Of a stretch of DNA of 64,000 nucleotides, positions 1 to 64,000 are shown piece after piece. The stretch spans positions 2,666,001 through 2,730,000 of the forward strand of contig NZ_CP018091.1 in NCBI RefSeq assembly GCF_001885215.1. Direction: 5' to 3'. The translations under genes were made by a program, and so were the position numbers. How positions within the stretch are numbered: the stretch's first letter is position 1; every line of letters begins with the position of its first letter. This stretch comes from Synechococcus sp. SynAce01 (GTDB lineage: Bacteria; Cyanobacteriota; Cyanobacteriia; PCC-6307; Cyanobiaceae). Under the pieces are notes generated by a model. It was not told the DNA's origin and made no database searches. It was given only the letters and a program-made list of their open reading frames with translations.

Positions 1-1
1 T

Positions 2-745
2 CAGGCCTTCCTTTACCTGGGGGACACGGCGCGGGTGCCCTATGGACAGCGATCAAGCGCCGAAATCCGCTTGATTGCCCAGGAAATCGCGTACTGGATG
101 CGACAGGAACAGGTGGACATGGTGGTGATGGCCTGCAACACCACCAATGCCCTGGCCTTCGACCTGGTCGAAGCCGAGGCGGGCGTGCCGGTCCTTGGCT
201 TGATCGACAGTGTGGCCAGCCAGCTGCGGGCCGATCGGGTGGGGGTTCTGGCCACCCCGGCCACTGCGGCCAGTGGCGCCTATGGCCTGGCCCTGCGTGA
301 GCTGCGCCCTGACACGACGGTGGTGGAAGTGGGCTGTCCGGCCTTCGTCCCCCTGATCGAGGCCGGCAACTTCGATGATCCCCGCCTCAGGGAAGCGGCA
401 ACGGCCTATCTCAAGCCCTTGCTGAACGCCCGGGTGGAAGCGATTGTGCTGGGCTGTACCCACTACCCCCTGCTGGAGGAGCTGCTGCGTGACCTGCTCC
501 CCGCCGAGATCACCCTGGTGGACCCAGCGGTGGCCACCGTCGAGCGGCTTGGCGCTCTTCTCCAGCAAGCCCCGGTTCCGGCCAGTTCGCGCTGCGGACT
601 CCACCCCAGCAAGTTGACAACCCACGCCGGCCGTTTCTGCGTCACCGGCGACCCCGACGCCTTCGCTCTTGCCGCCACCCCCTGGCTGGGTTGGCAGCCC
701 CAGGTGGAGAAGGTTGGCCTTCACTCGCCGGTGAGCTCCTCCTAG
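2..745 (+). CDS. murI: Glutamate racemase, 5'-truncated by the window edge
   Basis: Glutamate racemase interconverts L- and D-glutamate and supplies D-glutamate for peptidoglycan in the cytoplasm. The frame is already open at base 2 and reads LGDTARVPYGQRS, a conserved N-terminal block of the family, so the true start lies left of the window; 247 residues are visible. The two catalytic cysteine motifs are present: ACNTTNA near visible residue 45 and GCTHYPL near residue 152. The next gene, solanesyl diphosphate synthase, starts 23 bases downstream, so the two are probably co-transcribed. Confidence 0.95.
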   Translation, partial: QAFLYLGDTARVPYGQRSSAEIRLIAQEIAYWMRQEQVDMVVMACNTTNALAFDLVEAEAGVPVLGLIDSVASQLRADRVGVLATPATAASGAYGLALRELRPDTTVVEVGCPAFVPLIEAGNFDDPRLREAATAYLKPLLNARVEAIVLGCTHYPLLEELLRDLLPAEITLVDPAVATVERLGALLQQAPVPASSRCGLHPSKLTTHAGRFCVTGDPDAFALAATPWLGWQPQVEKVGLHSPVSSS

Positions 746-768
746 GATCATCCAGACGGGCGGAGGAC

Positions 769-1740
769 ATGGCAACGGTTGCGGAATTGCTCCAGCCAGT
801 TGAAAACGATCTAGAAGTTCTGCTCAGTGATCTGCGCAGCTTGATCGGCGCCGGGCATCCGATCCTGCAGGCGGCAGCTGAACACCTTTTCAGTGCAGGC
901 GGCAAGCGCATCCGCCCGGGGATCGTGCTTCTGCTCTCGCGGGCCCTCTCGCCCGATGGCGAGCTCGGCAGCCGCCATCGCCGGCTGGCAGAGATCACCG
1001 AGATGATTCATACCGCCTCCCTGGTCCACGACGACGTCGTGGATGAAGCCTCAACCCGGCGCGGTGTCGACACGGTTCATAGCCGCTTCAACAATCGTCT
1101 GGCGGTGCTCGCCGGTGACTTTCTCTTCGCCCAGGCGAGCTGGCACCTGGCCAACCTGGACGATCTGGCCGTCGTCAAGCTGCTCTCCCGCGTGATCATG
1201 GATCTGGCTGATGGCGAGGTGCGCCAAGGCCTCTATCGCTATGACACCGGCCAGAGTTTCGAAACCTATCTCGAGAAGAGCTACTGCAAAACGGCCTCGC
1301 TGATCGCCAACAGTGCCAAGGCCGCCGGCGTGCTCAGCGGCCTGGAGGTGGGCCAGCTCGACCAGCTCAATCGCTTCGGCCGTCAGTTGGGCCTGGCCTT
1401 CCAGGTGGTCGATGACATTCTCGACTTCACCGGCAGTGATCAGCAACTGGGCAAACCGGCCGCCAGCGACCTGGCCGCCGGCTACCTCACCGCCCCGGCC
1501 CTCTATGCCCTCGAAGAGCGGCCCGCCCTGACCGGCCTGATCGAGCGGGAATTCTGTGAGCCCGACGATCTCTCCCAAGCCCTTGAACTGGTGCGGGGCT
1601 GCGAGGCGATCCCCCGCTCCAGGGCCCTGGCCGAGGGCTTTGCAAAGGAAGCCGGAGAGGCCCTCGATTGGCTGCCGAGTTCGGAAGCCGGAACCGCCCT
1701 GCTGGCTCTACCCGAGTTTGTGCTCAGCCGCCTCTATTGA
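769..1740 (+). CDS. sds: Solanesyl (all-trans polyprenyl) diphosphate synthase
   Basis: A trans-isoprenyl diphosphate synthase that in cyanobacteria makes the C45 side chain of plastoquinone from GGPP/FPP and IPP. The 323 aa length matches cyanobacterial enzymes. Both aspartate-rich Mg-diphosphate sites are present: DDVVD at about residue 88 and DDILD at about residue 215, with GGKRIRP near residue 45. The ATG at 769 is preferred to the in-frame start at 691, which would put 26 unconserved residues inside murI. Its 3' end overlaps the convergent DoxX gene by 17 bases. Chain length is inferred from phylum context and not read from the sequence. Confidence 0.93.
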   Translation: MATVAELLQPVENDLEVLLSDLRSLIGAGHPILQAAAEHLFSAGGKRIRPGIVLLLSRALSPDGELGSRHRRLAEITEMIHTASLVHDDVVDEASTRRGVDTVHSRFNNRLAVLAGDFLFAQASWHLANLDDLAVVKLLSRVIMDLADGEVRQGLYRYDTGQSFETYLEKSYCKTASLIANSAKAAGVLSGLEVGQLDQLNRFGRQLGLAFQVVDDILDFTGSDQQLGKPAASDLAAGYLTAPALYALEERPALTGLIEREFCEPDDLSQALELVRGCEAIPRSRALAEGFAKEAGEALDWLPSSEAGTALLALPEFVLSRLY

Positions 1741-2107
1741 TCACCCGGCTGCCTGAGGGCTGGTTGGCCACCAACAGCAGCCCACCGATGATCGCCATGT
1801 TCTTGAGCAACTGGATCCGCTCGCCCGCATCCGACACCTCGCCGTGGAAGATCAGGCTGGTGGGAATCAGAAAGATCAGCAGCAGCAGGGCACCAACTCG
1901 GCTGTGCCAACCACTGATCAGCAGCAAGGAACCCACCGCCAACAGCACCATGGCCAGCGACAACAGCAAAGGAGCGAAGGGGAGTCCTTTGGCACTGATT
2001 GCGGCGGAAACGCCAGCGAAGCCTGTCACCTTGCCGAGCAGGGCATGCAGGAAAACAAGCCCAATCAGAACGCGGCCGATGGCATCGACGAGGCGGTGGG
2101 TCGTCAT
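1724..2107 (-). CDS. DoxX family membrane protein
   Basis: A 127 aa protein with about four hydrophobic helices and the typical DoxX pattern (RVLIGLVFLHALLGKVTGF at the N-terminus, then a GWHSRVGALLL segment and a final GGLLLVANQ helix). DoxX proteins are small integral membrane proteins, often tied to quinone or thiol redox processes; the role here is unknown. It is convergent with sds and overlaps it by 17 bases. It is divergent from the methyltransferase at 2180, with 72 bases between them for promoters. Confidence 0.8.
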   Translation of the reverse strand: MTTHRLVDAIGRVLIGLVFLHALLGKVTGFAGVSAAISAKGLPFAPLLLSLAMVLLAVGSLLLISGWHSRVGALLLLIFLIPTSLIFHGEVSDAGERIQLLKNMAIIGGLLLVANQPSGSRVINRGG

Positions 2108-2179
2108 GGGGCAGGGCCAAGGATCTTGGCCGGGGAATCACGGCGACCAGTCTGGGGGCAGAGCTGTGGGGATCCAGCC

Positions 2180-2824
2180 ATGAGCGCAACCCTGCTCACG
2201 GCGCGGCAGAGGCGAAAGCAAGACGAAGGCGACGACGCCCTCTTTTACGCCGAGCCCCGCTTCGTGCACCATCTCGATGCCGGCTTTCGCCAGCGGCTCA
2301 CGGCGCTGTACCAGCAACGTCTGCCGCAGGGTGCGGTGCTGCTGGATCTGATGAGCAGTTGGGTCAGCCACCTACCCGAGTCAGGCCACTACGGCGAGGT
2401 GATCGGCCATGGCCTCAATGCGGCCGAATTGGCTGCCAACCCGAGGCTGGATCGTCACTTTGTTCAGAACCTCAACAAATCTCAGACCCTGCCGCTGGCC
2501 TCGGCAAGCCTGGATGCGGTCTTGGTTGTGGCCGGCTGGCAATACCTGCAACACCCCGAGGCGATCGCCGCCGAACTGGCCCGGGTGGTGCGTCCGGGAG
2601 GGGAGGTGATCGTGGCGTTCAGCAACCGCATGTTCGCCAGAAAAGCCCCCGTCGCCTGGCTGGAATCGAGCGACCGTGAGCGACTCACCCTGGTGGGCCA
2701 GTTGTTGGTGCAGGCCGGTTGGAGCATCGACGCCGTCATCGCCGAAGACACCCCGGCCAGTGGCCCGCTCGGCTGGTTGGGGGGCAAGGGCGATCCATTT
2801 TTCGCCGTGGTCGCCAAGGCCTGA
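2180..2824 (+). CDS. SAM-dependent methyltransferase-like protein (type 11)
   Basis: A 214 aa protein of the class I methyltransferase fold. VLLDLMSSWVSHLP occupies the motif I position but lacks the classical GxGxG. The later elements fit the family: SLDAVLVVAGWQYLQHP and ELARVVRPGGEVIVAFSNRMF. The substrate is unknown. The ATG at 2180 was chosen because the longer open frame upstream runs antisense through DoxX and is compositionally different. The degenerate SAM motif leaves open whether it is an active enzyme. It is followed closely by a small exported protein. Confidence 0.75.
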   Translation: MSATLLTARQRRKQDEGDDALFYAEPRFVHHLDAGFRQRLTALYQQRLPQGAVLLDLMSSWVSHLPESGHYGEVIGHGLNAAELAANPRLDRHFVQNLNKSQTLPLASASLDAVLVVAGWQYLQHPEAIAAELARVVRPGGEVIVAFSNRMFARKAPVAWLESSDRERLTLVGQLLVQAGWSIDAVIAEDTPASGPLGWLGGKGDPFFAVVAKA

Positions 2825-2895
2825 TGGCTTCTAGGGCGGATCTCCGTAGGATCGAGTTCAGGAGGCTGCTTCCATCTGTCCGGCAGTTTTTGGTC

Positions 2896-3168
2896 ATGGC
2901 GATCGTGCCCTTTCGCTCCACCCTTCTGCTTGTTGCTTTGATCGTTGGTTCTGCTGGCACCAGCTGGGCCGGGTCCAGCACCGCCGACTCGGTCTGGGAC
3001 GAAGAGAATGCGCGCCAGCGGGCAATCGAGCAGATCCCGGCTGGGGCGGTCGTCGGCACCACCAACTGTGAAAGCTTCTCCGTGGGAATGGGCAACACCC
3101 GTTACAGGTGCACGGTGAATTACACCCCGTCGGCAACAGGCAACGAAGCGCCTCCCCAAGGCAACTGA
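2896..3168 (+). CDS. Small exported protein of unknown function
   Basis: 90 aa. The N-terminus is a clear signal peptide (MAIVPFRSTLLLVALIVGSA, then GTSWAG as the cleavage region). The mature part is about 65 residues with two cysteines (TNCESF and RYRCTV) that could form a disulfide. An in-frame ATG at 2824, overlapping the preceding TGA, would add 24 residues before the signal and is less likely. I do not recognise the family. The position suggests possible co-transcription with the methyltransferase. Confidence 0.6.
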   Translation: MAIVPFRSTLLLVALIVGSAGTSWAGSSTADSVWDEENARQRAIEQIPAGAVVGTTNCESFSVGMGNTRYRCTVNYTPSATGNEAPPQGN

Positions 3169-3218
3169 CGAACCGTTGGATCGCTTCTGATCGAACACCT
3201 TTCAAGCTTCCCCTCTGA

Positions 3219-4832
3219 TTGATCTCTTCTGAACTCTCGCCACTGATCCAGAGCCTCGCCAGGCCTTCGATCTACCCAGCTGAAGCCTGGGGCGATCTGC
3301 CGCTTTGTCAGCGTCACGTCGAGCTGATTGAGACCCACATCAGCGTGATTGCGCTAACAGCGCGGCGTGCCTACAAGCTCAAGAAGCCTCTACGTTTTTG
3401 GGATCTGCTCGACTACAGCAGCCTGGAGCTTCGCCGTCACTACTGCGAAGAAGAGGTGCGGCTGAACCGTCGGCTGGCTCCCGATCTTTATCTGGGGGTC
3501 ACCGAACTGGCCACCCCTTCCGGGCCCGAAGCATCGGTGGTGATGCGCCGCTTCGATCCAGCCACCAGCCTGATGGTCCAGCTGGAGGAGGGGCGTGCCG
3601 GAGCGCCGGAGCTGCAGGCCGTGGGGCAACGAATAGCCGCTTTCCATGCCGATCACCCCCTGGTTGCCGCCAAGCCGGCCGCTCTGCTGAGGAGCTTTGC
3701 GCGGTTTGTACACAGCAATCTGCGCGCAACCCGCGGTTCAGGCGAAGCCCTGATTCCTGAGGCCGTGCACCGGCTGCTCGACCAGCGTCTGGCCATGGCC
3801 CTGCGGCGGCAACGGCGTTTACTGCTCAGCCGACTGGAGGGTGGCTGGGCTGTCGATGGCCATGGTGATCTGCGCCTGGAACATGTGTTGATGGACGGCC
3901 CGATCGCCGTGATCGACTGCGTTGAGTTCAATGCCGAGCTGCGCCACATCGATGGGGGCTCCGATCTCGCCTTCCTGGTGATGGAGCTGCAGGCCAACGG
4001 CCAGGCGGACCTGATCGCCCCCTTGCTGGAGGGCTACAGCAGAACGATCGAGCCCGCCGTTCTCGCCCTGTTCTGCGCCTATCGGGCCCATGTGCGCGCC
4101 AAGGTGGCGGTGGTGAGCGGCCGGGAAGCCCGCGGCCAGCTCAGCCTGGCCCTGGCCTACGCCAGCTCTAGCCAGGCCGCACCCGCCCTCATCCTGCTGC
4201 GGGGATGCTCCGGCAGCGGCAAAAGCCACCTGGCCGCAGAGCTGGCCCCCTGGTTACTGGCCGAGCACCTGGGCAGTGACAGGATTCGCAAACAACTCCA
4301 CGGATTGCAGCCACAGCAGCGAACCAGCGGCAGGGAGAGGGAGAGGCTGTATTCAGCCGAAGCCAACCGGCGTACCGAAGCATCCTTGCTGGAGAACGCC
4401 CGCCTCAGCCTGGAGCGTGGCCAGGCCGTGTTGCTCGACGCCACTCACCTGCGACAAGACAGCCGCCAGCACGCGATCGCCCTGGCCGAGCAACAGAGAT
4501 CGCCCTGGTTGATCCTCAACCTCCACACGCCCCAGGGGCTGATCGAGCAACGGCTCAAGCAACGCCAGCTACGCGATGACGACCCCAGTGACGCCGATGG
4601 GCCGATCCAGGCCGCCCAGCGCGCCTACAGCCAGCCCCTCACAGCCGCAGAATCGGAGAGAACCATCAATTACCACTTCCGCTACCACCCCAACCGCCCG
4701 AACCCTCCAGAAGATCAGGCAACAGCGCCTGTGATCACAGACCCCTTTGCCCTGCTGATGGAGATCTGGACAAGGCTGGCGGCGGCAGGGGGCTCAAGCG
4801 GGAGGCCGCTCAGGCTTTCAGCAAGGCGTTGA
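3219..4832 (+). CDS. Aminoglycoside-phosphotransferase-like / P-loop kinase fusion
   Basis: 537 aa with two domains. Residues about 1-320 look like the APH/choline-kinase fold, with a [16 protein letters not shown] catalytic loop (HGD.R..H) and a following IDCVEFN metal-binding segment. Residues about 325-510 are a P-loop nucleotide kinase ([13 protein letters not shown], then LDATHLR). This architecture is known as the bifunctional APH/ATP-binding protein family (COG2187 + COG0645); the substrate is not established and resistance is not implied. The start is TTG, with no in-frame ATG nearby. The 3' end overlaps the convergent pterin dehydratase by 23 bases. Confidence 0.82.
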
Positions 4833-5100
4833 TCCCCTGGGCCAGGTCCACATCGAGGGAGGAGAGTCCATCGGTGTCATGGGTGGTGAGATCAATCGTC
4901 ACGCGGTTGTAGACATTGCCCAGCTCCGGGTGGTGGCCCATCGACTCGGCAATCAGCGCCACCTGGGTCAGAAAGCCGAAGGCTTCAACGAACGAGTCGA
5001 AGATCAAGCCGCGGTGCAACTTTCCGTTCTCCACGCTCCAATCGGGCAGGTCGGTTCCCAGGCTGGCGATCTGCTGGGGAGAGAGGGGCTGGGCAGGCAT
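4810..5100 (-). CDS. phhB: Pterin-4a-carbinolamine dehydratase
   Basis: 96 aa, the normal length of the family. It carries the hallmark [21 protein letters not shown] segment split as GHHPE (the two active-site histidines) and [11 protein letters not shown]. The family dehydrates 4a-hydroxytetrahydropterins. In cyanobacteria the physiological substrate is uncertain and a moonlighting or carboxysome-linked role has been proposed for relatives. It overlaps the convergent kinase fusion by 23 bases. Confidence 0.9.
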
Positions 5101-5176
5101 GGGCGCTTCCGCTGTTCAACAGCTCCAGGTTGGCAAAACAGGGAAGAGCTCGCCATTCCCTCTCGCCCTGCCCTGC

Positions 5177-5563
5177 TCAGGTGCCGCCCTGTTGATGGTC
5201 ACAGAGCGCGTGGAGACGGTCGATCATCAGATCCACCTCTGTGTCGAGATCCGTGTCGCCGTCGGCATCGACGCCGATGCTGCTGCGCCGCATCACCTCA
5301 GTGTTGATCCGCTCGGCATTGCGACGCGCCAGCCACTGGGAGGGTGTGGCCAGGGCGCCAGCCTCCTGAGCCTGAGCGGGCTCGATCACCCCGCCGAGCT
5401 GGGCGAGGGTGGCACCCAGGGCCGCCAGTTCGGCGTTCATGGCCCTGATCTCTTCTTGCAGGGCAACCATCCGGGCACTGAGGTTCAGCATCGCGGCGGC
5501 GAGGGCCGGTGCCAGAGCAGGGGTGGGCGCCCCGGTGGTGGAAGCGGGGTCGTAGCCAGGCAT
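5177..5563 (-). CDS. Conserved-looking coiled-coil protein, unknown
   Basis: 128 aa from the ATG at 5563. An Ala/Leu-rich amphipathic stretch (LSARMVALQEEIRAMNAELA) predicts a short coiled coil, followed by an acidic C-terminus containing DADGDTDLDTEVDLMID. The larger open frame extending to 5920 runs antisense through the small exported protein and was rejected. I do not recognise a family. It is divergent from the exported protein at 5666, with about 100 bases between them. Confidence 0.55.
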   Translation of the reverse strand: MPGYDPASTTGAPTPALAPALAAAMLNLSARMVALQEEIRAMNAELAALGATLAQLGGVIEPAQAQEAGALATPSQWLARRNAERINTEVMRRSSIGVDADGDTDLDTEVDLMIDRLHALCDHQQGGT

Positions 5564-5665
5564 CTCCAATCTCCAGGGCACGCAACGGATCCCATGATCC
5601 CCCGGGCGTTGGGGGATTCCCCATAGGCTTAAGACACGTGATCGCTTGCCTTCCCTGGTCCGTCC

Positions 5666-5923
5666 ATGCGCTGTCCTTACTCCTTGTCTCCCCTGGCAGC
5701 AAGCCTCTGCCTGATCGGCTCCTTGGCGCTTCCCACGGGCGGCGCCCAGGCGCAGGAAGTGGTCCCCAAGCTGCAGGCCATGTGCCCACTTGGCTACGTC
5801 GACACCTTCAACGGCAAGTGCAGCCCCCTGGGGGTGATCACCTATACCGTGGCTCCCACGCGCGGTGAGGCCTGCGATTCGGGCTGGGTGAACATCGGCG
5901 GCGGCTATTGCCGGCGCCAATAG
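5666..5923 (+). CDS. Small cysteine-containing exported protein
   Basis: 85 aa. It has a signal peptide (MRCPYSLSPLAASLCLIGS followed by LALPTGGAQAQ, cleavage likely after AQA). The roughly 55-residue mature domain has four cysteines in the order MCPLGYVDT, GKCSPLG, EACDSGW and YCRRQ, consistent with two disulfides in the periplasm. Function is unknown. It ends 10 bases before the stop of the convergent LuxR-type regulator. Confidence 0.65.
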   Translation: MRCPYSLSPLAASLCLIGSLALPTGGAQAQEVVPKLQAMCPLGYVDTFNGKCSPLGVITYTVAPTRGEACDSGWVNIGGGYCRRQ

Positions 5924-5933
5924 GCAGGCGGCT

Positions 5934-6641
5934 TCAGTCCAGCTGATCCCAGCGCACCAGCTGGAGCCGCAGGGCGATCACCGCGGCATGGGTGCGGTTG
6001 CGGGCCATCAGCTTCGTTTTCACCGCCTTGCAGTGGCTGCGCACCGTTTCCGGCGAAATACCCAGGCGGCAGGCGATCTCGTCGTTGTCGCAGCCGCGCA
6101 CCAGCTCCTCGAGCACCTGACATTCCCTGGGCGTCAGCCGTGCCGGGCTTCCATCGATCTGGCCCCGGCTGGTGCGGTGCAGCATCGCCGCCACCGGCCC
6201 GTCCATGTAGGCCCCACCGCCGAGCACGGCCTTGGTGGCAGCCAGCAGGTTGCCGAAGCCCACCAGTCGCTCCAGGCAGATGCCATCCGCATTGGATTCG
6301 AGTGCGGCCAGCAGCAGGTCGGGGCTGTCCTGCTCAAGCAAAAGCAGAATGGACAGATCGGGATAGCGCTTCTTGGCCTGGCTCACCAAGGCGAGGCCAC
6401 TGCCCTGCTCCAGCGGATCGGTCACGATCAGCAGATCCGGACGCTCCCGCTCCAACAGGGCCAGAGCCTGCTGCTCGCAGGTGGCGGCGCCGATCCAGCA
6501 GGAGGACGGGCCAATCGAGCCGGTGATCAGGCTGATTGTGAGGCGTCGACCACTGGCGATGAGCAGCCGACGATCCCTGAGCAACGCGATCGCTTGCTCG
6601 CGTGCCTGATCCAATCGCGCCAACAGCGGGGTCAGGTCCAT
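5934..6641 (-). CDS. LuxR/NarL-type regulator with a degenerate receiver
   Basis: 235 aa. The C-terminal 65 residues are a clear LuxR-type helix-turn-helix (LTPRECQVLEELVRG, NDEIACRLGISPETVRSH). The N-terminal ~150 residues resemble a receiver fold (DLLIVTDPLEQGSGLALVSQ, with D as a possible phosphoacceptor). The acidic pair expected after the first beta strand is replaced (RRLLIASGRR) and the conserved switch lysine is not evident. It is therefore probably a pseudo-receiver or an atypical response regulator. No histidine kinase lies nearby. Confidence 0.82.
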   Translation of the reverse strand: MDLTPLLARLDQAREQAIALLRDRRLLIASGRRLTISLITGSIGPSSCWIGAATCEQQALALLERERPDLLIVTDPLEQGSGLALVSQAKKRYPDLSILLLLEQDSPDLLLAALESNADGICLERLVGFGNLLAATKAVLGGGAYMDGPVAAMLHRTSRGQIDGSPARLTPRECQVLEELVRGCDNDEIACRLGISPETVRSHCKAVKTKLMARNRTHAAVIALRLQLVRWDQLD

Positions 6642-6749
6642 GGCCTTCAGGTCAGAGATTTAAACGATGCTGCTCCCGCTCCCGTTGGCAAGGCCATATG
6701 GGGATTAGCTGACAATGAAGAAGTGGGGCCGACGGCTGGCCGGCGCCCC

Positions 6750-7193
6750 TCAGTAGCGGTGGGGGTTCAGGGCAATGGCCAGCCGCACTTCGCGCAGAAA
6801 AAGCAGCAGGCTTGCGATCAGCGAGAGCATCGCCAACACGAAAATGGGCACCACGATCGCAGCCAGATCAATGACTGCCACCACACTGATGAACAAAACC
6901 GCCACAACAACGGCGATCAGCAACGCCGTGATCGTGGCGAACAGGATGGCGCGGTTGATCAGGTAAAGGCGTCGGCGCTGAACCGTTAACACCGACTTCA
7001 GCGCCTTGACCTGGCCAATGCTGCCCCGGTCCATCGTCTCTTGAATGATCCTGATGCGGTCGATGATGCGACCCAGCCTTGCCGAAAACGTCCCCAGCAG
7101 GCCGGCAATGCCCGTGAGCAGAAAAACTGGTGCCACCGAGAGCTGAATCGCCCGTGACAGCCCGGCCACCGCAGAGGCGTCACTCGGGCCCAT
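6750..7193 (-). CDS. DUF2721 family membrane protein
   Basis: 147 aa from the ATG at 7193. Features are an N-terminal hydrophobic helix (LSVAPVFLLTGIAGLLGTFS), a basic segment with GRIIDRIRII, then two adjacent membrane helices (about residues 75-130). This is the DUF2721 pattern; no biochemical function is established. It is divergent from the M32 carboxypeptidase, with 53 bases between the starts. An imperfect GC-rich hairpin around 6722-6748 follows the stop on the minus strand but has no clear U-tract. Confidence 0.75.
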   Translation of the reverse strand: MGPSDASAVAGLSRAIQLSVAPVFLLTGIAGLLGTFSARLGRIIDRIRIIQETMDRGSIGQVKALKSVLTVQRRRLYLINRAILFATITALLIAVVVAVLFISVVAVIDLAAIVVPIFVLAMLSLIASLLLFLREVRLAIALNPHRY

Positions 7194-7246
7194 CACCAGC
7201 TGGCTCGGCAAGACGCTCCAATGTAGCGATAGCAATCTCAGAAACC

Positions 7247-8761
7247 ATGGCCCAACCTGCGTTGGAGACCCTCGGCGCCCACCTGCGCGACACCCGTCTG
7301 CTCGGCAGCATTCACAGCACCCTCTACTGGGATCAGAACACGCTGATGCCGCCTGCCGGGGCCTCCTGGCGCGGCGAACAACTGGCCCTGCTGGCCCGCC
7401 AGCTGCACCAACGTCAGAGCAGCGACGCCTACGCCGAGCTGCTGGCCGCCGCCGAAGCAAGCGAGCCAGCAGGTGAGGGCTGGCGGCGGAACCTGTCGTT
7501 GCTGCGCCAGGACCTGGAGCGGCAACGTCGGCTGGACCCCTCCCTGGTGGCCGAACTGGCGCTGGCCCAGGCCAACGGCTACAGCCTCTGGCAGCAGGCT
7601 CGCGCCCAGGCTGACTTCAGCAGCTTCGCTCCGGCCCTGCGCCGCCTGATCGCCCTGCGCCAGGAGCAGGCCCGCCAGCTGGCACCGGTGGAGACAACTG
7701 CCGATGGCCAGCCGCGCAGCTGCTGGGAAATCCTGGCCCAGCCGTTTGAACCCGGGATCAGCAAGCAACGCCTCAACCACCTATTCTCTCCGCTGCGTCA
7801 GCGCTTGCCGGAGCTGATTGCGCGCTATGCCGGCCCTGGCTCCAGACCCTTCCCCCAGCCCAGCGACCTGCCCGATGCCGCCCAGCAGAGCCTCTGCCTG
7901 GAACTGCTGCAGGCCTGGGGGTTCGATGCCGAGAAGGCCGTGCTGGCACGCTCGCCCCATCCGTTTTCCACCACCCTCGGCCCCCGCGATTTCCGCATCA
8001 CCAGCCGGGTGGTTCCAGGCCAGCCGTTTTCGGCCTTCCTGGCGACAGCCCACGAATGGGGCCATTCCCTCTACGAGCAGGGCCTGCCCCGTCAGGACAA
8101 CCAATGGTTCGCCTGGCCGCTGGGAGATGCCACTTCGATGGGAGTTCACGAGAGCCAGAGCCTGTTCTGGGAATGCCGGGTGGCGCGCAGCGAAGCCTTC
8201 GCCCGGCGCTGGCAACCTCGCATCGCCCAGGCCCTGACCGGCTCGGGATCGTTGTTCCAGGCCCTCAACCCGCGCCGGCCTGGGCTGAACCGGGTGGAGG
8301 CCGATGAGCTCAGCTACTGCCTCCACATCGTTTTGCGCTACGACCTGGAGCTGGCCCTGCTGGAGGGCGATCTGTCGGTGGAGGAGCTTCCAGCCGCCTG
8401 GAACCGGCAGATGAAGGAGCTGCTGGGCCTCGAGCCTGCAGATAACGCCCAGGGTTGCCTCCAAGACGTCCATTGGAGCGAGGGACTGTTTGGCTATTTT
8501 CCCTCCTATGCTCTGGGACACCTGATCTCAGCCCAGCTGGCCGAGGCGATGGAGCGGGAGACAGGCCCGATCGAAGCGTGCGTGGCCGCCGGCGAGGAAG
8601 AGAACATGCGGCAGTGGCTGGGCCGGCACGTTCACCCCCTCGGGCGCAGCGTCAGCAGCGAGGAGCTGGTGGAGCGGGTCTGTGGCAAGCCCCTGGGCCC
8701 GGAGGCTTTTCTGTCCTATCTCGAAACGAAGCTGGAGAGACTCGCGGCCTGGGATTCGTAG
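7247..8761 (+). CDS. M32 family metallocarboxypeptidase (thermostable carboxypeptidase type)
   Basis: 504 aa, the usual M32 length. The zinc motif HEWGH is at about residue 269, in a TAHEWGHSLYEQGLPR context, and the downstream ESQSLFWE supplies the third ligand. The family removes C-terminal residues from peptides in the cytoplasm. The ATG at 7247 was chosen because the longer frame overlaps the divergent DUF2721 gene. Pyrophosphatase starts 29 bases after its stop, so the two may share a transcript. Confidence 0.92.
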   Translation: MAQPALETLGAHLRDTRLLGSIHSTLYWDQNTLMPPAGASWRGEQLALLARQLHQRQSSDAYAELLAAAEASEPAGEGWRRNLSLLRQDLERQRRLDPSLVAELALAQANGYSLWQQARAQADFSSFAPALRRLIALRQEQARQLAPVETTADGQPRSCWEILAQPFEPGISKQRLNHLFSPLRQRLPELIARYAGPGSRPFPQPSDLPDAAQQSLCLELLQAWGFDAEKAVLARSPHPFSTTLGPRDFRITSRVVPGQPFSAFLATAHEWGHSLYEQGLPRQDNQWFAWPLGDATSMGVHESQSLFWECRVARSEAFARRWQPRIAQALTGSGSLFQALNPRRPGLNRVEADELSYCLHIVLRYDLELALLEGDLSVEELPAAWNRQMKELLGLEPADNAQGCLQDVHWSEGLFGYFPSYALGHLISAQLAEAMERETGPIEACVAAGEEENMRQWLGRHVHPLGRSVSSEELVERVCGKPLGPEAFLSYLETKLERLAAWDS

Positions 8762-8790
8762 ACTCCGCAGCGCAACCTTGCCCTTGCTCC

Positions 8791-9378
8791 ATGGCGAACA
8801 TCGACCATGCCCCCAGCCGGACGATGCTCAATCTGCTGCACGTGTTGCCGGCATTCGCCGATGAAGCAGAGCTGCGTCTCAACGCGATCGTGGAGCTCAA
8901 CTCCAACACGATCAACAAATACGAACTGATCACCGAAACCGGCCATCTCAAGCTCGATCGCGTCGGCTACTCCTCCCTGGCCTATCCCTTCGCCTACGGC
9001 TGCATTCCCCGCACCTGGGACGAAGACGGTGACCCGCTCGACATCGAGATCGTGTCCGTCACCGAGGCGTTGGTGCCAGGCAGCCTGGTGGAGGCTCGGA
9101 TCATCGGCATCATGACCTTTGACGACGGCGGCGAGGTTGACGACAAGGTGATCGCCGTTCTCGCCGACGACAAGCGGGTGGATCACATCACCAGCTTCGA
9201 GCAGCTCGGCGCCCAATGGGTCAAGGAAACCACCTACTACTGGGAGCACTACAAAGACCTCAAGAAACCAGGCACCTGCAAGGTCAACGCGTTTCTCGGG
9301 GTGGATGAGGCGATGCGGATCGTCAAAACCTGTGAGGCGCGCTACAACAGCGAGATCGAGGCCAAACTCGTCAACTGA
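8791..9378 (+). CDS. ppa: Inorganic pyrophosphatase (family I)
   Basis: 195 aa soluble family I pyrophosphatase that drives biosynthetic reactions by hydrolysing PPi. The signature DEDGDPLDI lies at about residue 75, preceded by the KYELITETGHLKLDRV substrate-binding segment and followed by VDDKVIAVLADD. The ATG at 8791 gives an N-terminus (MANIDHAPSR) typical of picocyanobacterial forms. The L,D-transpeptidase starts 16 bases downstream. Confidence 0.95.
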   Translation: MANIDHAPSRTMLNLLHVLPAFADEAELRLNAIVELNSNTINKYELITETGHLKLDRVGYSSLAYPFAYGCIPRTWDEDGDPLDIEIVSVTEALVPGSLVEARIIGIMTFDDGGEVDDKVIAVLADDKRVDHITSFEQLGAQWVKETTYYWEHYKDLKKPGTCKVNAFLGVDEAMRIVKTCEARYNSEIEAKLVN

Positions 9379-9394
9379 CCGTCAACGTCGTCCC

Positions 9395-10081
9395 ATGCCC
9401 TCCCAGCCTCCCCGCTCCAACCGTGCCGGCGCCAAGATGCGACGCCTGAGCAACGCTTCCTCAATGCTGAAGGCCCTGGGACTGAGCCTCGGCTTGGGCA
9501 TGCTCCCGGCCCAGGCCCAGAACAAGCGGGCCCCCGCATGGGAAACGGTCGGTGCCGCCACGGCCCCGGCTCCGGAGGCTCCCTCCAGCCCCGCTGCAAC
9601 GTCAACGGCCATCCCGACAGCGCCGCCGGCCGTAGTGCCCACACAGGCCCTGCCCACCCCCACCGCGATCGCCGTTCCGATCAGCGAATCCAGAATCCTG
9701 CTGGCTCTCGGCCGGCGTGAGATCCGTCTGGAGCGCGATGGCAAGATCTACGGCCCCTGGCCCGTGGCGATCGGCGATCCCAAGACCCCCACACCCACGG
9801 GCACCTTTGCCGTGAAGAACAAGGTGGTCAATCCTCAGTACGCCAGCACCAGGACCGGCAAGGTCAACCCCACGGTTGGACCGAATGGACCACTCGGCGA
9901 TCGCTGGATCGGCTTCAAGACCCAGGGTCCCAACCAGTTCGGCATCCACGGCACGCCTTGGCCCACCTGGGTTGATCAGCGCGCCGCCGTCACCAATGGT
10001 TGCGTGAGGATGAAGCACGAACACGTGCGCAAGCTCTTCGACCTGGTGGATCTCGGCACCGCTGTTGTGATCACCCGCTGA
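9395..10081 (+). CDS. L,D-transpeptidase (YkuD domain), exported
   Basis: 228 aa. The N-terminus is a signal peptide (KALGLSLGLGMLPAQAQ), followed by a Pro/Ala/Thr-rich linker of about 60 residues and a C-terminal YkuD domain. The catalytic block is intact: GIHGTP, then NGCVRMKHEHVRKLF with the nucleophilic cysteine. The family forms 3-3 peptidoglycan crosslinks or anchors proteins in the periplasm. It is convergent with the ClC gene, 21 bases apart. Confidence 0.9.
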   Translation: MPSQPPRSNRAGAKMRRLSNASSMLKALGLSLGLGMLPAQAQNKRAPAWETVGAATAPAPEAPSSPAATSTAIPTAPPAVVPTQALPTPTAIAVPISESRILLALGRREIRLERDGKIYGPWPVAIGDPKTPTPTGTFAVKNKVVNPQYASTRTGKVNPTVGPNGPLGDRWIGFKTQGPNQFGIHGTPWPTWVDQRAAVTNGCVRMKHEHVRKLFDLVDLGTAVVITR

Positions 10082-10102
10082 TCAGGCTGTGATCGTCTGA
10101 AA

Positions 10103-12145
10103 TCATGCCGTCATCGCCTGATCAAGAACGGCCTGCCTGGCCAAAGCCCTGGCCAGGCTGTCACGGCAGGCCAGGCCGAGCAGGTCTTGCACCCGTAATC
10201 CTCCAGCTGGTAGGCCGTCAGGCAACTTGGCCCCAAACCTGCCGTTGATCCCTTCCTGCCACTCAAATACCGGTAGCTGACGCAGGCCATTGGGGCTGAG
10301 CTGATCCTCGAGTTCGGAGAGATTGGCCGTGCTTGGCAGCCAGATCAACTCGGAGCGACGGCAGCCGATCAAGTTGAGCTCCAGCTCTTCAGCCTCAGTC
10401 CCAGCAGCAGTACGCAGGGCCAGGGCCTGAGCCGTGATCGCCCGTTGCAGATCAGTGAGGGTCAGCAGGCCGACCACCCAGCCCTCCTGCTCGATCAACA
10501 GGCAATGGCCTCGCTGCTCAATCAGCCGGGCCAACGCGAGCTGCGGTGTCAGCGCGGCAGGCAGAACCAGGGGAAGATCCGGCTCCAGTGCCGCGCTGAT
10601 GGCCAGGGCCGACAGGCCGCGACGGCGCTGCTCCTCCTGAGGATCAGGGCCCAGCAATCCAGGGTCAGCCAGACCTAACCAGCGCTCCATCAACAGGGCA
10701 CTCAGTCCGGTGGCGGCCATCAGCGGCAGGACGATGCGGATGTCGTGGGTGAGCTCAAACAGCAACAGCAGGGCCGTGAGCGGTGCCCTGGCACTGCCGG
10801 CCAGCACAGCTGCCATGCCCACCATCGCGTAGGCCGGTGGTTCGGCAACGGCCCAATGCAGGCCGCTCTCGCCCAGCCACTGGCCATAGCAATTACCCAG
10901 CACGGCCCCAAGGAACAGGGAAGGAGCAAAGCCACCGCCGACAAAACCCGTGGCATTGCTGAGCCCGGTGGCCAGCAGCTTCACGACCAGCAAGGCCAGC
11001 AAGCTGGAGAGGGCAAGGCCGCTCTGAGTGCCGAGCAAGGCTTCGATCGTGTCGTAGCCAACCCCGAGCACCTGGGGAAAGCCCAGGGCCATTACTCCCA
11101 CCCCTAGCCCACCGAGGGCATTGAGCAACCAGGGATCGAGCCGTTCCAGCTGGCGTTGGACCGGCCCACTGCGGCCTGCCGCCAACAGGCTGACCAAGGC
11201 CCAGGACATCAGGCTGGCCAGCACCCCGAGGCCGAGGTAAAGCGGCAACTCCAACAGGGAGCGCACCTCATAGGCGGGCAGGCGAAATATCGGCTCATCG
11301 CCAAGGCACAGCTGGGTGATCAGGGAGGAACTCACTGCCGCCACCAGCACCGCGCGCAGGCTGGCCCGCCCTGGAATCGCGCCCGAGACCCCTTCAAAAG
11401 CGAAGAAAACGCCAGCGATCGGGGCCCGGAAGCCCGCCGCCAGCCCTGCCGCCAGGCCCGCTGCCACCAGAGCTTTCTGGGATTGCGGCGAGAGCGCTGC
11501 ACGCACACCCACCCAGAGGCCGATGTTGCCGCCGCCCTCAACACTCGGACCCTCAGGCCCGAGTGAGGCGCCACTGCCCAGGCTCAAGGCTGCTGTCACC
11601 AGCCGCAGAAACGGCAGCTTCGGTGCCGCCGGCACCAGACCATCAGCCATCGCCATCAAGCTGGGCAATCCTGGACCCAGGTCTTTGGCGCGTTGACGCA
11701 GGCCACCAACGAGCACCCCTCCCAGCATCGGCGCCACCAACACCGGCCACAAGCTCAGCCAGTTGAGAGCCTGGGGGACCGCCGGCTCCGCCAAAGGCGC
11801 CGGTGGAGGCGGCAGAAAGCCGATCCCACCGAGGCCGATCTGCAGTAACGCTTGGAGTGGCGTACTGGCTTCGGGGTCTGGACTGAAAACCTCGAGGGGG
11901 GCCGGCTTGGCTGCCAGTGTCCCCACCAGCCCCATCACCCCCTCGACCAGGCCGCCGAACAGGAACCGGTTGGTGAAGCCCAGCAGAACGTGAAAGCCCA
12001 CCACGGCAGCACCGCTGAGAACCCCCACGAGAGCCGCCCAAGCCAGCAGATTCCATTGGAAAGGAGCCGCCCTGAGCGGACCCTGAGCAGGGGCCTCTGC
12101 ACCCTCCTCGCCAGCCTCCTCAGTGACCGCGTCCGACGGTGGCAA
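10103..12145 (-). CDS. ClC-type chloride channel / H+ antiporter with CBS domains
   Basis: 680 aa if translation starts at the TTG at 12145, which overlaps the hemC 3' end by 26 bases; the open frame extends further without a better start. The ClC ion-path motifs are present: [15 protein letters not shown] (with the gating glutamate of the GxEGP motif) and [14 protein letters not shown]. About ten hydrophobic helices span residues 30-440. The C-terminal ~150 residues carry CBS-like sequence ([19 protein letters not shown]), suggesting nucleotide-dependent control. The start is uncertain. Confidence 0.87.
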
Positions 12146-13073
12146 AGATGTCCTCCAGGATCTCTCCTGCTCCCTGGGAGCGCAGGCGCTTGGCCAGGTC
12201 GATCCCGATCGCTTCTGGTTCGATGGCTGCGCCGCGAGCCTGATCACGGATCAGGCGCTGGCCATCGAGGCTGGCCACCATGCCGGTGAGCACGAGCTGC
12301 TCGCCCTCAAAGCTGGTGTTCACGCCAATCGGCACCTGACAACCCCCTTCCAACTGGCGCAGAAAGGCCCTCTCCGCCAGGCAGCGGCGGGAGGATGGCG
12401 TGTGCTCCAACGCCTTGAGCTGGCTGATCACGCGGTCATCGCCATGGCGGCACTCGATACCGAGGGCTCCCTGGCCAACGGCATGCAAGGAAATGGAGGG
12501 GTCGATCCGTTCATGGATGCGCGCCGTCAAACCGAGGCGTCCCAGGCCCGCCGCCGCCAGGATCAGGCAGTCGTACTGGCCGGCATCGAGTTTCTCCAGC
12601 CGGGTGATGACATTGCCACGCACATCCTTGAACACAAGATGGGGAAAGTGGTGACGGAGTTGGGCCAAGCGGCGCAGGGAGCTGCTGCCCACCACACTGC
12701 CTTCGGGCAGTGTGGCCAGGGTCTTGTCCTGATGCTTGGCGTGGACCACAAGGGCATCGGCCGGATCTTCCCGTTCGGTGATACAGCCAAGGATCAAACC
12801 TTCAGGCAGGTTCGTGGGCAGGTCCTTGAGGCTGTGGACAGCAATATCAGCCCGATCGAGCAGCATCTGGGCCTCCAGTTCCTTGGTGAACAGGCCCTTG
12901 TCGCCGATCTTCGCCAAAGCGACATCGAGAATCTTGTCGCCTTGGGTCGCCATCGCCTCGACGCTGATCTCCAGGTCGGGGTGAGCCTTGGCCAGTTCAT
13001 CGCGCACCCAATGGGTCTGCACCATCGCCAACTGGCTGCGGCGGGTGGCGATGCGCAATGTGGAGCCAGCCAT
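12120..13073 (-). CDS. hemC: Porphobilinogen deaminase (hydroxymethylbilane synthase)
   Basis: 317 aa enzyme polymerising four porphobilinogens to hydroxymethylbilane in haem and chlorophyll synthesis. Catalytic aspartate context [11 protein letters not shown] is near residue 82, and the dipyrromethane-cofactor cysteine is in EGGCQVPIG near residue 240. The ATG at 13073 is preferred to the TTG immediately before it. It overlaps the downstream ClC gene by 26 bases. In marine picocyanobacteria hemC usually sits close to rpoD and priA; here ClC follows it and three further genes separate it from rpoD. Confidence 0.96.
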
Positions 13074-13169
13074 CAAGTTCAGTCCTCGAACCGGCCACAG
13101 GGCCGCTCAACACCCGTCAAGCCTAAGGACCGATGGGCCTCGGCCTGCTGGACCGCTTCAAGATCGTGA

Positions 13170-13568
13170 TCAGCCAAAGAAATCGAGGGGAAAAGGCCCC
13201 CAGGTGCCCTCAGCCGCTGAATCGTCCGGCTGGTGTCCGGTGATCAACAAGCCCTCACCAAGGCCGGTTTCGCTGCGCAGCCGATAGAGGCCCGTCGCTT
13301 GATTCCCCTTGAGAAAAACCGGACCCGCAGCGGGCTCGTCGCCATCTACCACCAGGGGGGACCAGCCCAGGGCCTGTTGGCAGGAGCCGAGGGCCTTCAC
13401 CGCGGCCGTCGTCGATGGGGCCATCACCCCAATGGTGAACCAGGCACAACCGGCCAGGCGGGCCGCCAGCTCCTCGCTCAGACGCTGCCGTTGCGGGGCC
13501 TCAAGCATTGGAGCTGTGCGCAGGCCGCAGAGAGCGGAAAGGGAGTCAAGGCTGGGGGAGGTGGTCAA
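13170..13568 (-). CDS. DUF1824 family protein
   Basis: 132 aa small cyanobacterial protein recognised by an LSALCGLRTAPMLEAP start and a GTWGPFPLDFFG end, typical of DUF1824; function unknown. The start is TTG at 13568, forming a four-base TTGA overlap with the stop of the PAP2 phosphatase, so translation is probably coupled. It is the last gene of the GT39-PAP2-DUF1824 set. Confidence 0.75.
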   Translation of the reverse strand: MTTSPSLDSLSALCGLRTAPMLEAPQRQRLSEELAARLAGCAWFTIGVMAPSTTAAVKALGSCQQALGWSPLVVDGDEPAAGPVFLKGNQATGLYRLRSETGLGEGLLITGHQPDDSAAEGTWGPFPLDFFG

Positions 13569-14233
13569 AGCGGAATGCCGCGGTTCCGTTCACTCTGGCT
13601 GGCCAGGCTGACCTTCCAACCGGTTAGGCAGATGGTCAGCCAGATGAAGCCCACTGCAGCGCCAGCGACGATGTCGGTGAACCAGTGGACACGGCAGTAG
13701 AGGGTGCTGATCCAGATCAAAGCGACCCAAAGGGTGGATCCCAGGTAGAGCGGCTGGCGCAGGTGGGGATAACGCTTCGAGAGAATCGCGCACATCAGGA
13801 AATAAAACACCACCGCCCCGGCCGCATGGCCACTGGGGAAACTGCGGCCACTCACCTCCACCAACCGGCCGAGGGGCCGGGCGCGATCGAACAGAGGCTT
13901 CAACCATTGATCGACGATCAAAAGGATTCCCGCCGTACCGATCGCCAGCCAGGTCAGATCGTTCCAGGCCCTCTTCAGGCTCAGGAACAGCAAGGAAGCC
14001 ATCACCAGCAAAGCCGTGACCCGGGTTCCACTGACCTGATACACCACCACAAGAAATCTGCCCAGGGGGGCGGGGATGGCGTCACCCAGCCAAAGAAGAA
14101 CGGCTTCATCGGCCTCCGGGCTTTTGTCGTTGCCGATCGTCAGCTCAATCGCGATGACAACGGCCATGGCCGCCAGACAGGCCAGCAGCCGCCACGGCCC
14201 TAGGCAGCGGAACCAACGACGGAGGCCGCTCAA
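13565..14233 (-). CDS. PAP2 superfamily membrane phosphatase
   Basis: 222 aa from the TTG at 14233, which overlaps the upstream stop as TTGA; a GTG at 14275 would add 14 residues. The three PAP2 phosphatase motifs are present: KPLFDRARP, SFPSGHA, and RVHWFTD with the catalytic histidine. There are about six membrane helices. The family dephosphorylates lipid phosphates such as undecaprenyl diphosphate or phosphatidate. Its coupling to a GT39 glycosyltransferase suggests work on polyprenyl-linked sugars in the envelope (inference). Confidence 0.88.
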   Translation of the reverse strand: MSGLRRWFRCLGPWRLLACLAAMAVVIAIELTIGNDKSPEADEAVLLWLGDAIPAPLGRFLVVVYQVSGTRVTALLVMASLLFLSLKRAWNDLTWLAIGTAGILLIVDQWLKPLFDRARPLGRLVEVSGRSFPSGHAAGAVVFYFLMCAILSKRYPHLRQPLYLGSTLWVALIWISTLYCRVHWFTDIVAGAAVGFIWLTICLTGWKVSLASQSERNRGIPL

Positions 14234-16152
14234 GGCTGGGACCGACCTGCCAGATCGGCACGGTTCACACGCCACAAGCGGTGGTTGCCGCGATCCGCGA
14301 TGGCTTGAACAGAGGAGGGATCAAGGTCGAAACGGCGCAGATTGCGTTCTTCTCCGAATAACAAAACAGTGGAAGCAGCAGCGCTTTCAGCCGATCCAGC
14401 AGAGGTGGCATCTGGGCTGCGGCTGTTGTCATTCACGCTGTTGTCATTCCCACTGTTGCTAGGTCCACTGCTGTTGCTCCCACTCGTTTTGTTCCTGCTG
14501 GTGTCGTCGTCGCGCAGGTGCTCTCTTGCCCCTTGGACACTGTCAAAGAAGCTCACAGGTTGCTTGCTGTAATACACAACGCTGTATCGCATATAGCCGA
14601 TCACAAGCAGTTCTTCGTTGGGCTCTGACACCTGTCCAGCCAGCACCGCCAGATCTTTGAGCGGTTGTTGGCGCTGGGCCTGCATTAAGGGAGCCAGGCC
14701 TGGCACCACCAGCAGCAGCAGGCCGGCGAAGCCCAGCAGATTCGGGGCCCAGAAACAGCGCGGCGACCCTTTTTGAACCAGTAGAGAAAAGAACCCAACA
14801 GCAGCGACAGCCAACACGAGCGCGAGCACCAGTGGCAGGCCTGAGCTCTCCAGAGCCTGGGCGAAATCCGGGTAGGCCGGATCGGTGGCCGCCCAGCGTG
14901 GTGCAAAGGCAGCGGCAATCGCCATCACCGCGAGCACCAAGGCATTGAAGCTGCCCATCCAGCGCTGGGGCCAATCAGGGCCAATGGCCCTTGGCGGTGA
15001 CCCGCGCAAGGGGATCCAATACAGGCTGATCAGCAGCGCTCCTGCAGGCACCAGCGGCAGGATGTAGCCAGCCAATTTAGTGGCGGCGGCGGAGAAGAAC
15101 AACAACACCACCAGGAACCAGACCAGGCAGAACGGGGCCAACTGGGAAGCTCTGGGCTGCTTGCGCCACCAGCCCAGCCGCCAGTAGCCGAGCCTGGCGA
15201 CGGCCAGGGGCCAATAGAACGACCAGGGCAGCAGCAGCAGCAGGCACCAAGGCAGATAGAAGTACCAAGGCCCGGCGTGGCCGTACAGCACGGAGGTGTA
15301 ACGCTCCAGATTGCTGAAACCGAAAAAACCACCCAGAAAGGCCATGCCATGGGCTTGGGCAGCCAGCGCGTACCAAGGGGTGGCCACAGCAAAGAAAAGC
15401 AGGGCCATCGCCAGCATCGGCATCTGGCGCAGCACGACCCATAACTGCCCCTGCAGCAGCAGAAACACCACAATCACCAGACCTGGCAGCACCAGCCCTA
15501 CGGGCCCCTTGGCCAGCACCGCAATGGCGCTGAACACTGGCATGGCGACATAACCCAGCCGGCGCAACCAGGGCCGTTCCTGTTGGCTGTAACTGAGGAA
15601 GAAACCAAATAAACTGAGGCTTATCGCGCTCGCCAGGAACATGTCGGTCACCGAGCTGCGGCCCCAACCCACCCAACCAGGATTGAGGGCCAACACGGCG
15701 GCAGCAAGCCAGGCCCGTCGCCAGCGTTGCCCGCTTGCCTCGTCGGGCCCAGCGATGGTCAGGAGCAGACCAAAGCCAGCTAACACAACAGAACTTGCAG
15801 CCAGGGCCACCGGTAGCCGGGCTGCCCATTCCGACACTCCGAAGATTCGGAAACTGAGACCCACCATCCAGTAGCCCCAGACGGGATAGTCAAAGAAGAG
15901 CTCGTTGTTCCAGTAAGGGGTAACCCAGTCGTTGCGCAGCATCATCTGATGCCCGACTTCAACGAACAGGGCTTCGGTTTTGTCCATCAGGCTGAGGGTG
16001 CCCAGATGGTTGAAGAAAGCCAGCCAGCAGAGCAACCCCAGCCCCACAAGGCTGATCACAGCCAACCGCCAGGGAGATCTGCCCAGCGACGATCTCGACT
16101 TCAGCACAGACGCCTGGACATCATTCAAACGATGATCACGCAGATGAACCAT
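14230..16152 (-). CDS. GT39-type (ArnT/PMT-like) membrane glycosyltransferase
   Basis: 640 aa with about 11-12 predicted membrane helices. The N-terminal DKTEALFVEVGHQM and NNELFFDYPVWGYW segments match the first periplasmic loop of ArnT-like transferases, which move a sugar from a polyprenyl phosphate donor to lipid A, protein or glycan. The ATG at 16152 was chosen over a TTG at 16188. The C-terminal soluble part holds an unusual Ser/Asn/Gly segment built from 15-bp repeats (about residues 555-600). It lies 53 bases downstream of rpoD. Acceptor unknown. Confidence 0.83.
   Translation of the reverse strand: MVHLRDHRLNDVQASVLKSRSSLGRSPWRLAVISLVGLGLLCWLAFFNHLGTLSLMDKTEALFVEVGHQMMLRNDWVTPYWNNELFFDYPVWGYWMVGLSFRIFGVSEWAARLPVALAASSVVLAGFGLLLTIAGPDEASGQRWRRAWLAAAVLALNPGWVGWGRSSVTDMFLASAISLSLFGFFLSYSQQERPWLRRLGYVAMPVFSAIAVLAKGPVGLVLPGLVIVVFLLLQGQLWVVLRQMPMLAMALLFFAVATPWYALAAQAHGMAFLGGFFGFSNLERYTSVLYGHAGPWYFYLPWCLLLLLPWSFYWPLAVARLGYWRLGWWRKQPRASQLAPFCLVWFLVVLLFFSAAATKLAGYILPLVPAGALLISLYWIPLRGSPPRAIGPDWPQRWMGSFNALVLAVMAIAAAFAPRWAATDPAYPDFAQALESSGLPLVLALVLAVAAVGFFSLLVQKGSPRCFWAPNLLGFAGLLLLVVPGLAPLMQAQRQQPLKDLAVLAGQVSEPNEELLVIGYMRYSVVYYSKQPVSFFDSVQGAREHLRDDDTSRNKTSGSNSSGPSNSGNDNSVNDNSRSPDATSAGSAESAAASTVLLFGEERNLRRFDLDPSSVQAIADRGNHRLWRVNRADLAGRSQP
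14423..14482 (-). repeat. Four in-frame 15-bp tandem repeats in the GT39 gene
   Basis: Units at 14468-14482, 14453-14467, 14438-14452 and 14423-14437 encode, in reading order, GSNSS, GPSNS, GNDNS and VNDNS. The last two units differ at only three bases. The array lies in a Ser/Asn-rich, probably disordered loop near the C-terminus. Confidence 0.85.
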
Positions 16153-16205
16153 CCCGACCGGGTCATGGATTGGGGGGGAGGCTACCAAGCAGTGAGACCA
16201 AGGTC

Positions 16206-17672
<1,467 letters not shown>

Positions 17673-18081
17673 AAGAACAACAGAAGAAAGTAGAGGCGGG
17701 AGGGAGAAAGGGGGAAGGAAACGCCGGCGAGGTGGTTTCGAAGTGCTTCTTCACGGCAACGACGCACCAAGGCTGGGGAAGGCATCAGTAGAGACACTCC
17801 CGGTCCGTCAACAGATAGAGATTGAAACGGGACCGTCGGCCTCTCAGAACACAATCAACCAGACCAAACGACAAGGATCGACACGGATGCCAATGCAGGG
17901 TTGTCAGGGGAGGTCGCAGACTGGGAGGCTGGATGGAGGGTGACTCCAGTCGCTGCTCACTTCAAGTCTTCCCACTGGACGGAACACTGCCGGATCCGAC
18001 TGCAGCTTCATCAACTGCTCAACACCCTCATTCTAAGAAAACTGTTTGGGGTTTGCAAGGAAACGAGCGGATGCGACCACG
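17673..18081. promoter_or_regulatory. 409-base divergent region between rpoD and priA
   Basis: No convincing gene is seen. The region must hold the promoters of rpoD (minus) and priA (plus). A TTGACG hexamer lies on the minus strand at 17806-17811, about 135 bases before the rpoD start, followed 15 bases later by TACTGA, a weak -35/-10 candidate. The 70 bases before rpoD are purine-rich on the plus strand (runs of GGGAG/GAAAG). No hairpin or tRNA was found. Confidence 0.4.
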
Positions 18082-20361
18082 GTGATTCAAGAACTGACAT
18101 GCTCCCAGGTGTGGCTGGAGGCAGGCCCGGAGGGCCGTGTTTTCACCTACACCAACCCCCAGAACCTTGTTCTGGCAGTGGGTGATCTGGTCAGGGTCCG
18201 CTTACGGGGCCGCCGGCACATCGGCCTGATCGTCGAAACCCCGGTCGCCTTTCCCCAGAACATCGACCCGATCAAGTTGTTGCCAATCGAGGCGATCCAG
18301 CAGAGCGGTGCCGCCGATCCCAGCTGGCAAGAGGTGCTCCAGCAGGTGGCCTCTGACTGCCACACCAGTCTGTTCAAGACGCTCAAGACAGCCTTGCCAC
18401 CGGGTTGGCTTGGCCAGCGCCCCGCCTCCGCCCAGGGAGCAACGCCTGAGCGCCAATGGGTGGCACTGCTGGCCGGTGGGGCCATTGCGGAGGCTCGAAC
18501 AGCACGTCAGCGAGCCTTGCTCGAACGTTTGGCCCTTCAAGACGGTGGCGGGGCCTGGTTGCAGGCGGTGGTGACGCAGTGGGGATTCAGCCGTTCGCTG
18601 GTCCAGGGGCTGGCCACACGATCGGTGCTTCAGCTGAGCCGACGGCCTGCCCCAGTAGCACCACGACAGGCCAGCACGCTGTCCGAGCCCGGCATGGCTA
18701 GGGGCCTGGAGCCCCCTCGCCAACTGAACCTGGCCCAGGCCCAGGCCCTCGCCCAGATTCTCTCCTCAGCAGACGATGCCGAACTGCTGCTCTGGGGTGT
18801 CACTGGTTCGGGCAAAACCGAGGTGTATCTCCAGGCTGCGGCGGCCTGCCTGGAGGAGGGCCGCAGCGCCCTGCTGTTGACCCCGGAGATCGGCCTGATC
18901 CCCCAGCTGATCGACCGCTGCCTGGCCCGCTTCGGCGACCGGGTTCTCGGCTATCACAGCGGTCTCAGCGATGCTGAGCGGATCAGGGTCTGGAGGCGCT
19001 GCCAGGGAACAGCGCAGCAGGCCGGCCCGCTGCTGGTGGTCGGCACCCGTTCCGCCATCTTTTTGCCCCTGGCCCCTCTCGGTCTGATCGTGCTGGACGA
19101 GGAGCACGACAGCTCCTACAAGCAGGAGGCTCCGATGCCCTGCTATCACGCCAGGACGGTGGCCAGGCGCCGAGCCGCCAGCGGCCCGGCAAGGCTGCTG
19201 CTCGGCAGCGCCACCCCCTCCATCGAAACCTGGCTGCGCTGCCAGGCGGGGCCAGGTGAACGTCAACCCCAGACCGGGCTGTTGCGGCTGCCCGAGAGGA
19301 TCAGCGGCCAGACCGCGGCCCCGGTGCGGGTGGTCGACATGCGCCTGGAGCTGGCCGATGGCCACCGGCGCCTGATCAGCCGGGCGCTGAAGGGCCGGCT
19401 CGATCGGCTCAAGCAAGTGGGTGAGCAGGCGGTGGTGCTCGTGCCCCGGCGGGGCTACAGCAGTTTCCTGAGTTGCCGCAGCTGCGGGGAGGTGGTGCAG
19501 TGTCCGCACTGCGATGTCTCGCTCACCGTCCATCGCCACCGCGATGGTCTGGAGTGGTTGCGCTGTCACTGGTGCGGCCACCGCCAGCAGCCAAGCGAGC
19601 GCTGCAGTCACTGCGGCTCCACTGCCTTCAAGCCATTCGGCGCGGGAACCCAGCGGGTGATCGAGCAACTGGAAACGGAGCTCGAAGGGCTACGCCTGCT
19701 GCGCTTCGATCGCGATACCACCCGGGGACGGGATGGACACCGACGCCTGCTGGCACAGTTCGCCGCTGGCGAAGCCGATGTGCTGGTGGGAACCCAGATG
19801 CTCACCAAGGGGATCGACCTGCCGCGGGTGACCCTGGCGGCGGTGCTGGCGGCCGATGGCCTGTTGCATCGCCCCGATCTGCGGGCCGGAGAACAATGCC
19901 TGCAGGTGTTGCTGCAACTGGCCGGCCGCGCCGGCCGTGGCGAACGCCCCGGCGAAGTGATCGTCCAGACCTATTCCCCCGATCATCCCGTGATCCGCCA
20001 TCTGATCGATGGCCGCTACGACCACTACCTCACAGGCGAACTCCAGCAGCGCCGGGCGGCCTCTCTGGTGCCCTTCAGCCGCGCCTGCCTGCTGCGGCTC
20101 TCCGGTACCACGGCCACCACCACGGCCACCGCCGCTGCCAGCCTGGCCGAGCGGATCCGGGGTGACCTGGAGTCCGCCGGTTGGCTCCTGGTCGGACCAG
20201 CCCCGGCACCGGTGGCGCGGGTGGCCGGCCGCCATCGCTGGCAGATCCTGCTGCACGGCCCCGCCGGCAGCCTGTTGCCATTACCAGCGGAAGCTGATCT
20301 GCGCTCAGGGCTCGATCGCCAGGTGAACCTCAGCATTGATCCCGACCCACTGGAGCTCTAA
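18082..20361 (+). CDS. priA: Primosomal protein N' (replication restart helicase)
   Basis: 759 aa from the GTG at 18082 (a TTG at 18046 would add 12 residues). Walker A is GVTGSGKTEVY at about residue 238, and the helicase box II is DEEHD. Eight cysteines in CxxC pairs form the two zinc sites (CRSCG, CPHC, CHWC, CSHC) between residues about 470 and 520. PriA reloads the replisome at stalled forks. The 3' end overlaps the convergent DUF3153 gene by four bases (20358-20361). Confidence 0.95.
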   Translation: MIQELTCSQVWLEAGPEGRVFTYTNPQNLVLAVGDLVRVRLRGRRHIGLIVETPVAFPQNIDPIKLLPIEAIQQSGAADPSWQEVLQQVASDCHTSLFKTLKTALPPGWLGQRPASAQGATPERQWVALLAGGAIAEARTARQRALLERLALQDGGGAWLQAVVTQWGFSRSLVQGLATRSVLQLSRRPAPVAPRQASTLSEPGMARGLEPPRQLNLAQAQALAQILSSADDAELLLWGVTGSGKTEVYLQAAAACLEEGRSALLLTPEIGLIPQLIDRCLARFGDRVLGYHSGLSDAERIRVWRRCQGTAQQAGPLLVVGTRSAIFLPLAPLGLIVLDEEHDSSYKQEAPMPCYHARTVARRRAASGPARLLLGSATPSIETWLRCQAGPGERQPQTGLLRLPERISGQTAAPVRVVDMRLELADGHRRLISRALKGRLDRLKQVGEQAVVLVPRRGYSSFLSCRSCGEVVQCPHCDVSLTVHRHRDGLEWLRCHWCGHRQQPSERCSHCGSTAFKPFGAGTQRVIEQLETELEGLRLLRFDRDTTRGRDGHRRLLAQFAAGEADVLVGTQMLTKGIDLPRVTLAAVLAADGLLHRPDLRAGEQCLQVLLQLAGRAGRGERPGEVIVQTYSPDHPVIRHLIDGRYDHYLTGELQQRRAASLVPFSRACLLRLSGTTATTTATAAASLAERIRGDLESAGWLLVGPAPAPVARVAGRHRWQILLHGPAGSLLPLPAEADLRSGLDRQVNLSIDPDPLEL

Positions 20362-21497
20362 GACTCTTCATCAACGGAAGGAGAAGGCAATTCCGGCCAG
20401 CCAAAACCGGCCTGCCAGCGCAGCCGCTGCAGTCCGAGGGCCAGACCAAGCAACACCAGGATCACAACAGCCCCCACCCCCAGGCGGCTCCAGCGCCAGC
20501 AGACCAGTTCGATGCGGTTGAGAGCGCCGGGCTGCAACGGCCAGCGGATCCCATCGGCATCGGGCACGGCGGCCAGAGGCAACGCCAAGCGCAGGGCAGC
20601 AGGGGCCAGCGGGCCGAGCTGAACGCCGAGCTCCAGTCCCGGAAGTCCCCTGACAGCGCGCAGATCCACTTCCAAGCTGAATTGCTGGTGAGCCCCTACC
20701 AACCAATTGCGTTCCTTCAGCTGCAAATCCGGGGCTGGCAGCTCGATCCCCCCAAGCTGGGCGGCCGTGGCCACAGTGCTCTGCAGCAGCCTGGAAATCT
20801 CCGCGCTGTTCAAGTTGGCGCTCCTCAGGCTGACCACCCCCTGGCGGGTTTCAAGCTCCAGGCGAGGTTTCGGTGCTGGTGCCGCTGCCTGCAGCTCCTG
20901 GCTGAATTGGCGCTGAAAGGGGAGCAGGCGTCCGGACTCGCTGCTCAGGGTCTGCTGGAGCTGGAGCCGGCCGGGAGGACCGAAGCGCAGATCGGTCTCG
21001 ACCCGCAGGCAGCCTGAGAGCAGGGAGCCAAGCAGCAGAAGCACGGCCAGCACGGCGATGGCAAAGCCAACCGGGCCGCGGGTGGGTCCAGTCGGTGGTG
21101 GCAGCGGCGACGGTGGCCCCGGCGCACGCTGGCGGCGCCGGGGACTGGCGCCGGGTTTCAAGCGACCCTCCAGGGGCGCGGCCTCCGTGATGGCCGGCAA
21201 TGTCAGCGACCAGTTGGCCGGACGCGGCAGGGCCGGTGCTTCGAGAATCAGCTGCAGGTCCTTGGCCTGGGCCCGAATCTCCAGGTCCCGGCAGACGCGC
21301 AAACTGCGGCAACAGCTGGCGGCCTGCTCATCGTTGCCCTGGCCCAGCAGGGCCGTGACCATCAGCAAGCGCAGGCTGCCCCCCAAGGGCGTAGCGGCCG
21401 GATGGAGCAGGGCGAGGGGTTCGAGCAACCTCAGGCAACGCCCGTAGTCGCCCCTCTCCAGCGCCTGGCGGGCTGGTGACAGCGGGTCCTCAGTCAT
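20358..21497 (-). CDS. DUF3153 protein with an N-terminal repeat-like helical domain
   Basis: 379 aa from the ATG at 21497, which overlaps the argB stop by eight bases. Residues 1-95 look like a short TPR-type helical domain ([20 protein letters not shown]). A Pro/Arg-rich linker follows, then a membrane helix ending in [11 protein letters not shown] at about residue 170, the start of the DUF3153 domain. A second membrane helix lies near the C-terminus ([17 protein letters not shown]). The lipobox-like LSGC is internal, so standard lipoprotein processing is doubtful. Function unknown; the DUF assignment is moderately sure. Confidence 0.7.
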
Positions 21498-22401
21498 GAC
21501 CGGCCGGCGCGGCTGCCGGCGCCAGACGGCCGACCACCATCGTACCGATGCCGGCATCGGTGAACACTTCCAAGAGCAAGGCGTGGGGAACGCGGCCATC
21601 GACGATATGGGCAGCCCCGACCCCCTGGGCGAGGGCACGGATGCAGCATTCGGTCTTGGGGGTCATGCCGCCATCGACCACCCCGCTGGCGATCAGCTCA
21701 CGGGCCTCCGACAGGCTGAGCTGACGCAGCAGCGAACCAGGATCGTCGCGATGGCGCAGGATTCCAGGGGTATCGGTGAGCAGGATCAGCTTCTCGGCCT
21801 GGAGGGCGGCGGCGAGTTCACCGGCCACGGTGTCGGCATTGATGTTGTGCGACTGACCCTGGGGGTTGGCCGCCACGCTGGAAATCACTGGGATGTAGCC
21901 ATTCTCCAGCAGGGGAGTGAGAACGTCGGGGTTGACAGCCGCCACATCCCCCACCAGCCCGTGGGAGCCATCCCCCAAGACCCTCGCTTCGACCAGGCCG
22001 CCATCACTGCCACAGAGCCCCACCGCCCGGCCACCGAGGCGGTTAAGCCCGTTAACGATCTGCTTGTTGACCCTGCCGACCAGCACCATCTCGACCACAT
22101 CCATCGTCTCGGCATCGGTGACCCGCAGGCCATCAACGAACCGGGGCTCGATCGACATCCGGCTCAGCCATTGGTTGATCTCAGGCCCGCCGCCATGGAC
22201 CACCACCGGTTGCAAACCCACGCAGGCCAGCAGAGCCAGATCACGGAAGACCGCCTCACGCAGCGCCTCGTTCACCATCGCCGCCCCCCCATACTTCACC
22301 ACCACACGGCGGCCGGAAAACCGCTGGATGTACGGCAGGGCCTCACTGAGAACGGAGACCCGCAGGCTGTCCTCGGCACTGATCAAGGGGTCATGACTCA
22401 A
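21490..22401 (-). CDS. argB: N-acetylglutamate kinase
   Basis: Second step of arginine synthesis and a PII target in cyanobacteria. Family motifs: [33 protein letters not shown], and [10 protein letters not shown]. About 303 aa if the TTG at 22401 is used; a TTG at 22410 or an ATG at 22452 inside the upstream gene are alternatives, so the start is uncertain. The C-terminus overlaps the DUF3153 gene by eight bases, suggesting coupling. Confidence 0.95.
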
Positions 22402-22423
22402 GTTCGACAACGACGACGGGGAA

Positions 22424-23002
22424 TCAGGACGGCACGGCGTCCAGCTGACCATCGCTGATGGCAGGGTCAACCGGACCCAGGATGAGTTCAAGTTCAGTGT
22501 CCGTCAACGGGGCCAGCGTGGCCACAAGCCCAGGTCCGAAAAAACGGCCAAGCCGCTCCTGCTTGGCTTGCCAGCGCTCATACGGCACCCCATGGCTGCG
22601 AAAACGCAGGCCCAGGCCATAGCCACCATGTTCCTCCAGTTCGCGCACGCTCAGGAGTTCGGGCGGCTGATCGTCGTTCCAGAGCTTGAGGGCCTCCAGC
22701 GAGCTCTCCAGGTGAGCCTTCTGGCCATAGCGCCAACGGGTCACGTCCTTGAGCAAGGTGCTGAGCGGTTCGCTCTCAGGTTGCTCGCGCAGGGCACGGA
22801 ATTCAGCAGGTTTGGTCAGACGGATCGCGGGCGGCAGTTCCGAGGACTTCAGGGCCAGACCGCCCAGCAGCAGTGGAATGCCATAGAACACGCCAGCCAG
22901 GCTGATGTTGGGGCTATCGGTCGCGTAGGCGATCGTGCCGACCACGGTAAGAACGGCGCCAAGGAGGGTGAGCAGGCTGCCGGGTGAGGTGATTGCTTGC
23001 AT
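22424..23002 (-). CDS. DUF2854 family membrane protein
   Basis: 192 aa. There are two N-terminal hydrophobic helices ([19 protein letters not shown], then [16 protein letters not shown]) and a soluble C-terminal region with [17 protein letters not shown] and [12 protein letters not shown]. This matches DUF2854, found in cyanobacteria and plastids; function unknown. A GGAGG lies directly before an ATG at 23011 and nine bases before the ATG at 23002, so 23002 is the better start. Upstream of argB and co-directional. Confidence 0.75.
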
Positions 23003-23064
23003 GGCGACCATCCTCCCGCAAGGGCGTGCGCAACAATCGAAACCATGTTGGGTCCAACTCTGCG

Positions 23065-23340
23065 ATGACTGCCTCCAACTCCGCTGAATCCTCCAGGCCT
23101 ATCGGTGCCGAGCCCGATCGGGTCGAACCAGTGGCGGCTGAAGTCCAAAACGTGGCTCCAGAAACTGCTGAAGAGCTCAGCAGCACGGCCTTGATCGAGC
23201 AGCTCAGCGCCGATCGACTGTGGCTGTTGCGCCAGATCGATGGGGGCCGTTGGCCTGATCTGCGCCTCGACCTGGCGGCCCTGGAGCGGGAGCTGGGCCA
23301 GATGATCGATCTGGCCAGCGAACGGCTGACTGGAAGCTGA
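23065..23340 (+). CDS. Small acidic protein of unknown function
   Basis: 91 aa from the ATG at 23065. The N-terminal 45 residues are Ser/Glu/Ala-rich and low complexity. The C-terminal half is helical (LIEQLSADRLWLLRQIDGG, then LDLAALERELGQMIDLAS) and looks conserved. No family recognised. It lies divergent from DUF2854 and convergent with ssb (11 bases between stops). Confidence 0.55.
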   Translation: MTASNSAESSRPIGAEPDRVEPVAAEVQNVAPETAEELSSTALIEQLSADRLWLLRQIDGGRWPDLRLDLAALERELGQMIDLASERLTGS

Positions 23341-23351
23341 GGGGCCTGGCT

Positions 23352-23897
23352 TCAGAACGGGATGTCGTCGTCGTCGCTGAGCTCAGGCACCAGCGGCGAA
23401 GTGTTCCAGGTGGGAACCTCAGGCGCCGGGGTCGCTGGAATCGCAGCAGCGGCGGTCGTGGAGCCAGCCACAGCAGCCCTGGCCGGCACGGGCCTGGGCA
23501 CTGAGCGGGGTTGCCCCCCCGCGGGGGGCAACGGGGCAGGCCTTGTGTCGCCGGCCGGGGAAGGGCCTTCGGCCAGGGGATGGAGACGGGAGAGGGTGAA
23601 CTCGGCCCGTTTCTCCTTGAGGCCATCGGCGCGGGTGATGGTGCTGATGCGCAGGCGCCCCTCCAGCATCAACCGCTGGCCCACCTGGACCCTGTTCTGG
23701 AGATCCTGGGCCAGATTGCCCCAGCCCACCACCTTGATCTGGCCGGACGGGTCGTCGGGCCGCAGACCCTCGAACTGCACCGACATTTCGGCCACAGGGG
23801 TCTGGTTGTCCTGGGTGTAGCGCAACTGGGGCGCCTCGATCACCTCCACTTCCAGCAAACAGTGATTCAAAACCGGATCAAAAATACCGGTCCCCAT
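23352..23897 (-). CDS. ssb: Single-stranded DNA-binding protein
   Basis: 181 aa from the ATG at 23897; picocyanobacterial SSBs often begin MNHCLLE, which here would be the TTG at 23870 (172 aa). The N-terminal OB fold includes RYTQDNQTPVAEMSVQFEG and IKVVGWGNLAQ. A Pro/Ala/Gly-rich linker follows, then the canonical acidic tip SDDDDIPF that recruits partner proteins. A perfect 10-bp GC hairpin sits in the linker-coding DNA (23510-23532). Confidence 0.92.
   Translation of the reverse strand: MGTGIFDPVLNHCLLEVEVIEAPQLRYTQDNQTPVAEMSVQFEGLRPDDPSGQIKVVGWGNLAQDLQNRVQVGQRLMLEGRLRISTITRADGLKEKRAEFTLSRLHPLAEGPSPAGDTRPAPLPPAGGQPRSVPRPVPARAAVAGSTTAAAAIPATPAPEVPTWNTSPLVPELSDDDDIPF
23510..23532. repeat. 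Perfect GC inverted repeat inside ssb
   Basis: GTTGCCCCCC at 23510-23519 and GGGGGGCAAC at 23523-23532 are exact complements with a three-base loop. On the ssb strand this encodes part of the Pro/Gly linker (LPPAGGQP). It is not a terminator: it lies mid-gene and has no U-tract. Confidence 0.75.
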
Positions 23898-23967
23898 CCT
23901 GGTGCACGATCCCGCTGATGCACGCTGCTGCTGAACAGAACAGTCCTGCCCTTGAACAGCCCCGTTG

Positions 23968-24780
23968 ATGCCCAGCCTTGATCCTCAGCAGCGACGCCGG
24001 CTCTGGCTGATCGCCGGCACCGGCGAGGGACCCGCCCTGGCCAGGGTGTTGCTGGAGCGGGGCTGGGGCGTGACTGTGGCTGTGGTGAGCGCCAGCGCCT
24101 GCCGTGCCTACGACGCCCACCCCGATCTGCGCCTGGAGGTGGGAGGCCTGGCGGGACCAGCGGCCATGGCCGCGCGGCTGCGCCAGGCGACGCAGGGCGG
24201 GCAGCCGTTTGGTTGGGTAGTGGATGCCAGCCATCCCTTTGCCAGCCGGGTCAGCTCCGACCTGGCCGCCACCTGCCGGAGCCTGGGCCAGCCGCTGCTG
24301 CGTCTGTTGCGCCCCAATCTTGAAGCCGAAGCCGTCGACTGCACCCTGCTGGCGGGCTGTGAGGAGCTGGCCTGCCTAGACTTGGCGAGGGAGCGCCTGC
24401 TGTTCGCCATCGGTGCCCGCCATCTGCCCAAAGCCCTGGCCCTGGTGGCCCCTGCCGTGAGCTTTGCCCGCCTGCTGCCCAACCCCGCGAGTCTGCGGCA
24501 GGCACGGGCCGCCGGGCTGCCGGAGGCCCATCTGGCCTGTCATCGCCCCGGCACAGGAGCGGGCCTGGCCCCGCTGGCTCTTGAAGCGGCCCTGATTCGC
24601 CAGTGGGGCATCACCGCCGTTGTGTGTCGCCAATCCGGTGGCACAACCGAACGGTGCTGGCACACCCTTTGCCGCCGGTTCGGGCTGAGGCTGCTGCTGC
24701 TGCAACGGCCTGAGGAACCGGAGGGCGTCGAGCAACTCGAGCTGCCAGATCTGATCGCCCGGCTGGGGGCCTGCGGCTGA
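23968..24780 (+). CDS. cobK: Precorrin-6A reductase
   Basis: 270 aa from the ATG at 23968 (a TTG lies one codon earlier). It fits CobK/CbiJ: an N-terminal nucleotide-binding start (LWLIAGTGEGPALARVLLER), VVDASHPFA near residue 90, and the late QSGGTTE substrate motif. It reduces a corrin macrocycle intermediate in cobalamin or pseudocobalamin synthesis. cobO lies 20 kb away. Its TGA directly abuts the stop of the convergent PfkB kinase, giving TGATCA at 24778-24783. Confidence 0.88.
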   Translation: MPSLDPQQRRRLWLIAGTGEGPALARVLLERGWGVTVAVVSASACRAYDAHPDLRLEVGGLAGPAAMAARLRQATQGGQPFGWVVDASHPFASRVSSDLAATCRSLGQPLLRLLRPNLEAEAVDCTLLAGCEELACLDLARERLLFAIGARHLPKALALVAPAVSFARLLPNPASLRQARAAGLPEAHLACHRPGTGAGLAPLALEAALIRQWGITAVVCRQSGGTTERCWHTLCRRFGLRLLLLQRPEEPEGVEQLELPDLIARLGACG

Positions 24781-25779
24781 TCAGCCCAGGTGCTCGGCGA
24801 CCAGGTCAGGCAGAGAAATGGCGGGGCGCGGTCCCAGCTGGGTGATCACCTGGCCGGCACAGAGGGATCCCAGCTGTCCGCAGCGTTCCAGCGAGTCACC
24901 CCGGGTGTGGCCGAAGAGAAAACCGGCGGCATAAAGATCGCCAGCCCCGGTGGTGTCCACCAGTGGGCCGAGCCGGTAAGGCTCGATCTCCAGGGTGGTT
25001 GAACCCTGCAGCACGACCGATCCCCGTTTGCTGCGGGTCAGCACGGCCACCTGGCAGCGCCCCCGCACATGTTCGCGAGCCTCCTCGAAGCTGGAGCTGC
25101 CATAGAGGGCCATGATCTCGACCTCATTGGCAAAGAGCAGATCGACATGGCCGTCGACAAGCTCCAGAAAGCTCTGACGGTGGCGCTCGACGCAAAAAGC
25201 ATCCGAGAGGCTCAGGGCCACCTGGCCACCACTGCGGCGCATCACCTCGGCCGCGGCAAGGAAGGCGCGCTTGGCCGCTTCGCTGTCCCAGAGGTAGCCC
25301 TCCAGATACAACACTTTGGCCTGGGCCACAAGCTCCAGATCAAGGTCTTGGGGCTCCAGCCCCACCGAGGCCCCCAGGTAGGTGCACATCGTGCGCTGGG
25401 CATCGGGGCTGACCAGGATCATGCAGCGGGCCGTGGAGGGTCCGCTGCTGGCAGCGGGCGTGTCGAAGCGGGTGCCGACGGCGCGAATGTCGTGGGCGAA
25501 GATCGCGCCGAGCTGGTCGTCGCGGACGCGGCCGATGAAGGCCGCCTGGCCGCCGAGCTGGGCGATGCCGGCCAGGGTGTTGGCGGCCGAGCCACCGGAC
25601 GTTTCCAGACCCGGACCCATGGCGGCATACAGCCGCTCGGCCTGGGCTTCATCCACCAGGGCCATGGCGCCTTTGTGGAGTTGGTGGTCTTCGAGGAAAC
25701 GGTCGTCGCTCTGAACGAGGACATCGACGATGGCATTGCCGATGCCGATGACATCGAGAACCTTGCTGATCTCAGGCAT
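24781..25779 (-). CDS. PfkB family carbohydrate / adenosine-type kinase
   Basis: 332 aa ribokinase-fold enzyme. N-terminal [30 protein letters not shown] near residue 56, and the catalytic [16 protein letters not shown] near residue 279 are all intact. Cyanobacterial members are usually annotated adenosine kinase; sugar specificity cannot be read here. The ATG at 25779 overlaps the purA stop by eight bases, linking it to purine metabolism by position, which supports adenosine as substrate (inference). Confidence 0.87.
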
Positions 25780-27091
25780 TGAGGAGGGCTCGCTTCGGTC
25801 CGTGGATCGGATCCTCCACCACGATGGTCTGGTCCCGGTGGGCGCCAAGCGACACGATCGCGATCGGCACTTCCATCAGTTCAGCCAGGAATCGCAGATA
25901 GGCCATGGCCGTTTCCGGAAGCTGCTCAAGGCGACGACAATCGGCCGTTGAAGACTGCCAACCCGGCAGGCTGACATAGATCGGCTTGCAGCGGGCAAAG
26001 AGTTCGGCGCTGCTGGGGAAATGGTCGATGCGCTCGCCATCGAGCTCATAGGCCACGCAGACCTGGATGGAATCAAGTTCGTCGAGCACGTCGAGCTTGG
26101 TGATCGCCAGGCAGTCGAGGCCGTTGACCTCCACCGCGTAGCGGCCGATCACGCCATCAAACCAACCGCAACGACGGCGACGCCCGGTGGTGGTGCCGAA
26201 TTCGTGGCCCCGGTCACAGAGGTGATCGTTGAGGCTGCCTTCGAGTTCGGTGGGAAAGGGACCTTCCCCAACGCGGGTGGTGTAGGCCTTGGCCACACCG
26301 ATTACGCGGTCGATCAGCGTCGGGCCGACCCCGGCACCGATGCAGGCACCACCCGAGACTGGGTTCGAGGAGGTCACATAGGGATAGGTGCCGTGGTCGA
26401 GATCCAGCAGGGTTCCCTGGGCCCCTTCAAACAGGATGTTTTTGCGGGCCCGCGCCGCCTGGTGAATGGTGCGGGTGCAGTCGACCACATGGGGAGCCAG
26501 CCTGGCCCCGTAACCCGCATATTCAGCGATCATGGCCTCGCAGTCGAGCGGCTCGATGCCGTAGATCTGCTCGAGCAGCTGGTTCTTCTCCGCCAAGGGG
26601 GCAGTGAGGCGATCGCGCAGCCGCTCTTCATCGAGCAGATCAACCACCCGGATGCCATTGCGCTCGGCTTTGTCGGCATAGGTGGGACCGATGCCCCGGC
26701 CGGTGGTGCCGATGCGTCTATCGCCACGACGCTGCTCCATCGCCTGATCGAGCAGGCGGTGGTAGGGCATGGTGACGTGGGCCGTGGAGGCCAGTTTCAG
26801 CCCGTCAATGGCGATGCCATAGGCGAGCAGCATATCGAGCTCGGCAAGCATCACCTTGGGGTCCACCACGGTGCCTGAACCGATCAGGCAGATCGTTTCG
26901 GGATAAAGAATTCCAGAAGGAATCAGGTGCAGTTTGAGAACCTTGTCGTCAACGACGATGGTGTGGCCGGCATTGACGCCGCCCTGATAGCGCACGACCA
27001 CATCGGCGGAGCGGCTCAGGAGATCGGTGATCTTGCCCTTCCCCTCGTCGCCCCACTGTGCACCGATGACGACAACGTTGGCCAAGGACAC
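25772..27091 (-). CDS. purA: Adenylosuccinate synthetase
   Basis: 439 aa. It commits IMP to AMP synthesis with GTP and aspartate. Diagnostic blocks: [15 protein letters not shown] (catalytic Asp and P-loop), [23 protein letters not shown], and TSSNPVSGG. The start is GTG at 27091. Downstream PfkB kinase overlaps by eight bases; psb27 and proS lie upstream on the same strand with about 106 and 108 bases between genes. Confidence 0.97.
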
Positions 27092-27197
27092 AGCGGCCCG
27101 AAGCCGCTTCTAAGCACAAGGATGGAGCCTGTCAGATCAAAGGCCCTTCCGTCAAAGAGCCGGACTGATCGTTGGCACTGTTCAGTCAGCGGGCCAT

Positions 27198-27668
27198 TCA
27201 GGCGCCGCGGGTCACGTTCGCTTCGGCTTTGCGTAGTTCCTTGGCCACGCGGGTCTTGAGGGCCTCGGGCAGGGGACGGTTCGGATAATTGGTGTAGTGA
27301 CCGGCCAGGGAGTTGATCGCGGTCTGCATGGTGGTGAACGAGCTCAGGCCGTTGACCTTGCCCCTGGGGCGGTAGAAGGCGACGTAATCCTTGACGAGGG
27401 TGCGGGCGGATGTTTCGGCCTCTGCCCTGGCGGGATCGTCGTCGGCAATCGCGATTGTGCTCAGCAGGGCCTCGGCCACCACCATCGTGTCGTCGAGGTA
27501 GGTGCCGCTCAGAGGCGCCGCCGGACTGCCGCAGGCACTGAGCAACAGGCTGAGGCTGAGGCAGATGGCGATCAGGCGGGCCGTCGACCGACGGACCTGC
27601 TCACCCAAGATTCCGCTGAGTGTTTGCAGCGACCAGGACTGGACCCAACGGTCCCACGCAGCGGCCAT
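27198..27668 (-). CDS. psb27: Photosystem II assembly lipoprotein Psb27
   Basis: Psb27 binds CP43 during photosystem II assembly and repair on the lumenal side. The mature region has the expected TYLDDTMVVAEALLSTI, RTLVKDYVAFYR and SSFTTMQTAINSLAGHY helices. A hydrophobic stretch ends in the lipobox LSAC, so it is probably a lipoprotein. The open frame from the ATG at 27668 gives 156 aa with about 25 residues before the signal; a TTG at about residue 21 would give a more normal signal peptide. Confidence 0.93.
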   Translation of the reverse strand: MAAAWDRWVQSWSLQTLSGILGEQVRRSTARLIAICLSLSLLLSACGSPAAPLSGTYLDDTMVVAEALLSTIAIADDDPARAEAETSARTLVKDYVAFYRPRGKVNGLSSFTTMQTAINSLAGHYTNYPNRPLPEALKTRVAKELRKAEANVTRGA

Positions 27669-27776
27669 CAGCGCCTCAATTCGATAATGGCTACTTTAGA
27701 AGCACCATGCCTCGACAATCTAGGCAGGCCTAAGGCTTGGCTGAGCTGTTCTCCAGGGGATCGAAGCGCCGGTCAC

Positions 27777-29606
27777 TCAGACCGGTTCCTCGTCGGGGAG
27801 CAGCCCTCGGCGCCCAGCCTCGATCCGGGGCTCGAGCCAGGGCAACAGGGCGTCGGCAGCCAGCTCATGCTTAACGCCACCGGCGCGTTCCACCACTTCC
27901 ACCATGCCTGTGGCGGCCCCGCGGCCCACGACCACGCGCCAGGGGATGCCGATCAGATCGGCATCCTTGAATTTCACCCCGGCCCGCTCGGCACGGTCAT
28001 CAAGCAGCACCTCGATCCCCGCGGCCGCCAACGCGGCATAGAGCTGCTCGGCCAGGGCCAGCTGCACGCCGTCCTGGGCATTGGCGATCACAACAATCAA
28101 CTCGAAGGGGGCGATGGCCAGTGGCCAGCAGATGCCCTGAGCGTCATGGTGCTGCTCCACCGCCGCCTGGGCTAACCGGGACACACCGATGCCATAACAA
28201 CCCATCACGAGCGGTTCATCGACGCCGTCTTCGGTCGTGAAGCGAGCCTCCAGGGCTTCGGAGTACTTACTGCCGAGCTGAAAGATATGGCCCACCTCGA
28301 TACCGCGGCTGGCCACCAGCCGTTGCTCCGGGTCGTGCTGGCAGCGATCACCGGGCTGGGCCGCACGCAGATCAACCAGCTCCGGCAAAGGCGTTTGGGC
28401 ATCCCAGCCGGCGACCAACTGGTGGCTGCCGTCCTGGTTGCTGCCGCAGACGAACGCGCCGAGGCACTCCAGGCTGGAATCGGCCAGCCGCTCGAAGCGT
28501 GGTGCCCAATCGCGGGCAGCGGCGAGAACCCCATCGCTGAGCTGGGGCCCGAGAAACCCGAAGGGCAGGGGAGCCAGCTCCTGGGCCGCCACCTGGTCGG
28601 CTGTCAGGGGCTGGAGATCAATCAGGGGATGCCCTGACCCGGCCAAACGGCTGGTCAGGGCATTTCTGAGCTTCACCTCATTGAGCTGTTGATCACCGCG
28701 CAGGCAAACCAGCACCGGCTGGGGGGGCAGGCCGGCGAAACGGGCCAGCAGCAGCAGCACCTTGACGATCTGGCTGGGCTCGAGGCCATGGCCCTGACAG
28801 AGGGCCTCGATCGATCCCTGCGCCGGGGTCGAAAACGGGCCCAAGGGTCTGGAAGGCTCCAGGGGGATCGCCTCGCTCTCGAGCGAAACGGCCCGTTCCT
28901 GGTTGGCGGCATAACGGCCATCGGCGCTGGAGAGGATCAGGTCCTCGCCGACCTCGGCGGTCACCATGAACTCCTGGCTGGCGCTGCCACCGATGGCGCC
29001 GCTGTCGGCTTCAACGGCCACGGCCCTCAGACCGCAGCGCTGGAAAATGCGCCGGTAAGCCTGATCCATCTCCCGATAGGTGGCGGCAAGGCTGGCCCCA
29101 TCGGCATGGAAGGAATAGGCATCCTTCATGATGAATTCACGTGCACGCATCAGCCCGAAACGGGGGCGGATTTCGTCGCGGAATTTGGTCTGGATCTGAT
29201 AAAGGCAGACCGGCAGCTGCCGGTAGGAACGGAGCAGGTCGGCGGCTAGGGCCGTCACCACCTCTTCATGGGTGGGGCCGAGCCCCATGGAGCGGTCCTG
29301 GCGATCGACCAGGTGGAACATGATCCCCTCGCCGGCGGTGTAGCCCTGCCAGCGGCCGCTGCGTTCCCAAAGGTCGGCGGGCTGGAGCTGGGGCAGCAGG
29401 GTTTCCAGGGCACCGATCCGGTCCATTTCCTGGCGGACGATGCCGTTGATCTTGGTCAGCACCCGCCAGAGCAAGGGGAGATAGGCATACACACCGGCGG
29501 AGATCCGGCGGGTGTAGCCGGCTCGCAACAACAGCCGGTGGGAGGGGATGTCAGCCTCGGCCGGATCGTCGCGCAGTGTCACCAGCATCAGGCGGGTCAC
29601 ACGCAT
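27777..29606 (-). CDS. proS: Prolyl-tRNA synthetase (bacterial type)
   Basis: 609 aa from the ATG at 29606 (MRVTRLMLVTLRDDP), the usual family start; the frame opens 12 codons earlier. Class II motifs are present, including MGLGPTHEEV, RPRFGLMRAREFIMKDAYSF and the motif 3 block CYGIGVSRLAQAAVEQ. The insertion between motifs 2 and 3 (residues about 230-400) is the editing domain that clears Ala-tRNAPro. It is first in a likely proS-psb27-purA-PfkB series. Confidence 0.97.
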   Translation of the reverse strand: MRVTRLMLVTLRDDPAEADIPSHRLLLRAGYTRRISAGVYAYLPLLWRVLTKINGIVRQEMDRIGALETLLPQLQPADLWERSGRWQGYTAGEGIMFHLVDRQDRSMGLGPTHEEVVTALAADLLRSYRQLPVCLYQIQTKFRDEIRPRFGLMRAREFIMKDAYSFHADGASLAATYREMDQAYRRIFQRCGLRAVAVEADSGAIGGSASQEFMVTAEVGEDLILSSADGRYAANQERAVSLESEAIPLEPSRPLGPFSTPAQGSIEALCQGHGLEPSQIVKVLLLLARFAGLPPQPVLVCLRGDQQLNEVKLRNALTSRLAGSGHPLIDLQPLTADQVAAQELAPLPFGFLGPQLSDGVLAAARDWAPRFERLADSSLECLGAFVCGSNQDGSHQLVAGWDAQTPLPELVDLRAAQPGDRCQHDPEQRLVASRGIEVGHIFQLGSKYSEALEARFTTEDGVDEPLVMGCYGIGVSRLAQAAVEQHHDAQGICWPLAIAPFELIVVIANAQDGVQLALAEQLYAALAAAGIEVLLDDRAERAGVKFKDADLIGIPWRVVVGRGAATGMVEVVERAGGVKHELAADALLPWLEPRIEAGRRGLLPDEEPV

Positions 29607-29771
29607 CTCACTAGCCGGGCGAAAGGGGTTGGAACCTATCACCTAGTTGCAGGACGTCCGACGCACAGCCAACCGAAACAAGCAGCCAGGAAGGTCTGGA
29701 CGGAGGCCCCAGGGAGCGGGAGACTTCTGCTATGGTCGACTCATCAATCCCATTCGTCTCAGGATAGTCTC

Positions 29772-30287
29772 ATGGCTGCGGCTCCCCATGGTTCCAGCGG
29801 GGGGATCGCCCCTTCCGGCCACAGGGTTGAGCCGTTCACTTCCATGCCCGGCCAGATCAGCCCGCCGTTGATCGGCCTCCCAGGCGGCGAATCGGCCACG
29901 CCAGAGGAGCACCTGATCGGCATCGACGACGTTCAGAGCGCCCTGAACCGTTCTCGCGCCTCGGTGTACCGCTACACCAACACCGATCCGCGCAACCTCA
30001 ATCCCCCCTTCAACCCCCGCCGCCTCAATCCGGAATACCGCACGGATCAGAAGGAACCGTTGCAGTTCCACCCCCACGAAGTGGCTCGCTTTGCGCGGGA
30101 TGTGCTGCGAATCAAGGAAGTCACCGTGGAGGTGCTCAATTCGCCTTCAACGGCCACCCAGCAGTTGTTGGGCTCCATTCTCGAAGAGCTCCAGGCGATC
30201 CGTTCCTTGATGAACCGCATGGAAGCAGCGCCCACCGATCTCAGCAGCAAGCGCGACGGCTTTGATCAGTCCCGGCCCGCCGCCTGA
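29772..30287 (+). CDS. MerR/resolvase-like helix-turn-helix DNA-binding protein
   Basis: 171 aa. After a Gly/Pro-rich N-terminus (about 45 residues), IGIDDVQSALNRSRASVYRY is a recognisable helix-turn-helix of the excisionase/MerR kind. A QFHPHEVARFARDVLRI segment follows, then a C-terminal helix (LLGSILEELQAIRSLMNRME) that may oligomerise. No effector domain is seen. A TATGGT preceded by TGc at 29731-29736 is a possible extended -10 for this gene. Target unknown. Confidence 0.72.
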   Translation: MAAAPHGSSGGIAPSGHRVEPFTSMPGQISPPLIGLPGGESATPEEHLIGIDDVQSALNRSRASVYRYTNTDPRNLNPPFNPRRLNPEYRTDQKEPLQFHPHEVARFARDVLRIKEVTVEVLNSPSTATQQLLGSILEELQAIRSLMNRMEAAPTDLSSKRDGFDQSRPAA

Positions 30288-30461
30288 ACAACTGCAGGCC
30301 CACTTGGTGTCAGAATTGAAAAGACTGTTTGTTAACGGCGGTGCCGCTGAATTGCTCAGTTGGTTTCTGCCAGAGACGTCCCGTTGCTTCCCGATCAACC
30401 TGATTCCGGCTCTTCAAGGGCGGTCTCAGCTTCCAGGGAGGGTATTCCTTAACCCCAGTCC

Positions 30462-30707
30462 ATGGACTCCGACCAGCCCCGACATTCTTCCGAGGCCTTC
30501 CCTCACCCCGCCAAGGATCACGACAGCGAAGCCTCAGAGGACCCGTTCAGTCCGGGCTCGATGTTGCAAACCGGTTCTTCGTTGTTTGGAGGGCTGATTG
30601 GTTTCCTCGCCCTCTTCGTTCCTATTGCCGGAGTCGTCAGTGATCGGCTCACGCTTGAGAACACAGTCGTTCCCCCATCGCCAGCCCTAGTCCACGGGCA
30701 TCAGTAA
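30462..30707 (+). CDS. Small single-helix membrane protein, unknown
   Basis: 81 aa from the ATG at 30462. An acidic, polar N-terminus of about 40 residues precedes one strong hydrophobic helix (SLFGGLIGFLALFVPIAGVV), then SDRLTLENTVVPPSP. No family is recognised with certainty, but the composition is that of small picocyanobacterial membrane proteins. 174 bases separate it from the HTH gene. Confidence 0.5.
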   Translation: MDSDQPRHSSEAFPHPAKDHDSEASEDPFSPGSMLQTGSSLFGGLIGFLALFVPIAGVVSDRLTLENTVVPPSPALVHGHQ

Positions 30708-30765
30708 TCCGGTCGCCTCAGCGGCAGCTGGGTTGCTCCTTAGCGTCGCCACGAACCCTTGCACA

Positions 30766-30792
30766 CCTGCCCTCAACGACCGCGCGGGCAGG
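30766..30792 (+). promoter_or_regulatory. Upstream stem-loop in the ferredoxin leader
   Basis: CCTGCCC at 30766-30772 pairs exactly with GGGCAGG at 30786-30792 around a 13-base loop. It lies 59 bases after the previous stop and about 34 bases before the ferredoxin start. No U-tract follows, so it could be a leader structure or a weak terminator. Confidence 0.4.
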
Positions 30793-30799
30793 TAGGTTT

Positions 30800-30818
30800 G
30801 GAGGTGCCGTGTACCTCC
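30800..30818 (+). promoter_or_regulatory. SD-like / anti-SD hairpin before ferredoxin
   Basis: GGAGGT at 30800-30805 is exactly complementary to ACCTCC at 30813-30818, with a seven-base loop. The structure ends seven bases before the GTG start at 30826. The GGAGGT is too far (20 bases) from the GTG to serve as a normal ribosome-binding site, so folding may bring it closer or hide it. Confidence 0.4.
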
Positions 30819-30825
30819 GCAGTCC

Positions 30826-31188
30826 GTGCCCACCATCCGTTTTGAACAGGAAGGCCAGCAGGTTGGATGCATTGAGGGAGCCAACCTCCGCAAGGCGGCA
30901 CTCGATGCCGGCATCAACCCCTACAAAGGGGTGAACAACTTCAACAACTGCGGTGGCCTCGGCCAGTGCGGCACCTGCGTGGTGGAGGTGCTTGATGGCG
31001 CCCGCAACCTCTCCCCCCGCAGCGATGTCGAGCAGGTTTATTTGGCTGATCGGCCCGCGAGCTATCGCTTGAGCTGCCGTACCACCGTCAACGGTGATGT
31101 CAGCGTCCGCACCCGCCCTGATGCGGCGGTGGGTAAGGGCTCCAACAGCCTGGTGGGTGCGCTGAAGGCGCTGATCGGCAAAGCTTGA
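30826..31188 (+). CDS. 2Fe-2S ferredoxin
   Basis: 120 aa soluble electron carrier with a beta-grasp fold. Cluster ligands are NCGGLGQCGTCVVEV (three cysteines, C-x5-C-x2-C) near residues 45-56 and YRLSCRTTV near residue 84. It differs from the main photosynthetic PetF (about 97 aa, C-x4-C-x2-C) in spacing and tail, so it is an accessory ferredoxin. The start is GTG, preceded by two hairpins. Its TGA overlaps the next start as TTGA (31185-31188). Confidence 0.9.
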   Translation: MPTIRFEQEGQQVGCIEGANLRKAALDAGINPYKGVNNFNNCGGLGQCGTCVVEVLDGARNLSPRSDVEQVYLADRPASYRLSCRTTVNGDVSVRTRPDAAVGKGSNSLVGALKALIGKA

Positions 31189-31604
31189 GCCCAGGTCCCC
31201 TCAAGCTTTACAGCTACTCCCGCTGCTCAACCTGCCGCAAGGCAATCGCCTGGCTCGACCAAAAGGCGATCGCCTACAGCCTGGTTGATATCACGCTGAC
31301 CCCGCCTTCACGGGCCGAGCTTGCCTTGGCTTGGGAACGGCTGCCTGTGCCTCGGCGGTTGTTCAACACCAGTGGGTTGAGCTACCGCGCTTTGGGGCCA
31401 GCGGTCGTTAAGGAGATGGAACCTGAGCAGGCCATCGACGCCCTCTCTGCTGACGGCAAACTGATCCGCAGACCCTTCCTGATCAGTTCAGACGGCTCGT
31501 CGCTGCTGGTGGGCTTTGGCTTTGATCCTCTGGCCTGGTCCCAGGTCCTGGTGAAGCTTCTGCCGGAACCATCAGCTGATCCAGCTCTCGAATCAGGGCA
31601 TTGA
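31185..31604 (+). CDS. ArsC/Spx-family thioredoxin-fold protein
   Basis: 139 aa. The N-terminal KLYSYSRCSTCRKAIAWL holds a CxxC, and VVKEMEPEQAIDAL and IRRPFLI are typical of the ArsC/Spx fold. A true arsenate reductase activity cannot be assumed. The TTG start forms a TTGA overlap with the ferredoxin stop, so a redox link with that ferredoxin is plausible. The last 122 bases overlap the convergent gene at 31483. Confidence 0.82.
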   Translation: MSPGPLKLYSYSRCSTCRKAIAWLDQKAIAYSLVDITLTPPSRAELALAWERLPVPRRLFNTSGLSYRALGPAVVKEMEPEQAIDALSADGKLIRRPFLISSDGSSLLVGFGFDPLAWSQVLVKLLPEPSADPALESGH

Positions 31605-33024
31605 TCCCGGTGCGGTTGATCTGGCCCAGGTAGTTCAGCTTGAGTTCCTCCAGCAGCGTGCAGAGCAGCTGCTGGCTGCGCTCAAGCGCCACGCTGTTCT
31701 CCAGGGAATCGGCCAGTTCCTCCCAGAAGCGGTCCAGAACGCGCTCCAACAGGTCGATCTGCTGGTTATCCGGTTTCTGGATCCGATCCCCAGCGCTGCG
31801 TGAAAGATCGAGCAGGCTCTGGACCACGCCGCTGGCCAATTGCTTGGAGAGGCCAAGCTCCAGCTGCAGCAGGGGCTGAAGCTGGCGAAGGCCAGGGGGT
31901 ACCACCATTCCCTGCAGGGTTTGTTGCAGAGAATGGCTGAGCACGGCCTCCAGTTCGGGGCCAAGGCGCGGAGCGACCTGACGCAGCAACAACGGGCCCC
32001 AGATCCGCGTCAGTTCCACCACCTCCCGCTCGTCATTGAGGTTCACGTTCTGGTGGCTCGGCAAGCGCCGGATGCGCTCGGGCCATTGGGATGAACGGAT
32101 CAGGCCCTGGGCTCCATCCATCAATTGCAGCGCCAGCACCTCGAACAGTTCCACTGCCAGCAAGGCGACCACGACACGGCTGACCACGGCCCGCAGGGGC
32201 TCAAAATTGGCCAGTCCACTGGTCTGCAACCGCTCGACCACCGGAATCACCCGCAGCAGGGGCCAGAACGGCAGCAGCAGGGGCAGATCGGTCCAGCGGC
32301 GCAACAGGGCCTGACCCCAGCTCAGCCCCGGCAATCGCCGCCTGGAGCGGATCACCCGCAGCAGGATATCGACCAGAAAGACACTCTGAAAAAGAAGTAG
32401 ATCGCCGCGCCAGAAGTGGTCGGTGGGCCGGCCGTTCTCATCGATCGAGCGCCAGTAATTGGTGGCCACCAGGGGCAGGATTTGCTGGCGCCAGAACTGC
32501 CGTTCCTCGGGCCAGGGGTTCTGGGCCAGCCAGTCATCGCTGAGCAGGACAGCGGCGGATTCCTTGGAGGAATCCAGGTCAGCACGGTCCCGTAAGCGGT
32601 TCTTGATCTTCTCGAGGGTGCCCGAGCCGCCCGAGGCCAGAAAAGGGTTCTCGGCAATCATCTCCTGGGCGAGTTCCACCTGGGCGCGCCTCAGATCTGG
32701 CGCCGCGGAGCCGGCCGTCAGGGCCTGATCGAGTTCGTTGAAGCGTTCGCTGAAAGCCTGGGTTTCGCGGTGGGGTTCGATCCCCTTGATGGGGTCATAC
32801 AGCGGCGTGATGTTCGGCAGCCAACGCAGCCGCAACACCAGAGGCACCGATGGCAAGGGATAGAGGTTGCGCTGCAGCCAGAAGGTTCGCAGCGGCACGT
32901 AGCTGATGTCGAAGCAGATCCAGAGCAGGTTGAGGCTCGCCCAGAGTGCGACGAACTGATCCCAGCGCCTAGCCAGCCGGCTCTCACCGTTGCTTCGCAG
33001 GGTCTGCCAGCGGGGCCTTGCCAT
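31483..33024 (-). CDS. Multi-spanning membrane protein, unknown
   Basis: 513 aa from the ATG at 33024. About four hydrophobic helices are visible: LNLLWICFDISYVPLRTFWL near residue 33, FQSVFLVDILLRVI near 213, DLPLLLPFWPLLRVIPVV near 245, and VVVALLAVELFEVLALQLM near 286. The C-terminal ~180 residues are helical and soluble, ending in a Pro/Ser-rich tail. No catalytic motif or family is recognised. The gene overlaps the ArsC-like gene by 122 bases in the antisense direction. Confidence 0.65.
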   Translation of the reverse strand: MARPRWQTLRSNGESRLARRWDQFVALWASLNLLWICFDISYVPLRTFWLQRNLYPLPSVPLVLRLRWLPNITPLYDPIKGIEPHRETQAFSERFNELDQALTAGSAAPDLRRAQVELAQEMIAENPFLASGGSGTLEKIKNRLRDRADLDSSKESAAVLLSDDWLAQNPWPEERQFWRQQILPLVATNYWRSIDENGRPTDHFWRGDLLLFQSVFLVDILLRVIRSRRRLPGLSWGQALLRRWTDLPLLLPFWPLLRVIPVVERLQTSGLANFEPLRAVVSRVVVALLAVELFEVLALQLMDGAQGLIRSSQWPERIRRLPSHQNVNLNDEREVVELTRIWGPLLLRQVAPRLGPELEAVLSHSLQQTLQGMVVPPGLRQLQPLLQLELGLSKQLASGVVQSLLDLSRSAGDRIQKPDNQQIDLLERVLDRFWEELADSLENSVALERSQQLLCTLLEELKLNYLGQINRTGINALIRELDQLMVPAEASPGPGTRPEDQSQSPPAATSRLN

Positions 33025-33139
33025 GGGGCCGTTGCAATCCGCACCAGGGTAGGGAGGGGGTCGCCGAGCTCAGCACGTAGGGTTCAGGTCTGGTCCAGCC
33101 GCACGAGCCAGGACCTGCCATCCAGACGCCATAGGTGCT

Positions 33140-33922
33140 TTGACTGCCGAGGATCCCCCGTCACCACTTCTGGGGCCGCCACAGAAATCAGAATCCACCA
33201 ACCCCCGGCCCCAAGAGAGTGCCTGGGCCTTCTGGCGCAGTGTGGTGTTCACCCTGGCGCTGGCCCTTGGGATCCGCCATTTCCTGATTGAAGCCCGCTT
33301 CATTCCATCCGGCTCGATGTTGCCGGGGCTTCAGATCCAAGACCGGCTGCTGGTCGAGAAGATCAGCTATCGCGGCCGCAACCCTGAGCGCGGAGAAATT
33401 GTGGTGTTCAATTCACCATTCCATTTCGATCCTGCCCTCAGGGTGGATCACCAGGCAGGCCCGCTGCGCTGCCTGCTGGTGAACCTGCCGCTGCTGGGCT
33501 CGATCCCGGGCATCCAGTCGCCCGCCTGTGACGCCTACATCAAACGGGTCGTGGCCATTGCCGGCGACCGCGTGACAGTCAATCCCCAGGGGCAGGTCTG
33601 GCTCAACGGTCAGCCGCTGAGCGAACCCTATGTTCAGAATTTCTGCCAAACCGATGAACAGGGGATCGGACCCTGCCGCAGTCTGAACACAGTGGTCCCC
33701 CTGGGCCATGTGCTGGCCTTGGGGGACAACCGCGCCAATAGCTGGGATGGCCGTTTCTGGCCCGGGGGTGCCTTTCTGCCTGAGAAGGAAATCATCGGCA
33801 GGGCCTTCTTCCGGTTCTGGCCGCTCGACCGCACCGGTGAGCTTGGTGAAGGCGATGGGCTTACCCCGCCAGCCCCCGCCAAAGTTCCGGCAGCAACCCC
33901 GTCGCCAGCACCTGCCCCGTAA
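33140..33922 (+). CDS. lepB: Signal peptidase I
   Basis: 260 aa membrane-anchored serine peptidase that releases exported proteins. The N-terminal helix (WRSVVFTLALALGIRHFLI) is followed by the catalytic serine in FIPSGSMLPGL, the catalytic lysine in YIKRVVAIAGDRV, and box E LALGDNRANSWDGRFWP. The start is TTG at 33140. The C-terminal 25 residues are a Pro/Ala-rich tail whose DNA overlaps the convergent dihydroorotase-like gene by 62 bases. Confidence 0.94.
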   Translation: MTAEDPPSPLLGPPQKSESTNPRPQESAWAFWRSVVFTLALALGIRHFLIEARFIPSGSMLPGLQIQDRLLVEKISYRGRNPERGEIVVFNSPFHFDPALRVDHQAGPLRCLLVNLPLLGSIPGIQSPACDAYIKRVVAIAGDRVTVNPQGQVWLNGQPLSEPYVQNFCQTDEQGIGPCRSLNTVVPLGHVLALGDNRANSWDGRFWPGGAFLPEKEIIGRAFFRFWPLDRTGELGEGDGLTPPAPAKVPAATPSPAPAP

Positions 33923-35129
33923 GCGACTGGTCAGCAAACGGCTGATTGGCAGCCAGGGATCCATGGATGTCGGAGGCCGGCTGCCAGACCTGGCCGGGGT
34001 CGAACAGCAGCCAACGCTGGTCGCCGATCGCCAACGACTCCTCAGCCAACCCCAGGTAGCGGGCAGGGCCCCAACAGAGGGCGTCCCAAAGCGCCTCCAC
34101 CGTCCAGCCGTGGCCTACCACCAGCTCCTGCCAGAGAGACGGCAGGACGTGGCGATGGCCGGCAAGACCTGGACGACGCTGATCGATCGGCAGCAGCCGT
34201 TCTTCGGCGTCGAGGGGAAGGTGATGGACTGCCACAGCGCTGAGCACCCCATCGGCCAGCCCGGCCACCAGGGCTCTGCGGTCAGCAGGCCCGCCGAGGG
34301 AGGGGGTCAGTCGCCAACCCTCGGCGCTGGGATCAAGCCGGCCACTGTCGGCCACCAGATGCCACCAGCAGACACTGGCCGGCAGCGTGCCGTTGCCAGC
34401 GCGCAGCAGGGCAACGCCAGCGGCCGTGGAGAGGTTGCACAGGCGGAGTTCCTGGCCGCTGAGGGTTTGGCTCAGGGCCAATACGCTCTGCAGGGGCAGG
34501 GTTTCGCTGATTGTTGGATCGGGCGGCCAGCCGGCCCTGAGGGCTTCGACCCCCTCGCGCACGAAACCTTCCATGGCCAGCGCAGGGTCGCGCGGAGCGA
34601 GCAACACCGGTCGCCCCGCCGCTTCGCCCAGCCGTAATCCACGTTCAACCAGGGCCAAAGGGGGCAACTGGTCGTCGTCGGCCAGGCCGATCGCGCCTGC
34701 GGCGATCAGTTCGGCGTGGGGGGCCAGGTCAAGGCCGGAGCCACCGAGGCTGAAGCCGCCCCAGAGCGGCAACTGAAACGGCGGTGGACAGCGCAGCTGC
34801 AGCCGCTCGGGCCGGTCCCGCCAGCTGCGGCTGCGCGGCAGCAGTGCCACGGTGCCGTAACCCGCAGCCGAGGCTGAGTGCACCAGGCTCTCGAGGGTTT
34901 CGGCCGTGCCGTCCTCGGGCCGCTCCAACAGGCTGTGTGGATCCACCAGGGCCGGAGCCAACAGCCAATCAAGGGCAGGACGTGGGGCCAAGCCCAGGGC
35001 TTCGGCTGCGGCCACAGCCCCCGGCCCAAGGGCCTGCAGCCGTCCGTTCTCCAGGAGCACATCCTCGTGGCGCAAGCGATGGCCTGGACCCTCCAGAAAG
35101 CGGACGCCCTGAAGAAAACAGGCCGTCAT
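33861..35129 (-). CDS. Dihydroorotase-like protein lacking metal ligands
   Basis: 422 aa amidohydrolase-fold protein of the PyrC/dihydroorotase class by overall pattern. The metal motif D-x-H-x-H is DPHSLLE, so the second His is Leu and the substrate Arg is Glu. The HxSTA block reads NLSTA, and the usual DHAP block reads HHLP. Without ligands it is unlikely to hydrolyse dihydroorotate and may be a non-catalytic partner like known pseudo-dihydroorotases. The start ATG shares a base with the upstream stop (TGATG at 35127-35131 on the minus strand). Confidence 0.78.
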   Translation of the reverse strand: MTACFLQGVRFLEGPGHRLRHEDVLLENGRLQALGPGAVAAAEALGLAPRPALDWLLAPALVDPHSLLERPEDGTAETLESLVHSASAAGYGTVALLPRSRSWRDRPERLQLRCPPPFQLPLWGGFSLGGSGLDLAPHAELIAAGAIGLADDDQLPPLALVERGLRLGEAAGRPVLLAPRDPALAMEGFVREGVEALRAGWPPDPTISETLPLQSVLALSQTLSGQELRLCNLSTAAGVALLRAGNGTLPASVCWWHLVADSGRLDPSAEGWRLTPSLGGPADRRALVAGLADGVLSAVAVHHLPLDAEERLLPIDQRRPGLAGHRHVLPSLWQELVVGHGWTVEALWDALCWGPARYLGLAEESLAIGDQRWLLFDPGQVWQPASDIHGSLAANQPFADQSLTGQVLATGLLPELWRGLAG

Positions 35130-36493
35130 CAGAGCGCCCCGGCTGCGGTCTGATCGAGCACACCGCCGAGATGGGTGGTCAGATTCAGGCAGGTCACCAC
35201 CGGCTGCCGCTGGCCAAACGGGCCGCTCTCCTCGCCAGATGGCAGGGGCGCCGGGTAGTCGATCACGCTGACCCCGCCGTTGCCCTGCTTGACCATCCAG
35301 ATCGCCGCTGGGCCGAGGCCAAGGAGGTCGCAGAGGATCGTTTTATTGACGGCATCATGGGCAACGACCAAGGCCGTTTCATCGGCATCGAGGCCAGCGG
35401 CGATTCGCCCGAAGCTGGCGACGGATCGGTGCCAGACATCCTGAAGCGTTTCACCCTCGGGCATCTGCACCGTGTGGGGCGCGAGCTTCCAGGAGTTCAG
35501 CAACTCGGGCCAACCCGCCTGGATCTCGGCTTCCAGTTGCCCTTCCCAAAGGCCATGGCCAATTTCCACCAGTCCCTTCAGGCAGGTGAGCGGGATGTCG
35601 GAGCGCCCGGCCAGGATGCATTCGGCGGTCTGACGGGGGCGGGCCATTGAACTGGCGTAGGCGCGCTGGATCGGCACAGCGGCCAGGCAGCGGCCAGCCG
35701 CCTCCGCCTGGACAAAACCTTGGCTATTGAGCGGAATATCGATCTGGCCCTGGAAGCGGCCCTGGCGATTCCATTCGGTCTCGCCGTGGCGCACCAGCAG
35801 CAACCGCGGACCAGGACCCTTGACTGGCAACGCCGGGCCGAGATGGGCCGTGCTGTTCAGTGATTCAATCTGCAGCTCGGGAGTGCCGCCAGCAGCGGCG
35901 CTCAGATTCAGGACCGAAAGGGAGCAGTTATCGATCCGTAAGCGCTGAAAGCAGCTGGCAGGCAACCCCAACAGGTTCAGCAACAGGCACCGCAAGATGG
36001 CGCTGTGGGCCACAACGAGAACGGTTTGATCAGCGGCGCCGGGGGGATGGAGCCGCTTTAACTTCTCCAGCCACTGGCCTGCCTGAAGCATCAGTTCGGC
36101 GATCGGCCGATAGGGGCTGCCGTCGTGGCGCCTGAGCTCAAGCTGGTCAGGGGCCTGGAGCCAGAGCCGATAGGACTCAGGAAAACGTTGTTTGAGTTCG
36201 CTGCTCAGCAGGCCGGTCCAGGGTTCGAAGTCCACCTCAAGCAGGCCCTCCTCGAGCTGGGCGCTGAGGCCGCCAGCCTGGGCGCCCAGCAGCAGGGCCG
36301 CCGTATCCCGGGCCCGGCTGAGTGGGGAGCTGTAGGCCGCCGTGATGGTCAGGGGCTTCAGCGCCGCGCCTGTGACCAAGGCCTGCTCCCGGCCCTGGTC
36401 GCTCAATGACGACAGATCGTCACGGCCCTGCACCCGGCGTTCAAGGTTGAAGCTGCTCAGTCCATGGCGGACCAGCAGGAGCCTGAGGGGCAC
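35129..36493 (-). CDS. Tandem histidine phosphatase (phosphoglycerate mutase-like)
   Basis: 454 aa with two complete histidine phosphatase domains. Domain 1 (residues 1-210): LLLVRHGLSSFN, SSPLSRARDTA, VVAHSAILR. Domain 2 (residues 235-440): LLLVRHGETEWNRQG, SSMARPRQTA, VVAHDAVNK. The RHG histidines are present in both. Substrates are unknown; such proteins are often annotated GpmB. The GTG at 36493 was chosen because the RHG motif starts five residues later. It is probably coupled to the dihydroorotase-like gene. Confidence 0.87.
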   Translation of the reverse strand: MPLRLLLVRHGLSSFNLERRVQGRDDLSSLSDQGREQALVTGAALKPLTITAAYSSPLSRARDTAALLLGAQAGGLSAQLEEGLLEVDFEPWTGLLSSELKQRFPESYRLWLQAPDQLELRRHDGSPYRPIAELMLQAGQWLEKLKRLHPPGAADQTVLVVAHSAILRCLLLNLLGLPASCFQRLRIDNCSLSVLNLSAAAGGTPELQIESLNSTAHLGPALPVKGPGPRLLLVRHGETEWNRQGRFQGQIDIPLNSQGFVQAEAAGRCLAAVPIQRAYASSMARPRQTAECILAGRSDIPLTCLKGLVEIGHGLWEGQLEAEIQAGWPELLNSWKLAPHTVQMPEGETLQDVWHRSVASFGRIAAGLDADETALVVAHDAVNKTILCDLLGLGPAAIWMVKQGNGGVSVIDYPAPLPSGEESGPFGQRQPVVTCLNLTTHLGGVLDQTAAGAL

Positions 36494-36566
36494 GAAACAA
36501 AGGCCGAAAACGTGGCCATCGTATGGGAGGGCTCCGGGTGAGAATCGAGCGATCGAGGAAGGACGG

Positions 36567-37928
36567 TTGAATCCAGGCGAAAATCGGCAACGCAAGTTGC
36601 CTTGGAAGCTGGGGCTGGCCATGGTCTGTTTGGCCTTGAGCGTGCTGCTCTGGGTCAATGGGCTGGTGGAAAGCCTGGGGCGGCCATCGGTCGGCAACGA
36701 TCTCATGCGCCGCCAGCTGGAGCTGGCGGCTCTGGCCGAGCCACAGGTGCCCCCATCGCTTCGCCCTTTGCTGATTGGAGAAAATCCGCAGGCAGCCCTT
36801 CTCCAAGAACTCGACCGGCAAGCCACGGCCAGTGACCAGCTGCTGCGGGCCCTCTTGCAACGCAACAGTACCGAGCCCGAACGGGCTAGGCCCGTGCTCG
36901 AGGAGCTACGCAACAGCGGCGATCCGATCAGCCGCGCCCTGGCGACAAGGCTGCTGGAGATTGCCGTTCTCCCTGGGGGGCAAGCGATCCCTGCCGATCA
37001 ACTGCCCGCCGATCCGCTGCTGCAGAGGCTGAGCTGCCAGGCCCTTGGGGCAACCCCGTCCAGCTGCGCCAATCCCCAGGCGGAGGGGCGGGCCGTGCTT
37101 CAACTGGCCGGGATCAACCTCGTTCCAGCCCTGGCCCTGCTGGCCGGTGTGGTTCTGATTGCTCGCGAAGGCTGGTTGCGCTGGCGCGGCAAAACCCCAC
37201 CACTGCCCCCCTTGCTCGGCCCCCAGCTCGGGGTGATCGATGTGATCCTGCTGATCGCCGGCGGTTTTGTGTTGCTGGGCGCCCTGGTCACCCCACTGCT
37301 GATCAGTCCCTTGATCAGCCGGCTGCTGGCCGTGCTCCAGGTCGGGTCTCCCCTGGCCGAGGGGCTGACGGTGCTCCTTCTCTACTTAGGACTGATGGCG
37401 GCGCCCCTGGCCATTCTCAGACTGATGCTCAACGGTGAGCCTCCCCAGGGGGGCTGGCTGCAATACCGCTGGCGACCGCCTGGTCCGCCGTTGGCTCAGG
37501 CGTTCAAGGGCTTCCTGATCGTGTTGCCCTTGGTCAGCCTGACCGGCTGGCTGCAGCAGCTGGTCTGGAGCGACCCGGGCGGAAGCAATCCCTTGCTGGA
37601 TCTCGTGCTGCGCAGCGACAGCGGCTGGACACTCTTCTGCTTTGCCTTCACGGCGATCGTGCTGGCTCCCCTGTTTGAGGAAACCATTTTCGGGGGGGTG
37701 TTGCTGCCGGTCATGGCCCGCAAGCTTGGCCCGATCTGGGGCGTGGTGCTCAGCAGTGCGATCTTCGGACTGGCCCATCTCAGCCTCGGCGAGCTCTCGC
37801 CGCTCTTCGTTCTCGGCTTGGCCCTGGGATGGCTGAGGCTCTCGAGCGGCCGGCTGAGCTCCTGCATCTGGATGCACGCGCTATGGAACGGTCTCACCTT
37901 CAGCAATCTGGTCTTGCTGGGAAGCTGA
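36567..37928 (+). CDS. CPBP-family intramembrane metalloprotease
   Basis: 453 aa. The TTG at 36567 is preceded by AGGAAGG at normal spacing. An N-terminal helix and a soluble ~150-residue region come first, then about seven membrane helices. The CPBP active-site motifs are FEETIFGGVLLP (the usual EExxxR arginine position is Gly), FGLAHLSLGE and the C-terminal HALWNG. Related eukaryotic proteins process CAAX tails; cyanobacterial substrates are unknown. Divergent from the histidine phosphatase by 73 bases. Confidence 0.85.
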   Translation: MNPGENRQRKLPWKLGLAMVCLALSVLLWVNGLVESLGRPSVGNDLMRRQLELAALAEPQVPPSLRPLLIGENPQAALLQELDRQATASDQLLRALLQRNSTEPERARPVLEELRNSGDPISRALATRLLEIAVLPGGQAIPADQLPADPLLQRLSCQALGATPSSCANPQAEGRAVLQLAGINLVPALALLAGVVLIAREGWLRWRGKTPPLPPLLGPQLGVIDVILLIAGGFVLLGALVTPLLISPLISRLLAVLQVGSPLAEGLTVLLLYLGLMAAPLAILRLMLNGEPPQGGWLQYRWRPPGPPLAQAFKGFLIVLPLVSLTGWLQQLVWSDPGGSNPLLDLVLRSDSGWTLFCFAFTAIVLAPLFEETIFGGVLLPVMARKLGPIWGVVLSSAIFGLAHLSLGELSPLFVLGLALGWLRLSSGRLSSCIWMHALWNGLTFSNLVLLGS

Positions 37929-37989
37929 TCTGTGCCTTGCTGAGCCTCTAGGTGCATGGTTCACTTGCACAGGCTCCTTTCAGGTTTCA

Positions 37990-38454
37990 GTGGTTGCTGC
38001 CTCGTCGTCCCCACGCTCCGGCCATCGGCGTTCTCTTGACTTGATCCAGGGCTCGATGTCGGCACGCAAGGTGGCCAGGCAGGCCCCCGTGCTGGCTGGC
38101 CTGCACCGGGTTGCCGATGGGCTCCTGCTGGCCCTGGGTGGATCGATGATCGGCCTTTCCGTTCTGACGCTCCACTGGCAGGGGGCCTGGACCAAAAGTT
38201 TTCAACAGCTCGAGGCATCGCAGACACTCGAACATCGCCTCCAGGAGTCCACCTCCCAGCTGGAGCAGCACCACCTGGCGATGGCGCGGCGTCCGGGTCA
38301 ACTCGTTCCCACCACCATCAAAAACCTGATCCATCTCCCCCCGGTCCCCGAGAGGGCCATCGAGGTCTCGCAGCCTGTTTCGCTCCAGGCTGTAGCACCT
38401 TCTGCGGAGCAGACAGTGGAGCAGATCATTCCCTTGATCCGTCCGGGCTATTGA
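37990..38454 (+). CDS. FtsL-like bitopic membrane protein
   Basis: 154 aa from the GTG at 37990 (an in-frame ATG at 38056 gives 132 aa). A short basic cytoplasmic part precedes one membrane helix (GLLLALGGSMIGLSVLTL) and a coiled coil-like stretch (FQQLEASQTLEHRLQEST, SQLEQHHL). It sits one base before the ftsI start. Topology plus position suggest an FtsL/DivIC-type divisome protein, but sequence similarity to FtsL is not demonstrable by eye. Confidence 0.6.
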   Translation: MVAASSSPRSGHRRSLDLIQGSMSARKVARQAPVLAGLHRVADGLLLALGGSMIGLSVLTLHWQGAWTKSFQQLEASQTLEHRLQESTSQLEQHHLAMARRPGQLVPTTIKNLIHLPPVPERAIEVSQPVSLQAVAPSAEQTVEQIIPLIRPGY

Positions 38455-38455
38455 G

Positions 38456-40300
38456 GTGCTGACACGTTCATCACCGGCCAAGGCCCGCCTCCACCGCCAG
38501 GGTCGCCATCCGGGGGGGCAATCTGATCGGGGCCATCGAGAGGCGGCACGACACCGCCGGGTGATTCATTTCCAGCCGGTTCCAGCGGCCCGGCTGGTGC
38601 TTGTTTTTCTGATAATGGCCACAGCCTTGGTGGGGCTGTCGATCCGTTTGGCCTGGCTGCAGGTCAAGGAAGGTGACCAGCTTCAGGCCAGGGCCAGGGC
38701 GATCCAGACCCAGCAGGTGCGTCCGATCGGCAAGCGGCGCCAGATCATCGATCGACAGGGCACGTTGGTGGCCCTTGATGAGGAGCGCTTCACCCTGTGG
38801 GCCCATCCCCGCTACTTCAATTTTCCAGGTGACGATCCCACCGCCATCCGCGGCGCCCTTGACGTGGCGGAGAAGCTCTCAGAAGTTATGGCACTGCCGG
38901 CTTCCGATCTCACCCGAACCATGGGAAGCCAGCGCAGCGGCATCAAGCTCGCCACTGACCTTGACGGGGAGACAGCCGAGCGAATCCGCGACCTCGGGAT
39001 CAGTGGACTCGACCTTGAGGCGTTCCCCCAGCGGATCTACCCCCAGGGACAGTTGTTCGCCAATGTGGTGGGTTTCCTGAATCAGGACCGGGTCGCCCAG
39101 GCCGGCCTTGAACAAAGCAGAGACAAGGAGATGTGGCGGCAGGAGAGCGCCCGCTCGATGAAACGGGGGGCCGATGGCACGCCGCTTCCCGCTGGCCTCG
39201 AGGCCGGAGTGCTCTACACCGACGACCTGCGACTGCAGCTGACACTCGACACCCGCCTGCAACAGGTGGCCTACCAGGCGCTGACCCGCCAGCTCAAGGA
39301 GTGGAAAGCGAAGCGAGGAGTCGCCATGGTGATGGATGTGCGCAACGGCGAGATGCTGGCGCTGGCCTCGGCGCCCACCTACAACCCGAACCGTTTCTGG
39401 GACTTTTCACCCGCCCTGTTCCGGGAGTGGTCGGTGCAGGATCTCTATGAACCGGGCTCCACGTTCAAGCCGATCAACCTGGCGATCGCTCTCCAGGAAA
39501 AGGCGGTCAAGCCCAGCGACAAGATTAACGATTCCGGCTCCCTGATGATCGGAGGGTGGCCGATCTTTAACCATGACCGGCGCGCCAATGGCGTCATTGA
39601 TTTTCCCACCATCCTGCAGGTGTCCAGCAACGTGGCCATGGTGCAGACGATGCGGCAGGTCAAACCCAGCCACTTCTGGCAATGGCTGGAGAGAATCGGG
39701 ATCGACACCGTGCCTGACACCGATCTACCCGGTGCCGTGGCCGGGCAGCTCAAAAGCCGGCAACAGTTCACCAGCCAGCCGATTGAACCGGCCACCGCCT
39801 CCTTCGGTCAGGGTTTTTCGCTGACCCCCCTGAAGTTGCTTCAGCTGCACGGGATGCTCGCCAACGACGGCAAGCTGGTCAGCCCTCACATCACCCGTGG
39901 TCTGCGCTCCGGCGATGCCTTGGCTGGAGCCGCCGGTCCCGGCGAAGGGATCCAGCTGCTTGATCCCGCCGTCACCCGTCAGGTGATGGGCTGGATGGAA
40001 ACAGTGGTCGAGGCGAGCAGCGGCGACGGCGTCAAGGTGGAGGGTTATCGGATCGGCGGCAAGACGGGCACAGCCCAGAAGGCACTCAATGGCGTCTACA
40101 TCCCCGGAGCCAGGATCTGCAGTTTCGTGGCAAGCCTGCCGATCGATGACCCACGCTACGTGGTTCTGGTGGTGGTAGACGAGCCCCAGGGGGGCAATGC
40201 CTACGGCTCCACCGTGGCGATGCCGGCGGCCAGGGAAATCATTGAATCTCTCCTGGTGATCGAGAAGGTGCCGCCAAGCAAGCCGAAGGTACGGGGATGA
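38456..40300 (+). CDS. ftsI: Division-specific penicillin-binding protein (FtsI/PBP3)
   Basis: 614 aa septal peptidoglycan transpeptidase. A basic N-terminus (about 45 residues) leads to one membrane anchor (LVLVFLIMATALVGLSI), then a dimerisation domain. The transpeptidase motifs are STFK at about residue 335 (EPGSTFKPINL), SSN in VSSNVAM, and KTG in GGKTGTAQK. The start is GTG at 38456, one base after the FtsL-like stop, indicating co-translation. Confidence 0.94.
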   Translation: MLTRSSPAKARLHRQGRHPGGQSDRGHREAARHRRVIHFQPVPAARLVLVFLIMATALVGLSIRLAWLQVKEGDQLQARARAIQTQQVRPIGKRRQIIDRQGTLVALDEERFTLWAHPRYFNFPGDDPTAIRGALDVAEKLSEVMALPASDLTRTMGSQRSGIKLATDLDGETAERIRDLGISGLDLEAFPQRIYPQGQLFANVVGFLNQDRVAQAGLEQSRDKEMWRQESARSMKRGADGTPLPAGLEAGVLYTDDLRLQLTLDTRLQQVAYQALTRQLKEWKAKRGVAMVMDVRNGEMLALASAPTYNPNRFWDFSPALFREWSVQDLYEPGSTFKPINLAIALQEKAVKPSDKINDSGSLMIGGWPIFNHDRRANGVIDFPTILQVSSNVAMVQTMRQVKPSHFWQWLERIGIDTVPDTDLPGAVAGQLKSRQQFTSQPIEPATASFGQGFSLTPLKLLQLHGMLANDGKLVSPHITRGLRSGDALAGAAGPGEGIQLLDPAVTRQVMGWMETVVEASSGDGVKVEGYRIGGKTGTAQKALNGVYIPGARICSFVASLPIDDPRYVVLVVVDEPQGGNAYGSTVAMPAAREIIESLLVIEKVPPSKPKVRG

Positions 40301-40363
40301 TCACCCGGGAGATGGCCCAGCGCCAACCTGGTTAAGTTGAAGTCTCGACAGACGCTTCGCTCC

Positions 40364-41545
40364 ATGGCCAACTTGCTTGATCAACTCGCCGGGATGACCG
40401 TGGTGGTCGCCGACACCGGCGAACTCGAAGCCATCAAGCAATTCACTCCCCAGGACGCGACCACCAACCCGTCCCTGATACTGGCGGCAGCCCAGATCCC
40501 CCTCTATCAGGGGTTGATCGACAGCTCCTTGAAGGCTTCACGGGACCTGCTGGGCCCCGATGCTCCAGCTGAGATGGTGGTGCTTGAAGCCCTCGACGAA
40601 ATCTGCGTCAATTTCGGCAAGGAAATTCTGCAGATCGTGCCTGGGCGGGTCTCCACCGAAGTGGACGCCAGGCTCAGTTATGACACCGCTGCCTCCATCA
40701 CCAAGGCGCGCAAACTGATCGCTCTCTATCACGAGGCCGGCATCAGCAAGGATCGTGTCCTGATCAAGATCGCCTCCACCTGGGAGGGCATCAAGGCTGC
40801 AGAGCAGCTTGAGCTCGAAGGGATTCACTGCAATCTCACCCTCCTGTTCAGCTTCACCCAGGCCGTGGCCTGCGCTGAGGCCAAAGTCACCCTGATCTCC
40901 CCCTTTGTGGGGCGCATCCTCGATTGGTACAAAAACGACACCGGACGTGATCACTACCCCGGGCCTGAAGATCCTGGCGTGATCTCGGTGACCCAGATCT
41001 TCAATTACTTCAAGACCCACGGCTACAAAACCGAAGTGATGGGGGCCAGTTTTCGTAATACCGAGGAAATTGTCGAACTCGCCGGCTGCGACCTGCTCAC
41101 CATCTCCCCCAAACTGCTTGACCAGTTGCGCCAGCAGCAAGGGGAACTGAAGCGCCGGCTGAATCCTTTCGATCCCGGCCCAACGGAACCCCGTTTCACG
41201 CTCAAGGCCTCCGATTTCGAGCAGCGCATGGCCGCGGACCGCATGGCCCACGAAAAACTCGATGAGGGCATTCGCGGCTTCAGCAAGGCCATCGAAACCC
41301 TCGAAGCCCAGCTGGCCCATCGCCTCGGTGAGCTGGAGGGTGAAGCGGCCTTCGCCCATGCCGCCCAGGAGATTTTTCTGCTCAACGATTTCGATGGTGA
41401 TGGTTGCATCACCCGCGAAGAATGGCTGGGCAGCGATGCGGTCTTCGATGCCCTCGACACCGACCACGACGGCCGTCTTGCTCCTGAAGACGTGCGCGGT
41501 GGCCTGGGTGCGCCGTTGGCGGTTTCCGCCGCTGCCAGCAGCTAA
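40364..41545 (+). CDS. tal: Transaldolase with C-terminal EF-hand pair
   Basis: 393 aa. Residues 1-320 are transaldolase of the TalB type ([11 protein letters not shown], and the Schiff-base lysine in [12 protein letters not shown]), working in the pentose phosphate and Calvin cycle exchange of C3 units. The extra C-terminal ~70 residues hold two EF-hand calcium loops, [13 protein letters not shown] and [12 protein letters not shown], with complete acidic ligand patterns. Transaldolase-EF-hand fusions occur in cyanobacteria; the calcium effect is unproven here. ATG at 40364. Confidence 0.95.
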
Positions 41546-41602
41546 GCCTGTTTTGCCCGCTGCTACCCCAGACTGGTCTGCTGATTCCACTCGGTTCTGC
41601 CC

Positions 41603-41980
41603 GTGAACGCTCTCGACACCATGCGCGCCCTCGCCGATCAAGGCGAAGTTCGTCAGCTTGAGCCGGGGGAAAAGGTTTTCAGTGCTGGAGAACCTGGCTC
41701 CTGCATGTTCGGAGTTTTAGAAGGCAGGGTCCAGCTCAGCTGGAATGGCGATGCCGGCCACGAGGAGATCGAAGCGGGCGATGTCTTCGGAGCCGGGGCG
41801 CTGGTGACATCCGATCACCGCCGTTACGGCGATGCCAAGGCCCTGACCGCGTGCCGGATCTTGGTGATGAACAGGGAGAAGTTCCTGTTTGCCGTTCAGG
41901 AGGCCCCGATGTTCGCGATCGAATTGCTCGGCTCGATCGACAGTCGCCTCCGGCAGCTCAAGGATTGCCTGAGGCGCTGA
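41603..41980 (+). CDS. Stand-alone cyclic-nucleotide-binding-fold protein
   Basis: 125 aa from GTG at 41603, consisting almost entirely of a CRP-like beta barrel: EVRQLEPGEKVFSAGEPGSCMFGVLEGRV and later ILVMNREKFLF. The phosphate-binding cassette, normally FGE-L...R-A, reads FGAGALVTSDHRRYGDAKAL, so the conserved glutamate is lost and cAMP binding is doubtful. There is no DNA-binding domain. The 3' end overlaps the convergent oxidoreductase by 23 bases. Confidence 0.78.
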   Translation: MNALDTMRALADQGEVRQLEPGEKVFSAGEPGSCMFGVLEGRVQLSWNGDAGHEEIEAGDVFGAGALVTSDHRRYGDAKALTACRILVMNREKFLFAVQEAPMFAIELLGSIDSRLRQLKDCLRR

Positions 41981-43100
41981 ACAACAAGCGGCGGATCACG
42001 CGCTGGGCAATATCGCCGTAGCCCATCTCGCCGGAGAGGATCTGAGCGATGCGACGGGGAGCGGTGGGGCGCTTGATCCCCAGTTGGTAGCCGAGCTTCG
42101 GCACCCGATAAAATACCTGGGCGATCCGTCGTCCCCAGGCCATCGACTGGCCCCATTCCCGCCGCATCGTGCCGGTGTATCCCGCCAGGGCTGCCCCGTC
42201 GCCCGACAGCCAGTCGTCGAGGGAGGCAGCGGCTCTGGTGCCACTGAGCAGGGCAGGCCTGAGCCCCTCGGCCAGGAAGGGATCACAGAGCGAGGCCGCA
42301 TCACCGACGACCAGCACACCAGGACCGTGCAGTCGGTGGTGGCCATCCCAGACCCGCAGGGGCCAGGACCGGCGCACACCGGCGTCAGCCGCGCAACCGA
42401 GGCTGGGCAACAGCGCAGCCATCACCTCATCGGCATTGGCCAGATCGCGTCCCAGGAACGTGCCGACCCCGATGCTGTAGCCGCCTTGACGGGGAAAGGC
42501 CCAGCAGAAGCCATGGCGCACCAGTCCGAATTCAAAGCGAGCACTGTTGGGATCGGCAACAACTCCCTCCACCTCCACCGAAAGGGCGGAGGCGTAGCGG
42601 GGCTTGAGGGCTCCGAGGCCCAGTGGAGCGTTGAAGCGACTGCGGGCCCCGTCGGCGATCACCACGGCACGGGCGAGCAGGGTGCTGCCCTGCTCGGTCC
42701 GCACGCGCCAGTGCTCGCCGCTCGGCTCGATCGACACCACCGGCGTGCCCTCGAGTAGATCGGCACCAGCCGCCACGGCTTTGGCCGCCAGAAAGGGATC
42801 CAGCACGGAACGGCGCACGATCCAGAACGGTGATTCGCCAGGAAGTTCCGCCACCACGGGATCCTCCAGGCACCAGGTGAAGCGCACCTGGTCGATCACC
42901 TGATCGACAGCAGGGCGAAGATCGAAGGGGAACCACTTCTGCACTGACGCGGCCATGCCACCGCCGCAGGGCTTGCCGCGGGGTTGGCGGAGGGCTTCAA
43001 GCAGCTTCACCTGGCGGCCCCGGGCCGCCAGGTGATAGGCCGCCGCTGAGCCGGCGACACCAGCCCCAACGACGATCACATCGGCGTCAAGCTGGCTCAA
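41958..43100 (-). CDS. Geranylgeranyl-reductase-family FAD oxidoreductase
   Basis: 380 aa. Rossmann FAD site [21 protein letters not shown] (here cited as its first part, [11 protein letters not shown]), the PCGGGM motif near residue 46 and the second FAD motif [17 protein letters not shown] identify the geranylgeranyl reductase family. True ChlP is longer and reduces the chlorophyll phytol tail; this is a paralogue of unknown substrate. The start is TTG at 43100, overlapping the frr stop as TTGA, so it is in the pyrH-frr operon. Confidence 0.85.
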
Positions 43101-43642
43101 ACTTTGAGAATGTCGCGTTCCTTCTCACTGAGATGCTTCTCGAGTTCGGCGATGGTGCGGTCGGTGATCTTCTGCACCTTCTCCTGTTCATCGCGGCTTT
43201 GATCCTCGGAGAGGTCACCGTCCTTTTCCTGTTTCTTGATCTGGTCGATCGCCTCACGACGAATGTTGCGCAAGGACACCTTTCCCTCTTCGGCGTACTT
43301 GGAGGCAAGTTTGCAGAACTCTTTGCGGCGATCTTCGGTCAAAGGCGGAATGTTGATCCGGATGACCTTGCCGTCGTTGTTGGGCGTGAGCCCCAGATCA
43401 CTCATGGCGATGGCCTTTTCAATCAGGGCCATCGAACCACTATCGAACGGCTGGATCTGGATGGTCTGGGAATCTGGGGTCGAAAGTGTAGCCAGGGAAC
43501 GCAAAGGTGTTTCGGCGCCGTAATACTCGACCGAGAGCTTGTCGAGCAGGGAAGGGTTGGCACGGCCCGTGCGGATTGTGTTGAAGGTGCGCTGGGTGGC
43601 TTCCACCGACTTGCGCATGCTCGCTTCGATATCCATGTCCAT
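43097..43642 (-). CDS. frr: Ribosome recycling factor
   Basis: 181 aa, normal length. RRF splits the post-termination ribosome with EF-G. Family signatures are [13 protein letters not shown] near residue 25, [12 protein letters not shown] and [20 protein letters not shown], and [13 protein letters not shown]. pyrH lies 27 bases upstream on the same strand, the common bacterial pyrH-frr order. Its stop forms TTGA with the start of the FAD oxidoreductase. Confidence 0.97.
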
Positions 43643-43669
43643 GACGTTGCAATGGGGAGAAAGCCGGAG

Positions 43670-44383
43670 CTAGCCGGCGGGAGTGATGCTGGTGCCGATC
43701 GGCTCGCCGGCGACCGCCCTGCCGATATTGCCCTGACCGAACAGATCGAAAACAACGATCGGGATGGAGTTGTCCTTGCAGAGGGCGATGGCTGTGCTGT
43801 CCATGACAGCCAACTCACCGCTGAGCACATCCTGAAAGGTGAGGGTGTCGTAACGGACGGCATCCGGGTGATGGGCCGGGTCCCGGTCGTAGACGCCATC
43901 CACCTTGGTGGCTTTGAACACCACATCGGCGTTGATTTCGGCGGCCCTCAACGCTGCTGCGGTGTCGGTGGTGAAGAAGGGGTTGCCGCAACCAGCCCCG
44001 AACACCACCACACGGCCCTTCTCCAGGTGGCGAATGGCCCGACGACGGATGTAGGGCTCCGCCAACTCCTGCATGTCGATGGCGGTCTGCACCCGGGTGG
44101 CCACACCCACGCGCTCCAGGGCATCTTGCAGGGTGATCGCGTTCATGACTGTGGCCAGCATGCCCACGTAATCAGCCGTGGCACGCTCCATGCCGGCGGC
44201 CGAACCTTTAAGGCCGCGGAAGATGTTGCCTCCACCCACCACGATGGCCAACTGGGTGCCAGAGGCAACAACCTCAGCCACATCGCTGGCAATCGACTGC
44301 ACGATGGCCGGATCGATGCCGTAGCCCTGATCTCCCATCAACGCTTCGCCGCTGAGCTTGAGGAGGACTCGCCGATAAGCCAT
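43670..44383 (-). CDS. pyrH: UMP kinase
   Basis: 237 aa bacterial-type hexameric UMP kinase making UDP. Amino-acid-kinase fold motifs: [35 protein letters not shown], and [11 protein letters not shown]. First gene of the pyrH-frr-oxidoreductase operon. The 52-base gap before it, after the cobO stop, shows no clear promoter by eye. Confidence 0.97.
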
Positions 44384-44435
44384 CGGGTTCAGCGCTCGGC
44401 TCGTTCAAACGGCCGAACAGTAGCAACGCTCCGGC

Positions 44436-45116
44436 TCAATACTCGATACCGACCTGCGCTTTGATCCCCTTCTCGCGGAATGGGTGGCGCACCAGCCGCA
44501 TCTCCGTGACCAGGTCGGCACGCTCCAGCAGGGCCGGCGGCGCCCCACGACCGGTCAAGGCCACATGGGTGAGCTCAGGGCGCCGGTCCAGGCCTCCAAG
44601 CACCTGATCAAGCTCCAGGTAGCCCAGTTTCAGGGCCACGTTGATTTCATCGAGCACCACCAGCTTGCGTTGGCCATCGGCCAGATGGAGCAGCGACTGC
44701 TGCCAGGCCTCCTGGACTAATTGCCGGTCCCTGTCGCGGTTCTGGGTTTCCCAGGTGAAGCCTTCCCCCAGCGACTGCCAGACCAGGGCATCGCCGAAGA
44801 TCTCCAGGGCTTTGGCCTCTCCCGGCTGCCAGCCGCCCTTGATGAACTGGACGACGGCCACCCGCTCGCCATGGCCGAGGGTGCGCAACACCAGACCAAG
44901 GGCTGCCGTTGTCTTGCCCTTGCCATCGCCGGTGAACACCAGCACAAGCCCCTGCTCAAGATTGCGCTCCCCCACGCGCTGCTGCTGCACCTCCTTGCGG
45001 CGCTCCATCCGCCGCCGGTAGCCCTCGGCATCCGGCTCGGGTGCCAGTACCCCACCCGGGCCGAGCTCGGCGGCCTGGCGATCGAGTCCAGCGACGGCGG
45101 AATTGTGGTCAGCCAT
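44436..45116 (-). CDS. cobO: Cob(I)alamin adenosyltransferase (CobO/BtuR type)
   Basis: 226 aa. It attaches the adenosyl group in cobamide synthesis. P-loop VFTGDGKGKTTAALG at about residue 60, VVQFIKGGWQPGE, and LVVLDEINVALKLGYL are diagnostic of the CobA/CobO/BtuR family. The ATG at 45116 gives an N-terminal extension of normal length. cobK is elsewhere in this window, so the cell probably makes its own cobamide. Confidence 0.94.
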   Translation of the reverse strand: MADHNSAVAGLDRQAAELGPGGVLAPEPDAEGYRRRMERRKEVQQQRVGERNLEQGLVLVFTGDGKGKTTAALGLVLRTLGHGERVAVVQFIKGGWQPGEAKALEIFGDALVWQSLGEGFTWETQNRDRDRQLVQEAWQQSLLHLADGQRKLVVLDEINVALKLGYLELDQVLGGLDRRPELTHVALTGRGAPPALLERADLVTEMRLVRHPFREKGIKAQVGIEY

Positions 45117-45156
45117 GGAATTCAAACGGGGATGGGCTGGTTGCACTCTGGCCGAC

Positions 45157-46341
45157 TCAGGCCACTCGGCGCCTGGCCAGGGCCGCATCCACCGCCTGTT
45201 GCTGGTCGCGACGGGTGATCCAGTGGTGGTAGGTGCGGGTGTGAATCGTCACGGAGTGACCCATCATCCGGGCCGCCACGGTGTCAGGCAGGCCGATGTG
45301 GATCGTGCGCACGGCCCAGGCGTGGCGAAGGTCGTAGGGGGTGATCGGCAGGTCGTAGCGGCGGAACTGCTCGGCCACCCGGCGGCCCACCTGCTGGAGG
45401 GTGGTGCGGGTCAGATCGGTACGCACCGCCGGCAGGGCACCGGCTGCTTCCACCAGTTTCGGCAATTCGAAAAGCTCCACCCATTCGGGATGGAAGGGCC
45501 AGACCTGATGTTCACCGGTCTTGCTGGTGGGCAGCACCCGCAGTACGCGGTCGCCGCCTGGCGCCAGGGGGGAGAGATCGCAGAAAAACACCTCGTGGTT
45601 GCGCAGGCCATAGGTCGCCATCAAGCCATAGGCCAGCCGCCAGGCAGGGTTGGGGATCCGGGCCACATGCGCCTGGACGTCGTCATCGCTGGGCAGCTGG
45701 CGGAACTGGGCTTGATGGAGCCCGTAGCCACCGGAGCGTTCCCCCCAGTCCTCGGCGAGGGAGAGTCCCAGTTGGCGGCCAAGGGCGGCCAGGGCGGTGC
45801 CGCATTGCTGCCGGCTGCGGCTGGCCGCCGGATAGCTCTCCAACACCTGAAGGAAGAGATCGGGGTCGAGTTGCCGGTGCTGACGGGTGGCTGCCGCCAG
45901 CAACCGTCTCAGGTACGGGAGGTAGGCCCCCTGCCAGGTGGAGCGGCTGCCGGACGGATGGCGGCGGCGGCGTGGGTCAGCAAAGAAGCTGGCCTCGAAA
46001 TGCTCGAGCACCGCCGCAGTTGAAGCCGCAGTTGAAACCGTGGATGGCTCCGACGTGGGCGGGCTGCTCGGATGGCTCCAGGCCTGCCAGTCGAAGCGCT
46101 GCTGCTGAAGCTGCTGCTGCAGGCGGCGCAGGTCGCGGCGGGCCTGGGTGAGGCCTGCCGCAGTGGCGGGTAAGCCGAGACTGATCCGCTGGACGGGAAA
46201 GTTGCCACCACCACGCCTGCACGGCAAGGGGCCCCGCAGCACCAGACGCTGGCCACGCCGCTCGAGCCGCAGGGACACCCCACTGGCGGCCAGCAAGTCG
46301 TTGTGCCGCCTCAGTTCCGAATCAAGCGCAACCTGGTCCAA
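45157..46341 (-). CDS. Tyrosine recombinase (phage-integrase family)
   Basis: 394 aa. The catalytic set is complete: Arg in YGLRNHEV, Lys in TSKTGEH, the H-x-x-R pair in YDLRHAWAVR, His in MMGHSVTIHT, and Tyr in RTYHHW. An N-terminal SAM-like DNA-binding region (about residues 110-210) follows a basic start and a Ser/Thr-rich linker. The start is TTG at 46341 and is uncertain. It sits between cobO and hemH with no other phage genes, tRNA or att-like repeats, so it looks like a resident chromosomal recombinase. Confidence 0.88.
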   Translation of the reverse strand: MDQVALDSELRRHNDLLAASGVSLRLERRGQRLVLRGPLPCRRGGGNFPVQRISLGLPATAAGLTQARRDLRRLQQQLQQQRFDWQAWSHPSSPPTSEPSTVSTAASTAAVLEHFEASFFADPRRRRHPSGSRSTWQGAYLPYLRRLLAAATRQHRQLDPDLFLQVLESYPAASRSRQQCGTALAALGRQLGLSLAEDWGERSGGYGLHQAQFRQLPSDDDVQAHVARIPNPAWRLAYGLMATYGLRNHEVFFCDLSPLAPGGDRVLRVLPTSKTGEHQVWPFHPEWVELFELPKLVEAAGALPAVRTDLTRTTLQQVGRRVAEQFRRYDLPITPYDLRHAWAVRTIHIGLPDTVAARMMGHSVTIHTRTYHHWITRRDQQQAVDAALARRRVA

Positions 46342-46443
46342 AGCCGTTGCCGGGGCACGGCCGACCCTATCGATCCAGGCCAGGGGCGGCCAGGGGTCGG
46401 CGGGCGGCGTTACGCTCAGCGCTAATGAAGGAGTCGTTCGGGC

Positions 46444-47619
46444 ATGGCCAGGGTCGGCGTGGTGCTGCTGAACCTCGGTGGGCCGGAGCGAATTGAAGAT
46501 GTCGGCCCGTTCCTTTACAACCTGTTTTCGGATCCGGAGATCATTCGCCTGCCGATACCAGCCCTACAAAGGCCTCTGGCCTGGCTGATCAGCACCCTGC
46601 GCAGCGGCAAGTCACAGGAGGCCTACCGCTCGATCGGTGGGGGCTCTCCCCTGCGACGCATCACCGAGCAGCAAGCGCGCGAACTCCAGAGCGAACTGCG
46701 CCAACGCCACGTCCAGGCCACCACTTACGTGGCCATGCGCTACTGGCATCCGTTCACGGAGTCTGCTGTTGCCGATCTCAAGGCTGATGCCGTTGATGAG
46801 GTGGTGGTGCTTCCCCTCTATCCCCACTTCTCGATCAGCACCAGCGGCTCCAGCTTCCGGGAGTTGCAACGCCTCCGCCAGGCCGACCCGGAATTCAATC
46901 GGCTGCCGATCCGCTGCATCCGCACCTGGTACGACCACCCCGGTTATGTGCAGGCCCTGGCCGAACTGGCCGCCACCGAACTGAGGGCCTGCAACGACCC
47001 CCCTACGGCCCATGTCTTTTTCAGTGCCCATGGCGTTCCCAAGAGCTATGTGGAGGAAGCGGGCGATCCCTACCAGCAGCACATCGAAGCCTCGACCGCC
47101 CTGGTGATGGCCGAGCTGGAGCGTCAGCTCGGCCATCACAATCCCCACACCCTCGCTTATCAAAGCCGGGTCGGTCCGGTGGAGTGGCTCAAGCCCTATA
47201 CCGACGAAGCCCTGGTCCGCCTTGGTGGCGAGGGCGTCAAGGAACTGGTGGTGATCCCGATCAGTTTCGTGAGCGAGCACATCGAAACCCTCGAGGAAAT
47301 CGACATCGAGTACCGGGAGATCGCGACGGAAGCTGGAATTCAGAATTTCCGCCGGGTCCCGGCCCTCGATACCTACCCCACCTTCATCAAAGGCCTGGCC
47401 GATCTGGTCGAAACCGCCCTCGCTGGACCGGAGGTCAACCTCGATCAAGCTGCCAAGCTCCCCACCAAGGTCAAGCTCTACCCCCAGGAGAAGTGGGTCT
47501 GGGGCTGGAACAACAGCTCCGAGGTCTGGAATGGGCGGCTGGCGATGCTTGGCTTCTCGGCTTTTCTGCTTGAACTGATCAGCGGCCAAGGCCCTCTGCA
47601 TGCCCTTGGCCTCCTCTAA
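46444..47619 (+). CDS. hemH: Ferrochelatase with C-terminal CAB/HLIP helix
   Basis: 391 aa enzyme inserting Fe2+ into protoporphyrin IX. Conserved active-site histidine block [19 protein letters not shown] and the YWHPFTES segment are present. After a short linker, the last ~35 residues form a chlorophyll a/b-binding-like helix, [15 protein letters not shown], a fusion known in cyanobacteria and plastids and linked to coordination of haem and chlorophyll. AAGGAG lies ten bases before the ATG at 46444. Confidence 0.97.
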
Positions 47620-47716
47620 GCCGGCACAACCGCTCACTCGATCCTGGAGATATCTTGCGGTGCATGGTCAAGAGCTGCCGCTAACGTCCACCCAGACCTT
47701 AATGTTAGCTCTCTAG

Positions 47717-47740
47717 ATGAGTGCGTCCCTGCTGCCGTGA
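47717..47740 (+). CDS. Candidate seven-codon leader peptide before ilvB
   Basis: ATG at 47717 opens MSASLLP, ending in a TGA that overlaps the ilvB GTG start as GTGA (47737-47740). It contains two consecutive CTG leucine codons. Reinitiation or coupling with ilvB is possible. No attenuator hairpin is seen, and a frame this short can arise by chance. Confidence 0.3.
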
Positions 47741-49635
47741 CCCTCACGTCCGTTCCCACCACAAGCCAAGTTTCCGTCACGCAGTCGGAAGCTGATCAGG
47801 CTGCTGAAGTCCAAGCAGCGGTCCATCCCTTGCCGGTGACCATGAGCGGCGCCGAAGCCCTGATGGATGCCCTGCATCGTCACGACGTTCAGCACATTTT
47901 TGGCTATCCGGGCGGCGCCATCCTGCCCATTTACGACGCCCTGCATCAGGCCGAAGCCAAGGGCTGGCTCAAGCACATCTTGGTGCGCCACGAGCAAGGT
48001 GGCACCCATGCTGCCGATGCCTACGCCCGCTCCACCGGCCGGGTGGGGGTGTGTTTCGGAACCTCAGGCCCCGGCGCCACCAATCTGGTCACGGGCATCG
48101 CCACCGCCCAGATGGATTCGGTGCCGATAGTCGTGATCACCGGCCAGGTGAGCCGCGCCTCGATCGGCACCGATGCCTTCCAGGAAACCGACATCTTCGG
48201 CATCACTCTGCCGATCGTGAAGCATTCCTGGGTGGTGCGCGATCCAGCCCAGATCGGTCGGATTGTTGCTGAGGCGTTTCTGATCGCCTCCACCGGCCGG
48301 CCCGGTCCGGTTCTGATCGATGTCCCCAAGGATGTGGGTCTCGAAGTCTTTGCCTATGAGCCCGTCGAACCGGGCAGCGTGATTCCGAAGGGCTATCAGC
48401 TGGCAGCTCCACCCAGGCCCCAGGTCATTGACCAAGCACTTGAGCTCATCCGAAACGCCAGGCGGCCGTTGTTGTACGTCGGCGGCGGCGCGATCAGTTC
48501 TGGCGCCCACGAAGCGGTGAAGCGGCTGGCTGAACGCTTTGAGCTGCCTGTCACCACCACCTTGATGGGCAAAGGCTCCTTCGACGAACGCCATCCCCTG
48601 GCCGTGGGCATGCTGGGCATGCACGGCACGGCCTACGCCAACTTCGCCGTCACCGAGTGCGACCTGCTGATCGCTGCCGGTGCCCGCTTCGATGACCGCG
48701 TCACCGGCCGGATCGACAGTTTTGCGCCTCGCGCCCAGGTGATCCACATCGATATCGACGCCGCCGAAGTAGGGAAGGTGCGACTTCCCGAGGTGCCGAT
48801 CGTCTCGGACGTGCGCCTGGCCCTTGAGGCCCTGTTGGCAGCCTCAGCCGATGAACCGGCCTCTCAGCGCACCAGGGCCTGGCTGGAGAGGATTGAGAGC
48901 TGGAAACAGCATTACCCCCTGAATGTGCCTGAAGAAAAGGGCGCCATCGCCCCTCAGGAAGTTCTGATCAGCTTGCGGCAGCTGGCACCGGAGGCGTTCG
49001 TCACCACCGATGTCGGCCAGCACCAGATGTGGGCGGCCCAGTACCTCAACAACCCTCCGCGCCATTGGATCAGCAGCGCCGGTCTGGGCACGATGGGATT
49101 TGGCTTGCCGGCGGCCCTTGGCGTGCAGGTGGCCCATCCCGGTGAGGCGGTGATCTGTGTGGCGGGCGATGCCAGCATCCTGATGAACATTCAGGAGCTC
49201 GGCACCCTGTCGCAGTATCAGCTGCCGGTGAAGGTCGTGATCATCAACAACGGCTGGCAGGGGATGGTGCGCCAATGGCAGGAAAGCTTCTACGGCGAGC
49301 GCTATTCCGCTTCTGAAATGGTGGCGGGCATGCCTGATTTCCCCGCCTTAGCCGAAGCCTTCGGCGTCAGGGGGGTTCTGATCACCGAGCGCTCCAGGCT
49401 TAAGGAACAACTGGCTGAAGCCTTCGCCCATCCAGGTCCCGCTGTGATCGACGTACGGGTTCGCCGCAACGAGAACTGCTATCCAATGGTCCCGCCTGGC
49501 GCCAGCAACGCCCAGATGGTCGGGCTGCCCAGCCATCCAGAACTCGCGATCGACACCACCCGCGCGTGCGGCTCCTGTGGATCGAGCACCGTCAGCGCCC
49601 ATCTCTACTGTCCCAGCTGTGGCGCCAAGCTCTGA
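47737..49635 (+). CDS. ilvB: Acetolactate synthase large subunit
   Basis: 632 aa ThDP enzyme starting valine, leucine and isoleucine synthesis. Active-site glutamate region [20 protein letters not shown]-type middle domain, and the ThDP motif [19 protein letters not shown] through VVIINN are intact. The C-terminus is unusual: after [13 protein letters not shown] come two CxxC pairs, RACGSCG and [10 protein letters not shown], resembling a zinc ribbon. The start is GTG at 47737; the small subunit is not in the window. Confidence 0.96.
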
Positions 49636-50096
49636 CGCCCTCCTCTCCGCCAAGCACACGATCCCGTTCAATCGCCCAGATCCTGAGACTAGGCCTGGGC
49701 CTGGCCATGGCTTTGCTTGTTTTATTCGGCCAGGTTGCGGTGGTGGCTGCCGCCGAGGTCCTGCAAGTCCGGAGCGGAAACCTGTTGCAAGTCGGAGATC
49801 AGAACCGCAGCTACCCGGTGCGCCTGGGTTGCATCGCCGTCGATCCCGCTGATTCCCAGGCTGCCGCTGAGTGGTTGCGACAACGGTTGCCACGCCAAGC
49901 CCGGGTCAACCTTCGTCCGCTGGGCTCAGAGTCGGGTGTGTTGATCTCCCAGGTGACCCTTCTCTCCAGCGGAGATGATCTCGGTTCAGGCCTGGTGGGA
50001 GCTGGCCTGGCCAGGCGCCTCTCCGCTGAGGCGGCACCGCTGGCCTGCCCCGACCCCAGCCCAGCAGAGCTGACAACCCAAACGAGACAGGAATGA
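49566..50096 (+). CDS. Exported nuclease-like (SNase-fold) protein
   Basis: 176 aa from GTG at 49566 (overlapping ilvB by 70 bases) or 129 aa from the ATG at 49707. A basic region and a strong signal helix ([15 protein letters not shown]) precede a ~95-residue domain with [20 protein letters not shown] and [11 protein letters not shown], which recalls thermonuclease. The usual catalytic Arg/Glu pair is not clear, so activity is doubtful. The start is unresolved: 49566 gives a long n-region, 49707 a signal without positive charge. Confidence 0.6.
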
Positions 50097-50344
50097 GTCT
50101 GAATCGCACGGCCAAAGGCATCGTGCTGGTGCCAAGCCTGCTTCTGGGTGGGGCCTTTCTCTCCGCAGGGGTTTGGCTGCAGGGTGAGGCCGCTGCCAAC
50201 CGCACTCTGGCCCTGGCGCTGGGTGGTCTGCTGCTGGCAGCCGGGTTGTTGACCCAGCTTCTGCCCGAACCGCCCCAAGCCAGCCCAGAGCCGACGCAGG
50301 GGCAGAGCGAGCAGAGCAGCCCCACAGATGAGTCACAGCCATGA
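50093..50344 (+). CDS. Small two-helix membrane protein, unknown
   Basis: 83 aa. The ATG at 50093 overlaps the previous TGA as ATGA. Two hydrophobic helices (GIVLVPSLLLGGAFLSAGVW, then LALGGLLLAAGLLTQLL) are joined by a short polar turn and followed by a Pro/Glu/Ser-rich tail of about 25 residues. No family recognised. Probably co-translated with the nuclease-like protein. Confidence 0.6.
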   Translation: MSLNRTAKGIVLVPSLLLGGAFLSAGVWLQGEAAANRTLALALGGLLLAAGLLTQLLPEPPQASPEPTQGQSEQSSPTDESQP

Positions 50345-50356
50345 GCCGAGCAGGCC

Positions 50357-51610
50357 TTGGCTACCGAAACGGCCGATAGCCGCCCCTCTACCCTGCCAAG
50401 ACAGGTTGCGACAACCATGACCACAGGTGGGGATGCTCCCAGTCCCAGCACCGTTGAAACGGGGACCAAGCCCTGGGCAGCCCGGCCGGGGGTCTGGGGG
50501 TTGGCCGCCAGCTTGGTCGGGGTGCAAGCCCTGGTGGCCAGCGGCGCTCTCAGTGCCCAGGTGCTAGTGCTCCTTCCCGCCAACGGGCCGGTGGCCAAGG
50601 GCAATGATGGGCTTCTGCGTGGGTACGCGCTGGCCATGGATGAAGCCAGAGCGTGTGACGCCAGAACCCCGTCAACAGAACTGGGATGGTTGCCGGTAGG
50701 TCAGGATCCCAGACCGCTGTTCGAGGGCAGAACCACCCCGAAACTGTTGGTGGCACCGGCGGCCGTGTCGATGCTTCCCTACGGCCTGCTAGCCCAAGAC
50801 AGAAGGATCAACGTGCTGTTTCCGCTGCAGCGCGGTGACTCACTCCAACGACTGCCCGGCCAGCTCGGGGCCGATTGGCTCTGGCCCGTGTCGCCGGCCC
50901 GGAGCCTGGAAGCAGACCGATTGGCCCGGGGTCTGCTTGAGCAGGAGAAAGCGAAGGTGATGATCATCCATGACGGCAGCGTCGAACAAAAGGCCCTGGC
51001 CGATCGCTTCACCGAGACGCTCGCAGGAGGCGGCGGATGGGTGGTGGGTCCCACAAATGCTCCCCTCGCCGTCCCCAAAACCGACAAGGAAGCGATCGAA
51101 CAGCTGAGTGAGGATGTGGATTGGTACAAGCCCCAGTCCCTGGCCGTGATGGCAGCTCCGGGGGGTGCTCTGGCCAAGGCCGTACTCAGCGCCCAATGGC
51201 CCGCCAACTTGACCCTGGTCTGGCCCTTTCCCGTCAAGGAGCCGCTGGCGACGGCCCAGCTGGGAGTTGAACCGCTCAGCCAGGGAGCTGGCTGGAGCCG
51301 CTTTGCGAAGGCTTTCCAGGCCCGTTTTGGCTTTGAACCAGGCCTGGTTGAAGCGGCCGGTTACGACACCGGCCAATTGGCCGTTCTGAGCGCCCAGGTT
51401 GGAGGCGATGACGGCCGTTGGCAGCTGAGCTGGCTGGATCCAAAGGCTCCTCAACTTGAGCTTTGTGCTGCCCTCAAAGCCCTTGGAAGTGGCTCGCCGC
51501 TGGCTGTCAAAGGCGCCGGCAGCCGCCTGGACCTATCCCCTGGCCTCTCGCCAACCGGAGAGATCCGCCTGACACCGCTCGCACCCGCCGTTCAACAGGC
51601 GGAAGGCTGA
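50357..51610 (+). CDS. Exported periplasmic-binding-protein-like protein
   Basis: 417 aa from TTG at 50357. A ~45-residue polar start leads to one helix (VWGLAASLVGVQALVASGA) that anchors or exports the protein. The rest resembles a type 1 periplasmic-binding fold: AQVLVLLPANGPVAKGNDGLL at its head, VMIIHDGSVEQKALADRF in the second lobe, and GFEPGLVEAAGYDTGQLAVL near the end. Similar proteins are annotated as branched-chain amino acid binding proteins or LppC/LpoA-like. No permease or ATPase gene is adjacent. Confidence 0.65.
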   Translation: MATETADSRPSTLPRQVATTMTTGGDAPSPSTVETGTKPWAARPGVWGLAASLVGVQALVASGALSAQVLVLLPANGPVAKGNDGLLRGYALAMDEARACDARTPSTELGWLPVGQDPRPLFEGRTTPKLLVAPAAVSMLPYGLLAQDRRINVLFPLQRGDSLQRLPGQLGADWLWPVSPARSLEADRLARGLLEQEKAKVMIIHDGSVEQKALADRFTETLAGGGGWVVGPTNAPLAVPKTDKEAIEQLSEDVDWYKPQSLAVMAAPGGALAKAVLSAQWPANLTLVWPFPVKEPLATAQLGVEPLSQGAGWSRFAKAFQARFGFEPGLVEAAGYDTGQLAVLSAQVGGDDGRWQLSWLDPKAPQLELCAALKALGSGSPLAVKGAGSRLDLSPGLSPTGEIRLTPLAPAVQQAEG

Positions 51611-51780
51611 ACGAAACGGGGAGCCGCGCCACCCTGGGAATCCGCTTGTGGGCTCACTTGAGCCAGTTGCCAAACCAGGACCGCATACGCGCTGTAGCGA
51701 ACAACGCTGAACACAGCCAACGCGACGCAGAGAGGGCAATGGCTCAAACCCATGGAGATCGCACCACCGAGCCGCTTCAA
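51592..51780 (-). CDS. Possible 62-residue membrane peptide
   Basis: In the 257-base gap between the binding-protein-like gene and the FAD oxidoreductase, the minus strand has an open frame from a TTG at 51780. It includes a hydrophobic helix (CPLCVALAVFSVVRYSAYAV). The same frame continues antisense through the neighbouring gene, so openness alone is not evidence. No ribosome-binding site is obvious. Nothing else is seen in this gap. Confidence 0.2.
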   Translation of the reverse strand: MKRLGGAISMGLSHCPLCVALAVFSVVRYSAYAVLVWQLAQVSPQADSQGGAAPRFVQPSAC

Positions 51781-51867
51781 GGTCCCCAAGCTTGGCAGTG
51801 GGCAAGCGGATCCGAGGGCGAGCTGCTGAAATGGTCGAGAAGTGACATCCCTTGACGGGCAGGCAGC

Positions 51868-53655
51868 GTGCTCCGGCTGAGCGAACTCAAGCTGCCACTT
51901 GATCACAGCGACGGCGATCTGCGTCAAGGGGTGCTGAAGCGCCTCGGAATTCCCAGTGAAGACCTGGTCGATCTGCGCGTGGTGAAGCGCAGCGTCGACG
52001 CCCGCAAGCGTGAGGCCATTCAATTCAGCTACAGCCTGGATCTCGAGCTGCGCGATCCAGATCGAATCCTGAAGCGCTTTCGCCGCGACCCCCAGCTCAA
52101 GCCCAGTCCGGACACGACCTACCGGTTCGTGGGCCATGCCACGGCGCAAGACGGCGGCAACGCCCTGCGGCCGATCGTGATCGGGGCTGGGCCCTGCGGC
52201 TACTTTGCTGCCCTGCTGTTGGCCCAGATGGGCTTCCGCCCCCTGCTGCTGGAGCGTGGCAAGCCGGTGAAGGAGCGCAGCGCCGACACCTTCGGATTCT
52301 GGCAAGGAAAGCGGCCGTTCGACCCCGAATCCAACGTGCAGTTCGGCGAGGGTGGAGCCGGTACTTTCTCGGATGGAAAGCTCTACAGCCAGGTGCGCGA
52401 TCCCCAGCACCATGGCCGCAAGGTGCTGGAGGAGTTGGTGGCCTGTGGTGCCAACCCCGACATCCTCAGCCTGCATCGCCCCCACATCGGCACCTTCAAG
52501 CTGGCCACCGTGGTGCGGGGGCTGCGCTCCCGGATCGAAGCCCTGGGTGGCGAAATCCGCTTTCAGTGCAAGGTCGAGCAACTCGAGACCGTAATGGCGA
52601 CCGACTCGGGCACCCAATCGGAGCTCCAGCGTGTGGTGGGGGTGCGCCTGGCTGATGGCCAGGTCTTGCCAGCCGATCAGGTTGTGCTGGCCGTCGGTCA
52701 TAGCGCCCGCGACACTTTCGCCATGCTGCACCGCCAGGGTGTGGCCATCGAAGCCAAGGCGTTTTCGATCGGGCTGCGGATCGAGCATCCCCAACCGATG
52801 GTCGACCAGGCTCGCTGGGGGGCCTTCGCCGGCCATCCACGTCTGGCCGCTGCCGAGTACAAGCTTGTCCATCACTGCCGCAATGGACGAACCGTCTACA
52901 GCTTCTGCATGTGCCCAGGGGGCCTGGTGGTGGCCGCCGCCTCCGAAGCAGGCCATGTGGTGACCAACGGCATGAGTCAGCATTCACGCAATGAGCGCAA
53001 TGCCAACAGCGGCATCGTTGTGGGGCTGGAGCTCAGTGACCTGGCTCCATTCGGCTCTGGGCCTGGGGATCCCCTGGCAGGGGTGGCGTTCCAGCGTCAC
53101 TGGGAAGCCAGAGCCTTCGCTCTCGGCGGTAACAGCTATCGGGCCCCCTACCAAAGAGTTGGTGATTTTCTGGGCAAGCAGACCGTAGGCAAACAGAACA
53201 AAGCCAAACAGACAAACGACAAACAGACAAACGAAACGTTTGGGTCGAAACCCAAGCTCAGGCCAGAACCATCACATCAGCTTGTTCCACAACCCTCCTA
53301 TGAGCCGGGGGTGATCTCAGCCGATCTGGGTGATTGCCTGCCCGACTTTGTGACCGAGGCCATCCGCGAAGCATTGCCAGCGTTTGAGCGCAGCATTCCT
53401 GGCTTCAGCAGGGCTGACGCCCTGCTCACGGGAGTGGAGACACGTACCTCCTCTCCCGTGAGGATTCCCCGCGGGGAGAACCTGGAGAGCCTGAATACCC
53501 TGGGGCTCTATCCCGCCGGCGAAGGAGCTGGCTATGCCGGCGGCATTCTTTCGGCGGCGATCGACGGGATCAAGGTGGCAGAAGCTCTTGTGCTCACTCG
53601 TCTTCTTCTTCAGCGCCAAAGGGGACCAGGCGAATCTGCTTGCGACCTAGTTTGA
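51868..53655 (+). CDS. NAD(P)/FAD-dependent dehydrogenase (COG2509 type)
   Basis: 595 aa from GTG at 51868. An N-terminal ~95-residue domain precedes the FAD site (RPIVIGAGPCGYFAALLLAQ). Later blocks include VQFGEGGAGTFSDGKLYSQV, VVLAVGHSARDTFAMLH, YSFCMCPGG and a C-terminal YPAGEGAGYAGGILSAA. The physiological substrate is unknown. Between about residues 437 and 456 lies an array of four K-Q-x3 pentapeptides from 15-bp repeats. The 3' end overlaps the convergent cyAbrB gene by 62 bases. Confidence 0.88.
   Translation: MLRLSELKLPLDHSDGDLRQGVLKRLGIPSEDLVDLRVVKRSVDARKREAIQFSYSLDLELRDPDRILKRFRRDPQLKPSPDTTYRFVGHATAQDGGNALRPIVIGAGPCGYFAALLLAQMGFRPLLLERGKPVKERSADTFGFWQGKRPFDPESNVQFGEGGAGTFSDGKLYSQVRDPQHHGRKVLEELVACGANPDILSLHRPHIGTFKLATVVRGLRSRIEALGGEIRFQCKVEQLETVMATDSGTQSELQRVVGVRLADGQVLPADQVVLAVGHSARDTFAMLHRQGVAIEAKAFSIGLRIEHPQPMVDQARWGAFAGHPRLAAAEYKLVHHCRNGRTVYSFCMCPGGLVVAAASEAGHVVTNGMSQHSRNERNANSGIVVGLELSDLAPFGSGPGDPLAGVAFQRHWEARAFALGGNSYRAPYQRVGDFLGKQTVGKQNKAKQTNDKQTNETFGSKPKLRPEPSHQLVPQPSYEPGVISADLGDCLPDFVTEAIREALPAFERSIPGFSRADALLTGVETRTSSPVRIPRGENLESLNTLGLYPAGEGAGYAGGILSAAIDGIKVAEALVLTRLLLQRQRGPGESACDLV
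53176..53235 (+). repeat. Four in-frame 15-bp tandem repeats in the FAD oxidoreductase
   Basis: Units 53176-53190, 53191-53205, 53206-53220 and 53221-53235 encode KQTVG, KQNKA, KQTND and KQTNE. The last two units differ at one base of 15. The array is AT-richer than the gene around it (AAACAGACAAACGA core) and lies in a polar loop absent from the catalytic motifs. Confidence 0.9.
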
Positions 53656-53956
53656 TTTCAAATTCATCGCCTGGCTTGAGATCCAGCAAGCTGGTGTAGG
53701 CCTTGCCTACCAGCAAATTGCCATTGAACTGAATTTTGGTGGTGAAGCTGAGCTTGCGTCCCCCCTTGCCGACCTTGGAGCCAAGACCAAAATCCACACC
53801 CTTGGCGTTGAGGAGTGCTTCATAGAAGGCGGTGAAGTTCAGGCGCTCACTGCCATCTTTCTTAGCTGAGACATAGCCACAGGCGCGAACAATATCAGAT
53901 TTGCCCACGTCCCCCAACTCTTTGACTTTAGCGAGCAGATCGTTACCGGTAAGCAT
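53594..53956 (-). CDS. cyAbrB-type transcriptional regulator
   Basis: 120 aa. Cyanobacterial AbrB-like DNA-binding protein; this class controls nitrogen, carbon and redox genes. The N-terminal LTGNDLLAKVKELGDVGKSD and ACGYVSAKKDGSERLNFTAFYEALL are characteristic, and the C-terminal swapped-hairpin AbrB domain contains LLVGKAYTSLLDLKPGDEFEIKLGR (cited in part: LDLKPGDEFEIKLGRKQIRL). A good promoter lies upstream. It overlaps the convergent FAD oxidoreductase by 62 bases. Confidence 0.9.
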   Translation of the reverse strand: MLTGNDLLAKVKELGDVGKSDIVRACGYVSAKKDGSERLNFTAFYEALLNAKGVDFGLGSKVGKGGRKLSFTTKIQFNGNLLVGKAYTSLLDLKPGDEFEIKLGRKQIRLVPFGAEEEDE

Positions 53957-53982
53957 GTTGTTTCAGTTGACGCATAAACTTT

Positions 53983-54011
53983 ATTGTATAAGGCAGTCGT
54001 CCATCTGGCAA
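53983..54011 (-). promoter_or_regulatory. Sigma-70-type promoter of the cyAbrB gene
   Basis: On the minus strand, TTGCCA (54006-54011) and TACAAT (53983-53988) are separated by exactly 17 bases, close to the consensus. The start of transcription would lie near 53976, about 20 bases before the ATG at 53956. The surrounding DNA is AT-richer than the window average. Confidence 0.65.
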
Positions 54012-54215
54012 GTTTTCGCAATGATTTCCCGGCCTGCTCAAGTGATCCCAGCGATCCCAGTGGGCATGATCCAAACAGTGCAACAAGTCAAAACAACGCG
54101 TCAATGCAGCCAGCGCATGCATGACGGCTGCAGCACTGAATGATCAGAACGCAGGCAACGCTTCGGAGCGGTGTTCGGAAATGAATACTCAGCATCAAAC
54201 ATCGCCCACTTCGAA

Positions 54216-54245
54216 TGATCAGCCTTGGGGTGATCAGCCTTGGGA
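54216..54245 (-). repeat. 15-bp tandem duplication across the pgeF stop codon
   Basis: TGATCAGCCTTGGG occurs at 54216-54229 and again at 54231-54244, giving two adjacent 15-base units that differ only at the final base. On the minus strand the sequence reads CAAGGCTGA twice, so the stop codon of pgeF is duplicated. The rest of the 53957-54233 gap has no gene. Confidence 0.85.
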
Positions 54246-55037
54246 GACAATGCCACTCCATTGCACCGCTTTGACCTGGTCGCGGCGCCAGGAATGGAAC
54301 AGGAGTGCTTCCGCCACGGTGCAAAGAGGGCAGACCGTGATCTGGGACTCCAGCAGACCTTCGAACTGCAGTTGGCCAAGGGTCGCCGCTCGGATGTCCA
54401 GGCGGTAGCGGCCGGGTTCTGGATCCTCCAGCAGGGCCCCAGCGCGCGCCAACACGGCCAGAGGATCGGAGGACGCTTGCCGCTCCAGGCTTCTTGCCAC
54501 CTGCAGGGCCACATCCGCCTGCACCTGATAGGCGGAGCCACTGATCGCCGGACCGAGGGCCACCAGAAGATCCTGACGACGACTGCCGAAGCTCTCCAGG
54601 TGACGAATCGCCTCGGGAAGAATGCGCCCCGCCACTCCTCGCCAGCCTGTGTGGCAGGCCGCCACCCGTCCGCTGACTGGATCGGCCATCAGCACCGGCG
54701 TGCAATCCGCGCCACAAACCCACACACTTTCGCCGCCGCCCAAGCTGAACAGGCCATCGGCCTCCGGCCAGGGCTCTGCGCTGGCCTGATCCGACCCCAG
54801 CACCACAGCACTGTGGATCTGGCGGGTCCGGTGCACGCTCACGCCGGCGCTGATCGCTGCTGACAGCTCTCGAGGACCACGCCCCGCCCACTGGCGTGTG
54901 AAGAAAGCATGTTCGAAATCCGCTAGCAGGTCGGCCTGCAGAAAGGTGCCGCCGTAGGTGCCGACCCAGGTCCAGCCCGGCAGGTTGTTGAAGCCCAGAT
55001 CGGGCCGATCGAATGGGGGTTCGAGGGCTTCAGCCAC
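54234..55037 (-). CDS. pgeF: Peptidoglycan editing factor / polyphenol oxidase family (YfiH)
   Basis: 267 aa. The copper/zinc-site motifs of the DUF152 family are present: TRQIHSAVV (His), VCGADCTPVLMAD (Cys), and AACHTGWRGVAG (His). E. coli YfiH removes mis-incorporated L-Ser-containing peptidoglycan precursors; purine-nucleosidase-like activity is also reported in the family. The GTG at 55037 starts directly after the TGA of the Tab2-like gene, so translation is likely coupled. Confidence 0.9.
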   Translation of the reverse strand: MAEALEPPFDRPDLGFNNLPGWTWVGTYGGTFLQADLLADFEHAFFTRQWAGRGPRELSAAISAGVSVHRTRQIHSAVVLGSDQASAEPWPEADGLFSLGGGESVWVCGADCTPVLMADPVSGRVAACHTGWRGVAGRILPEAIRHLESFGSRRQDLLVALGPAISGSAYQVQADVALQVARSLERQASSDPLAVLARAGALLEDPEPGRYRLDIRAATLGQLQFEGLLESQITVCPLCTVAEALLFHSWRRDQVKAVQWSGIVSQG

Positions 55038-55925
55038 TCAGAGTTCCGGCAAGTCACGCAGCAGCCAGAAACCATCGAAACGCTCCGAATCAGGATCGCT
55101 TTGCACGGCAATGAACTGCATCCCGTGGGCCTCGGCTCGGGACGCCTCGAAGGCCTTGCTGGCGGCGTCGGCTTCGGCCTGATCCACGGCGCCAAGCAGC
55201 CAGCAATTCTCCAGGCTCGCCTCAAGCAACAGCGAGGAGGCACCAATACGCAGACGCACCGGTTCGAGTCCGGCCATCCAGCCGGCGATGGCCAAGGCCC
55301 GGCTGGCACTGAACAGGCGAATGCCGGGAACCACAGCCTGATCAGCCAGTCCATCGGGCAGGCGCAGCAGCCCATCGAAGCCAATGTCCCAGTCGGCGGC
55401 CTCCCGCAGCGCTACCGCCGGCAGGGTGGCCCAGCTCCAGTTGTCACCCCTGACCGATTCGGGCAGTTGCACCGGAGGCTGAGGTACCGGTACCGGCACC
55501 GGAGCCAGGGGACCGGCCATGTAGCCCGGTTCTGCGGGATAGACCTGAAGCTCCCGTTCGCGCAGCCATTCGACCAGGGCATAACAGCGGCGACTGGGCA
55601 CAACCTCCAGCCCGATCGCCTCGGCCGCCCTTTGCACCATGGTTCGCATCGAAGCGCGCCAGCAGCGAAGTCGGCGAGGTGTGCGGTACCCCTCCAGTGC
55701 AGCGGCGGCGATCGCCTCAAGCAGGGCTTCCTGGAGCCAGATCGAATTGACGCTGCTGGCGGGACAGAGCTTGACCCAACGGAATCCGGCATCGCTGCCG
55801 GCAAAGGTCGGCGTGGAGCAGATCAGAAGCTCCCAGCGTTTCTTGCCATCGGCCTCCATGACGGGGCGTGAGTAGTAGTCGAGTTCCCAGTCAGCGGCGA
55901 CTGCAACGGAGAGGGCGCTGCTCAT
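55038..55925 (-). CDS. Tab2/Atab2 family RNA-binding protein
   Basis: 295 aa. The N-terminal WELDYYSRPVMEADGKKRWEL (cited in part: DYYSRPVMEADGKKRWELL) and the C-terminal FDGFWLLRDLP are hallmarks of the family. In algae and plants its members bind the psaB mRNA leader and are needed for photosystem I translation; the cyanobacterial role is less clear. A PV-rich linker (residues about 140-155) is encoded by repeated GGTACC-type hexamers at 55483-55506. The start overlaps the S1 gene as ATGA. Confidence 0.88.
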   Translation of the reverse strand: MSSALSVAVAADWELDYYSRPVMEADGKKRWELLICSTPTFAGSDAGFRWVKLCPASSVNSIWLQEALLEAIAAAALEGYRTPRRLRCWRASMRTMVQRAAEAIGLEVVPSRRCYALVEWLRERELQVYPAEPGYMAGPLAPVPVPVPQPPVQLPESVRGDNWSWATLPAVALREAADWDIGFDGLLRLPDGLADQAVVPGIRLFSASRALAIAGWMAGLEPVRLRIGASSLLLEASLENCWLLGAVDQAEADAASKAFEASRAEAHGMQFIAVQSDPDSERFDGFWLLRDLPEL

Positions 55926-57277
55926 CCGGCGGTCTGCTCCTGCTGGCGCTTGGCATTGCGGGCTCTCGAGGCCCGGTCCTCGGCTTCCGCCATCACCTTG
56001 TCCTTGTCAATCAGCAATTCGCCGGGCTGGTTCTCAAGCAACGCTGTGCTCAGGCCGATGCGGCCCCGGGAGGGATCGATCTGGGTGATCAGTGCCTTGA
56101 GGCGATCGCCATGGCCAAACACCTCGCCCAGCTCCCTCAGGCTCCCGCCGGTGACGGAAGAACGGTGCAGCAGGCCGCTGACACCACCGAGATCCACGAA
56201 CAGGCCATAGGGCTTGACCGCCACGACCTGACCTTCGACCAACTGCCCCACCTCCAATTCCTGAAAGCGAGCCGCCGTGGTTGCACGCTTTTCCGAGAGC
56301 ACCAATTTGCGGGTCTCGAGGTTGACCTCCAGGAAAGCAACGCCCAGGGACTGACCCACCAGCTCATCGTGCGACTCGCCCCGCAGCAATTGCGAGCGCG
56401 GAATGAAAGCCCGCAGCCCTTCGAGATCACAGGTCACGCCGCCGCGGTTGAAGCCACTGACTTTGACCTGAACGACCTTGCCGTCCTTCTCCATCTGTTT
56501 GACGTGCTCCCAGCTCTGACGCAGGGCGAGGGCGCGGGCACTCACCGTGACCATGCCATCGGCGTTCTGTTCCCCGGTGACGAGCACTTCGACCGCAAGC
56601 CCCTTGGGGAAGCGTTCCTTGACATTGACGATCACCCCAAGGCCGCATTCGCCCTTCGGCATGAAGCCGGGCGCCTTGCCACCGATGTCGACGTAGACCC
56701 CATCGCTCTCGACGGTGATCACCACGCCCTTGACCACTTCACCGGTGGCGCCCACTGGTTCGTTCTCATCGAGAGCGGCCAGGAACGCCTCTTCATCAAA
56801 GTCGAACTCATCGACCGTGCGGGCCGGCCGGGCAGAGGATTTCACAGCGCCTTCCTCTGCTCCGGCAGCCCCACCCTTTCCGGCAGTAGCCCCGCCCTTG
56901 GAACGGCCCGGACCCAGCAGGTCGGCCATGGTCAATCCTTCGAAGCTGGCCGTCTCGAAGCGTTCGTCATCGGAGAGCAGTGCCGCTGCGCCACTGCTGG
57001 CTGAGGCAACGGCCTTGCGGGGCGCATCGGGTCGGGCCGGTTCAGTGGCTCGTTCCTTCTGTTCCAACACGTGGGGGCTGGCGGCAGAGCCCAGACCTGA
57101 ATCAGCGCTGGCGGCGTTGGCAACGGTTGCCGGCTCCTCTTCCTTGCGGCTGAGATGGAGCAGCTGCAGCGGTTTGCGCAGGGGAGTCTGGGGCTGGAGA
57201 CGGCTGGCGGAAGGGGGAACGGGCCGCAGCGATTCCCCCTGGGGCTGCTGCGTTGACTGCTGCTCGGATCCGGCCAT
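55922..57277 (-). CDS. S1-domain RNA-binding protein (Rps1b-like)
   Basis: 451 aa from the ATG at 57277. The first ~170 residues are disordered and Ala/Ser/Glu-rich. Three S1 OB-folds follow: GEVVKGVVITVESDGVYVDI, a diverged middle repeat (VVQVKVSGFNRGGVTCDLEG) and EGQVVAVKPYGLFVDLGGVS. It is longer at the N-terminus than true ribosomal S1-a of cyanobacteria and likely acts on mRNA or as a second S1. It overlaps the Tab2 gene (ATGA), so two RNA-binding proteins are co-made. Confidence 0.85.
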   Translation of the reverse strand: MAGSEQQSTQQPQGESLRPVPPSASRLQPQTPLRKPLQLLHLSRKEEEPATVANAASADSGLGSAASPHVLEQKERATEPARPDAPRKAVASASSGAAALLSDDERFETASFEGLTMADLLGPGRSKGGATAGKGGAAGAEEGAVKSSARPARTVDEFDFDEEAFLAALDENEPVGATGEVVKGVVITVESDGVYVDIGGKAPGFMPKGECGLGVIVNVKERFPKGLAVEVLVTGEQNADGMVTVSARALALRQSWEHVKQMEKDGKVVQVKVSGFNRGGVTCDLEGLRAFIPRSQLLRGESHDELVGQSLGVAFLEVNLETRKLVLSEKRATTAARFQELEVGQLVEGQVVAVKPYGLFVDLGGVSGLLHRSSVTGGSLRELGEVFGHGDRLKALITQIDPSRGRIGLSTALLENQPGELLIDKDKVMAEAEDRASRARNAKRQQEQTAG

Positions 57278-57339
57278 GGTCCCCACGGAACACTGGTAGT
57301 TCCACACTGTAAGGATCACGAGCTCGGAGACCTTCAGCC

Positions 57340-58212
57340 ATGGCAAGCGCTGCCCCAGGCGATGGTGCCGCCTCAGCCGATCCTGCCGGGACGAAACCGC
57401 AACGGGCCCTTGAGCGGCTCAGCTGGCCTTCGGTGCAAAAGGCCGCAGCGCACCCAGGCAGCACCGTGATCTGGCCGTTCGGGGCAATCGAGCAGCACGG
57501 TCCCCACCTCCCCCTGGGAACCGATGCGCTCTTCGCAGAGAGGATTCTCGAGGCGGTGCTCGATAGCCTGCCCGCCGACCTGCCGATCTGGCGTCTTCCG
57601 CTCTCCAGCATTGGCTTCTCGCCGGAGCATCGGGGCTTCCCTGGTACCCTCAGCCTTCCTGCTGAAACTGTCATCGCCCAGGTGATGGCCGTTGGTGAGG
57701 ATCTGGCGGCCACCGGCTTCAAGCGGTTGCTGTTGTTCAACGCCCATGGCGGCCAGATCGCCCTGCTGCAGGTGGCAGCGCGGCAGTTGAGAGCCAGCCG
57801 GTCCTCCCTGGCCGTGCTGCCCTGCTTTCTCTGGAGCGGACCACCGGGGCTGGACGCCCTGGTGCCCGAACCCGAACGCAGCCAGGGGCTCCATGCCGGC
57901 CTGGCTGAAACCAGCCTGATGCTGCACCTGGCCCCCGAGCTTGTAGGAGCCGAGCGGCCGGTGGATGGCCAGCTCGATGGCTGGGGAGCTGGGGGTGGAG
58001 CAGGCGGTGGGAAACCCCCACCGCCTGGGTGGAGCCTGGAGGGGGCTGTACCCACGGCCTGGCTGACAGCGGATCTCTCCACCTCCGGGGTGATCGGTGA
58101 TGCCCGCGGCGCCAATGCCCAGCTGGGTGAAGCCCTCTTCAACACGCTGGTGCACGGCTGGAGGCAGCTACTGGAAGGGCTCCTCAGCAGCAGCTGGCCC
58201 CCGGGGGATTGA
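57340..58212 (+). CDS. Creatininase family amidohydrolase
   Basis: 290 aa. Metal-binding motifs of the family are intact: [18 protein letters not shown] (Glu, His, Asp), FNAHGGQ, and HAGLAETS (Glu). Family members hydrolyse creatinine, formamidopyrimidines or mycofactocin-type peptides; no substrate is evident here. A Gly/Pro-rich insert ([14 protein letters not shown]) near residue 220 is encoded across a perfect 11-bp hairpin. Divergent from the S1 gene by 62 bases. Confidence 0.87.
58001..58027. repeat. Perfect 11-bp inverted repeat inside the creatininase gene
   Basis: CAGGCGGTGGG at 58001-58011 and CCCACCGCCTG at 58017-58027 are exact complements with a five-base loop. It codes for the glycine-to-proline switch in the insert. 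No U-tract follows. Confidence 0.75.
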
Positions 58213-58267
58213 ACCGTTTCGTCCCATGATGGTTACAGTTGTGATCTTCACTGACTTCCTGGTTGCC

Positions 58268-58990
58268 ATGCCCGTTGCCGAGAGCACCACGGACCATCTC
58301 GACACCCCCCTTCTGGACACCCTTCCCGACTTCACCACCAGCGCCTACAAGGACGCTTACAGCCGCATCAATGCCATCGTGATCGAGGGGGAACAGGAAG
58401 CCCACGACAACTACATCTCGCTGGGCACCCTGATTCCAGATCAGGCCGAGGAGCTGGCGAAGCTGGCCCGCATGGAGCTCAAGCACATGAAGGGATTTCA
58501 GGCCTGTGCCAAAAATCTCAGCGTCATCGCCGACATGCCTTTCGCTGCTCGCTTTTTCTCACCGCTGCATGGCAATTTCCAGACTGCCCTTGCCGAAGGC
58601 AAGGTGGTCACCTGCCTGCTGATCCAAGCGCTGTTGATCGAAGCCTTCGCGATCGCCGCTTATCACATCTACATTCCCGTCGCCGATCCCTTTGCCCGCA
58701 AGATCACCGAAGGAGTGGTGAAGGATGAGTACACCCACCTGAATTACGGCCAGGAATGGCTCAAGGCCAATCTTGAGGCCAGCCGGGCTGAGTTGGAGGT
58801 TGCCAACCGCCAAAATCTCCCCCTGGTTCGCCAGATGCTGGATCAAGTGGCCGCCGATGCTGCCGTGATCGGCATGGAGAAGGAAGGTCTGATCGAAGAT
58901 TTCCTGATTGCCTATCAAGAGGCCTTGGGCGAAATCGGCTTCAGCAATCGCGAGATTGCCCGCATGGCCGCCGCTGCTCTGGCAGGCTGA
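58268..58990 (+). CDS. ado: Aldehyde deformylating oxygenase
   Basis: 240 aa ferritin-like di-iron enzyme converting fatty aldehydes to alkanes plus formate. Ligand motifs: [23 protein letters not shown], and [12 protein letters not shown]. The ATG at 58268 gives MPVAEST, the usual picocyanobacterial start; an ATG at 58226 would add 14 residues. Its partner aar follows 157 bases later, separated by a hairpin. Confidence 0.96.
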
Positions 58991-59021
58991 ACACCTCGCT
59001 TCAACCATAGTCTCGAAGCCA

Positions 59022-59053
59022 AACCATGGCCCTGATCCGTCGGGGCCATGGTT
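59022..59053 (+). terminator. Hairpin between ado and aar, possible terminator
   Basis: AACCATGGCCC at 59022-59032 pairs perfectly with GGGCCATGGTT at 59043-59053 over a ten-base loop. It starts 32 bases after the ado stop. There is no clear U-tract, so termination may be partial. Separate transcription of ado and aar is known in other cyanobacteria. Confidence 0.5.
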
Positions 59054-59147
59054 CTGTGTCTGCGGCAGCGATGTATCGTGCGCAACCAAGCGGCTCCAAG
59101 ACCACGGTCTCTCTGCAAAGGGTTCGCTTCCCAAGGGTTCGGTTTTT

Positions 59148-60200
59148 ATGTTCGGTTTAATTGGCCACTCGAGTAATTTCGAGGAAGCGCGTCAGAAAGC
59201 CCGCGATCTCGGCTACGAGGAGTACGCCGATGGCGATCTCGACATGTGGTGCAGCGCACCGCCTCAGATTGTTGAAACGCTGAGCATCACCAGCGCCACG
59301 GGCCAGACCATCGAGGGCAGCTACATCGATTCCTGCTTTGTACCGGAGATGTTGTCTCGGTTCAAGACGGCGACTCGAAAGGTGCAGAACGCCATGGAGC
59401 TGGCCCAGAAACAGGACATCGCCATCACGGCACTGGGAGGGTTCACCTCGATCATCTTCGAGAACTTTGATCTCTCCAAGTTCCAGCAGATTCGCTCCAC
59501 CACGCTGGAATGGGAGCGCTTCACAACTGGCAACACCCATACCGCCTGGGTGATTTGCCAACAAGTTGAGATCAACGCCCCTTTGCTTGGAATTGATCTG
59601 AGTACGGCCAAAGTTGCCGTGGTTGGCGCTACCGGTGACATCGGCAGCGGTGTCTGCCGCTGGCTGCAACAGAAAACCGGCGTTGGCGAGCTGCTGCTGG
59701 TGGCCCGTCACCAGCAGCGGCTGCTCGATCTCCAGACCTCCCTTGGAGGTGGTCGCATTCTTGCGCTTGAGGAGGCACTTCCGGAAGCTGATGTGGTGGT
59801 TTGGGTGGCGAGCCTTCCCCAATCACTGACCATCGATCGGGAGACCTTGAAAAAGCCTTGCCTGATGATTGATGGGGGCTATCCCAAAAACCTTGACAGC
59901 AAAGTGGCCGGCACCGGCATTCACGTTCTCAAAGGCGGAATCGTTGAATTCTTCAGCAACATTGATTGGAAGATGATGGCTGTGGCTGACATGGAGAATC
60001 CCCAACGCCAAATGTTTGCCTGTTTCGCTGAGGCGATCTTGCTGGAATTCGAAGGTTGGCATACCAATTTCAGCTGGGGGCGCAACCGCATCTCCATCGA
60101 CAGCATGCAAACCATCGGCCAGGCCTCCATGCGCCATGGCTTCAAGCCCTTGGGGCTCAATCCGGCGACTCTTCCCCTTCTGGCCAGCACGGCTCACTGA
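59148..60200 (+). CDS. aar: Long-chain acyl-ACP reductase (aldehyde-forming)
   Basis: 350 aa. It reduces fatty acyl-ACP to aldehyde for ado, using NADPH. The N-terminus [20 protein letters not shown] and the Rossmann motif [19 protein letters not shown] are diagnostic. A cysteine at about residue 292 ([10 protein letters not shown]) is in the place of the thioester-forming cysteine of characterised enzymes. The ATG at 59148 is the normal start. accA follows after 41 bases. Confidence 0.96.
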
Positions 60201-60241
60201 AACAGACGCCCTGAACGTTTCCCACTCCCCTGCTTTCGCCG

Positions 60242-61231
60242 ATGGCCCGACGACCCTTGCTGGAATTCGAAAAGCCCCTGGTGGAGCTTGAGGAGCAGAT
60301 TGAGCAGATCCGTCAGCTCGCCAAGGATTCTGAAGTCGATGTCAGTCAGCAACTCCTCCAACTCGAAACCCTGGCCACCCGCCGGCGCGAGGAAATCTTC
60401 AGTGCCCTGAGCCCCTCCCAGAAGATTCAGGTGGCCCGCCATCCACAGCGGCCCAGCACGCTCGATTACATCCAGGTCATCAGCGAAGAATGGCTGGAAT
60501 TGCATGGCGACCGCCGTGGCTCTGATGACCAGGCGCTGGTGGGGGGCATCGGCAGAATCGGCGACCAACCCGTTGTGCTGCTCGGCCACCAGAAAGGACG
60601 GGACACCAAGGAGAATGTGGCCCGTAATTTCGGCATGGCCTCACCGGGCGGCTATCGCAAGGCCATGCGTCTGATGGACCATGCCGATAGGTTCCGCCTG
60701 CCGATCCTCAGCTTCATCGATACTCCCGGCGCCTATGCGGGTGTGTTGGCAGAGGAGCAGGGCCAGGGAGAGGCGATTGCCGTCAATCTGCGGGAGATGT
60801 TTCGCCTGCGGGTTCCGGTCATCGCCACCGTGATCGGCGAAGGGGGGTCCGGCGGCGCCCTCGGCATCGGTGTCGCCGACCGCCTGTTGATGTTTGAGCA
60901 CAGTGTCTACACCGTGGCCAGCCCGGAAGCCTGTGCCTCGATTTTGTGGAGAGATGCCTCCAAAGCGCCGGCAGCGGCGGCGGCACTGAAAATCACCGCC
61001 GCCGACCTGCTTCAGCTCGGGGTCGTCGATTTGGTGCTGCCTGAACCCTCCGGAGGCAACCACTGGTCACCGGTCCAGGCGGCCAACACCCTGCGTGAGG
61101 CCTTGCTGGAGCAGTTGACCGAGCTCAAGGCGTTGAGCGAATCGGAGCTGCTGAAGCAGCGCTACGACAAGTTTCGGCGCGTCGGTCGCTTCATTGAGGC
61201 AGAGGCCACAGATTCTTCGCTAAGCACTTAA
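60242..61231 (+). CDS. accA: Acetyl-CoA carboxylase carboxyltransferase alpha subunit
   Basis: 329 aa. With AccD it transfers the carboxyl group from biotin to acetyl-CoA, supplying malonyl-CoA for fatty acids. Signatures: [20 protein letters not shown] at the N-terminus, [16 protein letters not shown], and the oxyanion-loop block [20 protein letters not shown]. Placed directly after aar, linking fatty acid supply to alkane formation. Confidence 0.97.
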
Positions 61232-61308
61232 AATTCTTACGGTACGTGTTGATTTTCTGAAACCTTGGCTGAAGCCGTGTCTGAAAGTGTGTTTGAAACG
61301 GTGATGGT

Positions 61309-62019
61309 TTGCCTGCTGTCCTGATCACCGGTGCCTCAAGGGGCATCGGTGCTGCTGCAGCAAGACGTTTTGCAGGTGCTGGCTGGGATCTTTTGCTCTT
61401 GGCCCGTTCCAGCTCCGAACTTGACGACCTGGCTGAATCGCTGCGATCCTGCGGTCGTCAAGTTGGGGTCGTCTCGGCCGATCTCAGCGTGCCTGAATCC
61501 ATTCAGCGATCCATCCAGGAATTGCTTTCCTTTGGCATCACACCCAGGGTCGTGATCAACAATGCAGGAGCCGCTTACACCGGATCACTTGCCGAGATGA
61601 CCCTCAAGCATTGGCAATGGTTGATCCAGCTCAATCTCACCAGCGTGTTCCAGGTCTGTCAGTCCGTTTTGCCGATTTTACGGCAATCGAAAGATGGCTT
61701 GATCATCAACGTGAGTAGCCATGCAGCCCGCAAGGCCTTCCCCGAGTGGGGGGCTTATTGCACATCAAAAGCTGCGCTCGAAGCCTTCAGCCGATGCCTC
61801 TCCGAGGAGGAACGTGGTAATGGCGTTAGGGTCAGCACCCTGACGCTTGGTGCGGTTGACACCCCCCTCTGGGGTACGGATACCGTCCATGCCTCCTTCG
61901 ACACCCGTGCCATGCTTGCAGCAGATCAAGCGGCTGAAGCCCTGCTGTTTATGGCTCAGCAACCTTCTTCCCAAGTGGTCGAAGATCTGACCCTCATGCC
62001 CGCCACTGGCGCGCTCTAA
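61309..62019 (+). CDS. Short-chain dehydrogenase/reductase
   Basis: 236 aa classical SDR. Cofactor motif LITGASRGIGAAAARRFAG, NNAG in VVINNAGAAY, catalytic Ser in NVSSHAARKAF and YxxxK in AYCTSKAALEAF are all present. The start is TTG at 61309; no in-frame ATG is available. Genes of this type occupy the same place (aar-accA-SDR-folE) in other picocyanobacteria; the substrate is unknown and may not concern alkanes. Confidence 0.9.
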   Translation: MPAVLITGASRGIGAAAARRFAGAGWDLLLLARSSSELDDLAESLRSCGRQVGVVSADLSVPESIQRSIQELLSFGITPRVVINNAGAAYTGSLAEMTLKHWQWLIQLNLTSVFQVCQSVLPILRQSKDGLIINVSSHAARKAFPEWGAYCTSKAALEAFSRCLSEEERGNGVRVSTLTLGAVDTPLWGTDTVHASFDTRAMLAADQAAEALLFMAQQPSSQVVEDLTLMPATGAL

Positions 62020-62027
62020 CTTCTCCC

Positions 62028-62771
62028 ATGACCTCCACTCTCCCGACCAATCCCTTTTCCCTGGCCAAGACACCGGAGGTGGGACCTGCCCCCGTGAGCC
62101 TCCGCATTCGCGAGCGCCTCCAAAACTCCGGGGTATCCTTCTTCGCCAATGACAACATCGCCGACCATCTCCTCGATGGAGAGCTCGACCAGCTGGAGGT
62201 TGAGGTGGCTGGCAAGGTGCGGGAAATGCTGCGCAGCCTGGTCATTGATATCGACAACGACCACAACACGGAAGAAACGGCTGAACGGGTTGCCCGTATG
62301 TACCTCCACGAGGTATTCAAGGGTCGCTACCACAAGCAACCCAAGATTGCCAGTTTCCCGAATGTCAAAAAACTTGATGAGATTTACACCGTAGGACCGA
62401 TCAGTATTCGTTCTGCTTGTTCCCACCACCTGGTACCCATCCTTGGCAATTGCTGGATTGGCATCAAACCAGGTGATCGGGTGATCGGTCTTTCCAAGTT
62501 TGCGCGTGTTGTTGATTGGGTGTTCTCAAGGCCACACATCCAGGAAGAAGCTGTCATGATCCTGGCTGATGAGATTGAACGTCTTTGCTCACCGCAGGGC
62601 TTAGCGATTTTGGTCAAGGCCCAGCACTACTGCATGAAGTGGCGTGGTGTGAAAGAACCCCAAACCAGCATGGTGAATTCCGTCGTTCGTGGAGATTTCC
62701 GCCACGACCCTAGTCTCAAGCAAGAATTCTTCGAGTTGGTGCGCCAACAGGAATCGATGCTGTCCACCTGA
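62028..62771 (+). CDS. folE: GTP cyclohydrolase I
   Basis: 247 aa, first step of tetrahydrofolate/pterin synthesis. The zinc ligands are in RSACSHHLVPILGNCWIG and QHYCMKWRGVKEP; YTVGPISIRS and GLSKFARVVDWVFSRPHIQE complete the active site. It begins eight bases after the SDR stop. A good rho-independent terminator lies about 105 bases downstream. Confidence 0.96.
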   Translation: MTSTLPTNPFSLAKTPEVGPAPVSLRIRERLQNSGVSFFANDNIADHLLDGELDQLEVEVAGKVREMLRSLVIDIDNDHNTEETAERVARMYLHEVFKGRYHKQPKIASFPNVKKLDEIYTVGPISIRSACSHHLVPILGNCWIGIKPGDRVIGLSKFARVVDWVFSRPHIQEEAVMILADEIERLCSPQGLAILVKAQHYCMKWRGVKEPQTSMVNSVVRGDFRHDPSLKQEFFELVRQQESMLST

Positions 62772-62875
62772 TAGCAAGCTGACTCCAGAACGAATTCAAG
62801 CCTTTCTTGACGAGAGCGATTTTGAAGGCGAAAGCGTTCTTGAATCGCTCCAGCAAGACCTTATTGCAATGACAG

Positions 62876-62901
62876 GCCTTCCTTCAACAAGGAAGGCTTT
62901 T
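62876..62901 (+). terminator. Rho-independent terminator after folE
   Basis: GCCTTCCTT at 62876-62884 pairs perfectly with AAGGAAGGC at 62889-62897 around a four-base CAAC loop, followed at once by TTTT. It would end the aar-accA-SDR-folE transcript. It lies about 105 bases beyond the folE stop. Confidence 0.75.
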
Positions 62902-63117
62902 CATGTCTTGCTACTCTTGGCACTCAGCGCAGAGGACAGCTTTAGGGTTCAAACTGTTTGAATATAATATTTTCAATCCGGCCTATTTGATTGAATATGA
63001 CCTTTTTGGATGCTATCATTTTGGATCTGACCTATTAGGACTAAACTGGCTAGAATCAAATACAATTTACAATTAAATCCAAGGAAAGGCCAAAGAAAGA
63101 GTCAAAGTTTGAATTGC

Positions 63118-63136
63118 AGCCGGCATTAGGCCGGTT
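63118..63136 (-). terminator. Stem-loop after the exported-protein gene
   Basis: AGCCGGC at 63118-63124 pairs with GCCGGTT at 63130-63136 (seven pairs including one G-U) over a five-base loop, six bases beyond the minus-strand stop at 63143. No strong U-tract follows, so it is a weak terminator candidate. Confidence 0.4.
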
Positions 63137-63142
63137 CCACCG

Positions 63143-63676
63143 TTAAGGCTGAACAATCGGTCCCAGTGGTTTTGAGCTCTGCCGCTGTGTCGTCTCCCCG
63201 GATTGGATCACCGAAACAACCATCAATTGCTGGTCTAAATCGGCCGTTGTGACCACATAAGTGGTTCCTTCGGCGCCTTCGATCAGCTGCCAGACCTGCT
63301 GATCTGGCGCCAGGCGATACCAATGGAACTCTGATGTGGTGGCCGGAAGTGAGGCTGTCAGCACAGCTCCAACCAGCGCAGGGCCACTAAGCAGAACCTG
63401 CTCAACGGCTTTCATCTGTTGATCGATTCCACCCTCTATCGCCTGGTCGGCGCTGATGGCCTGGCGCAGGATTTTGATCTGCTGCTCCGGGTCTGTGCTC
63501 AATCCCGGCACGCACTGGAGGCTTCCGTTGACCAGCTGGCAGCCGGGCAGCATGCCCTGGGCGCTGGCGATAACAGGGAACAACAACAGGACCAGCAGGG
63601 CACGCGCTGGGGAACGAAAGAACAGGGTCAAGGCAGGCTGAGCGACGGGAGGGGTCGTGAGAATGTGGTTGGTCAT
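63143..63676 (-). CDS. Exported protein of unknown function
   Basis: 177 aa from the ATG at 63676. A signal peptide (RALLVLLLFPVIASAQG, cleavage after ASA) is followed by GCQLVNGSLQCVPGLSTDPE with two cysteines likely forming a disulfide. Then come a helical segment (QQIKILRQAISADQAIEGG) and a beta-rich C-terminal part (FHWYRLAPDQQVWQLIEGAE) reminiscent of an Ig-like fold. No family recognised. It lies 50 bases downstream of trpF. Confidence 0.62.
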   Translation of the reverse strand: MTNHILTTPPVAQPALTLFFRSPARALLVLLLFPVIASAQGMLPGCQLVNGSLQCVPGLSTDPEQQIKILRQAISADQAIEGGIDQQMKAVEQVLLSGPALVGAVLTASLPATTSEFHWYRLAPDQQVWQLIEGAEGTTYVVTTADLDQQLMVVSVIQSGETTQRQSSKPLGPIVQP

Positions 63677-63726
63677 TGGGCAATCCTGGCTCCCATCGCC
63701 AAACACTGCCACTTCTGAGGCTCGCA

Positions 63727-64000
63727 TCAATCCAGGCCCGCCCCCTTGACGCTCTTCACCAGCTGGATTACCCGCGCGAGGTCCTTGTCCCCGGGGGCAA
63801 GTTCCAGCGAACTCGACGCATCGAGGCCATCGGGTTGGACCGCGCTCAGAACCGCACCCACCGTTTCCGGCGAAATACCGCCCGCCAGCCACCAAGGCAC
63901 CCCAGGGCGGAAGCCTGCCAACCATTCGAGCGGGATCCGCCGGCCACTGCCGCCGAGCTGGCCCGGCACCCAGGCATCGAGCAGCACCGCTTCGACCACC
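63727..64000 (-). CDS. trpF: Phosphoribosylanthranilate isomerase, C-terminal part only
   Basis: About 90 residues of the C-terminus; the gene runs off the right edge. TrpF isomerises phosphoribosylanthranilate in tryptophan synthesis. Visible family blocks are LLDAWVPGQLGGSGRRIPLE (phosphate/active-site loop with catalytic Asp), PWWLAGGISPETV, and the terminal GLDASSSLELAPGDKD phosphate-binding segment. Confidence 0.93.
   Translation of the reverse strand, partial: VVEAVLLDAWVPGQLGGSGRRIPLEWLAGFRPGVPWWLAGGISPETVGAVLSAVQPDGLDASSSLELAPGDKDLARVIQLVKSVKGAGLD

Follow-up and report, generated by a model that had tools for sequence, protein, structure and literature searches.

The window, by which we mean the whole stretch of 64,000 nucleotides of Synechococcus sp. 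SynAce01 analysed here, encodes a full-length relative of dihydroorotase that lacks most of its metal ligands, and the loss extends through the entire class of cyanobacteria to which the window belongs. The best single explanation of this pseudo-dihydroorotase (pDHO), to which we give a probability of roughly 0.5, is that of a non-catalytic subunit of aspartate transcarbamoylase (ATCase), similar to the proteobacterial PyrC' and uncoupled from pyrB. The earlier note on this DNA had already pointed to a role in serving ATCase. By homology the idea holds up, since the ligand-less proteobacterial relatives lie behind pyrB and are placed beside pDHO in the trees, but a direct tie between pDHO and PyrB was not found in cyanobacteria.

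The locus and the fold of pDHO

The pDHO gene is an uninterrupted reading frame of 422 codons on the minus strand (33861..35129). Directly upstream on the same strand is a tandem histidine phosphatase (35129..36493) of 454 residues when counted from a GTG, although a start further upstream is possible. The one-base overlap described earlier for the two genes is real: the coordinates confirm that a single A in TGATG (35127..35131, minus strand) belongs to both the phosphatase stop and the pDHO start. At its 3' end pDHO overlaps by 62 bases (33861..33922) with a signal-peptidase-like reading frame on the plus strand (33140-33922), which we take to be lepB. Among ten proteins from five loci, the neighbours of pDHO on the side away from the phosphatase have no shared theme. 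Some related loci appear to carry pDHO fusions in reading frames of 500-707 residues; judged by eye, these are out-of-frame read-through of the upstream gene.

In NCBIfam the protein matches PRK07369 'dihydroorotase' over residues 3-410 with 272.7 bits, which is below the 456-bit cut-off of that family. Two homologues from outside the window's family, L066 (612.1 bits) and L021 (675.8 bits), exceed the cut-off, yet they also lack the ligands. Pfam gave no family for pDHO at E<=1. In the structure prediction suggested in the earlier note, the AlphaFold2 model (pLDDT 93.6, pTM 0.93) is a class I dihydroorotase over its full length, with a TIM barrel and a composite domain, and aligns to 2z00 with a Z score of 47.2. 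The likeness to the dihydroorotase of Aquifex aeolicus, known from the class A1 ATC-DHO complex (3d6n, 4bjh), also covers the whole length (3d6n_A, Z 45.7, rmsd 3.2 A over 408 residues). The gene is under purifying selection, with a dN/dS of about 0.11 against its nearest relative (0.031/0.28). Both the retention of the full length and its maintenance, as proposed before, are supported.

A dismantled active site

The Aquifex aeolicus enzyme is catalytic with His61, His63 and Asp153; in pDHO four of the six metal-ligand positions are replaced. In the motif DPHSLLERP (residues 63-71; 34917..34943, this and the following positions on the minus strand) H65 is kept as the counterpart of His61, while His63 has become L67 and the substrate residue Arg65 has become E69. 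D151 (34677..34679), the counterpart of Asp153, is kept as well. The two beta-site ligands are both replaced, His180 by A178 (34596..34598) and His232 by N232 in the motif NLST (residues 232-235; 34425..34436). In HHLPL (residues 302-306; 34212..34226) Asp305 is replaced by H302 and the substrate residue His309 by L306; Asn95 and Asn278, also substrate residues, are replaced by R99 and T275. The earlier statement that all recognisable ligand positions are changed was thus correct for four of six and overstated for the rest, because H65 and D151 remain.

The loss goes beyond chance, since the same places are lost in all the relatives checked: neither beta-site histidine is kept in any of 92 sequences of the class. 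The row L212, which contained the end of a pDHO in place of PRK07575, is left out of this ligand comparison. The residues at the ligand positions were compared in 36 members of the window's family (L062 excluded) and in 27 sequences outside it. Within the family, the equivalents of His65, Asn232 and His302 are found in 36, 34 and 33 of the 36 members, respectively, and that of D151 is kept in only 15. Outside the family, Tyr stands for His61 in 27/27 and Arg for His232 in 25/27, while His63, Asp153 and Asp305 are kept in 20, 25 and 25 of the 27.

Could the former catalytic site now serve as a remodelled pocket that binds a different ligand or runs a different reaction, so that pDHO would act as a sensor or as a novel enzyme with no tie to PyrB? 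The replacement residues are indeed fixed rather than random in each group, and the tests for a link with PyrB described below (rate residuals, PyrB tree, gene distance) were negative or weak. Taken as a set, however, the 14 pocket positions are no more conserved than average in either group (670 and 850 of 5000 random draws were as high), whereas none of 5000 draws matched the pocket conservation of ligand-complete relatives; together with the loss of Arg65 and Asn278 this favours the ATCase-subunit reading. Moreover, the window's family and the rest of the class differ in the residues at the same pocket places, which makes one common new chemistry unlikely. We regard a rebuilt pocket as rather unlikely.

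Distribution and the other dihydroorotases

The pDHO family (PRK07369) was found in 129 of the 139 genomes of the class, with 103 of the matches outside the window's family, one of which (G066) spans only profile positions 4-306. All ligands are kept in 12 of 12 genomes checked from the phylum's other classes (f31 and f38). The literature covered here gave no description of a cyanobacterial pseudo-dihydroorotase; an earlier mention may exist.

The search for a second, intact pyrC, as proposed in the earlier note, was successful: the genome of the window encodes elsewhere a class II PyrC (446.5 bits), whose ligands are invariant in 40 of 40 proteins compared. This resembles the PyrC' systems, which likewise have a separate intact PyrC. 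In the class as a whole, a class II PyrC or an intact copy of PRK07575 is present in 136 of 139 genomes. In nine genomes from six families the PRK07575 dihydroorotase gene is found 0.8-1.9 kb downstream of pDHO on the same strand, broken in two of them, an arrangement that speaks for the ATCase-subunit reading.

These genomes also bear on whether pDHO retains dihydroorotase activity through a rebuilt or partial metal site. Three genomes of the class speak for it: G131 and G245, in which no other intact dihydroorotase was found, and G185, where the sole other candidate is a PRK07575 gene interrupted by three in-frame stops. The frequent retention of His63, Asp153 and Asp305 outside the window's family points the same way, and there are precedents in PMC2770081, which reports an active Pseudomonas PyrC paralog without the conserved zinc residues, and in PMC3880350, in which the Aquifex dihydroorotase functions with one metal. 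Nevertheless, the other 136 genomes have a substitute, and His61 and/or His63, Arg65, His180, His232 and His309 are replaced together. We consider residual activity of pDHO highly improbable; in the window's protein Asp305 is lost as well, and an active dihydroorotase is very unlikely.

It is worth noting that the curated name 'dihydroorotase' covers proteins without a catalytic centre in 92/92 class members checked, and pathway models of cyanobacteria that count pDHO as PyrC are therefore probably wrong.

The neighbouring phosphatase

The phosphatase itself is intact: Pfam finds His_Phos_1 in two stretches (322 bits), and both RHG motifs and the second histidines are present in an alignment of 85 sequences. 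The earlier note had stressed its coupling to pDHO, and one may imagine an ancient two-gene operon in which pDHO partners or regulates the phosphatase, the dihydroorotase fold being a scaffold or ligand sensor for its action. The gene order looks favourable. The phosphatase is the immediate upstream neighbour, in the same orientation, in each of the 26 genomes of the window's family that have pDHO, in 55 of 103 genomes elsewhere in the class (17 families) and at 25 of 25 named loci, and the one-base overlap is seen in the window and in nine of 25 named relatives. But the emphasis on coupling is not supported by a wider comparison. In 48 of the 103 genomes outside the family the two genes are not neighbours, and the phosphatase is present in 139/139 genomes of the class, including ten without pDHO, where it stays unchanged beside lepB and still has its conserved C-terminal GAL. 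The rate residuals of the two proteins correlate at 0.20 (51 of 500 permutations were as high; 25 of 500 without G217), and a fused fold from 6 paired rows (pTM 0.57) had two confident halves and no confident interface, with a pLDDT of about 34 at the joint between them. A partnership with the phosphatase is, in our judgment, improbable.

Kinship to pyrB-linked proteins

Outside the class, the relatives of pDHO examined mostly lie directly behind pyrB, in 11 of the 11 f31 genomes with both places listed and in six of six named bacteria, the latter taken via a plasmid search among 60 listed of 184 records. The f31 protein is a full-length class I homologue from the same NCBIfam family that differs from pDHO in having all ligands intact. 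Four named proteobacterial relatives are ligand-less and sit behind pyrB in all four cases. They represent PyrC', the subunit known from the class A2 ATCase of Pseudomonas and, as PyrX (smc01361), from Sinorhizobium meliloti, which shares with pDHO a ligand-less, full-length class I fold. PMC7053772 describes such a protein as required for the assembly and activity of ATCase in P. aeruginosa, and according to PMC5929573, disruption of the pseudo-dihydroorotase beside pyrB in S. meliloti leads to pyrimidine auxotrophy.

A first tree of 64 rows, without proteobacterial PyrC', did not settle where the pDHO clade belongs among the ligand-complete proteins of the phylum. With PyrC' included, it is the nearest branch to pDHO, with support of 94/85 in a tree from which distant paralogs, L062 and L127 were left out and in which long reading frames were cut. 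A second tree, additionally without Acinetobacter and with pDHO thinned to 18 rows, gave 97/86, although a grouping of pDHO with the ligand-complete proteins of the phylum is not rejected there (p-AU 0.32). The pDHO-PyrC' grouping may be an attraction of fast branches.

There are also clear differences from PyrC'. The replacement residues of pDHO are others, and it is often beside the double histidine phosphatase and not beside pyrB. In the window, pyrB is not among the neighbours, i.e., not directly upstream. No adjoining pyrB was found in the class; outside the window's family, 46 of 97 listed genomes have both genes on one contig, and in these 46 pairs the nearest start-to-start distance is 19.9 kb, with four pairs within 40 kb (0.9 expected) from two genera. 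Also against a subunit, pDHO is missing from ten relatives with small genomes that still have pyrB.

Instead of an ATCase subunit, pDHO could be an ancient, class-wide pseudoenzyme with a function of its own, a dihydroorotase-derived scaffold or metabolite sensor that was first freed from pyrB and paired with the phosphatase. It would then have changed further in the Synechococcus/Cyanobium/Prochlorococcus family and become dispensable in the most streamlined genomes. We consider this a tentative but serious possibility. In that case a long-kept pseudoenzyme would be present in standard laboratory strains.

On the favoured reading, that of the PyrC'-like subunit, a class I dihydroorotase has lost its metal centre and would have stayed as a non-catalytic subunit. 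Its dimer may bridge or stabilise PyrB trimers as proteobacterial PyrC' does, and in this way aid the assembly or control of ATCase, while the next reaction would be made by a separate dihydroorotase, the class II PyrC in the window's genome and PRK07575 or class II in its relatives. The first control of cyanobacterial pyrimidine synthesis would then depend on an unrecognised protein, and the persistence of such complexes without an operon would also be explained. There is a parallel, by description and not by sequence, in a fungal CAD-like protein, where an inactive, ligand-less dihydroorotase domain is kept beside ATCase (PMC7053772), fused, unlike pDHO, within one long chain.

The PyrB proteins

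Within the window's family, the rate residuals of pDHO and PyrB over 25 genomes are uncorrelated: the value is 0.02, reached or exceeded in 213 of 500 permutations, and it falls to -0.22 when G217 is left out. Rate covariation is weak evidence either way, because it is dominated by rate class (pbp-PyrB 0.80, CAAX-pDHO 0.55). The excess divergence of the window's family, taken as a between/within ratio in 44 matched genomes, is alike for PyrB and pDHO (2.46 and 2.42) and lower for the phosphatase (2.16) and lepB (1.90, on only 3 outside genomes), which weakly supports the ATCase-subunit reading. The PyrB tree is unlike that of pDHO: cyanobacterial PyrB groups with f38 from the same phylum (100/99), and its union with proteobacterial PyrB has a p-AU of 0.031.

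The ten genomes that have naturally lost pDHO and left the phosphatase untouched lend themselves to comparison. In six of the pDHO-less genomes PyrB differs at 26 of 168 positions otherwise conserved in the family; at 18 of these positions the pDHO-bearing G217 differs too, and the change is not separable from fast evolution. All 139 genomes of the class match PyrB at E<=1e-30, but G060, G062, G068, G101, G167 and G278 reach no better than about 1e-67 to 1e-69, and their top hit may be another transcarbamylase or a split pyrB. The PyrB of the window's genome scores 160 bits to Aquifex ATC and 167 bits to that of B. subtilis.

The gene pair and the predicted fold

The protein encoded at 33861-35129 on the minus strand, a 422-aa ORF, is a genuine, conserved pseudo-dihydroorotase (pDHO, a term that we also use for its PRK07369-family relatives in the same class), and its database name is misleading. 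Its gene lies downstream of that of a tandem histidine phosphatase (35129-36493, minus strand), and the ORF coordinates bear out the one-base overlap claimed in the earlier note: the single A in TGATG is common to the phosphatase stop and the pDHO start. The 3' ends of pDHO and of a convergent ORF, presumably a signal-peptidase-like lepB, overlap by 62 bases (33861-33922).

No Pfam match to pDHO was found at E<=1. NCBIfam names it PRK07369 "dihydroorotase" at 272.7 bits, against a cut-off of 456, followed by the general class I dihydroorotase models. An AlphaFold2 model based on an alignment of 51 rows has high confidence (pLDDT 93.6, pTM 0.93) and matches class I dihydroorotases end to end, with TM 0.85-0.86 to the Bacillus anthracis enzyme by Foldseek and Z 47.2 and 45.7 to the Thermus and Aquifex (3d6n_A) proteins by VIA; the full length is thus retained, as had been stated. 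Compared with its nearest relative (94% identical), pDHO shows a dN of 0.031 at a dS of 0.28, and it is therefore kept for some function, in agreement with the earlier view.

A broken metal centre in two styles

In Aquifex dihydroorotase (PMC3880350), whose numbering is used here, the alpha-site ligands are His61, His63 and Asp153, and the beta-site histidines are His180 and His232. The claim that all ligand positions are changed proved too broad: alignment to Aquifex confirms it for His63, His180, His232 and Asp305, but His61 and Asp153 are retained as H65 and D151. Arg65, Asn95, Asn278 and His309 are likewise substituted. Judged by sequence, the metal centre is broken; H65 and H302, conserved in 36/36 and 33/36 of the members compared in the protein's own family (f1), might still bind metal. 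It is possible that the old active site was rebuilt as a pocket for another use, since some of the replacement residues are fixed, but the pocket positions, 14 in all, are as a set not unusually conserved.

PRK07369 matches occur in 183 of the 292 genomes sampled from the phylum and in 129/139 of the class (26/36 in f1 and 103/103 in the other families). The family f1 keeps company with Synechococcus, Cyanobium and Prochlorococcus, from which the class names were inferred. In the trees pDHO forms a single, fully supported branch, and none of the 92 class members examined (67 sampled sequences and 25 named loci) keeps an equivalent of His180 or His232. Outside f1, Tyr replaces His61 (27/27), Arg replaces His232 (25/27) and Gly or Ser replaces Arg65 (27/27), and His63, Asp153 and Asp305 are mostly retained; f1 members have a His at position 61, and Asn and His take the places of His232 and Asp305, respectively; the f1 branch is long (1.47-1.62 changes per column in two trees). 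Every ligand is intact in 12/12 genomes examined among relatives from other classes of the phylum (f31 and f38).

Other dihydroorotases in the same genomes

A second, intact pyrC, which the earlier note had proposed to look for, is present in the genome: a class II PyrC (446.5 bits) with ligands invariant in 40/40 sequences compared. This enzyme occurs in 36/36 f1 genomes and in 21/103 other genomes of the class, and another class I dihydroorotase, PRK07575, in 82/103 of the latter and in none of f1. PRK07575 is probably competent as a dihydroorotase, with five compared positions retained, a competence that we only infer because Gln replaces His61 in 19/19. Its genes are in pieces or carry stops in three genomes. 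Two of these (G197 and G251) have both enzymes, which looks like a replacement of PRK07575 by class II PyrC in progress; in the third (G185), which has pDHO, no class II PyrC was found and the sole PRK07575 copy carries three stops. Profile searches found neither enzyme in G131 and G245, where pDHO is present. In nine genomes of six families PRK07575 lies 0.8-1.9 kb beyond pDHO on the same strand (two copies broken), with a reverse lepB in between at 4/4 loci examined.

Relation to aspartate transcarbamoylase

Pseudo-dihydroorotases elsewhere had been said to stabilise aspartate transcarbamoylase (PyrB), and two reports agree: in Pseudomonas aeruginosa an inactive dimer is needed for active PyrB trimers in the dodecamer (PMC7053772), and Sinorhizobium meliloti becomes a pyrimidine auxotroph when its pseudo-dihydroorotase, encoded next to pyrB, is disrupted (PMC5929573). 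We give roughly even odds (about 0.5) that the cyanobacterial pDHO works as these counterparts do; it would then bind PyrB and support it as in P. aeruginosa, both steps being suggested by homology. It would be a cyanobacteria-wide variant of PyrC', the inactive partner of PyrB, new as far as the literature searched shows, and not a new kind of system.

Several findings speak against a role as a PyrB subunit: pyrB is unlinked, pDHO has been lost in nature, the rates of pDHO and PyrB show no covariation, and the trees disagree. Within the class, pyrB is not near pDHO (46 same-contig pairs, nearest 19.9 kb). The dihydroorotase gene of f31 follows pyrB within about 60 bases in 11/11 genomes with both places listed; ten fetched f31 loci agree, all but that of G160 picked with places already known. 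In f38 the two genes are on different contigs (5/5 genomes). In six named bacteria pyrB precedes the homologue (6/6), four of these being proteobacterial proteins without ligands and two actinobacterial ones with them.

A 57-row tree groups the cyanobacterial pDHO with the proteobacterial ligand-less proteins (94/85), as does a 43-row tree with the three that remain after the long Acinetobacter branch is omitted (97/86); a tree that unites the cyanobacterial pDHO with f31 and f38 instead is also compatible with the data (p-AU 0.32). For PyrB, the sister of the cyanobacterial proteins is f38 (100/99), and forcing them together with proteobacterial PyrB gives p-AU 0.031. The discordance of the two trees means that joint travel of the pair is not supported.

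In G060, G062, G068, G101, G167 and G278 the PyrB model has no better match than one with E of about 1e-67 to 1e-69, which is weak beside the 1e-94 or better seen elsewhere in the class outside f1; in those six genomes the gene may be split or interrupted, or the search may have missed it.

Gene loss and the phosphatase neighbour

pDHO is missing from ten f1 genomes, which belong to the subgroup g2 and measure about 1.6-1.7 Mb; all ten retain PyrB. The only sampled genome of this subgroup with pDHO (G217) has a very diverged copy (L062), with an end branch of 1.75 changes per column in one tree, longer still than that of f1, as if decaying ahead of a similar loss.

This loss pattern also bears on the reading of pDHO as a partner of the tandem phosphatase, for which synteny is better than for PyrB. 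At E<=1e-20 the phosphatase is found in 139/139 genomes of the class and 0/153 others of the sample; it is the immediate upstream neighbour of pDHO in 26/26 pDHO-bearing f1 genomes, in 55/103 other genomes of the class (17 families) and at 25/25 named loci. On the pattern of losses the partner reading nevertheless fails: the phosphatase stays where pDHO is absent, adjoining lepB with nothing recognisable between in 10/10 of these genomes. A fused phosphatase-pDHO prediction (889 residues, weak with its 6 paired rows) gave pTM 0.57, a disordered joint and no hint of a fixed contact.

The phosphatase keeps RHG and the second His in both domains (85 rows, 12 cut at the N terminus) and ends in a GAL tail (AAGAL 64, ASGAL 11, AQGAL 6, ATGAL 3, TAGAL 1; n=85), also in the ten genomes without pDHO. 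Further along, the ORF at 40337-41545, which we take to be transaldolase-like, has two EF-hand-like loops near its C terminus ([26 protein letters not shown]).
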